35,925 nt of DNA from an uncultured Desulfovibrionaceae bacterium (GTDB taxonomy: Bacteria; Desulfobacterota; Desulfovibrionia; Desulfovibrionales; Desulfovibrionaceae). The position numbers were made by a program, and so were the translations under genes. Shown here piece by piece: positions 1 to 35,925 of the stretch (positions within the stretch are counted from its first letter, which is position 1; the number at the start of each line of letters is the position of its first letter). The DNA is taken from the NCBI GenBank assembly GCA_949741925.1, contig CATJOY010000020.1, forward strand, positions 1 to 35,925, given 5' to 3'. Below the pieces are notes generated by a model, which saw only the letters and a list, made by a program, of their open reading frames with translations, did no database searches and was not told the origin of the DNA.

Positions 1-808
1 CATCCATAGCAACAACGAAATCACTTCCCGCCGTTACGGCATCGTGACGCCAATCTTTGAGTAAGCCCACATGACCGTATTCACCGAGTATCCGCGCTTT
101 CGGGAAACGGAAGTTGCCGGGAATGCCGGTAACAATGCCTACCGGCAGACCGTCACGGTCAAGAAGCGGGCCCTGCTCGATGTGCAGTTCCAAAAAGCAG
201 CGCAGATCCGTTGGTTCAAAGGTCTTTTGACGCGCCGCCGCCGCATCGGGGTCACCGCCGGCAGCGCGGATGCCATCATACAGCCTCAGCCCTGAATCAA
301 CCCGTTTGGCTTCCAGCGCGCCATCGGGCAACACGCCGAGAGAACCACGGGAACCGATATAGGATACGCCAAACCAGGCGCTTTCCTCGGCTCGCACGCC
401 CATGACGGAAAAATCACAGCATGGTTGGATGCCAAGATCTTTCAGCGCCGCGCAGGCCACCAAGCCGGCAACCACACCCGCAGCGCCGTCAAAATTGCCG
501 CCCTGCCTGACCGAATCGAGATGCGAACCGGTCAGGATCTTCTTTGCGGCGGGGTCACGCCCCGGCAGGGTCATATATGTATTGGCCATCGCATCCCTTG
601 TGACCTTCAGGCCCAAGGTTTCGGCAATTTCTCCAAAGCGTTGGTGAACCCGTGTTTCTTCGGGGCTGTAAGGCGCGCGCGTCACCCCGCCCTCAGGATC
701 ATGTGACAACTCGACCAGCGCGTTAAACAGCTGTTCAGCCAAAGGACGTTGCCGGGTTACAGCCTCGGCAATCTGCCTGCTGTCTGGAAAGTCAACATTT
801 TTGCTCAT
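1..808 (-). CDS. M20-family Zn-dependent amidohydrolase / N-carbamoyl-L-amino acid hydrolase (C-terminus outside window)
   Basis: I translated this by hand from the ATG at 808 down to base 1. About 269 residues are visible without a stop, and the rest lies outside the window; the family usually has about 410-430 residues. Visible hallmarks of the M20 allantoate amidohydrolase/carbamoylase group are GSHLDSV (residues 94-100), the metal-binding DGAAG (107-111), the EESAWFG segment (141-147) and FLELHIEQGP near residue 200. These enzymes hydrolyse a carbamoyl or ureido group in the cytoplasm, releasing ammonia and CO2. AAGGGG lies just upstream of the ATG and supports this start. The substrate (allantoate, ureidoglycine or an N-carbamoyl amino acid) cannot be told from sequence. 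The FdrA/DUF1116 pair at the other end of the window fits a ureide or carbamoyl theme, but that link is inference. Confidence 0.85.
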   Translation of the reverse strand, partial: MSKNVDFPDSRQIAEAVTRQRPLAEQLFNALVELSHDPEGGVTRAPYSPEETRVHQRFGEIAETLGLKVTRDAMANTYMTLPGRDPAAKKILTGSHLDSVRQGGNFDGAAGVVAGLVACAALKDLGIQPCCDFSVMGVRAEESAWFGVSYIGSRGSLGVLPDGALEAKRVDSGLRLYDGIRAAGGDPDAAAARQKTFEPTDLRCFLELHIEQGPLLDRDGLPVGIVTGIPGNFRFPKARILGEYGHVGLLKDWRHDAVTAGSDFVVAMD

Positions 809-1276
809 GGTATCCCCTTACAATAAGAAGTAAAAAAACAAGCGCGCCGCGTTCCTATCCGGTTGCAGGGGCAGAACCATAGACTTCCCCAACCGACGCC
901 GTTTGACAACCGCTTCTTATCCACAGCCGATAGTTAAAGAAATTACCATATTTATCTTCCGGAGGCTATCATTGTAACAGGCCGTTTTGAAAATTTTAGG
1001 GGCTGCTCCTCCCCTGGCCGGGATGCTTCCCTACGCCCGAAAGGCTGATAAAGCCGAACGTCTCCCCATAAAGGAGCCGAGGAAATCCGGCGGCGTCTAG
1101 CGGGATCTAACGGGAGGGAGAAAAAGGCAATTCAGACAAAAACCGCCCCCGAACAAGAGCCATGGCTCCGGCTTTCCCTCCTTGACGGGAAGCGACCAAA
1201 ACAGGATGATAGCATTTCAGGCGGCGTCGGCCCAAGGGGCCGCACTCCCAGCCCCTTTTAAGGATATGGTGGGTAT
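809..1276. other. Intergenic region between M20 hydrolase and tatA
   Basis: The M20 gene and tatA diverge from this 468-base stretch, so it should hold two promoters. I found no convincing -35/-10 pair or sigma-54 element. Several short GC-rich inverted segments between about 1000 and 1110 look like degraded copies of the GC-rich repeats found elsewhere in the window. I see no gene here. Confidence 0.4.
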
Positions 1277-1486
1277 ATGTTTGGTAGGATCGGCATCTGG
1301 CAAGTGGTTCTCATTGTTGCTGTTTTCATCATCCTTTTCGGGTACAAAAAAATGCCTGAAATAGGCCGTTCGCTGGGGCACAGCCTGCGCAATTTCCGAA
1401 AATCTGTTTCGGAAGGCGAGGAAATCGATATAACCGGCCTCAAAAAGAACGAAAAAAAGGATGATGACCCCGCTGCAAAACAGTAG
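1277..1486 (+). CDS. tatA: Sec-independent protein translocase subunit TatA/E
   Basis: This 69-residue protein has the TatA/TatE layout. An N-terminal hydrophobic helix (about residues 6-22) is followed by the FGYKKMPEIGRSLG hinge and amphipathic helix, then a charged, disordered tail rich in Lys, Glu and Asp. TatA oligomerises in the inner membrane and, with TatC, forms the pore that exports folded proteins carrying twin-arginine signals. The ATG at 1277 has AAGGA about 12 bases upstream and GGTGGG closer in. No tatB or tatC lies nearby, so this is a stand-alone copy, which is common in Desulfovibrio-like genomes. The hinge here reads FGYKKMPEIG rather than the common FGxKKLPELG. Assignment to TatA rather than TatB rests on the short length. 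Confidence 0.9.
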   Translation: MFGRIGIWQVVLIVAVFIILFGYKKMPEIGRSLGHSLRNFRKSVSEGEEIDITGLKKNEKKDDDPAAKQ

Positions 1487-1543
1487 CGTATTTCTTGTGC
1501 ACTGGCTCCCCGCCCCTACGCGACAAAGGAGTTCCTGAGTCCC

Positions 1544-1690
1544 TTTCCGCGAGAGAGCGGAAAGCCCCCTCACGGGGGCTAGAGGGAATCATGAACTCGG
1601 GCGCCTCGCCCCCACGGAATAGTCACCGTGGAGTCCGGGGCAACGCCTGGGCCGCCAGAGGCATTCTCGGCTGCCGAAAGCATGCGGCCT
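1544..1690. repeat. Compound GC-rich palindromic intergenic repeat, copy 1 (also possible tatA terminator)
   Basis: The block opens with two adjacent perfect hairpins: TTTCCGC/GCGGAAA (1544-1563) and AGCCCCC/GGGGGCT (1563-1580). After this come GGGAATCAT, then GTCCGGGGCAACGCC, then GGCCGCCAGAGGCATTCT and GGCTGCCGAAAGCAT. The same ordered blocks recur at about 5917-6041 with scattered differences, so this is a dispersed repeat of REP/BIME type. Its right edge coincides with the stop codon of the lipoprotein gene (1690). The hairpins could also terminate tatA transcription, although no T-run follows them. Confidence 0.7.
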
Positions 1691-2214
1691 TACGGAAATG
1701 CCGTTTCCTGCCCGGGATCCTCGTCGTTCGCAACCGCCCCGGCCCGCGCTGCCGCCAGACCTTCTCGAAAAACATCCAAGCGGCGCAGCGCTTCAACTTC
1801 GCAGGAATGAAAAAAGAGATCGATTCTCTCCTTTTCTTCCTCAAAACGGGCCAGCCCCAGCCCCTGATCCGGCCCAAGGCTCCGCAACAGCATATGCAGG
1901 GTCCGGCCGTCTGTACAGGCTAACCCTACATAGACCCGACCCTTTTCCGTGGGCGGCTGATCTGCCCGGCCCTCGCAAACCAGCCCTGAATCCGGTTGCC
2001 GTAGCACGGCATGACCAAAACCGGTCATCAGGCCGCGATCCATGAAACCTACGTAACGCCTGCTGCCGCTATTGCCGCGCAGGGCTAGCGGCGGGCCATC
2101 CAGGGCTAGTTGGATGCTGGGGGGCGAGGTCGAGCCGCAGCCGGACAAAGCCAGAACAAGGCTTGAAAGGAGCGCCAGGCATCGGAGCCCTCCCGCTCTC
2201 AGCCTCTTTTTCAT
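1690..2214 (-). CDS. Putative lipoprotein, unknown function
   Basis: This 174-residue product starts with a lipoprotein signal peptide: basic residues, a hydrophobic core and the lipobox LALSGC, with Cys26 as the predicted lipidated residue. I recognise no domain in the mature part, which has a basic, Gly-rich segment followed by an acidic C-terminal half with a short helical region (FEEEKERIDLFF). The ATG at 2214 overlaps the purE stop as ATGA, so translation is probably coupled to purE. An envelope lipoprotein coupled to purine genes has no obvious functional logic and may simply share the transcript. The stop lies at the edge of a palindromic repeat, so the C-terminus could have been altered by repeat insertion. 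Confidence 0.7.
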   Translation of the reverse strand: MKKRLRAGGLRCLALLSSLVLALSGCGSTSPPSIQLALDGPPLALRGNSGSRRYVGFMDRGLMTGFGHAVLRQPDSGLVCEGRADQPPTEKGRVYVGLACTDGRTLHMLLRSLGPDQGLGLARFEEEKERIDLFFHSCEVEALRRLDVFREGLAAARAGAVANDEDPGQETAFP

Positions 2215-2708
2215 GCCTTGGGCGCCTCGAGCTTTGCCGCGGCGGCTTCCACCTCCGCGGCGAACGTGGCCCGGGCCGCGCGCAGCCTTTCATCCAGTTC
2301 CGGATCGCTCAAAGCCAAAATCTGGGCGGCAAGCCACGCGGCGTTGCGGGCCCCGGCCTTATCCAGGGCAACGGTAGCCACCGGAAACCCCGGCGGCATC
2401 ATGACCGTGGACAGCAGGGCATCCATGCCGTTCAAGGCGGAAGCGGCGATGGGAATGCCGATAACCGGTTTTACGGTCCTGGCCGCCACTGCCCCGGCCA
2501 GATGCGCGGCCATGCCCGCAGCACAGATGAAGACTTGGCAGCCTTCCCGCTCCAGTTCCTCCACCAGCTTTTCGGTGCGCTCCGCGCTTCTGTGGGCCGA
2601 GGTCACCGTAAACGTATGGCTGATGCCCAACGTGCTCAGCAACTCCGAACAGGGGCGCACTTTCTCTTCATCCGACAAACTGCCTATAAAAATAGCCACG
2701 CGGCTCAT
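2211..2708 (-). CDS. purE: Phosphoribosylaminoimidazole carboxylase, PurE-type
   Basis: This 165-residue protein matches the PurE fold. It has an N-terminal IGSLSDEE phosphate-binding loop (about residues 8-15), the active-site segment SAHRSAE (about 37-43), GMAAHLAGAVAA (about 65-76) and the core segment MDALLSTVMMP with the following NAAWLAAQIL helix. PurE makes carboxyaminoimidazole ribotide in de novo purine synthesis. The sequence after the active-site His-Arg reads SAE, closer to the SAHKTAE of class II (direct AIR carboxylase) than to the SAHRTPE of class I, and no purK is next to it. I therefore lean towards CO2-dependent AIR carboxylase activity, but this is inference. The start overlaps the purD stop as ATGA, and the gene sits between purD and the lipoprotein gene in one operon. 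Confidence 0.93.
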   Translation of the reverse strand: MSRVAIFIGSLSDEEKVRPCSELLSTLGISHTFTVTSAHRSAERTEKLVEELEREGCQVFICAAGMAAHLAGAVAARTVKPVIGIPIAASALNGMDALLSTVMMPPGFPVATVALDKAGARNAAWLAAQILALSDPELDERLRAARATFAAEVEAAAAKLEAPKA

Positions 2709-3994
2709 GCCGGACCTCCTTTTTTCAAGGCCTTAGCTCCAATATCGCTCCGGTAAAAGGATTTTTCCATGTGGATTGCCCGTACAGCTTGGTAGGCCAG
2801 ATGCCGGCTCTGTTCCAAATTCTCGCCGAGCGCGGTCACGCCCAAGACCCGGCCCCCGGAGGAAACCAGGCGGCCGTTCTCACTCCGGGTTCCGGCCTGG
2901 AACACCTTAATCTCGCCGGGAGCTATGGCCTCGGCCTCCTCCAGCCCGGAAAGGGCCAACCCTTTGGGATACGCGCCGGGATAGCCTTCGGCGGCCATAA
3001 CCACGCAGAGGGCGGATTTCGGGGTAAATTCCAGTTTCCGGCCCTTCAGCTCCCCGCGTATGGCCGCTTGCATGCATTCCATAAGATCGCTACGCAGACG
3101 CATAAGCAGCGGCTGGCATTCGGGATCGCCAAAGCGGGTGTTATATTCAAGCACCATGGGCCCCGCAGCAGTCATCATGAACCCGGCGTATAAAATGCCT
3201 ACAAAGGGATGCCCCCGCTCACGCAGGACGCGCAGCACAGGGCGGACGGCCAAATCAGCCATGGCCTCATAACGTTCTTCGGGTAGAATAGGGGCCGGGC
3301 TGTACGCGCCCATGCCGCCGGTGTTCGGGCCTTTATCGCCGTCAAAAACAGCCTTGTGGTCTTGGGCTGAGGGCAAGGGAAGCACGTTTTCGCCATCGCA
3401 GAGGCAGAGAAAAGAGACCTCTTCGCCGACTAAGGCATCTTCGATGACCACCTTTTCCCCGGCCGCGCCAAAGCTCTTGCGTTCCAACATCTCTGTAACG
3501 GCTTCCAGGGCCTCATCCACGGTTTTCGCCACAACAACGCCTTTTCCGGCGGCCAGTCCATCCGCCTTGATCACAACCGGCGCGCCGTGGGCCCTGACAT
3601 ACGCGCGGGCGGCCTCGGCATCTTCAAAAACCTGAAAATCCGCCGTGGGCACGCCTGCCTCGCGCATAATCTCTTTGGCAAAGGATTTAGAACCTTCCAG
3701 CCGGGCGGCGTAGGCCGTAGGGCCAAAGGCCGGGATGCCAGCATCCCGGCAGGCATCCACCAGCCCCGCCACCAGCGGAGCTTCCGGGCCGGGCACAACA
3801 AAATCAATGGATTCTTCCCGGATGAACCGCAGCAGGCCGGGAATATCGGCATCCTTCAGCGGCACGTTACGACCTTCCGCGGCCGTGCCGCCGTTGCCGG
3901 GCGCGCACAACACCTCGGAAACAAGGGGGCTCTGCCTGAGCTTCCAGGCAAGGGCATGCTCGCGGCCGCCCGAGCCGACTATCAAAACACGCAT
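2705..3994 (-). CDS. purD: Phosphoribosylamine-glycine ligase (GAR synthetase)
   Basis: This 429-residue ATP-grasp enzyme joins glycine to phosphoribosylamine in de novo purine synthesis. It shows the N-terminal MRVLIVGSGGREHALAWKL (residues 1-19), the ATP-grasp segment VVIKADGLAAGKGVVVA, the catalytic-domain sequence GPNTGGMGAYSPAP and the C-terminal FGDPECQPLL. An in-frame extension to 4153 exists, but I chose the ATG at 3994 because GGAGG lies 5-10 bases upstream and the family begins with this motif. The length is normal for the family. The stop overlaps purE by four bases (ATGA), so purD-purE-lipoprotein forms a translationally coupled operon. Confidence 0.96.
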   Translation of the reverse strand: MRVLIVGSGGREHALAWKLRQSPLVSEVLCAPGNGGTAAEGRNVPLKDADIPGLLRFIREESIDFVVPGPEAPLVAGLVDACRDAGIPAFGPTAYAARLEGSKSFAKEIMREAGVPTADFQVFEDAEAARAYVRAHGAPVVIKADGLAAGKGVVVAKTVDEALEAVTEMLERKSFGAAGEKVVIEDALVGEEVSFLCLCDGENVLPLPSAQDHKAVFDGDKGPNTGGMGAYSPAPILPEERYEAMADLAVRPVLRVLRERGHPFVGILYAGFMMTAAGPMVLEYNTRFGDPECQPLLMRLRSDLMECMQAAIRGELKGRKLEFTPKSALCVVMAAEGYPGAYPKGLALSGLEEAEAIAPGEIKVFQAGTRSENGRLVSSGGRVLGVTALGENLEQSRHLAYQAVRAIHMEKSFYRSDIGAKALKKGGPA

Positions 3995-4322
3995 ATAACC
4001 TCCGGGATAGAGCGCTTGGCCGGTATGGCGCGGCGCGTGAAATTGCCGCTTCACGGCGGGATTTTTTCGCCCGCGAAAGGGGGCATATTTTCCCCATAGG
4101 CGAACAGCTCGATACGCCTTGCGAACAGTAAGCAGGCCCCGCAAAACCGGCATGCTCCCGACGCGGGCAACGGTTTCAGCACAGGCCCGCGGGAAAAAAG
4201 GCTGTTCCGCTCTTTCACCCTCTGGCTTTCTGTGATAGGCCTACTCCCCGTCGATACGGAATTTTTCGCCGGGCCGCAAGCACGCTTTTTCGCCGCGCGC
4301 CCCCGTTTTTCAGGAGGAAGCA
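3995..4322. other. Divergent intergenic region between purD and paaK-like gene
   Basis: These 328 bases hold the presumed promoters of the purDE operon (leftward) and the CoA-ligase gene (rightward). I see an imperfect hairpin around 4036-4055 (GTGAA/TTCAC) and another GC-rich inverted pair around 4055-4077. No riboswitch or convincing promoter box was recognised, and the extended purD reading frame through this region looks non-coding. Confidence 0.4.
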
Positions 4323-5612
4323 ATGGAACGATCGTTTATCCCTGCTCTGAAAGCGGAAGAGCTACGCTCCATCCAGGAAGAGGGTCTGCGTTTCACAGTA
4401 AACCATGCCTATTCCGGCAGCGCTCAATACCGGGCCAAGCTGGAGAGCGCGGGAGTCCGCCCCGGCGATATCCGGAGCCTGGAAGACCTGGCGCAACTCC
4501 CCTGCACCACCACTGACGATCTGCGGGCAGGCTATCCGCTTGCCCTTCTTTCGGTGCCGGAAAAGGATGTTGTTCGCATTCACGCCTCCAGCGGCACCAC
4601 CGGCAAGCGCAAGGTGCTAGCCTATACCCGGCGGGATGTGAAAACCTTTGCCCTCCAAATGGCCCGTTGCCTCGAACTGGCCGGGCTCGGCCCTGAGGAT
4701 AGGGTCCAGATAGCCGTAGGCTACGGGCTATGGACGGCGGGGGTCGGGTTTCAGGCGGGCATTGAGAAATTCGGGGCCATGGCCGTGCCCGTAGGCGCGG
4801 GGAATCTTGAAGCCCACCTGCAAATGCTCGCCGACGTTAAAAGCACCTGTTTGGCCTCCACGGCCTCCATGGCCCTGCTCATGGGCGAAGAAGTCAAGCG
4901 GAACGGGCTGTTGGAATCTATCGGCCTGACCCGGGTCATCTTCGGCGCCGAAGGGCACAACCCCAAGATGCGCCGAACCTTTGAAAAAAATCTCGGGCTC
5001 AAGCACGGCAGTTACGATATCGGCGGCATGACCGAAATGTACGGACCGGGCACAGCCATAGAATGCCCGGCCCACAACGGCTTGCACTACTGGGGAGATC
5101 TCTTCATCCACGAGGTGCTGGACCCTGTGACTCTCAAGCCAGTCAACGAAGGCGAGATCGGAGAGTTAGTGGTCACAAGTCTGTGTAAAGAAGCCGTGCC
5201 TCTGATCCGTTACCGCACCCGCGATCTGACCCGGCTTCTGCCCGGAGACTGCCCCTGTGGCTGCACCATGCCCCGGCACGACCACCTCTTGGGCCGCTCA
5301 GACGACATGATCATTTTCCGGGGCGTCAATATCTATCCCGGCCAGGTGGCGGACGTGCTTCAGGCCTTTCCGGAGCTGGGGTCGGAATACCACATGCAGC
5401 TCCAGCGCCGGGAAGACGGCCGGGACGAGATGACCCTCAAAGTGGAACGCCTGCCGGAACGCGACTGCGGAGGCGATGAAGCGCTGGCTAAGGCCGTGGC
5501 CAAGGCGCTCCATGCCAAAATCCTGGTCAGCGCCGCCGTGCAGATTGTGGACCCGGGTTCCCTGCCCCGCTCCTTCGGCAAATCCCGGCGGGTCACGGAT
5601 ACCCGCTTCTAG
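4323..5612 (+). CDS. Phenylacetate-CoA ligase family AMP-binding enzyme (PaaK-like)
   Basis: This 429-residue adenylate-forming enzyme has the P-loop motif SSGTTGKRK (residues 89-97), the PaaK-like segment GAEGHNPKMRR, the adenine-binding region IGGMTEMYGPG, the RYRTRDLT motif and the C-terminal GRSDDMIIFRGVNIYPGQV. PaaK activates phenylacetate or related aryl acids as CoA thioesters. In anaerobes such ligases often handle aryl acids from amino-acid fermentation, frequently beside indolepyruvate:ferredoxin oxidoreductase genes. No such genes are in this window, so the substrate is open. AGGAGG sits 6-11 bases before the ATG. A Cys-Pro-Cys-Gly-Cys cluster lies after the RYRTRDLT motif, as in many PaaK-like enzymes. 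Confidence 0.92.
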   Translation: MERSFIPALKAEELRSIQEEGLRFTVNHAYSGSAQYRAKLESAGVRPGDIRSLEDLAQLPCTTTDDLRAGYPLALLSVPEKDVVRIHASSGTTGKRKVLAYTRRDVKTFALQMARCLELAGLGPEDRVQIAVGYGLWTAGVGFQAGIEKFGAMAVPVGAGNLEAHLQMLADVKSTCLASTASMALLMGEEVKRNGLLESIGLTRVIFGAEGHNPKMRRTFEKNLGLKHGSYDIGGMTEMYGPGTAIECPAHNGLHYWGDLFIHEVLDPVTLKPVNEGEIGELVVTSLCKEAVPLIRYRTRDLTRLLPGDCPCGCTMPRHDHLLGRSDDMIIFRGVNIYPGQVADVLQAFPELGSEYHMQLQRREDGRDEMTLKVERLPERDCGGDEALAKAVAKALHAKILVSAAVQIVDPGSLPRSFGKSRRVTDTRF

Positions 5613-5762
5613 GCTGTTTCGCGCGCCCTTGCGGCTTCTCTATTGGAAACTGATCTTGGCCTGATCAATACGCCTTTATCTGTTTTATTCCGCCTTCCTT
5701 GCCTGAGGAAACCATTCGGCTTTTTGCGGAAAATGTATTGGGACTCCCCAAATATAAAACAA

Positions 5763-5789
5763 GGGCACAGGAACGGAACTCCTGTGCCC
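5763..5789. terminator. Strong hairpin between convergent paaK-like gene and pepD
   Basis: GGGCACAGGA (5763-5772) pairs perfectly with TCCTGTGCCC (5780-5789) across a 7-base loop. No T-run follows on the + strand. On the - strand the stem is followed by a T-rich stretch (TTGTTTTAT), so it could stop leftward transcription coming from pepD. The 13-mer GGGCACAGGAACG recurs about 110 bases further on, at the front of the palindromic repeat, so the hairpin may belong to that repeat family. Confidence 0.45.
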
Positions 5790-5916
5790 CCTTGCACGGG
5801 AGCGCGAAATGGTCTCCTCCTTGGGGGAGGGCCAAAGGGAATACCGGGCCAGCCTGGCCCTCGCCCCTACGGGCACAGGAACGATGTTCCCGTACCTCTA
5901 CCGCGGGAGAGCAGAA

Positions 5917-6041
5917 TATCTCCCCTTGCGGGGGGTCCAGGGGGAATCATTTCCCCTGGTGGGGTCCGGGGCAACGCCCCGGCCGCCGGAGGCATTCTTT
6001 AACGGCGCAGCAGCCAGACCCCCCGGCTGCCGGAGGCATAC
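5917..6041. repeat. Compound GC-rich palindromic intergenic repeat, copy 2
   Basis: This copy carries the ordered blocks GGGGGTCCAGGGGGAATCAT, GGGGTCCGGGGCAACGCCC, GGCCGCCGGAGGCATTCT and GGCTGCCGGAGGCATACGG. The same order is seen at 1544-1690 with substitutions. It lies between the convergent paaK-like and pepD genes and could fold into several GC-rich hairpins, so it may act as a bidirectional terminator or mRNA stabiliser. No coding capacity is credible here. Confidence 0.75.
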
Positions 6042-6054
6042 GGCGCTTGCTGCA

Positions 6055-7545
6055 TCAGCGCAGTTCGCCCATACGGCGCATAACATCCTTGAGCAGCTTC
6101 CAGGCATTCTCGGCGGAAGACCGACTAAGAGTCTCCTTGGTGGAGTGGGCGCCGGTGATTGTTGGGCCAAAGGCTATAAAATCCATCGGGCGACCGAGTT
6201 CCCGGAACTTCTCGGAAAACAGACCGCATTCAAGGCCTGCATGGATGCCTTCTACCGCGGCCTCCTTCCCGTAGAGTTCCTTATAGGCCTTCAGGAACAC
6301 TTCCCGCAGTGTGGAATTCGGGTTGAACTCCCAAGCCGGGTAATCGCCAAAGAATTCCACTTGTGCGCCGACCAGACGCCCGATAGTTTCAATCTGGCGG
6401 TAGATAAACTCTTTTTTGCTGGCCACTGAGCTTCTGGTCTGGCTTTGAAAGACTATTTCCCCATCTTCCATACTGACCACCGCAAAGTTGCTGGAACTTT
6501 CCACAAGGCGCTGCCCGGTAATATTCAGATCCATAGAAACAATACCGTCCGGCATGAGCAGGGCCGCCGAAACCACCTTGCTCAGTGTTTCAGGCGTCAG
6601 CACAGTATCAGACCACGCGGCCTCGGTGCAGGTGATGGTTAGGCCGGCCCCATCTGCCCCCATGAGTTCATGCCGAAAAAGCGCGGCCCAGTGATCCAGT
6701 TCCCGGCGCAGTTCGGCAGCATCGGCCTTGATGAATACCGTGGCGGAACTTTCCTTGGGGATGACATTCGTAGCCGTGCCGCCGCCGAGAGACGCCAGAT
6801 AGTATTCAAATTTTCCGGCGAGTCCATCCAGAACCCGGGCAAGCAGCTTATTGCTGTTGCCGCGTTCTTTGATAATATCCAAACCCGAATGGCCCCCCTG
6901 GAGCCCCTCCAACGTAATGGTCCAAAAGGCGAACCGATCGCGGTCCATAATGGTGGTTACGCTCTGGCTGAGGGTCGGAATTTTTAGCAAGATTCTTCTG
7001 CCGCCCGCGCAACTGGCGCAGAAAATGCCTTCCTCTTCCGAATCAATGTTGATGAAATACGAACCGGTCACCCGAGAGGCGTCAAAGGCCGAGGCCCCGC
7101 CCATGCCCACTTCTTCCTGTACCGTAATGATCGCCTCCAGCGGAGGATGGGGAATATCCTTAGAATCCAGAAGGGCAAGAATAAAGGCAACGGCAATACC
7201 GTTATCCGCGCCGAGAGTGGTACGATCGGCAAAGACCTTATCCCCCTCGGTCATAACCTTGATCGAGTCTTTATCAAAGTTAAACTCCAGGCCGTCTTCC
7301 TTGACACAGACCATATCCATGTGCCCTTGCAGAATCACCGTGGGGGCCTTTTCCATCCCTTTGGCGGCAGGTTTTCTGATGAACACGTTGCCGATGGCAT
7401 CTTGGCTTGCCTCCAGGCCCCGCTCTCGGGCAAAGGCAACCAGAAAATCACTGGCCCGTTGTTCGCGCCGTGATCCTCGCGGAATCCGGCACAGCTCGGC
7501 AAACCAGGTAAAACATTCCTTGGGCTCAAGATCTTTTACGCTCAT
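6055..7545 (-). CDS. pepD: Aminoacyl-histidine dipeptidase (Xaa-His dipeptidase, M20C)
   Basis: This 496-residue metallopeptidase has all the M20C landmarks: QGHMDMV (residues 73-79, metal ligand and catalytic Asp), LGADNGIAVA (111-120, bridging Asp), QEEVGMGGA (143-151, catalytic Glu pair) and INIDSEEEG (165-173). PepD hydrolyses dipeptides, classically with C-terminal His, in the cytoplasm. A longer frame reaches 7719, but the ATG at 7545 has AAGGAG about 8 bases upstream and begins with the usual N-terminal helix. It lies 154 bases downstream of the M19 dipeptidase gene on the same strand, so the two peptidases may be co-transcribed. Length is normal for the family. Confidence 0.95.
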   Translation of the reverse strand: MSVKDLEPKECFTWFAELCRIPRGSRREQRASDFLVAFARERGLEASQDAIGNVFIRKPAAKGMEKAPTVILQGHMDMVCVKEDGLEFNFDKDSIKVMTEGDKVFADRTTLGADNGIAVAFILALLDSKDIPHPPLEAIITVQEEVGMGGASAFDASRVTGSYFINIDSEEEGIFCASCAGGRRILLKIPTLSQSVTTIMDRDRFAFWTITLEGLQGGHSGLDIIKERGNSNKLLARVLDGLAGKFEYYLASLGGGTATNVIPKESSATVFIKADAAELRRELDHWAALFRHELMGADGAGLTITCTEAAWSDTVLTPETLSKVVSAALLMPDGIVSMDLNITGQRLVESSSNFAVVSMEDGEIVFQSQTRSSVASKKEFIYRQIETIGRLVGAQVEFFGDYPAWEFNPNSTLREVFLKAYKELYGKEAAVEGIHAGLECGLFSEKFRELGRPMDFIAFGPTITGAHSTKETLSRSSAENAWKLLKDVMRRMGELR

Positions 7546-7699
7546 GAACGCGCTCCTTTCCAATGTCTTGCCTCGCTGCCCCCTCTCCCGGTTCTTCTCA
7601 ACGGTTCCGTGCGAGAAAGAATCCTCCGGAGATACCGGGGAGGGAGCAGAAGGTACCCCTTTATGGCCCGGGGCTGCCGGGCCGTACGAAGAATTCCGC

Positions 7700-8638
7700 T
7701 CAGCGCAACACGTCGCCAATAACCCGCAGGGCGTTTTTCCAGTAAATTTTCTCCAATTCCTCGTCGCTGTACCCGGCGGCCCGCAGTTGGGGCTCTAGTT
7801 TGTTCAGATCCGCAATACTCGTCAATTCGCTGTTGAGGGCAGTGCCGTCAAAATCAGTGCCGATGGCCAGCACATCCAGGCCACCCACCTTGTGGGCATG
7901 CTTGATGTGGGCAACCATAGCCTCAATGCGGCCTTCATCCGCGCCCTCCTTAAGGAAGTTTTTGACAACGGAGATGCCCATCACCCCGCCCTTGTTCGCC
8001 AAGGCCCTGATCTGCTCGTCAGTCAGGTTTCGGGTGTGGTCTTTGAGTGCCCGGCAGTTGGAATGGGTAGCCATGAACGGCGTTGCGCTGGCCTTGGCAA
8101 CATCCCAGAAGCCGCCTTCGGACAGGTGCGAGACATCGGGCAACATACCCAGGCGGTTCATTTCCTCCAGCAGTTCAAAGCCGAAGGGGGTGAGCCCCTT
8201 CATACCGTGTTCTTCCCCATGGGGAAAACCAATTTCGTTGGGGTGGTTCCAGGTCAAGGTAATAAACCGTACCCCGCGCTTGTGGAACATATGGAGATTC
8301 TCAAGGCTGCCTTCCAGCACGCCGCCTTCCTCGATGGCGATCAAAGCGGTTTTTTTGCCGGCCCGCTCGTTTTCCAAAATGCCTTCGATATTCCCGGCCC
8401 AAGCGATCTGCGCGCTGTTTTTCTGTAGCTCGGCCTCCAGACGATCCAGAACGGCCACGCCGGTAGCGTAGGGAGAATCCACCAGATCTTTGTTCACAAA
8501 GAGCGCAAAGACCTGAGCCAGACTATCCACAGCATCCAACTTTTCCAAATCAACGGCCAGCTCGTTTTTGGCCAGTGAAGCATCAGGATTCTGAAGTAAT
8601 TTCATAGCCGTGTCGCAATGCAGGTCGATTACTTTCAT
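7700..8638 (-). CDS. Membrane (renal-type) dipeptidase, family M19
   Basis: This 312-residue protein matches M19 dipeptidases. It has the N-terminal metal site DLHCDT (residues 5-10), AIEEGG with the bridging Glu, TLTWNHPNEIG, the DVSHLSEGGFWDV segment, THSNCRAL and the C-terminal IGTDFDG. M19 enzymes are dizinc dipeptidases with broad specificity; bacterial members often act on L-D or D-containing dipeptides. No signal peptide is visible, so it should be cytoplasmic. I chose the ATG at 8638, which has AAGGGA 6-11 bases upstream, over an in-frame TTG at 8653. It is followed by pepD, giving a peptide-degrading pair. Confidence 0.94.
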   Translation of the reverse strand: MKVIDLHCDTAMKLLQNPDASLAKNELAVDLEKLDAVDSLAQVFALFVNKDLVDSPYATGVAVLDRLEAELQKNSAQIAWAGNIEGILENERAGKKTALIAIEEGGVLEGSLENLHMFHKRGVRFITLTWNHPNEIGFPHGEEHGMKGLTPFGFELLEEMNRLGMLPDVSHLSEGGFWDVAKASATPFMATHSNCRALKDHTRNLTDEQIRALANKGGVMGISVVKNFLKEGADEGRIEAMVAHIKHAHKVGGLDVLAIGTDFDGTALNSELTSIADLNKLEPQLRAAGYSDEELEKIYWKNALRVIGDVLR

Positions 8639-9212
8639 ACTGTATCCCTTCAAGCCGCGTGGCGGCGGTTAGTGGTATGCCGGAACCCCGATAACCCATA
8701 ATACATATACCCGAATAGGGCCGTCAAAGTATTTCCGCCGCTCCCCCAAGGCATCCGCTTTGAATGGCGACACGTCGCGTCAACCAGAGGGCTGCCTCGT
8801 TGACGGCAGCTCCGCCTTTTCCGGAATACGGCTATTTTTGCCGTTGCAGGCCTGGCCGTTGCGTGCCAGGGCAGGGGGCGCGGAAAGGGCGGGGGGCAAA
8901 CGCATGAGAGATGACCACAAGAGAACCTGGATGCCCAGGCCAAAGCGCGGCGGCTTGTTCTCCCCGGCCCGCGGTGGAGCCCTAAGCCTGAATCAGCCTT
9001 GCCCTTTGCCCCGGCGTTCTTCCTGGCGTGCAGCGGAACCCTTGTCTGCGGCTATGCCGGGCGTGACGAAGGCTCTTCCGGCGCACGAAGGATCATATGG
9101 GGCTGTTGCAAGAAACGCGGGCGTCCGACATGAAAAATGCCGAACAGCCGCGTTTCACTTGAGTCCCCCCGGAATAGGGGCTCCGGGGCGCAGTTCCTGT
9201 GGAAAGGCGTGC
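8639..9212. other. Intergenic region upstream of M19 dipeptidase
   Basis: No credible gene is seen in these 574 bases. A hairpin with perfect 9-bp arms (GAAACGCGG at 9112-9120, CCGCGTTTC at 9148-9156) lies just after the end of the ABC-transporter cluster and may take part in its termination, though there is no T-run. GC-rich tracts around 8870-8910 and 9165-9200 resemble pieces of the dispersed palindromic repeats. Confidence 0.4.
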
Positions 9213-9740
9213 TTATTCCCCCTCCAGCCAGGCTTGAAACAGATCGTTATCGGGCATTGCCAAAAGAGACGCTACTTTCTCCTGTTTGTAGGCAAGGTAG
9301 GGGGCGCGTTGCTGCAGATCACCTTCGTCATCCTGCCAGCGGCTTACCCTGGCGCGGAACTCGTCATCAAAAACCTGTGCCGAGGGGATAATAGTTGCCG
9401 TTCTTCCCCGGTACCCAACTTTAAAGATGAAATGCCCGGGCAGGGCGGGGGGAGCTCCCTCAGCGGGCATGGCCGGATCCGCAAGGCAACGTCCCTCGCG
9501 CACGGCGTGGGAGAGCATTTCCACGCAATCTATAATGCCGCCGCCGGGAAAACCGAGTCTCCAAGTCAGTTCCCGTCTCCACACGGGTTCATCAGGGGAA
9601 AGCAGAACAAAGGCCCGGGCGCTTACCCGGAGCATGAGCGCCGCAGCAATGACATTCGCCCGTGTGCAGTATTTCAAAAGATCGTCATACCCGATTTCAA
9701 TATCGCCATCGCGGTCTCTCAAGGTCAGATGCAAAGACAT
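9213..9740 (-). CDS. FmdE-like protein B, paralogue of the protein at 12142-12792
   Basis: This 175-residue cytoplasmic protein has no signal peptide. By eye it aligns without gaps over 61 residues (from DLLKY, residue 20) to the product of 12142-12792, with 27 identical positions by my count, including LKY, RAF, LSP, RREL and FPG.G..D..E. The partner resembles the FmdE family (formylmethanofuran dehydrogenase subunit E-like), and this copy would be a more diverged member: the HGH.C metal-site signature is replaced here by Cys-Thr-Arg. I chose the ATG at 9740; a longer frame to 9794 runs into the upstream gene. Only four bases separate it from the substrate-binding-protein gene, so it is the last gene of the transporter operon. 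Function unknown; a role tied to the imported ligand is inference. Confidence 0.75.
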
Positions 9741-9744
9741 ACAG

Positions 9745-10663
9745 TTACTCCATGGCGCAGGGCAAAACGATATCCCGAGGATCGACTCTGGCACGCATCA
9801 TGCCGTTCTCGAGCATGAAGGCAAGATCATCGTTCATGCTCTCCAGATCGGCCTGGTTGAAGCGTTGGGTAAAGTGGGACCAAGCGAACAGCTTTTCCGC
9901 CGTGGGAATATCCACGCCCTGCTCCTCCGCTCCCATTGCCACAGCCTTGTCATGGTTGGCAGCTATCCACGCAGCGGCCTTATCGTGGGCCTGCAACAGA
10001 GCTTCCAGTCGATCGGGATGGTTTTTGATGAAGGTTTCCGAGGCGGCCACAGCCAGTTTGGGCACGGCCAGCCCCTCCGCCGTGGCAATGATCCGGCCGC
10101 CGGATTCCTGCGCCTTGATCACTGTATTGGCGGCTAGCAGGGCCACGTCGGCCCGTCCACTCTCCAGTGCGGCAAAGGCCTTGGGAATATCCATCTGAAT
10201 AAACTGCACGTCATCGATGCTCATGCCTTCCCGGGCCAGCGCGGCAACAAGAAGCTGGTGCAAAACAGTGCCTTTGGGGCCGACTACGATTTTCCCTTTC
10301 AGCCCCTTGATATCAAGGGGGCCGCCTTTCGCGGCGACAAGGGCGAAGACGCCGGATCGTAATCGGGTTGCCTTCGCCCCGCGCCATCTGAATGGAGGTA
10401 GTATTCATCACACCGCCCACATCCAAAGATCCCGCCGCCATGGCCTGAGCCTGCTGCGCGCCGGAGGTGATATCATGCCAGGCTACCTTCACGCCTAAGG
10501 GCTCCAGTTCCTTTTCCAGCAACCCCAGGCGTTTCATGACAATGCTCTGAAGATTGAAGGGGGATTTTACATAGCTGATGTTCAGCGTGCCGCCTTCCGC
10601 AAAGGCGCTTCCCACGCTCATAGCGCAGAGCAGCATGGCGGCGGCCAGGGTTTTCAACATCAT
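9745..10663 (-). pseudogene. ABC transporter substrate-binding protein (NitT/TauT/SsuA type), frameshifted
   Basis: Two frames together make one periplasmic binding protein of about 305 residues. The first part (10663 down to about 10360) has a Sec signal peptide (MMLKTLAAAMLLCAMSVGSA) and the mature start LNISYVKSPFNLQ, ending in MARGEGNPITI. The reading then continues in another frame as SGVFALVAAKGGPLDIKGLK into the C-terminal part, which starts VVGPKGTVLHQLL and runs to 9745. The break lies near 10353-10362 and needs one extra or two missing bases. It is either a true inactivating frameshift or a sequence error. The domain is that of aliphatic sulfonate/taurine/nitrate binding proteins. 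ATGA overlap with the ATPase gene and GGAG 7 bases before the ATG support the start at 10663. Confidence 0.8.
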
Positions 10664-11367
10664 GACCAAACTCCTTTTTTTCTGCCAAGGCAGGTTAAAA
10701 TAGCGTCGCGCACGCGTTCACGGTTCTCCCATCCGGAAAAATCATCCCTTTCAAAGGCGGCGGCAACGCAGCCTCCGCGCATGACCACAACGCGTTCGGC
10801 AAGAGCGAAGGCTTCTTCCATGTCATGGGTGACAAAAAGACAGGCAGTCCCCTGTTCCTCCACCAGCGTTTTCAGCATGGTTTGCAGGTCGCTCCTGGTC
10901 ATGGCGTCCAGAGAGGCAAAGGGCTCGTCCATCATAAGGAAACGCGGACGGCGCAGCAAAGCGCGGGCGATGCCCGCCCGCTGGGCCATGCCGCCCGAAA
11001 GCTCGCGGGGGAAAAGCCGGATGACCTCTTCCGGAATCAGCGCGACATCGCGCAGGGCTCGGGCGACACGGGCAGGGGCTTGCGCTCCGCGTTGCCTCGC
11101 GGGGAGGGCCAGAAAAAGATTTTCCTCCGTAGTCAGCCAGGGCAGCAGCCGGGTATCCTGAAAAACCACGCCGCACGAGCCGGAGGAGAGGCAGACATCC
11201 CCGGCATCGGGCGAAGCAAGCCCTGCCGCAATGCGCAGGGCCGTAGACTTGCCGCATCCCGATGCGCCCAGCAGGCAGGTAATGCCCCGGTCGGCCATAT
11301 CCAGGGTCATGCCGGCAAGAACGGTTTTCTCGCCGAAACGCTTTGTCACGTTCGCAAAGGCGATCAT
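10660..11367 (-). CDS. ABC transporter ATPase, NitT/TauT (SsuB-like) family
   Basis: This 235-residue nucleotide-binding protein has Walker A GASGCGKST (residues 34-42), the Q-loop VVFQDTRLLPW (68-78), the signature LSGGMAQR (123-130), Walker B MMDEPFASLD (145-154) and the H-loop FVTHDMEEA. It should energise the neighbouring permease for import of a small organic or inorganic anion such as a sulfonate. It overlaps the permease gene (ATGA at 11364-11367) and the binding-protein gene (ATGA at 10660-10663), so the three are translationally coupled. The signature reads GGMAQR where SsuB/TauB usually have GGMRQR or GGQQQR. The ligand cannot be assigned from the ATPase. Confidence 0.92.
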   Translation of the reverse strand: MIAFANVTKRFGEKTVLAGMTLDMADRGITCLLGASGCGKSTALRIAAGLASPDAGDVCLSSGSCGVVFQDTRLLPWLTTEENLFLALPARQRGAQAPARVARALRDVALIPEEVIRLFPRELSGGMAQRAGIARALLRRPRFLMMDEPFASLDAMTRSDLQTMLKTLVEEQGTACLFVTHDMEEAFALAERVVVMRGGCVAAAFERDDFSGWENRERVRDAILTCLGRKKGVWS

Positions 11368-12122
11368 CCTTCCGTCACCTCCGGAAAACGTCTGCCCGCA
11401 AGCCGTGCGACAAGCTTGCGAAAGAGGACATCCAGCGCCCAGCCGAGAAGCCCGATGGCGAAAATTCCAACGATGACCACATCCACGCGCTGCATTTGTT
11501 CCGCATCGGAAATCATAAAACCCAAGCCACTGCCCGCGGCGATAAGTTCAGCCGCGATGAGCGCCCGCCAACTGTAGCCAAAGCTCAGGCGCACCCCGGT
11601 GACAAGGGAGGGAAAAGCCGCCGGCCATACAAAATAGCGCGCGTAATCAAAACGGGAGAGGTTCAGGCCGACGGCCAGTTCCCGAAAGGAGGGATCCAGC
11701 CGCTCGAAACCCGCCCGCGCGTTTAGAAACACAGGAAAGAACGCGGCCAGGATAATGATGGCGAGCTGGGTGGCCTCGCCGATGCCGAGCCAGAGAATGA
11801 GCAACGGAATTGTGGCCAACGGCGGCGTCATGCGCAGAAAGGAAAGAGCCGGATCAAGCGCCTTTTCCAGCCGGGGCAGAGCCGCCAGCAGCCAGGCCAG
11901 GGCGCAGCCGAAAAGAACGCTCAGGGAAAACCCTTGGGCCACGCGCTTCAGCGAAGCGGCCGTATGCCGGGCCAGGATACCGGAATCCAGCATCTCCCCC
12001 GCCGTGCGCAGGACTGAGCCGGGAGAGGGCAACAGATAGGGCGAAACCATTCCCCATGCCGTTGCCATCTGCCAAAAGAACAGCACAATGAGGGGAAGCG
12101 CCAGGGCGCGGAGCGGCTTCAT
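11364..12122 (-). CDS. ABC transporter permease, NitT/TauT (SsuC-like) family
   Basis: This 252-residue inner-membrane protein shows about six hydrophobic segments. Its cytoplasmic coupling helix has the EAA-like region ELAVGLNLSRFDYARYFVWP followed by PSLVTGVRLSFGYSWRALIAAELI, typical of SsuC/TauC permeases. It forms the channel that works with the overlapping ATPase and the frameshifted binding protein. The ATG at 12122 follows the FmdE-like gene by 19 bases, so all five genes appear to form one leftward operon. If the binding protein is really inactive, the channel would lack its ligand-delivering partner unless another binding protein substitutes. Confidence 0.92.
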   Translation of the reverse strand: MKPLRALALPLIVLFFWQMATAWGMVSPYLLPSPGSVLRTAGEMLDSGILARHTAASLKRVAQGFSLSVLFGCALAWLLAALPRLEKALDPALSFLRMTPPLATIPLLILWLGIGEATQLAIIILAAFFPVFLNARAGFERLDPSFRELAVGLNLSRFDYARYFVWPAAFPSLVTGVRLSFGYSWRALIAAELIAAGSGLGFMISDAEQMQRVDVVIVGIFAIGLLGWALDVLFRKLVARLAGRRFPEVTEG

Positions 12123-12141
12123 GAAACCATCCTTTACACTA

Positions 12142-12792
12142 TCAGCAGGCGGCGGGAGCAGGCGGCGGGGTGAAGCTCGGTTCCAACACCCGGAGCGCGG
12201 AACGGCAATCCAGCCCCAGCAAAACAGAGGCTAGAGTAAACTTTGCCTGCCTCCAGCGCCGCATGATGGCGTCATATTCTTCCGAATCCGGCCCGGTTTG
12301 TTTGCTGGCACGCCCCCAACGGAGGAAATCGGCATTCGGCACACCGGGGGGCGGGGCGAGTTCAAGGCTTCTCCCCCGAAGAAAAAAACGAAAATAGCAG
12401 CGGCCCGTCACGCCTTCCGGTGCGCGTTCATCAATGAAGCCGGGATCAGCCTTGTAGCGGCCGTCTGTAATCATGCGGGCAACCAGTTCAAAGGCATCCC
12501 GCGCCCCGAATCCGGGAAAGGATGTAAAGAGGGAAAGTTCGCGGCGTTCCGCCGGGCCTTCCGGGGAAAGCTCGGCAAAGGCCCGCTGGAGCAGACGAAA
12601 CCCAAGAATTGCCCCGCCCACGGAATCCAGGCCGTGGTACTTGAGGATATCCCCAATATGAAAGTGCACCGCCCTGCCGCAATCCAGAACCACAAGATAC
12701 GGTTCAACCCAGGATGCGGAAGGGGGAAGGCCGTCAATCGAAGAAAAAGGCTCAGAGAACGGCGATGTATGCGGTGTAGTATAGTTGTTCAC
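12142..12792 (-). CDS. FmdE-like protein A at the head of the ABC-transporter operon
   Basis: This product has about 216 residues. The core IGDILKYHGLDSVGGAILGF, then RLLQRAFAEL and later GFGARDAFELVARMITDG, resembles the FmdE family, in which FHGHxCPGxxxGxR binds metal. Here the signature reads YHGLDSVGGAILGFR, so the second His and the Cys of the canonical site are absent. A C-terminal helical tail follows. I favour the GTG at 12792, which has AGGA 7 bases upstream; the ATG at 12822 would add ten residues, and the frame extends to 13050 without support. It precedes the permease by 19 bases and is paralogous to the last gene of the operon. Family assignment is from memory and moderate; function unknown. 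Confidence 0.65.
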   Translation of the reverse strand: MNNYTTPHTSPFSEPFSSIDGLPPSASWVEPYLVVLDCGRAVHFHIGDILKYHGLDSVGGAILGFRLLQRAFAELSPEGPAERRELSLFTSFPGFGARDAFELVARMITDGRYKADPGFIDERAPEGVTGRCYFRFFLRGRSLELAPPPGVPNADFLRWGRASKQTGPDSEEYDAIMRRWRQAKFTLASVLLGLDCRSALRVLEPSFTPPPAPAAC

Positions 12793-13172
12793 GGCTGGTT
12801 CCTGTGGAAAGTGAAAAGGCATGCCCTGACGGGAAACCGCGGGCAAAGCGACGACCTGCCCGGGGAAATTCTTGAGAAGCAAGTTATTGAAAAAGAAATT
12901 CAATGTCAATAAGGACGCCACAAGGAAAGGAACCCGCCCCCCTCCGAAGAACGGCCGGACAAGGAAAAAATGGTTTATGACGTGCGAGAGGCTTTGCCGT
13001 GCGGTAGACCGTTGCCTTGGGATTCCGCCGGCTGCCGGGAAAGGGCACATAGCAGCGCAGCCCCGCGCTTCCTCTTTGCACAGGCCCGGCCAGCCCTGAT
13101 TTTTTTCCGCATCCGTAGTGTGTGTGGGGGGGGGGAGCGCAGCCTCAGGATTTACCGGGGGCTGGAGTGATT
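12793..13172. other. Upstream region of the ABC-transporter operon
   Basis: This 380-base stretch lies downstream of the sigma-54 regulator gene and upstream of the transporter operon. It includes a run of ten G residues (13126-13135) next to TGTGTG, a possible slippage tract. I found no -24/-12 element and no clear -35/-10 pair, and no other gene. Confidence 0.4.
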
Positions 13173-14753
13173 TTATAGTTCTTCTCGTTTAATATTGAGC
13201 CTTGAGACGCGGTAGTTCATCATCCGCGGCGAAACATCCAGTTCGCGCCCGGCGGCAGAAAGATTTCCGTTATGCCGACGCAATGTTGCAACAAGGATAT
13301 CTTTCTCATACTGCTGAAGGCGTTCAGCAAGAGACAGTGGAGGCTCATCCGGCGCGGATGGCGCTTCGAGCGCTTCCGGTGTTTTTTCTACCATGTCTGC
13401 CCGGGGCTCTTTTCTCAACTCAGGAGGCAGATGCCACCTATGGATGCACTCGCTGTTGCCCGCGCTCAACACGGCCCGCTCCAGGCAGTTCTCTAATTCC
13501 CGAACATTGCCGGGCCAATCCCAGGCCATGAGCATATTCATTGCAGGAGCCGAGATCCCTTTGATGGTCTTCTGGTATTTTCCATTCATCTTACGGATGA
13601 AATGTTCTGCCAAAAGACCTATATCGCTCTTTCTTTTGGCTAAGTCAGGGATAAAAAGAGGAAAGATATTCAAACGATAGTACAGATCTTCGCGAAACTT
13701 CCCTTCCCGCATACGCTGCTCAAGGTTTCGGCTGGTGGCGGCGAGAAAACGAACATCGGAGCGCAGTTCCTGGTTGCTGCCTACGCGGGAAAACGTGCGC
13801 TCCTGGAGGAAACGCAGCAACTTTACCTGCACCTGCGGCGAAAGATCGCCTATCTCATCGAGGAACAGCGTGCCGCCGTCCGCCTCTTCAGCCCGCCCTA
13901 TGCGCCGTGAAACAGCGCCGGTAAACGCGCCTTTCTCGTGCCCGAACAGCTCGCTTTCCACCAGCTCTTCCGGCAGGGCGGCGCAGTTTAAGGAAATAAA
14001 AGGCTTATCCCTACGGGCGGATAAAGCAACAAGGGCTTTTGCCACCAGCTCCTTGCCTGTTCCGGAAGCCCCGCGGATAAGCACGGTGGCATCCGAAGGG
14101 GCAACCTGGCGTATTTGTTCGCCGACCAAGCGCATCTCGCGGCAACGCCCGACCATCCCTTCCAGCCCCTCAGGCAAAGCTCGGGCGTTGCTCTTCTCCT
14201 CTTCCAGAGCCGCCTGTTCTTCCTGCTCTTGAAGAAGGAGAAAGGCCGCCGCTGCCGCCATATTGCCCACGGTTTCCAGAAAGGCGGCATCCTGTTCCAG
14301 GTTCGGTTCTTCCCCGATCGTCGCGCCAAGGCCACTTTCCAGGGTTCGGTCGATGCTCAGGGTTCCAATCACCTCGCCCCCGTGGAAAAGGGGGACGCAG
14401 ATAAAGGCCACAGCTTCGGAACGCCCGCGAGAGCGCGTGCGGTTGAGAAATCGTTTCTCTTTACGCACATCAGGGACGATATGCACACGGCCGGTTTCCG
14501 CTACAGAGCCCACAATGCCTTCCCCAAGATGGTAACGCCCTGCCTTGCGCTCGTTTGCGTTCAGCCCGCACGAGGCCTCAATACGCAAGGCACCGCCATA
14601 GCGCAGCGTTACCATGCCTCGTTTCATCCCCATGCGGCGCGCCAGGGTCGTAAGCAAGCACTCGAGCAGAGGGCGGGGGCTACGGCTATGCACGACGGCG
14701 CCGCTCAGTTCGCGGAGAATGCGCAGCTCTATGGCAAGTCGATCTGTGCTCAT
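13173..14753 (-). CDS. Sigma-54-dependent transcriptional activator, NifA-like (GAF-AAA+-Fis)
   Basis: This 526-residue enhancer-binding protein has an N-terminal GAF domain (about 15-170), a short linker and a central AAA+ domain (about 200-435). The AAA+ domain carries Walker A GASGTGKE (228-235), the sigma-54 contact loop GAFTGA (275-280) and Walker B GGTLFLDE (293-300). The C-terminal Fis-type HTH (about 484-522) contains NGNLSAAGRELDVSPRMMNY. It should remodel RNA polymerase-sigma54 at promoters bearing its upstream sites; the GAF ligand is unknown. It is divergent from carB. Two identical 13-bp sites and a -24/-12 promoter lie in the shared region, one site only 10 bases before this start codon, suggesting control of carBA and of itself. 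The ATG at 14753 has no obvious RBS; the frame continues to 14858, but family alignment favours 14753. Confidence 0.93.
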   Translation of the reverse strand: MSTDRLAIELRILRELSGAVVHSRSPRPLLECLLTTLARRMGMKRGMVTLRYGGALRIEASCGLNANERKAGRYHLGEGIVGSVAETGRVHIVPDVRKEKRFLNRTRSRGRSEAVAFICVPLFHGGEVIGTLSIDRTLESGLGATIGEEPNLEQDAAFLETVGNMAAAAAFLLLQEQEEQAALEEEKSNARALPEGLEGMVGRCREMRLVGEQIRQVAPSDATVLIRGASGTGKELVAKALVALSARRDKPFISLNCAALPEELVESELFGHEKGAFTGAVSRRIGRAEEADGGTLFLDEIGDLSPQVQVKLLRFLQERTFSRVGSNQELRSDVRFLAATSRNLEQRMREGKFREDLYYRLNIFPLFIPDLAKRKSDIGLLAEHFIRKMNGKYQKTIKGISAPAMNMLMAWDWPGNVRELENCLERAVLSAGNSECIHRWHLPPELRKEPRADMVEKTPEALEAPSAPDEPPLSLAERLQQYEKDILVATLRRHNGNLSAAGRELDVSPRMMNYRVSRLNIKREEL

Positions 14754-14762
14754 GATGGATAG

Positions 14763-14775
14763 TACATTTTTTGTA
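14763..14775. promoter_or_regulatory. Putative activator site 1 (UAS), regulator-proximal
   Basis: TACATTTTTTGTA, itself a TACA/TGTA dyad, is the exact reverse complement of the site at 14828-14840. Its centre is about 143 bases before the predicted carB start of transcription, within the usual range for enhancer sites of sigma-54 activators. It lies 10 bases upstream of the regulator's start codon, so binding could repress the regulator's own gene. Confidence 0.6.
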
Positions 14776-14827
14776 AAAATAGCGAGATTATTTGGCAGAC
14801 AATTTCTGTAATAATCTTCCCATTCTA

Positions 14828-14840
14828 TACAAAAAATGTA
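14828..14840. promoter_or_regulatory. Putative activator site 2 (UAS), carB-proximal
   Basis: TACAAAAAATGTA is the exact reverse complement of site 1. The centre-to-centre distance is 65 bp, close to six helical turns, so both would face the same side of the DNA. Its centre is about 78 bases before the predicted carB transcription start. An AGAGCTT/AAGCTCT inverted repeat (about 14842-14872) lies between this site and the promoter. Confidence 0.6.
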
Positions 14841-14884
14841 AAGAGCTTTGTTCTCCAACTCCCTGAAGCTCTGTGCTGCGCTAA

Positions 14885-14901
14885 TTGGTACGGTTCTTGC
14901 C
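14885..14901 (+). promoter_or_regulatory. Sigma-54 (-24/-12) promoter of carBA
   Basis: TTGGTACGGTTCTTGCC matches the sigma-54 consensus TTGGCACG-N4-TTGCW closely. The invariant GG (14887-14888) and GC (14899-14900) are exactly ten bases apart. The predicted start is near 14912, leaving a leader of about 29 bases before the carB ATG with AGGGGA as ribosome-binding site. The divergent neighbouring gene encodes a sigma-54 activator, and two matching upstream sites sit at suitable distances. Confidence 0.75.
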
Positions 14902-14940
14902 CTATTGTTCTCAAATTGCCTTTACATAGGGGAACATCCC

Positions 14941-17900
14941 ATGCCCAAACGTACAGACTTGCAACGCATTATGGTCATTGGTTCCGGTCCTATCGTCATA
15001 GGCCAGGCCTGCGAATTCGATTATTCCGGCACCCAAGCTGTCAAAGCGCTCAAGGAAGAAGGGTGCGAAGTCATCCTGGTGAACTCTAACCCGGCGACCA
15101 TCATGACCGATCCCGGCCTTGCCGACCGTACCTATATCGAGCCCATTGAGCCTGATACGGTAGCGGCCATTATCCTCAAGGAACGTCCTGACGCCGTGCT
15201 GCCCACCCTTGGCGGGCAAACCGCCTTGAATACAGCCCTCGCTCTTGCGAAAAGCGGCTTTCTGGAACAACACGGCGTTGCGCTTATCGGAGCCAATGCC
15301 GAGGTTATCGAAAAAGCGGAAAGTCGCGAGCTGTTCCGTGCCGCCATGGAGCGAATCGGCCTTGCCGTGCCTCGAAGCGAGATAGCCCATACCCTGGACG
15401 AGGTACGCCGCATTGCCGCGACACTGGCCTATCCGCTTATTATCCGCCCGGCCTTCACTCTGGGCGGATCGGGCGGAGGCATTGCCTACAACCTTGAAGA
15501 TCTGGACGCCATGGCCGCGGCGGGCCTTGACGCCTCGCCCACCCACGAAGTGCTGGTAGAGGAATCCGTCTTGGGGTGGAAAGAGATAGAAATGGAAGTG
15601 ATGCGCGATAGCAAGGATAACTGCGTCATCATCTGCTCTATCGAGAACCTTGATCCCATGGGCGTGCATACGGGCGACTCCGTGACTGTGGCTCCGGTGC
15701 AGACGCTCACTGACCGCGAGTACCAGAAGATACGCGAGGCCTCTTTTGCCGTTATGCGTGAAATAGGCGTGGAAACAGGCGGCTCTAATGTCCAGTTCGG
15801 CCTCAACCCGCGGAACGGCGAGCTGGTGGTCATCGAAATGAACCCGCGTGTGTCGCGTTCCTCGGCGCTGGCCTCCAAAGCCACCGGTTTTCCTATCGCT
15901 AAGATCGCCGCGAAATTGGCCCTTGGCTATACGCTGGATGAACTGCCCAACGACATTACCCAAAAAACCCGGGCCAGCTTTGAACCGGCCATTGACTATT
16001 GTGTTGTCAAGATACCGCGCTTTGCCTTTGAAAAATTTTCCGGCGCCAAGGATGAGCTGACCACCTCCATGAAAAGCGTAGGGGAAACTATGGCCATAGG
16101 GCGCACCTTTAAGGAGGCCCTTCAAAAAGGGCTACGCTCGCTGGAAATCGGCGCTACGGGGTTGGGCTCCTGCTTCCGCGAGGCGCTGCCTGACCACGAT
16201 GCTCTTATAAAAGCGCTGCGCGTTCCCCATTCCGGCCGTCTTTTTGCGCTTCGCCATGCGCTGCTCGCGGGCATGAGCGCACAGGAAATTCATGAGTATA
16301 CCTCCATTGATCCATGGTTTCTTCATCAAATAGAGGATATCCTCAGGTTGGAAGGCCGCCTGCGCGACTTTGCCCTGGCCAACCCCATGGACGCCGATAA
16401 CAGCGAACTGGCCGATCTGCTCCAGGAAGCTAAAGAAAACGGCTTTTCCGATCGGCAACTTGCCGCGATGTGGAAACGCCCCGAATCTGACGTGGCCGCC
16501 CTGCGCAAAGCCATGGGGATTCAGCCCGCCTATTATCTTGTAGATACCTGCGCCGCCGAGTTTGAAGCCGCTACGCCCTACTTTTACTCCACCTATGAAA
16601 CCGGCGACGAAGTGGAAATCCATGCCCGCCGCAAGGTTATCATCCTTGGCGGAGGCCCCAACCGCATCGGCCAGGGCATAGAGTTTGATTACTGCTGCTG
16701 TCAGGCCTCCTTTGCCCTGCGCGATGAGGGCGTGGAAGCCATTATGGTGAACTCTAACCCTGAAACCGTTTCAACAGACTACGATACCTCCGACCGCCTC
16801 TACTTCGAGCCGCTCACTTTTGAAGATGTGATGCATATCATCCAAACGGAAAAACCCGATGGCGTCATTGTGCAATTCGGCGGGCAAACACCGCTGAACC
16901 TTGCCGTGCCGCTTCAGCGGGCGGGCGTCGCTATTCTCGGCACCAGTCCTGACGCCATCGACCGCGCCGAAGATCGGGAACGCTTCCAGGCCCTCATCCG
17001 AAAGCTGGGCCTTCTCCAACCGGAAAACGGCGTCTGCTCCTCTCTGGCCGAAGCCCGGCAGGTGGCGGAGCGCATCGGCTGGCCTGTTATCGTGCGCCCC
17101 AGCTATGTTCTCGGCGGACGCGCCATGCAGATATGCTACAACGCCGCGGAGCTTGAGGCGTATTTTCATTCCAGCGTGGGCACGGACAGGCCGGAGCATC
17201 CCATTCTTATTGACCAGTTTCTTGAAAACGCCATCGAAGTGGATGTAGATGCGCTTGCCGACGGGCAGGATGTTTACGTTGCAGGGATCATGGAGCACAT
17301 TGAAGCCGCCGGCATCCATTCCGGAGATTCCGCCTGCTCTCTGCCGCCCTACTCGCTCCCTGGAACCATCGCGTCCGAAATAGACCGCCAAACCAGGGAA
17401 CTGGCGCGTGAACTGCGGGTTATCGGGCTTATGAACATCCAATTTGCCGTAAAGAACGACCGCATTTATATTCTTGAAGTGAACCCCCGCGCCTCCCGCA
17501 CAGTGCCCTTTGTGGCCAAAGCAACCGGCGTTCCGCTTCCCCGTCTGGCCACCCAGGTAATGCTGGGGCGCACATTGCGCGAACTCAATCCCCAGGGCAT
17601 GCGAAAAGAAGGCTTTTTCTGCGTCAAAGAAGCTGTTTTCCCCTTCAAACGCTTTCCCGGCGTGGATATCCTCCTTGGCCCTGAAATGCGCTCAACCGGC
17701 GAGGTCATGGGCATAGCCCCCAGCTTTGACGAAGCCTTTTTAAAGAGCCAGAGAGGAGCCGGACAAAAGCTCCCCAATTCCGGCCAGGTCTTTATCTCCG
17801 TGAACGACCGCGATAAAAAATTCCTGGCTCCTCTGGCCCGGGCCTATGCCGAGCTGGGCTTCACGCTTCTTGCCACGCGGGGCACAGCGCGCATCCTGAG

Positions 17901-18186
17901 GGAACAAGGGCTGGATGTGCAGGATGTGCCCAAGCTCTCTGAAGGCCGCCCCAACATTATTGATAGGATAAAGAACGGCGACGTGGCCTTGGTCATCAAC
18001 ACGGCGGAAGGCGGCACCACCACAGCCGACGCCCGCGCCATCCGGCAGGCGACGTTGCACCAGGGCGTTCCCTTCACAACGACCATTGCCGGCGCGCGCG
18101 CCATCGCCCGCGCCGTCGGGCACCAGCAAAACAAAGCCCTGCATGTGGAATGCCTGCAGGAATATTATGGAGGGGAACACGCATGA
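14941..18186 (+). CDS. carB: Carbamoyl-phosphate synthase large subunit
   Basis: This 1081-residue enzyme has the two tandem synthetase halves of CarB. The first begins with [17 protein letters not shown] (residues 13-29) and includes [14 protein letters not shown]. The second begins near residue 567 with [17 protein letters not shown] and includes [17 protein letters not shown]-terminal MGS-like allosteric domain (about 955-1070) contains TEGG-type and TTTIAGARA segments. It makes carbamoyl phosphate from bicarbonate, ammonia delivered by CarA and two ATP, for arginine and pyrimidine synthesis. I chose the ATG at 14941 (AGGGGA upstream); the frame runs back to 14848 through the promoter. carB precedes carA, the reverse of the common order, with an ATGA overlap. 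A sigma-54 promoter is predicted. Confidence 0.98.
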
Positions 18187-19319
18187 AAGCGCTTCTTGCT
18201 CTTGAAGACGGCTTCACGCTTCGAGGCCGTTCTTTTACCGGCAGTATAGACTTGGCCGGCGGTGAAGTCATTTTCAATACAGCAATGACCGGGTATCAGG
18301 AACTGCTTACCGACCCTTCCTATGCCGGGCAGATGGTCTGCCTCACCTATCCGCTCATCGGCAATTACGGCATCAATCCCGAGGATATGGAATCCGACCG
18401 TATCCATATGGCGGCCCTGTTGGTCAAGGAGTGCTGCAAAACCCCCTCCAACTGGCGCGCAACGGAAAGCCTGCCCGATTTTCTTACCCGCATGGGCGTT
18501 GTCGGCGTGGAGGGGCTGGATACCCGCGCCCTTACTCTGCATTTGCGCAAATACGGCGCTATGCGCGGTTGCCTCTCCACCACCATGCTTGATCCGGCCG
18601 AGCTCGTGGCGCGCGCTCGTGAGCTGCCGAGTATGGAAGGACAAAACCTGGTGTACCGCGTTGCGCCAACATCTCCCTACCGCTGGGATGAATCCGCCGG
18701 AAAACCGGTTCCTGTACAGTTGGAAGCTGACGGCTCCTATCGCTGGCCGGAAGGCAAAACCTTACGTGTGCTTGTGTATGACTTCGGCATCAAGTGGAAT
18801 ATCCTCCGTCTGCTCGCGGCGCAGGATATGCAGTTGCTCATGGTGCCGCCGTCCTTTACCTTTGAGCAGGCCCGCGTCGTGAGCCCGGATGGAATTTTTC
18901 TCTCTAACGGTCCGGGTGATCCGGCTACGCTCACTGCCGAGATTGCCGAGATTGCCAAGCTTGCCGAAACGTTCCCCATAGGCGCCATATGCCTGGGGCA
19001 TCAATTGCTCGGGCATGCTTTAGGCGGCGCTACCGTAAAGCTGAAATTCGGGCATCACGGCCTCAACCACCCTGTAAAAGACCTGCGCACGGGCCGTATC
19101 GAAGTGACTTCCCAGAACCATGGATTCTGTGTTCTTCCCCCTGCCGGTGTGGAAGCCCGCTTTGTGAGCTTGAACGACGGTACGCTGGAGGGCTTTCGTC
19201 ACCCGCAAAAGCCCATCATCGCAGTACAACATCACCCGGAAGCGGCGGCAGGTCCCAGCGACGCGCAGGCCTTTTTCAGCGAGTTCAAAGAAATGGTTCT
19301 TGCCTGCTCTTCCCAATAA
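18183..19319 (+). CDS. carA: Carbamoyl-phosphate synthase small subunit (glutaminase)
   Basis: This 378-residue protein has the CarA N-terminal domain ([15 protein letters not shown], residues 26-40; [10 protein letters not shown], 54-63) and a class I glutamine amidotransferase domain. The nucleophile is Cys270 in [10 protein letters not shown], with His351 and Glu353 in the HHPEAAAGP segment; SNGPGDP (241-247) is also present. It supplies ammonia to CarB through the inter-subunit tunnel. The ATG at 18183 overlaps the carB stop, so synthesis of the two subunits is coupled. The length is normal. A hairpin follows about 78 bases after the stop. Confidence 0.97.
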
Positions 19320-19396
19320 TCGCGCATCGCCTAAAAGCAGAGCGTATGCGGTGTTTTCTTAGAAAGGCGCAGTTCCTCGCCCGCCGTGAAATGCAA

Positions 19397-19435
19397 GGAA
19401 ACGGCCCGTCAATCAGCCATACAGGGGCCGTTTCC
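19397..19435. terminator. Hairpin downstream of carA
   Basis: GGAAACGGCCC (19397-19407) pairs with GGGCCGTTTCC (19425-19435). The stem can be extended with TGCA/TGC around a bulge. No T-run follows, so it may be a weak or Rho-assisted terminator. A second hairpin lies just after it (19472-19494). Confidence 0.5.
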
Positions 19436-19471
19436 TGCGGAAACCGGTATACCGTCTCTTTCGTGGTTTGT

Positions 19472-19494
19472 CCGTCAAAGGGAGCGTTTGACGG
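19472..19494. terminator. Second hairpin between carA and the toxin gene
   Basis: CCGTCAAA (19472-19479) pairs with TTTGACGG (19487-19494) across a 7-base loop. It lies between the convergent carA and yoeB genes and could serve either, but it has no adjacent T-run. I see no gene in the 279 bases between carA and the toxin gene. Confidence 0.4.
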
Positions 19495-19598
19495 CCTCTC
19501 AAAAACATCCTTGATGAGACAGGAAAGAAGCGTGCTCGCCGTCCCCCCGCTAGTGAGATATCCCCGGACAGCCCTGGGCAAAGCCGGAGAGCGCGAGG

Positions 19599-19865
19599 TC
19601 ACTCGTCTCTGTAATGTCCCCTGCATTGGGCTATCTGGATATTGCCGCTCTCTTCATCAATGCGATAAACAAGGCGGTGCCGCTCGTCAATGCGGCGGCT
19701 CCAAAAGCCGGAGAGATTATCTTTCAGCGGTTCAGGCTTGCCGACACCCTCGTTGCCGTTGCGCTCAATGTCCTTGATAAGCTGGTTGATGCGTTTCAGG
19801 GGCTTTTTATCCTGCGTCTGCCAATAGAGGTAGTCGCCCCAAGCCGTGTCATGCCAGATAAGCAC
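19599..19865 (-). CDS. yoeB: YoeB-family mRNA interferase toxin
   Basis: This 88-residue protein is strongly YoeB-like. It has DYLYWQTQDKK near the N-terminus, GKPEPLK (42-48) with the catalytic Glu, LSGFWSRRI (51-59), ERHRLVYRI with the catalytic Arg, and the C-terminal CRGHY that carries the catalytic His. YoeB binds the ribosome and cuts mRNA at translated codons. The start is GTG at 19865, one base after the antitoxin stop (TGATGTG), so translation is coupled and toxin output probably kept low. Its partner is of the DinJ/RelB type rather than the YefM type classically paired with YoeB. It lies near tRNA-Ser and a gene fragment, consistent with accessory DNA. Confidence 0.93.
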   Translation of the reverse strand: MLIWHDTAWGDYLYWQTQDKKPLKRINQLIKDIERNGNEGVGKPEPLKDNLSGFWSRRIDERHRLVYRIDEESGNIQIAQCRGHYRDE

Positions 19866-19866
19866 A

Positions 19867-20124
19867 TCAACCTTCGATCAGTTCATGGGCAGAACAGTTT
19901 TTCCCTTCCCGCAAATCTTGGGCAACCCGCGCCAAATGCGCTTGGTTGCTGCTGGCGTAAAAGGGATCACGCTCCAATGAAAAGGGGATGCCGTTGTTGA
20001 TAACGGATTGCTTGAGGAATAACCGGATGGCCGTGGGCAGATCGAGCCCGATATCCAAAAAGAGCTGCTCCGCTTCGGCTTTGAGTATCGGGTCAACCCG
20101 GACTTGAATGTTTGTTGCTGCCAT
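19867..20124 (-). CDS. RelB/DinJ-family antitoxin
   Basis: This 85-residue protein opens with ATNIQVRVDPILKAEAEQLF and continues with DIGLDLPTAIRLFLKQSV, the ribbon-helix-helix DNA-binding motif of DinJ/RelB antitoxins. The C-terminal part (about 50-85) would wrap around the toxin. It should neutralise the YoeB-like protein and repress the operon. GGAGA lies about 6 bases upstream of the ATG. A perfect 18-bp palindrome sits 15 bases before the start codon and is the likely operator. DinJ normally pairs with YafQ, so pairing with YoeB is a mixed module, known in databases but less usual. Confidence 0.9.
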   Translation of the reverse strand: MAATNIQVRVDPILKAEAEQLFLDIGLDLPTAIRLFLKQSVINNGIPFSLERDPFYASSNQAHLARVAQDLREGKNCSAHELIEG

Positions 20125-20139
20125 ACTTATTCTCCATAT

Positions 20140-20157
20140 TCATTACATATGTAATGA
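20140..20157. promoter_or_regulatory. Palindromic operator of the toxin-antitoxin operon
   Basis: TCATTACATATGTAATGA is a perfect 18-bp palindrome directly upstream of the antitoxin gene. Ribbon-helix-helix antitoxins bind such sites as dimers, more tightly when in complex with toxin. It overlaps the region where the promoter should be. Confidence 0.75.
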
Positions 20158-20232
20158 CTTTCCATAAAAAATCAAGGTGTGAACAAGAAAACACACCAAC
20201 AGAGATAAAGAGCATGCAGCCAGTTTGATATT

Positions 20233-20475
20233 TTATGATATACTCAGAACTGAGCGCTCAAGCAAGGTTTGCATTCTTGCTAGTAACGCCTGTTTCCGTG
20301 TGGCGCGTCCTTCGGCATTGTTGCAATAGCGGAGGTGGCGCAGATCAAACGGAATGTCGTGTTCGCTCTGCGCGATGAGGATCACTTCTCGCCCAAGCGG
20401 ATGAGCGATGCCCGCCTCATAAAAAACATGAGGGTTTCGGCCTGAGAGGCACACACTACGATGCGGCACGATCAA
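20233..20475 (-). pseudogene. C-terminal fragment of a TIR-like / nucleoside 2-deoxyribosyltransferase-like protein
   Basis: The frame gives GRNPHVFYEAGIAHPLGREV followed by ILIAQSEHDIPFDLRHLRY. This pattern (NPNVFYELGIAHALGK...ILI...DIPFDL) is typical of the C-terminal part of TIR-like or deoxyribosyltransferase-fold nucleotide-processing proteins, some of which serve in phage defence. The preceding half with the nucleotide-binding start is missing: upstream of GRNP the sequence reads as unrelated residues, and the 80-codon frame has no ribosome-binding site. I read it as a remnant. It lies between the toxin-antitoxin module and tRNA-Ser, suggesting a decayed island. Confidence 0.65.
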
Positions 20476-20512
20476 TCAGAGGCTCGCGGGCGGCGGTAGC
20501 TGTGAGCAGTAT

Positions 20513-20541
20513 GGGGGTAAGCATCCTTGGGCCTTACCCCC
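20513..20541. other. GC-rich hairpin between gene fragment and tRNA-Ser
   Basis: GGGGGTAAG (20513-20521) pairs with CTTACCCCC (20533-20541), and the octamer TTACCCCC occurs again directly after it. It could be a tRNA transcript terminator or a trace of integrated DNA. There is no T-run. Confidence 0.4.
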
Positions 20542-20661
20542 GTATTACCCCCAGAGGAGAGGGGATCTACGGGCAGAATCAACCAAAATCCCGGGCACAT
20601 GAGCAATATCCTTGTCAGTCTATGCTTATTTGCCAGCCCGAGTTTTATTGAGTTTTACTTC

Positions 20662-20751
20662 TGGCGGAGGGAGAGGGATTTGAACCCCCGATAGGCTTTC
20701 ACCTATGCTGGTTTTCAAGACCAGTGCTATCAACCGCTCAGCCATCCCTCC
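20662..20751 (-). tRNA. tRNA-Ser (anticodon UGA)
   Basis: The reverse complement folds as a class II tRNA. The acceptor arms GGAGGGA and TCCCTCC pair perfectly, followed by the discriminator G and an encoded CCA. The anticodon stem-loop is CTGGT-CTTGAAA-ACCAG with anticodon TGA (+ strand 20715-20717). The long variable arm ATAGG/CCTAT is typical of tRNA-Ser, and the T-loop carries GTTCAAATC. It reads UCA and, by wobble, other UCN codons. Confidence 0.96.
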
Positions 20752-20779
20752 GGCAGGGCTGCCACTTTATGAAGAAGTT

Positions 20780-20808
20780 ATGATACCCGGAACAGAACGG
20801 AAAGGCAA
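20780..20808 (-). promoter_or_regulatory. Sigma-70-type promoter of tRNA-Ser
   Basis: On the minus strand TTGCCT (20808-20803) and TATCAT (20785-20780) are separated by exactly 17 bases, close to the TTGACA/TATAAT consensus. Transcription would start near 20773, about 20 bases before the mature tRNA 5' end. Confidence 0.65.
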
Positions 20809-21042
20809 ATATAAAGTCTTCCCGGGGGCTGTTTCCCCATACATTGCTGTAGGAAACCACCTTTTCACCAACGCGCTGTCTTGAGCCCCGGCATGAAACT
20901 GACCGGAGAGGATTTCCTCATTGTCTTATTATGCGCTCCTCTGCCGGGAGCTTATCAGAATTTTTGGGGCAGAACCGGAAATGTCCCAGCTCTCCGGGCG
21001 TTCCTTTTCCTTGTAAGGCGCTGGATAGGGGAATCTGCCGGG

Positions 21043-21390
21043 TTACTCTTCTGTCAGAGCCCGTTGCAGCCAAGCCGTAATGGCCGGAGTGGGCGCGAAA
21101 ATACCCCTCCTCCCCCGACACTCGGCCTGCCAGTCGGGTAACAGCTCGTCGGGCAGATCCAGCACGGCCAGATCAACCGCATCCTCGGAATTGCGTTGAA
21201 TCAGGCGGAGCAACGGCTTTTCTCCCCAGGTATCTACCACAAAATAAATGGAATAATCATCTTTTGAGCGTACCGGCGGGTATTCCGCGCGCCAATCGTT
21301 ATTGCCCCACTCCAGGTACATGGTCACCGCCTGTTCCGGCGTGAGGTTCCAATCTATGGGCAGCAGGGCGAATTTTTTGAGTCCGGTCAT
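21043..21390 (-). CDS. Small conserved protein, probably a Desulfovibrio-type hypothetical (DVU0772-like)
   Basis: This 115-residue protein begins GLKKFALLPIDWNLTPEQAV, has a central VRSKDDYSIYFVVDTW segment and ends in an amphipathic helix. I recall very similar small hypothetical proteins from Desulfovibrio (the DVU0772 family), but I cannot confirm that without a search and no function is known to me. No signal peptide or membrane segment is visible, so it is probably cytoplasmic. The ATG at 21390 has AGGAGA about 8 bases upstream; the longer frame to 21513 lacks support. Its own promoter probably lies in the 175 bases between it and the upstream hydrolase gene on the same strand. Confidence 0.75.
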   Translation of the reverse strand: MTGLKKFALLPIDWNLTPEQAVTMYLEWGNNDWRAEYPPVRSKDDYSIYFVVDTWGEKPLLRLIQRNSEDAVDLAVLDLPDELLPDWQAECRGRRGIFAPTPAITAWLQRALTEE

Positions 21391-21565
21391 GGGGTCTCCT
21401 GAGGCTTGTTGTTTCTTTCTTCGGCTGCCCGGCGCATCCATTTTTCGGAACAAAAGTCCTTCCTGCCGCCGCCGGAGAACAAGACGGCGAACAGCAGGAA
21501 GATCCTCGGGCAAAAACCTTTCGGCAGGCTGTTTTTCACCGGCAAGCCGCCGGATACGCCGCGGC

Positions 21566-22258
21566 TTAGAGGGTGACTGTTTGCCCCGGCCTCATGAGGA
21601 TCGCCTCACTGGTCGGGGAGGTTGCGGCAAGCTCCGCCGGGAAATCATCCATGCTCTGGGCCAGGGCCGGGAAGGTGCCCCAGTGCATGGGCACAACTTT
21701 TTTGGCCCGAAGAAGCTTGGCGGCGAGAGCGGCCTGGCGTTGATCCATGGTGAAGCAGCCTCCCGCAGGCAGCAGCGCCACATCAATAGAGTACAGCTCG
21801 CCCCAAAGGCTCATGCTGCTGAAAATGCCCGTATCGCCGGCGTGGTAGATCGTGCAGCCGCCGGGCATGACAATGATGTAGCCCACGGGGCACCCGGCCT
21901 CACTGGTATGAAAGGCCTGGGTCATGGTGATCCGTGCCCCCTTGTATTCCAAGGTGCCGCCGATGTTAAAGCCGATGCCGTTAAGAATCTGTTCTCCAGC
22001 CAATCCGGCTTGTTCCAGCCGCTCTGCCGCGCCCACCACGCAACCGAGCAGAGCGCCCGTATCCGTGCATATGGATACGGCATCCCCTACATGATCGCCG
22101 TGCATATGGGTGACCAACACAAGATCCGGTTTCGCCGCCTCTGTATAGGAACTTACTGCGGCGGGATTACCGTTGAAAAAAGGATCAATCAGAATGTTCA
22201 CGCCACCTCCCGCTATCTGGAAGTTGGCATGACCATGCCAGGTCAATGTGATGCTCAT
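21566..22258 (-). CDS. Metal-dependent hydrolase, UPF0173 (metallo-beta-lactamase fold)
   Basis: This 230-residue protein begins [13 protein letters not shown], followed by [14 protein letters not shown]. It has the metal-binding [10 protein letters not shown] motif of the metallo-beta-lactamase fold near residue 55, then YHAGDTGIF and, at the end, [17 protein letters not shown]. This pattern is that of UPF0173/UlaG-like hydrolases, whose physiological substrates are mostly unknown. The ATG at 22258 has AGGAGGA at ideal spacing; the extension to 22372 overlaps the upstream gene and is not used. The preceding gene (22299-22682) lies 40 bases upstream on the same strand, so the two are probably co-transcribed. 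Confidence 0.9.
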
Positions 22259-22298
22259 AGAATTCCTCCTTGCGGTTGCGGGGGGGCTGAAAGACCGG

Positions 22299-22682
22299 TC
22301 ATCGTCCGCACAGGCTGCACACGTGCTGATGAAAGGCTTCCAAATCATTGGGTTGCCCGGGCTTGTGGTCATCCGGATACAACAGCGCGCTCATATACCA
22401 GGGCGAATTGCAGGCCATAGCCTGCCGGGCGCTTTTTTGGAAACGGGCGAAACGCTCCTCGGCCTGTCCGGCTATATCCGGCGGCAGCTCCTCCAGATAG
22501 GGAGCCGCTCCCTCTCCCAACGCTTCCAGAAACAGCGCCTTTTGCAGCATCAATTCCCGATACCGAACGCTGTTGCCGTTGGCGGAGGCCTCGTCAACAG
22601 CGGTCTTTTCCAGGTGGCGGAGAAATTCGCATTGTTTCTCGAGCCAGTTTGTAAAGGCGGTGGCAGCGGCACTCTCGGCCAT
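22299..22682 (-). CDS. Hypothetical protein with C-terminal CxxC
   Basis: This 127-residue, mostly helical protein is not recognised. It has acidic amphipathic helices through most of its length (for example [20 protein letters not shown]) and ends [10 protein letters not shown], a Cys-x2-Cys preceded by histidines that could bind metal. No signal peptide is seen. GGGAGG about 4-9 bases before the ATG is a strong ribosome-binding site, which supports a real gene. It is probably the first gene of a two-gene unit with the UPF0173 hydrolase. Confidence 0.7.
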
Positions 22683-23111
22683 ACATCCTCCCTTGGCGCA
22701 ACCGCGCCGGAATCATTATCATAACCGGAAACGTGAACAATGCCCGTTTTTTCCCTTGAGGAGCCGTCAGAACCAAGGGCGAATTGCTTCGGGCCGCCCC
22801 GGTCCCGGGATTTTCCTCCGGCCTTCCAAGGAAAAGTTTTATATACCTCAAACCCGCCTCCTCAACCAGTAAAAACGACGGCCTTTCTCCGGCCTATCGG
22901 ATGCCCGGAGCCGGGAGATGCGTTTCCTCATAAACTTTTTTTTATTTTTTTTATTTTTCCCTCTTTTCAAAAAGAAAACTTGCATTACTTTTTGCCTGCC
23001 TGTAGGGATGTTCCCCTACCGCCGCGGATTGACGCGGCCTTACGGTTTTCCCCCTCACTTCCACGCATGGGAACCGTGCCGCCGTTTTTACGGCCAATTT
23101 TTGGTTCAGGA
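22683..23111. other. Intergenic region upstream of groESL
   Basis: No gene is credible in these 429 bases. A striking T-rich tract (about 22931-22970, with nine- and eight-base T runs) lies about 150 bases upstream of the CIRCE element and may act as an UP-like or DNA-bending element for the groESL promoter. I did not find a convincing -35/-10 pair. Confidence 0.4.
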
Positions 23112-23138
23112 CTAGCACTCACATACGCCGAGTGCTAA
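23112..23138. promoter_or_regulatory. CIRCE element (HrcA operator) of groESL
   Basis: CTAGCACTC-N9-GAGTGCTAA matches the CIRCE consensus TTAGCACTC-N9-GAGTGCTAA at all but the first base. It lies 41 bases before the groES ATG. HrcA binding here would repress groESL until heat or misfolded protein titrates GroEL. Confidence 0.93.
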
Positions 23139-23179
23139 CAACGCGAATCATCAAATTTTAGTTTGGAGGTTTATCCACT

Positions 23180-23467
23180 ATGAACCTGAAGCCCCTTAAT
23201 GACCGTGTTCTGGTCAAGCGTCTGGAATCGGAAGAAAAAACCGCCGGCGGCCTGTTCATCCCCGATACAGCCAAGGAAAAGCCTTCCAAGGGTGAAGTTA
23301 TCGCAGCCGGTCCCGGCAAGCTCGCTGACGACGGCAAGCGCGCTCCTCTGGCCGTTAAAAAAGGCGATACCGTTCTTTTCAACAAGTATGCCGGTACCGA
23401 AATCAAAATTGACGGCGTTGATCACCTGGTGATGCGCGAAGACGACATCCTGGCAGTTATTGAATAA
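23180..23467 (+). CDS. groES: Co-chaperonin GroES
   Basis: This 95-residue protein is a standard GroES. It opens [19 protein letters not shown], has the mobile-loop region [17 protein letters not shown] (residues 20-36), the roof segment [11 protein letters not shown] and the C-terminal [10 protein letters not shown]. It forms the heptameric lid of the GroEL folding chamber. TGGAGG lies upstream of the ATG, and a CIRCE operator precedes it. groEL follows 71 bases downstream. Confidence 0.98.
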
Positions 23468-23508
23468 CCGACGGCTTGCCGTTGCTCTATAACGATTTTT
23501 GGAAATAA

Positions 23509-25188
<1,680 letters not shown>

Positions 25189-25217
25189 GCCCTTTCCCCC
25201 ATCCCCTGTTCTCTCTC

Positions 25218-25243
25218 GAGGCCCCGCAAGGGGCCTCTTTTTT
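25218..25243 (+). terminator. Rho-independent terminator of groESL
   Basis: GAGGCCCC (25218-25225), a GCAA tetraloop and GGGGCCTC (25230-25237) are followed by six T residues (25238-25243). This is a textbook intrinsic terminator. Confidence 0.96.
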
Positions 25244-25338
25244 GCGGCGCGGCACATAGCCGGGAGGCAGCTCCAAAAACAGCAGAGGAATACGAGTGCG
25301 CTTCGTTGAACGTCGTTGTCGTTGTGTGACAGCCTTGC

Positions 25339-25914
25339 TTATGCCTCCGTGCCGCTCTTTTCCTCGGGCTGCCCGGTAGAGAGGGGAAAACGCTCTCTCC
25401 GCTCTTCCAATCGAGCAACCTTTTCCCGTAGTTTCCCGTTCTCGCGCAAAAGTTCTTCTTTCTCTCGGTAAAGTGCTTCCTTCTCTCTGTGAAGTGTGCG
25501 GTTTTCCACCGTTAGCTGGCGACGTTCTTCTCTTTCCAGATTCAGCTCTTTTACCAGTCTGACATTCGTGAACGGCAACGCTTGAAGGCCGGTATCAGCC
25601 GCGCTTGTATCTGTGCCGGTCGCTGCATCAGGCATAGAGCCCGGCCGCATAGCCCCACGGCCGAAAAAAAGCCAGTCAGCGGAAACACCGTACTGTTCAG
25701 AGAGTTTTTCTATCCACCCCGAAGGGATTTGCCCCCGTTTCCGAGCAGCCGTAACGGACTGAGGAAGGATATCCAAAACCCGCGCAAGCGCTGAATCGGT
25801 TTTTACTCCAGCACAAGCTAAAATACGTACCCAACGTTCTCTGAATTTTTCGTTATTTTCCACGCCCAACCCCGAAACAACCTTGATAATGCCCGATCCT
25901 GGAGAGCTCGTCAT
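25339..25914 (-). CDS. CI-like HTH transcriptional repressor with coiled-coil tail
   Basis: This product has up to 191 residues. The N-terminal part (FRERWVRILACAGVKTDSAL, then SVTAARKRGQIPSGWIEKL and YGVSADWLFFG) matches the Bac_CI_repr helix-turn-helix domain common in Desulfovibrio-type genomes and phages. Instead of a LexA-like peptidase domain it has a short linker and a long heptad-rich coiled coil (about residues 115-175), which probably makes it a dimer that is not RecA-cleavable. The ATG at 25914 and the in-frame GTG at 25863 are both possible; neither has a strong RBS, and the HTH family usually starts near the latter. A perfect inverted repeat at 25958-25986 upstream is a likely operator. 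It may be a domesticated phage repressor. Confidence 0.82.
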   Translation of the reverse strand: MTSSPGSGIIKVVSGLGVENNEKFRERWVRILACAGVKTDSALARVLDILPQSVTAARKRGQIPSGWIEKLSEQYGVSADWLFFGRGAMRPGSMPDAATGTDTSAADTGLQALPFTNVRLVKELNLEREERRQLTVENRTLHREKEALYREKEELLRENGKLREKVARLEERRERFPLSTGQPEEKSGTEA

Positions 25915-25957
25915 TTCGGCGCAATGGAAAAATGGAAAAATTCACCCCGAAATACGC

Positions 25958-25986
25958 TTTTTAGCTTGATCTATTTAAGCTAAAAA
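25958..25986. promoter_or_regulatory. Inverted-repeat operator upstream of the CI-like repressor
   Basis: TTTTTAGCTT (25958-25967) and AAGCTAAAAA (25977-25986) are perfect 10-bp arms separated by nine bases. They lie 44 bases upstream of the repressor ATG in the region shared with the divergent gene at 26285. The symmetry and spacing fit a dimeric HTH protein, so autoregulation is likely. Confidence 0.65.
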
Positions 25987-26284
25987 TATAAAACTTCTTT
26001 GCGGGCACGTGTTCAGTCTACCTCAGTTCCACTTTATCCGGCCCGCCCCATTAAATCAACGCCTGGAGGAACGCGGCGTTTGGACGGGAAGCAGGCTCTA
26101 GAGCAACTCTTCTTGGTAACGAGGCAATCCCGTTTTCGGGCCTCCCGGCATCCGGCGGCACAGCCTCTGCGCGAGGCCGCGAAAACGCCGGAATGAGAGG
26201 AGGCAAGAGGTTTGCCGATCGGCTCCCCAAGAGTCCATATAAAGGCTGCCCGGTAGCCGCCACAACGCAATCAATGGAGTTCCC

Positions 26285-26707
26285 ATGACAAAACCCGACA
26301 ATCTACCTATCGCGCATTCCCAACCAGCAGACCTGACCGCCGTAGCCGCCCTGCTTACCGAAGCGGCGCACGGTTTGCTCACCTTGAGCAAGCCGCCGGA
26401 AGTAAAAGACGAACTCGAAAAGGAAACGGCTCCCAAGGATGCAATCCGTTGCTACCGTTTTCCGCCCTTGGCAATCCGTTGTGAACGGGAGCTTTTTGAA
26501 GAACAAGGGGCGAAAAATCTGCAGGAAGTATTATTCAACGCTTCTTCTTCGCTCAAGGCTTTTACTGCTCTATTGGAAAAGATAGATGCCGAAGCCAAAC
26601 TGGAGGGCGTTGTTGCTCACATTCTCGCGCGCGAGTTACGGCGCGTGGAAGATCTCCTTTTCAGACTTGAGGACGCCTACAGCAGCGTAGAACCAGTGGA
26701 AGCCTGA
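26285..26707 (+). CDS. Hypothetical helical protein divergent from the CI-like repressor
   Basis: This 140-residue protein is not recognised. It is Ala/Leu/Glu-rich and largely helical, with a pair of similar segments (CYRFPPLAIRCERELFEEQG in the middle) and a C-terminal helix LARELRRVEDLLFRLEDAYS. No signal peptide or membrane span is visible. TGGAG precedes the ATG at good spacing, and a strong terminator follows 14 bases after the stop, so it is probably a real single-gene unit. It is divergent from the repressor across about 370 bases holding the putative operator, so it could be a target of that repressor. Confidence 0.72.
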   Translation: MTKPDNLPIAHSQPADLTAVAALLTEAAHGLLTLSKPPEVKDELEKETAPKDAIRCYRFPPLAIRCERELFEEQGAKNLQEVLFNASSSLKAFTALLEKIDAEAKLEGVVAHILARELRRVEDLLFRLEDAYSSVEPVEA

Positions 26708-26720
26708 GGAGCAAACAACA

Positions 26721-26766
26721 AGCAACAGCCCTTGACAATCCCGGTTGCCAAGGGCTGTTGCTTTTC
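26721..26766 (+). terminator. Intrinsic terminator after the 26285-26707 gene
   Basis: AGCAACAGCCCTTG (26721-26734) pairs perfectly with CAAGGGCTGTTGCT (26749-26762), followed by a T-rich stretch. The 14-bp stem is one of the strongest in the window. Confidence 0.93.
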
Positions 26767-26914
26767 TCTTTTCCCGGCTTCCCCCTTTTTATACTTCCAC
26801 AACCGCGGAACTTCCTGAAAAATTCAAAACAGGAAAGGCGAAAGCCGCCATACTCTGCCGCGGCCGTGATTCTCACAGGGGAGAGACAGCCGAATGTTCC
26901 CCAAAGGAGGAAGC

Positions 26915-27289
26915 ATGAACTATTACGTAGCGCGAAACGAACAAGGCCCCTTTATCTCTCTGAACCCCGATCTGACCGTGAGGCCCGCTCCGGAAAAAGG
27001 CCTGGAAGTGCAGGTAGCCCCGGATAAGGTCGAGGCCCTGGCGCTTCTCTACTGCCTCGGCCTTGATTCCCCGTTCGGAGCCGGCGATACGGTGTACATA
27101 GTTGAATTGCAAAAAGACGAAGGCTACGACAGCGCGTTTCTGCAACGGTATATCTGGCGTCCTCACCCGGATCAACATGCCTATAAGGCCATGCTGGAGC
27201 CTACCGGGCCGGGCGTTCCGGGTGAAGTTGATCTCAGAATGGACGCCATGTCCGAAAAAGAGTTCCTGCACTTTAAGCCCTTGGAATAG
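26915..27289 (+). CDS. Hypothetical protein, unknown function
   Basis: This 124-residue protein is not recognised. It opens MNYYVARNEQGPFISLNPDL, contains a mixed alpha/beta pattern (VEALALLYCLGLDS, then GDTVYIVELQKDEG) and ends EKEFLHFKPLE. No signal peptide or membrane segment is seen. AAAGGAGG at ideal spacing before the ATG at 26915 makes translation likely; the in-frame start at 26894 is not used because the RBS would lie inside it. It stands alone between two terminators. Confidence 0.72.
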   Translation: MNYYVARNEQGPFISLNPDLTVRPAPEKGLEVQVAPDKVEALALLYCLGLDSPFGAGDTVYIVELQKDEGYDSAFLQRYIWRPHPDQHAYKAMLEPTGPGVPGEVDLRMDAMSEKEFLHFKPLE

Positions 27290-27443
27290 CTTACAACAAG
27301 GCGGGTCTCTTCAGCCTTCGGCCGTGCCGAGAGGCGCTTTACTCTCTCTGATCCTTCCTGCGGAGTTCCCAGAGGCCGGGCAGCCCACAAGGCTCCCGGC
27401 AAGACCTCAGGACCGCCCGCCGTATCGCGTTTCAGATGCAAAC

Positions 27444-27472
27444 AGCCGCCGTTTCACAGAGAAACAGCGGCT
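27444..27472. terminator. Hairpin between convergent genes (26915 gene and epimerase)
   Basis: AGCCGC...GTTTC pairs with GAAAC...GCGGCT around an ACA loop, with one mismatch or bulge in the stem. It sits between the stop codons of two convergent genes and could terminate both. Only a short T/A-rich stretch follows. Confidence 0.55.
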
Positions 27473-27496
27473 ATTCTAACACCGGCCAGACAATGC

Positions 27497-28522
27497 TCAA
27501 AGGGTGGCAGCGTACCAATCCCCGGCTCGGGCCAACCCGGCCCGGACATCATACAGCGGAACGTACCCAAGAAGCGCTTGCGCCTTGCCGATATCCGCCA
27601 AGGAGTGGCGAACATCCCCAGCCCGGAAATCCCGGTACAGCGGCTCAACGGCCGCGGCTTCCGGACGATGCCGGGCCGCTTCGCCACGGATCAAAAAGAA
27701 AAGCTCGTTTAACGTGGTGCGCTGCCCCACGGCAACGTTGTACACCTGATCAAGGGCGGTGTCGTTTTCAGTTGTCGCCGCTAAAATGTTCGCCTGTATG
27801 CAGTTATCAATATAGCAGAAATCCCGGGAGGTTTCCCCATCGCCGTTGATATAGGGGCTTTTCCCTTGAAGGACGCTGGAAAACCACAACGGAATTACCG
27901 CGGCATAGGCCCCGCTCGGGTCCTGGCGCTGCCCAAAAATATTGAAATAGCGCAGGCCGATGGTTTTAAAGCCGTAACAGCCTGCAAAAACCCGGGCATA
28001 CAATTCGTTGACATATTTGGTCACCGCATAGGGCGAGAGAGGCTTGCCGATACGCTCTTCAATCTTGGGCAGATTCGGCTCATCCCCGTAAGTAGAGCTT
28101 GAAGCGGCGTACACAAAACGACGTACCCCGGCATCTCTGGCAGCCACCAGCATATTGAGAAAGCCATCCACATTGTTTTGGTTGGTCCTGATCGGATCTT
28201 CCAAAGAACGCGGCACCGAGCCAAGCGCCGCCTCGTGCAACACGAAATCCACATCCCGGCAGGCTTCGCGGCAGGTTTCAAGGTTGCGGATATCACCTTC
28301 AATAAAACGGAACCCGCTCCAGGCTTCATCCCCGACGCGGGAACGCACCAGATCCAGGTTGTGGCGGTAGCCTGTGGAAAAGTTATCCAACCCGATGACG
28401 CGCTGGCCATTGCCCAACAACGCCTCCAACAGATTGGAGCCGATAAACCCGGCAACACCGGTAACCAGCCAGGTTCCCGGCTTATGGCGCAGCGTTTCCA
28501 GAATTTGTGTATATGCGTTCAT
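27497..28522 (-). CDS. UDP-sugar 4-epimerase (WbpP/TviC-like, NAD-dependent SDR)
   Basis: This 341-residue extended short-chain dehydrogenase has the NAD-binding GVAGFIG (22-28), LDNFSTG (45-51), the catalytic SSS (141-143) and YAVTK (165-169), and the late segments [15 protein letters not shown] and [13 protein letters not shown]. The SSS with [11 protein letters not shown] resembles UDP-N-acetylglucosamine 4-epimerases such as WbpP/TviC, which supply UDP-GalNAc for surface polysaccharide. Substrate preference is inference. AGGAG precedes the ATG at 28522; the longer frame to 28651 lacks support. No other polysaccharide genes are in the window. Confidence 0.93.
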
Positions 28523-28852
28523 GGCGTCTCCTATCGAGCCGCCGTCGCGGCGGTCTGTAGTAGGCTCCTCTACACCGCCCGCCTGCATCTGTAAAACAGG
28601 AAAGGCGCAGAATGGGGGGAATGGGGAATTGAAAAAAGAATGGAGAATCACCCTCCGTAGCTGAGAGCTGTTTCCTCATACATTGCATCCTCACCACGGC
28701 AAATGTATCCCTTGGCAAGAACGCCGGAAAAAGACGGCTTGAGAAACGAAGCCCAAAGGGAACAATGTATCGGCTCGCTACAACTAGGGATTCTTTTTTG
28801 CGCTATCCTGATCATCCTTGCGTTCCGGCAAACTGCAGGAGAACGAAGGGCC

Positions 28853-28933
28853 TCAACCAAAACTCCGGGGCATAATCCGACGGAGCAGAAAATAAGCTAC
28901 AAGGATACCGCCTAAAAGAAGAATTTCTTTCAT
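28853..28933 (-). CDS. Possible 26-residue single-span membrane peptide
   Basis: Reading the minus strand from the ATG at 28933 gives a 26-residue peptide. It begins MKEILLLGGILVAYFLLRRI and ends MPRSFG before TGA. It is one hydrophobic helix with a basic border, and GGAGAAAGTGGT directly before the ATG is a good ribosome-binding site. Such short one-span peptides occur in many bacteria. It could be a real small membrane protein or a leftover of a longer gene, since it lies between the epimerase gene and a pseudogene fragment. The reading frame is short enough to occur by chance. Confidence 0.45.
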   Translation of the reverse strand: MKEILLLGGILVAYFLLRRIMPRSFG

Positions 28934-28974
28934 ACCACTTTCTCCGGAAACAACAGGCCACACCGGCTCTCATA

Positions 28975-29230
28975 CTCTAAAAATACAACCAATATCGCGC
29001 AGCTCTCCTGCCCTACTGCCTTTTCCCTCGGGCCGGCAGCCGGAAAGATCGGTAACGCCGGGAAAATACAAGGCCTTACACTTGAGGCAGGGAGCGGCGA
29101 GCCATTCGTTCCCCAACCCGCTGAGGTTAGCGCCGAAATCCAGGCCGTTGCGCTCATGCAGGCGCCAAACGGAGCGTTTCTCTATAAGGCCTTTGCCCGC
29201 TTTTTCATCTTCCATGCCAGGAATACCCAT
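28975..29230 (-). pseudogene. Decayed fragment of a DUF1116 (YlbE/AllG-like) gene
   Basis: The minus-strand frame contains NGLDFGANLSGLGNEWLAAP followed by CLKCKALYFPG. This aligns with NGVDFGINVSGLGNEWFTAP-CLKPKALYFPG of the intact DUF1116 gene at 31990-33408. The DNA is also similar: for example GAGGCAGGGAGCGG and TCGTTCCCCAACCCGCTGA occur in both. Similarity fades on both sides, and only about 85 of 472 codons remain. It is therefore a remnant of a second copy, placed right after the radical SAM gene. Confidence 0.8.
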
Positions 29231-29275
29231 ACGGAGTTGCGCGGAACCATGGTAGGGGGAACATTCCAAGGAATT

Positions 29276-30205
29276 TCAACAACAGTTCCGGCAAATTTCG
29301 ATATTATCGAACTTTTCCGCGTAATATTCGTAAATCAACCCTTTAAAATACTTTGAGTTCCAGACTTCAGCAATAGAGGTTTTGGCAACATTCCCCACAA
29401 CCACGCTTTGCCGCCAATCATGGCAGCAGAGAATCATATCCCCGTTTTCTACAATATAGGCCTGTTTCAGAAAAAGATCACAGGTGCGTTTGAGGGAATT
29501 CTCGCTGTTAACCGGTCGGATGCCTGAAGTGACTTCTTCCCCGGCGCGGTTATCCAAATGGTGGATGCTGAATTTCACATCCCTTGCAGCCCAATAGGCC
29601 TTGGCCTTTTCCATTTCCGGCTCCACCAGCCTGGTTTTGAGGGTGGTGATGACCACCTTAGGCCGCTTACGGCCCAAAAGCTTCTTGTTATTCAAAAACG
29701 TTTCAATATTGGTCATGGTCTGGTCAAAATCCAGCCCCATGGAGGCGCGATAGGTTTCCGGGCTGTAGCCATTGACGCTGATCCAAAGCTGATCCAGACC
29801 GGCGTTTATCAATTGTTTGCCCATGGCATCCGTCAGTAAGGCCGCATTGGTATTGATCTTGGTCTTTACCGGGAAGCGAGCGGCCTTTTTAATAGCTTTA
29901 AGAATAGCCGGCATACGCTTATCCAGCAAAGGCTCATTGGTCAGATAAGGGCTGACCCGACCGACCATGTGCCTGCCGCACTCGGCAATGATTTTATTGA
30001 TCAGCGCATCCTCCATACGGCCATGGGGAATGGCCTCCGGACTCTGGCAGTGGGGACAAAAGATACATTTGGCATTACAGACGGAAAGCGTCTGAAATTG
30101 GACGGCGCGCGGAAAGGAAGGCCGAAAGCGTTTCCCGGTTTTCGCCCAGGTGATAATATTTTTAAGGAAGCTATCGCCCGGTTGGGGCATGAAATAACGG
30201 GCCAT
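29276..30205 (-). CDS. Radical SAM protein with SPASM-like C-terminus
   Basis: This 309-residue protein has the radical SAM cluster motif CNAKCIFC (Cys43, Cys47, Cys50), followed by a TIM-barrel pattern (YLTNEPLLDKRMP; KINTNAALLT; LDQLWISVNGYSPETYRASM). The C-terminal part contains CCHDW and ends ICRNCC, in the manner of a SPASM domain with extra Fe-S ligands. Such proteins modify peptides or sugars, or act as anaerobic sulfatase maturases; no partner peptide is obvious nearby. AAGGAG precedes the ATG at 30205. It ends right after the last cysteines and is followed by the DUF1116 fragment, so loss of a short tail cannot be excluded. Confidence 0.88.
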   Translation of the reverse strand: MARYFMPQPGDSFLKNIITWAKTGKRFRPSFPRAVQFQTLSVCNAKCIFCPHCQSPEAIPHGRMEDALINKIIAECGRHMVGRVSPYLTNEPLLDKRMPAILKAIKKAARFPVKTKINTNAALLTDAMGKQLINAGLDQLWISVNGYSPETYRASMGLDFDQTMTNIETFLNNKKLLGRKRPKVVITTLKTRLVEPEMEKAKAYWAARDVKFSIHHLDNRAGEEVTSGIRPVNSENSLKRTCDLFLKQAYIVENGDMILCCHDWRQSVVVGNVAKTSIAEVWNSKYFKGLIYEYYAEKFDNIEICRNCC

Positions 30206-30294
30206 ACTGTCTCCTTGGTTCGACTCGGCCGAAACCTTCCCTCGTGTAGCACATCCTCAGCCCGTCGGGAAGTCCGGATGCCGCTCCAACAGAA

Positions 30295-30339
30295 GTGGGG
30301 CTCCGCCCCACGCCCCGCCGGGGGTATGATACCCCCGGC
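30295..30339. repeat. Tandem perfect palindromes, GC-rich repeat copy 3
   Basis: GTGGGGC/GCCCCAC (30295-30311) is followed by a perfect 23-bp palindrome of GCCGGGGGTAT and its complement (30317-30339). The layout (GC hairpin, then a GGGG-TATGATA-CCCC dyad) resembles the other intergenic repeats. Partial echoes lie nearby: GGGGGTATGATA (about 30470-30481) and ACGGGGCAGAGCCCCGT (about 30625-30641). The whole 580-base stretch from 30206 to 30784 has no credible gene. Confidence 0.65.
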
Positions 30340-30784
30340 CCCCCCGAATGGGTACGCGTGTGCGGTTGATCCATCGCCGGACCGCGCATTGGTGGAGGGA
30401 GCGGACTCGATGCGCGGCATGTGCCGTTCTTGTCCTTTTTCGGAAGAGGGACTTTGTCTTAGGTTCTGTTGGGGGTATGATACATCGTGGTTTCCTGGAA
30501 GGGGGGGGCGTATAAGGCAGGTGCAATCGCGGTACCGGACATCAGCGCGGCGAGCGCGGGAGCGCGAGCGCAACGCGGGATATGCGCAGAATGCGGCACC
30601 CTTGAGCCAAGGCATGCCCTTGCGGGGTACGGGGCAGAGCCCCGTCCTGATCAATTGGCTTCGACAACTTCTTTCACGCTTCATGTTGCCGTCACCAAAC
30701 GGTAAACAGTCCATAGACTTTGCCGCGCTCCGGATGTATCGTCCCTCCGATTCCACTCCCTGTACTCCAGACCGGCGGCCTGCA

Positions 30785-31741
30785 ATGTATCTTGATGTTA
30801 TCCTGCACGCGGTGGATGGCGTGCTCACCCTGCTGTTGATCGGCATGGTCGGCTACGCGCTGGCCGGTCGGGGTTGGTTCGGCGTGGAAACACAGCGGCT
30901 GTTGCCCCGCCTGACCATGGAAATCACTTTGCCCCCGTATATGTTTTACGTTCAGGCCACCGCGATTTCCAGAAATGAGCTTCTGGATATGGTGTATGCC
31001 GGGCTGCTGCCTTTTACGGCCATGACGCTGACCTATCTTTTCTCCAGGCTTTTGATCCGCCTGCTGCGTATTCCCAAGGGCAAACGAGGTATTACCAGCG
31101 TAGCCTTCACTTGTTCAAACACCATTTACTTGGGCCTGCCCATCAATCTGGCTCTGTTCGGTGAAGCCGCCCTGCCTTATGTCCTGCTCTATTACGCCGT
31201 TAACTCAATGCTGTTCTGGACTATGGGCGTCTACCTGGTGGCCGGGGATTCTGAAGACAGCAAACACGCCCTGCTGAGCCGGGAAACCTTGCGCTCCTTT
31301 ATTTCGCCGCCCATGATGGGGCTTATCGCCGGGGTAATGGCGGTGCTGCTGCATATCCCCCTCCCCCCCTTTCTCCTCAACAGCTCCAAAATGCTCGGCG
31401 GCATCACTATTCCCCTGATTCTGCTCAGCCTGGGCATCACCATGCACGGCATGCGCCTCCGGAATATCCGACCGAACAGAGAACTCATTCTGATTCTTCT
31501 CGGACGTTTTATTTGTAGCCCGCTAATCCTTTTCGGGCTCAGCTTCTTTTTTCCCGTGCCAACGCTGATGCTCCAGGTTTTTATTATTCAATCCTCGCTC
31601 CCGGTCATCACCAATTTGGCGGTGGTCGCCAATTATTACAAGGCCAACGAGGAACTGGGCGCGCTGGCGGTTACCAGCAGCACGCTTCTCTGTCTTTTTA
31701 CCGTTCCGCTTCTCATGATTCTGGTCACCCTGGCCCTCTGA
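30785..31741 (+). CDS. AEC-family transporter (auxin efflux carrier-like permease)
   Basis: This 318-residue inner-membrane protein has about ten hydrophobic segments in two halves. It shows the AEC/malonate-permease features LLLIGMVGYALAGRGWFG at the N-terminus, FTCSNTIYLGLPINLALFGE in the middle and SSLPVITNLAVVANYY in the second half. AEC transporters move organic acids or amino-acid derivatives. A much longer frame runs back to 29969, but that part overlaps repeats and the radical SAM gene. I start at the ATG at 30785, which begins with the first membrane helix, though the RBS is weak. It is convergent with the DUF1116 gene; a role in exporting or importing a ureide-related acid would be speculation. 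Confidence 0.9.
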   Translation: MYLDVILHAVDGVLTLLLIGMVGYALAGRGWFGVETQRLLPRLTMEITLPPYMFYVQATAISRNELLDMVYAGLLPFTAMTLTYLFSRLLIRLLRIPKGKRGITSVAFTCSNTIYLGLPINLALFGEAALPYVLLYYAVNSMLFWTMGVYLVAGDSEDSKHALLSRETLRSFISPPMMGLIAGVMAVLLHIPLPPFLLNSSKMLGGITIPLILLSLGITMHGMRLRNIRPNRELILILLGRFICSPLILFGLSFFFPVPTLMLQVFIIQSSLPVITNLAVVANYYKANEELGALAVTSSTLLCLFTVPLLMILVTLAL

Positions 31742-31908
31742 GCCGAAACAGCTTCGCGGACATTTGAGGCCCCAGGCATACGCAAAGGCATACGGCCCGC
31801 GTTCCCAAGAGTAAGGGCAGGGACACATTGCCCCGGATATGCTGCGGTTTTGCCGGCAAGAGTTGAACAGAAGGTTCAAGGCCATGCCGCTGAAGGAAAG
31901 ATAGAAAG

Positions 31909-31939
31909 CTTCCGGCAGGGGATTCCTCCCGCCGGAAGC
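31909..31939. terminator. Hairpin between convergent AEC and DUF1116 genes
   Basis: GCTTCCGGC (31909-31917) pairs with GCCGGAAGC (31931-31939). On the minus strand it is followed by a T-rich stretch (CTTTCTATCTTTCC), so it probably ends the fdrA-DUF1116 transcript. Confidence 0.6.
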
Positions 31940-31989
31940 CGGACTGTTCTTCCGGCCCGTCTGGACGAACCGGAATTCAGGAAAAGAAA

Positions 31990-33408
31990 CTATAGGTATT
32001 TTTTGGCAAAGGCCTTGAGCGCCTGCACCATAATATCCATGGGCGGGGTCACGATACCCGCGCCCACTTGCCCCACGCCGGGCAGTTTATGGGCCACGCC
32101 GGTGTTGATAACCGGCAGCAGGCCTGTAGCGACCACCTTTCGGATGTCTATACCGGTGTTCACACCGGCAAAATCCACGTTGGGCATGGCGAGATCCGGG
32201 TTAGGACCGTAGGTTATGCGGCCCATGCTCCGGGTGTACTCAAGGGCATCCGCGAGGCCCCCGGCGCCGACAAAGCGGACCACGGCCGGAGCGGCGCCCA
32301 TGGCAAAACCGCCGATGCCGTAGCATTCGACAATAGCGGAATCGCCCATATCCGGGTTGGCCTCATCTTCGGTAAAGCCGGGGAAATACAAAGCCTTGGG
32401 CTTGAGGCAGGGAGCGGTAAACCACTCGTTCCCCAACCCGCTGACGTTGATGCCGAAATCCACGCCGTTGCGGCTCATGCAGGTAATAATGGTGCTGTAG
32501 GGAATATCCCTGGCCGCATCCAGCAGCGCCTTGCCCATGGCCATAGCCAAGTTGAGGAAGAATTGCTCGTTCTTTTTGACCAAGAACTCGACAATGGCCG
32601 GGCCGTTGGGATCATCCTTCAACACTTCGGCAAAGTCGGCACAAATGGCCTTGTAGAAATTCAGGCTGGCGGCCACGTTGCGTTGGTGCATTTCGTCGCC
32701 CATAGCCAGGGATTGGGCCGCAATGTTTTTGAGGTTTAAACCGCCCATGCGGACAAGGGCTTTATCCATGGCCGGCGCAAAAACCTTTTCCAGCCACTTG
32801 AGGCGCTCGATAACCTCAGGACCGTTGGCCCCGAAGCGCATAACCTTGCCGATGCCCTCGTTGATCGTGCAGTAGGCTGTATTGCCGTAGGTTTCGTTGA
32901 CCACCTCCCAAAGGGGCATGGAATAGGAGATCATGCCGGTCATGGGACCAACGCAGCGGTTGGCATGGTTAGGGCCGTAGGTGATCTCGCCGGAGGCCAT
33001 CAAGCGTTCGGCTTCTTCATCGGTTGCGGCCAAGCCTTCATATTTGAGGGCCCCGATATAGGCTCCGCGCATCGGACCGCACATATCTTCCCAACGGACC
33101 GGCGGTCCGGCGTGAAAAATGCTTTTTTTGGTCATGCCGGGAATGCATTCGTGGGCCGGGCGCAGGCGCTTAAGCACAGGCTGGCCCTTACAAATGCGGG
33201 TATAGGCTTCCTTGTTGGCCTTTTGGACCAGGGATTCCCCCTTCTCATCCACCAACTTGGTTTCGATGTTGAACAGAATATCCACCAAATCCGTATCCCC
33301 TTGGGCAGGCGGCCGCCAGTCCAGATGGATAAAGGGCGTGGAAGTTTCTTCAAAGGCGCGGTCAAAAGCATCGACGCCGAGAGCGGCGATATGCAGGGAA
33401 TCAGACAT
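31990..33408 (-). CDS. DUF1116 protein, YlbE/AllG-like (oxamate carbamoyltransferase-associated)
   Basis: This 472-residue cytoplasmic protein matches DUF1116. It has GPPVRWEDMCGPMRGAYIGA, YGPNHANRCVGPMTGMISYS, NGVDFGINVSGLGNEWFTAP and the C-terminal GVAHKLPGVGQVGAGIVTPP. In E. coli the DUF1116 protein YlbE (AllG), FdrA (AllF) and YlbF (AllH) have been reported to form oxamate carbamoyltransferase, which makes carbamoyl phosphate during anaerobic allantoin use. Here it overlaps fdrA by one base (TGATG). No DUF2877 (AllH) or carbamate kinase gene is in the window. It could therefore be part of an incomplete or different carbamoyl-transfer system. A decayed second copy lies at 28975-29230. Confidence 0.88.
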   Translation of the reverse strand: MSDSLHIAALGVDAFDRAFEETSTPFIHLDWRPPAQGDTDLVDILFNIETKLVDEKGESLVQKANKEAYTRICKGQPVLKRLRPAHECIPGMTKKSIFHAGPPVRWEDMCGPMRGAYIGALKYEGLAATDEEAERLMASGEITYGPNHANRCVGPMTGMISYSMPLWEVVNETYGNTAYCTINEGIGKVMRFGANGPEVIERLKWLEKVFAPAMDKALVRMGGLNLKNIAAQSLAMGDEMHQRNVAASLNFYKAICADFAEVLKDDPNGPAIVEFLVKKNEQFFLNLAMAMGKALLDAARDIPYSTIITCMSRNGVDFGINVSGLGNEWFTAPCLKPKALYFPGFTEDEANPDMGDSAIVECYGIGGFAMGAAPAVVRFVGAGGLADALEYTRSMGRITYGPNPDLAMPNVDFAGVNTGIDIRKVVATGLLPVINTGVAHKLPGVGQVGAGIVTPPMDIMVQALKAFAKKYL

Positions 33409-34952
33409 CAGTTCACCCCCCCGGCGGTTTTGGCGGCCCAAACAGCAGCCTGAGCGTTGCTGCCGGGCACAACAACCCCGGCTTTTTTCAAAGCTTCAAC
33501 CTGAGCGGCCCGCCCCGGCGTATCGGCATCCGTGCCGCAAACAGAAACAACAATGCGCTTCTTCGCTACTTCTTCAGGCGCAAGACGCTTGGCATCGTTG
33601 AGAGCGCGCATAAATTCGCCCACCTGGTCCTGGTGCGCGCCAAATCCGATAACCATATCCAGCAAAACCACCGCCACCTCGGGGTCGATCAGCTCGGCAA
33701 CCATACGCTCCATTTTAAGCTCCGGAGCCATCATGGGGTGGGGGCGGCCAACGGTGAACACATCGTCGCCGAAATCCCAAAAACAGTTACCCTTGCTTTT
33801 TTCATGAGCGGTAATCGAGCCGAAGCCCTTGACCTTCAAGTTGGCGAACTTCTCGCCCTTAAGGTACGGCGCGGCAAGCTCAGCGGCTTCCTGGCACAGG
33901 GTGCCGCCGCCGAAAAGCCCCCGCAGATAACCGGGCTTACCGGCCGGCGGCAGGGGAATATCCTGGAGCACCGTCTCTACCGGCGCAGCAGGGTTCAGAT
34001 GCCGGGCAACGGCAAGGGCAAGCTCGGTCAGGTTGGCCGCCGTGGTCAGCCCTGCGGCCTCTTCGGGCTTATGGTCCTCAGCGCCCAGATAGTGCACGAA
34101 AACCGGCTTGCCCAGGCCGGGCAAAATTTCGATCAGTTTTTTGCGGGTTGCCTCTCCCGGAGGCTTGCCTAGGAGCACAATGACCTTGGTTTCTTCGTCG
34201 TGGGCCAGACGGTGCAGGGCGGCAATGGCGGTCAGCCCGCCCACGTCATCCTTAAGATCCCGGCCGCCCGCGCCAAAGGCCTGGCTGATGCCCGCGCCCA
34301 AACGATCCAAGAGACAGATGACTTCCTGCAAGCCGGTTCCGGAGGCTCCGACAATGCCCACCGGGCCCTTGGCAACGCGGTTGGCAAAGGCCATGGGCAC
34401 GCCGTCAATGAGGGCTGTGCCGCAATCCGGCCCCATGACCAAAACGCCTTTTCGGGAAGCAAGCTGCTTTAGGGCAATTTCATTCTCCAGGGAAATATTG
34501 TCGCTGTACAGCATAACATCCATGCCCGCCGCCACGGCCAGGGCCGCCTCGTAGCGGGCATAATCCCCGGCCACGGAGATGATGGCAAAATTACAATCGG
34601 GGTCGGCTTCCAGGGCTTCCGCAAGATCATGGGGCACGCTCGCGCCGCCTTCGACGCTCCGCTTGGCCGGAACAGCCGCTAACAGACGTTTAACGGCTTC
34701 TTCGGCCTTGGGCAGAATATCGGCCGGAGCCTTGATAGCGATAACCAAATCATCAGCGCCCGCGGCCACCACGTCAGGCGTGCTGAGGCCCGAACTTTCA
34801 AAGAGTTCCTTGTTGCGGGGCGTGCCCATCATGGCTGAAATCTGCTCAGCGCCACTTTCAGTTTTTGCCTCGCTGGAAAGCTTCATCAAAAAGACCGAAT
34901 CCCGGTAGGTATCCGGCATAATTATAGTGTGTACCTTGGAATCTGGAGCCAT
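33408..34952 (-). CDS. fdrA: FdrA-like protein (AllF; acyl-CoA synthetase-like fold)
   Basis: This 514-residue protein resembles FdrA. It has MGPDCGTA (173-180), the succinyl-CoA-ligase-like loop GIVGASGTGLQE (199-210), FGAGGRDL (226-233) and VIVLLGKPPGEA further on. The second half contains GLFGGGTLCQEA and the conserved TVGRPHPMMAP segment. With DUF1116 and DUF2877 proteins it is reported in E. coli to make up oxamate carbamoyltransferase. AAGGAC lies upstream of the ATG at 34952. It is the first gene of the pair with the DUF1116 gene. Upstream there is a long region without genes that ends in the inverted-repeat element. Confidence 0.92.
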   Translation of the reverse strand: MAPDSKVHTIIMPDTYRDSVFLMKLSSEAKTESGAEQISAMMGTPRNKELFESSGLSTPDVVAAGADDLVIAIKAPADILPKAEEAVKRLLAAVPAKRSVEGGASVPHDLAEALEADPDCNFAIISVAGDYARYEAALAVAAGMDVMLYSDNISLENEIALKQLASRKGVLVMGPDCGTALIDGVPMAFANRVAKGPVGIVGASGTGLQEVICLLDRLGAGISQAFGAGGRDLKDDVGGLTAIAALHRLAHDEETKVIVLLGKPPGEATRKKLIEILPGLGKPVFVHYLGAEDHKPEEAAGLTTAANLTELALAVARHLNPAAPVETVLQDIPLPPAGKPGYLRGLFGGGTLCQEAAELAAPYLKGEKFANLKVKGFGSITAHEKSKGNCFWDFGDDVFTVGRPHPMMAPELKMERMVAELIDPEVAVVLLDMVIGFGAHQDQVGEFMRALNDAKRLAPEEVAKKRIVVSVCGTDADTPGRAAQVEALKKAGVVVPGSNAQAAVWAAKTAGGVN

Positions 34953-35645
34953 ACCATTGTCCTTTCCTGAAAGGGTTAGTCATACATTTATGCTCGCAAA
35001 GGCCACGAAGCAGGACGTTGCCGACCATAGGGGAACACAACGCCTCTCCCGGGCTCCAAGCATCTTGCCGCAGCGCATACCCGTGAGAACCAAGCAAAAA
35101 GGGCCAAATTAGCACAGCAGGCCCGGGCCAGGCTCAAGGTTTACTCCGGCATAAAAATGGTCTGTCCACCTGTCCGTATGAACATTAACTCCTATGGCAT
35201 CTTTGCCCAAAAAGCAACATTCTTTTCTGGGGATAATAACGCGCTCTTTCCTCAACCATACTGTGTCTGCATCTCCCGACCCAGGTGAACGGCGTAGTGA
35301 TCAGCCCGTACCCCAGGCATGGTTTTACTTCTGACAGCTCGTGGTCCTTCACAGACTGAGGGGAGGCAAAAAAAAATATCTATGGTTGAAGCGAGGCAGC
35401 ATACCTGAAAAACTAACAAAAGAAACAGCGCTCTCTCGTTCCGGGTAGCTGGAGAACGGCAGCGTAGGGACCGGGTGGCGGAGGATTTTTCAGTAGAAGC
35501 AGATCATTGGAGGGCTAATTTGAGCAGAGGTTTTCTTCCTTGCTGGGATACCCTCAAAATAAGGGGGAGACAACAAGACGAGTCTTCTTCTCCGGCTCGT
35601 CTTTCCCATGCGAGCGCGGGGAAGAGACAGGAAAGAAGCTTGCGA
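34953..35645. other. Long gene-free region upstream of fdrA
   Basis: I see no credible gene on either strand in these 690 bases; the open frames are short, lack ribosome-binding sites and have no recognisable sequence. The fdrA promoter should lie here, but neither a sigma-54 nor a clear sigma-70 element stood out. No riboswitch family was recognised. Confidence 0.45.
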
Positions 35646-35690
35646 AAACCACGGGGCAGACCGATAAGCGTTCGGCCTGCCCCGTGGTTT
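35646..35690. terminator. Long bidirectional hairpin before the inverted-repeat element
   Basis: AAACCACGGGGCAG (35646-35659) pairs perfectly with CTGCCCCGTGGTTT (35677-35690), and CCGA/TCGG in the loop adds more pairs. A-rich bases precede and T-rich bases follow, so it should work as an intrinsic terminator in either direction. It separates the inverted-repeat element on the right from fdrA on the left. Confidence 0.8.
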
Positions 35691-35753
35691 GTTCATCGAA
35701 CAGAAAGCTCTCTTCGGATTCATCGACAGACGGACTGTCGATGAATCATTATC

Positions 35754-35782
35754 TCTATACAGACAACTCTTTTCTATAGCAA
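35754..35782 (-). promoter_or_regulatory. Leftward promoter candidate inside the inverted-repeat element
   Basis: On the minus strand TTGCTA (35782-35777) and TATAGA (35759-35754) are 17 bases apart. It would read toward fdrA but meets the strong hairpin at 35646-35690 first. In AT-rich DNA such matches arise by chance, so this is tentative. Confidence 0.3.
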
Positions 35783-35820
35783 GCAAAGTTTTTCCAATTT
35801 AATTTTTTAATTGGATTTAT

Positions 35821-35849
35821 TTGCCTGTATATTTTCTAAAATATATTCT
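35821..35849 (+). promoter_or_regulatory. Rightward promoter candidate inside the inverted-repeat element
   Basis: TTGCCT (35821-35826) and TATTCT (35844-35849) are 17 bases apart and read out through the right arm of the repeat, beyond the window. If the segment inverts, this promoter would point toward fdrA instead. The match is reasonable, but AT-rich sequence makes it tentative. Confidence 0.35.
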
Positions 35850-35925
35850 ATAACTATTATTTTTTTCACATTTTTTCTCATAAAAATCGACAGTCCGTCT
35901 GTCGATGAATCCGAAGAGAGCTTTC

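Follow-up and report, generated by a model that had tools for sequence, protein, structure and literature searches.

An inverted repeat at the end of a contig

The window analysed here is the complete contig C20, 35,925 nucleotides long, from a 2.79-Mb Desulfovibrionaceae genome assembled in 109 contigs. Its last bases raise the question of whether a short AT-rich segment enclosed by inverted repeats is an invertible promoter, a small transposable element, a fixed promoter between structured hairpins, or the product of assembly at a contig end. The exact 40-bp inverted repeat reported in the original prediction is present, with arms at 35703-35742 and 35886-35925 that are reverse complements of one another and lie 143 bp apart, as are the inner dyads with their 5-base cores (ACGGA and TCCGT) and the very AT-rich middle. 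The 40-bp arms had been proposed as the recombination site, a reading that must be revised: the conserved working unit consists of two inverted 21-bp sites of the form ATCGACAG-N5-CTGTCGAT around 143 bp of AT-rich DNA. The left site, ATCGACAG-ACGGA-CTGTCGAT, occupies 35722-35742 on the plus strand, with its core at 35730-35734, and its motif is found family-wide; the right site, an inverted copy on the minus strand, occupies 35886-35906, with the core TCCGT at 35894-35898. Between them lies the proposed invertible segment (35743-35885; 79% AT), and a homologous segment (72% identity) opens contig C35 of this genome. As expected of an inverton, the inverted repeats surround a small intergenic segment and are homologous in inverted register.

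The outermost parts of the two arms are of a different nature. The left arm's outer 19 bp (35703-35721, plus strand) is read as the genuine left flank, and the right arm's outer 19 bp (35907-35925, plus strand) is its reverse complement and runs up to the exact contig end. Outside the two sites of other elements, the flanks agree no better than chance (mean 32%), whereas those of the window match at 19 of 19 positions up to the contig end, and those of one RGIG1974 contig match at 95 of 95 up to the contig start, forming a perfect hairpin. Because flank matching is limited to these two contig-end cases, the right arm's outer 19 bp is suspect as a repeat; it probably derives from oppositely oriented reads joined in assembly and not from a true repeat. 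The right arm does touch the window edge, as first described, but that edge is the assembly end of the whole contig. By assembly logic, contig-end hairpins are what would be expected of a sample containing the two orientations together: read on its reverse strand, the flipped form would give segment, site and reverse of the left flank, and a contig following that form would fold back and stop at sequence already used.

A search for copies of the element in the genome and its relatives had been suggested, and copies were found, which shows that the repeat did not arise by chance: paralogous elements lie on two further contigs of the same genome, and pairs with matched cores recur throughout the family. 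The second element of the genome is complete (contig C48; cores TTGTA/TACAA) and precedes a DegT aminotransferase gene by 90 bp. The third is cut by the start of C35, so that contig ends truncate two of the genome's three elements (p = 6e-4). These copies bear on the alternative that the 40-bp repeat is purely an assembly hairpin and the element has no second site. Such an artefact would fit a repeat whose last base is also that of the contig, and an outer 19-bp match seen at contig ends and nowhere else. Against it, two genuine sites are present in dozens of internal elements and in the complete one on C48, the right site on C35 is homologous and differs in its core, and the artefact would still need reads joining the segment to the reverse of the left flank, making this explanation exceedingly improbable. 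The C35 element (L008, 100-480) leads into a T-tailed, terminator-like hairpin, after which come a stretch that resembles a TPP riboswitch by eye and then a thiS-like gene.

Matched cores across the family

The 21-bp site, allowing at most one mismatch, occurs in 25 of 288 Desulfovibrionaceae genomes, with named carriers that include Desulfovibrio sp. ZJ369, a Mailhella genome and Candidatus Bilophila faecipullorum. No sites were found in a same-genus genome that is 54% complete (G001), nor any elements in the viral contigs searched, and the lone site matches from six genomes in other genera (G025, G182, G189, G266, G275 and G293) are probably due to chance. Among the two-site elements from the 288 genomes (n = 27), the inverted cores agree at all five positions in every case except one, which agrees at four. 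A wider scan for paired sites in 84,980 species, in which the cores were left free, gave 5/5 inverted cores in 29 of 29 Desulfovibrionaceae pairs, with 21 distinct cores, as opposed to 1 of 53 pairs elsewhere. Since shuffling the right cores among loci reached at most 9 matches in 20,000 trials, the matching cannot come from core bias. A relaxed set of 52 matches, which was chosen for matching cores and hence is no evidence of matching, contains 32 different cores at a site spacing of mostly 159-166 bp. Cores mostly differ between loci of one genome, with some held in common, such as ACCGA at two loci of G115.

These patterns weigh on the possibility that the element is a MITE, or some other small transposon bounded by terminal inverted repeats and mobilised by a transposase. 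Such an element would leave what is seen, namely several copies scattered through a genome and alike in their internal sequence, but transposition does not explain cores that differ between copies and match within each copy. The outer flanks, moreover, show no conserved terminus, and constant terminal inverted repeats common to all copies were not found. We consider a MITE extremely unlikely.

The predicted promoter and its surroundings

Alignment of the elements reveals one common outward promoter near one end, with the consensus TTGCCA-17-TATTGA; in most of the 39 scored elements, 13 bp (also the median) separate the end of its -10 from the nearer site. At the promoter-distal end, many relatives carry a T-run just inside the site. 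An outward promoter within the segment is thus predicted from sequence family-wide, and the window's own match to it is weak. Here the predicted promoter is TTGCTA-17-TATAGA on the minus strand (-35 at 35782-35777, -10 at 35759-35754), reading left through the left site, and its -10 ends 11 bp from that site, near the family position. The plus-strand pair TTGCCT-17-TATTCT ends 36 bp from its site and is probably incidental. Of the outward promoters originally proposed in both directions, the promoter-like pairs do exist on both strands, but only the minus-strand pair lies near the family position, and two outward promoters are not upheld. Because the element profile scores the window element poorly on both strands and does not recognise it, the assigned orientation rests on the position of the promoter and on the T-run at the right end, where the promoter-distal site is followed inward by TTTTTAT to form a terminator-like hairpin reading into the element (35877-35906, minus strand).

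Immediately beyond the left site, in the direction that the promoter now faces, lies a 19-bp GC-rich hairpin (35646-35690) that may serve as a terminator or insulator. Its predicted folding is strong relative to shuffled sequences (z = -5.8 and -7.1 on the two strands), in keeping with the hairpin part of an earlier call of a strong bidirectional terminator; the terminator part fared less well, as the hairpin lacks a proper T-run and is absent from the list of the consensus terminator scan. A search of Rfam returned microRNA models only, all far under cut-off, which is an effect of the hairpins. The closest gene on the left encodes an FdrA-like acyl-CoA synthetase (33408-34952, minus strand) and is an unlikely target, lying 750 bp off and behind the hairpin. 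The predicted promoter points left into a strong hairpin, and the target is presumed to lie beyond the contig end. Further into the window, a minus-strand gene with a helix-turn-helix of the phage CI-repressor type (PF07022; 25339-25914) adjoins a 611-aa open frame without a Pfam match (23422-25257).

A lineage-specific tyrosine recombinase

Many of the elements adjoin genes for tyrosine recombinases (PF00589). At the 26 recombinase loci with a matched-core element nearby, the element is always on the 3' side of the gene, mostly 70-320 bp off, and the element-linked recombinases form a single clade (support 100/99). This fixed place between the recombinase 3' end and a surface gene, along with a promoter at a fixed distance from the site, is a further point against a transposable element. 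Recombinase and sites also co-occur across the 288 genomes, 17 of which have both, 8 sites only, 17 the recombinase only and 246 neither (p = 1e-12); in one genome with five sites (G004, 89% complete), the recombinase was not found.

The original prediction advised looking to the right of the window element for a recombinase gene; the genome's clade member sits on another contig. The genome encodes exactly one such enzyme, of 365 aa (C56:16962-18056), with no element beside it, and none of its three elements adjoins a recombinase gene. The catalytic R, K, HxxR, H and Y residues of this enzyme align to those of XerD, so that an associated tyrosine recombinase with intact catalytic residues is present, encoded in trans. 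At the homologous aminotransferase locus of G102, the recombinase gene adjoins the element.

Two further observations concern the recombinase genes themselves. In G116, a 132-aa recombinase fragment beside an element (L053, 1037-1435) is apparently a decayed copy, which suggests that elements can outlive the local enzyme. Near-identical recombinases with same-core elements occur in two different species (L050, 677-1711, and L068, 294-1328; branches of 0.02-0.03), a likeness that suggests recent transfer of the cassette.

Targets and promoter orientation

The genes beyond the elements mostly belong to surface structures, and the targets include several glycosyltransferase families, DegT aminotransferases, flagellin, an RTX protein, a chemoreceptor and polyketide synthases. 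Autotransporters are targets at eight loci that form one homology cluster, one of which was followed in sequence as far as its PF03797 beta-domain; the window's genome contains no autotransporter homologue that could be the missing right-hand target.

Both promoter orientations are seen at such loci. The paralogous glycosyltransferase genes of L195 and L167 are 83% identical and start at the same distance from their elements, and the promoter faces the gene in L195 and away from it in L167. At recombinase-adjacent loci, the promoter points toward the recombinase and away from the target, which would leave the target off, in about 20 of 26, with about three well-supported cases of the opposite. 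A clean ortholog-by-ortholog inversion was not found among the orthologous recombinase loci of different species, which mostly share the same promoter orientation; the opposite-orientation cases are paralogous or homologous targets.

These orientations, together with the linkage to a recombinase, also bear on an explanation in which nothing inverts, the promoter is fixed, and the complementary 5-nt loops pair as RNA or DNA structure, with core matching serving to preserve the pairing. The loops ACGGA and TCCGT are indeed complementary, and the promoter-distal hairpin with its T-run resembles a terminator. However, only one of the two hairpins would normally be transcribed, because the promoter starts transcription within the element, and this explanation leaves unaccounted for the linkage and co-occurrence with the recombinase clade, the opposite orientations at homologous targets and the hairpins at contig ends. 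A fixed promoter is accordingly very unlikely.

A proposed mechanism

Judged from the assembled sequences, with one genome per species, the element is almost certainly, at a probability of about 0.9, an invertible promoter on which a lineage-specific tyrosine recombinase acts, and it is one of dozens of its kind among relatives of Desulfovibrio that live in the gut. The phase-variable promoter switch first suggested for this locus is strongly favoured over a MITE by the matching of cores, the conserved promoter at a fixed place, the dedicated recombinase clade, the mostly surface-related targets, the opposite promoter orientations seen relative to homologous targets and the contig-end hairpins. 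Several points weigh against it: none of the genome's three elements adjoins a recombinase gene, G004 has sites and yielded no recombinase, promoters beside a recombinase mostly face that gene, and the window's promoter matches the family weakly at a locus whose target would lie off the contig. How the recombinase acts on the sites, where crossover falls, how expression is switched and which gene the window element controls all belong to a mechanism that we infer, in which the clade recombinase encoded on C56 would act in trans by binding the common half-sites, approximately ATTCATCGACA / TGTCGATGAAT, with strand exchange taking place within the central GNNNNNC. Half-sites of about 11 bp around a 7-bp centre are of a size typical for the crossover sites of tyrosine recombinases. 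Within a locus the two cores match in inverted register only, so recombination would flip the segment of about 165 bp with its single promoter. In one orientation the promoter would drive the gene beyond the right site, by analogy one for a surface structure; in the assembled orientation it would fire left into the hairpin at 35646-35690, and the presumed target would therefore be off.

Matching inverted cores should favour inversion within a locus, and differing cores should limit recombination between loci. It is perhaps an even chance that one recombinase clade and a common set of half-sites run many independent switches per genome, in which the freely evolving 5-bp core would act as a natural addressing code that keeps each locus flipping mainly with itself, the cores changing in concert at both ends.

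Relation to known systems

DNA inversion is well documented in Bacteroidetes and Clostridia as a means of switching surface structures. The RecV switches of Clostridioides difficile (PMC5903667) likewise have short inverted repeats around small, mostly intergenic segments and a tyrosine recombinase acting on several distant loci with motility and surface targets, although their repeats are reported to be mostly unrelated between loci, whereas the half-sites here are common and mainly the 5-bp core differs. Bacteroides fragilis Mpi and the Bacteroides inverton groups (PMC5903667, PMC11892184) share the arrangement of numerous invertible promoters in a genome, a single enzyme serving many loci, surface polysaccharide targets, and adjoining invertase genes oriented so that the promoter does not drive them; Mpi, however, is a serine recombinase from another phylum, with a different promoter and site sequence, and the enzymes here belong to PF00589. 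In Escherichia coli, fimS (FimB/FimE) and the switch of the UPEC autotransporter UpaE (PMC6083910) also involve a tyrosine recombinase that flips a promoter ahead of a surface gene, but at few loci per genome, and the recombinases here give marginal matches, far under cut-off, to the short NCBIfam models of the FimB/FimE type. The IntDes proteins of Desulfovibrio are also tyrosine recombinases confined to their lineage, with a function given as unknown (PMC8138268); their catalytic core is reported to be altered, and since normal residues align in the present clade, it appears to be a separate group.

A survey of 209 datasets found no inversion switches in its two Deltaproteobacteria (PMC5903667), the main text of a second inverton survey (PMC11892184) does not mention Desulfovibrio or Bilophila, and our search of a set of open-access papers returned no earlier description of such switches for either genus. 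If the proposal is correct, a multi-locus system lets gut sulfate reducers and related bacteria vary their adhesins, glycans and flagellin as well. The pairing of site cores makes the elements easily found from assemblies alone, and the elements offer naturally occurring core variants on which to test how recombinases keep parallel switches separate. Matching inverted cores were also seen at wider spacings of about 300 to 1160 bp, at 1824 and 2984 of L051, at 2555, 2599 and 2996 of L062, and at 855 and 1149 of L056; one of these pairs precedes a polyketide synthase gene, and they could enclose longer invertible segments.
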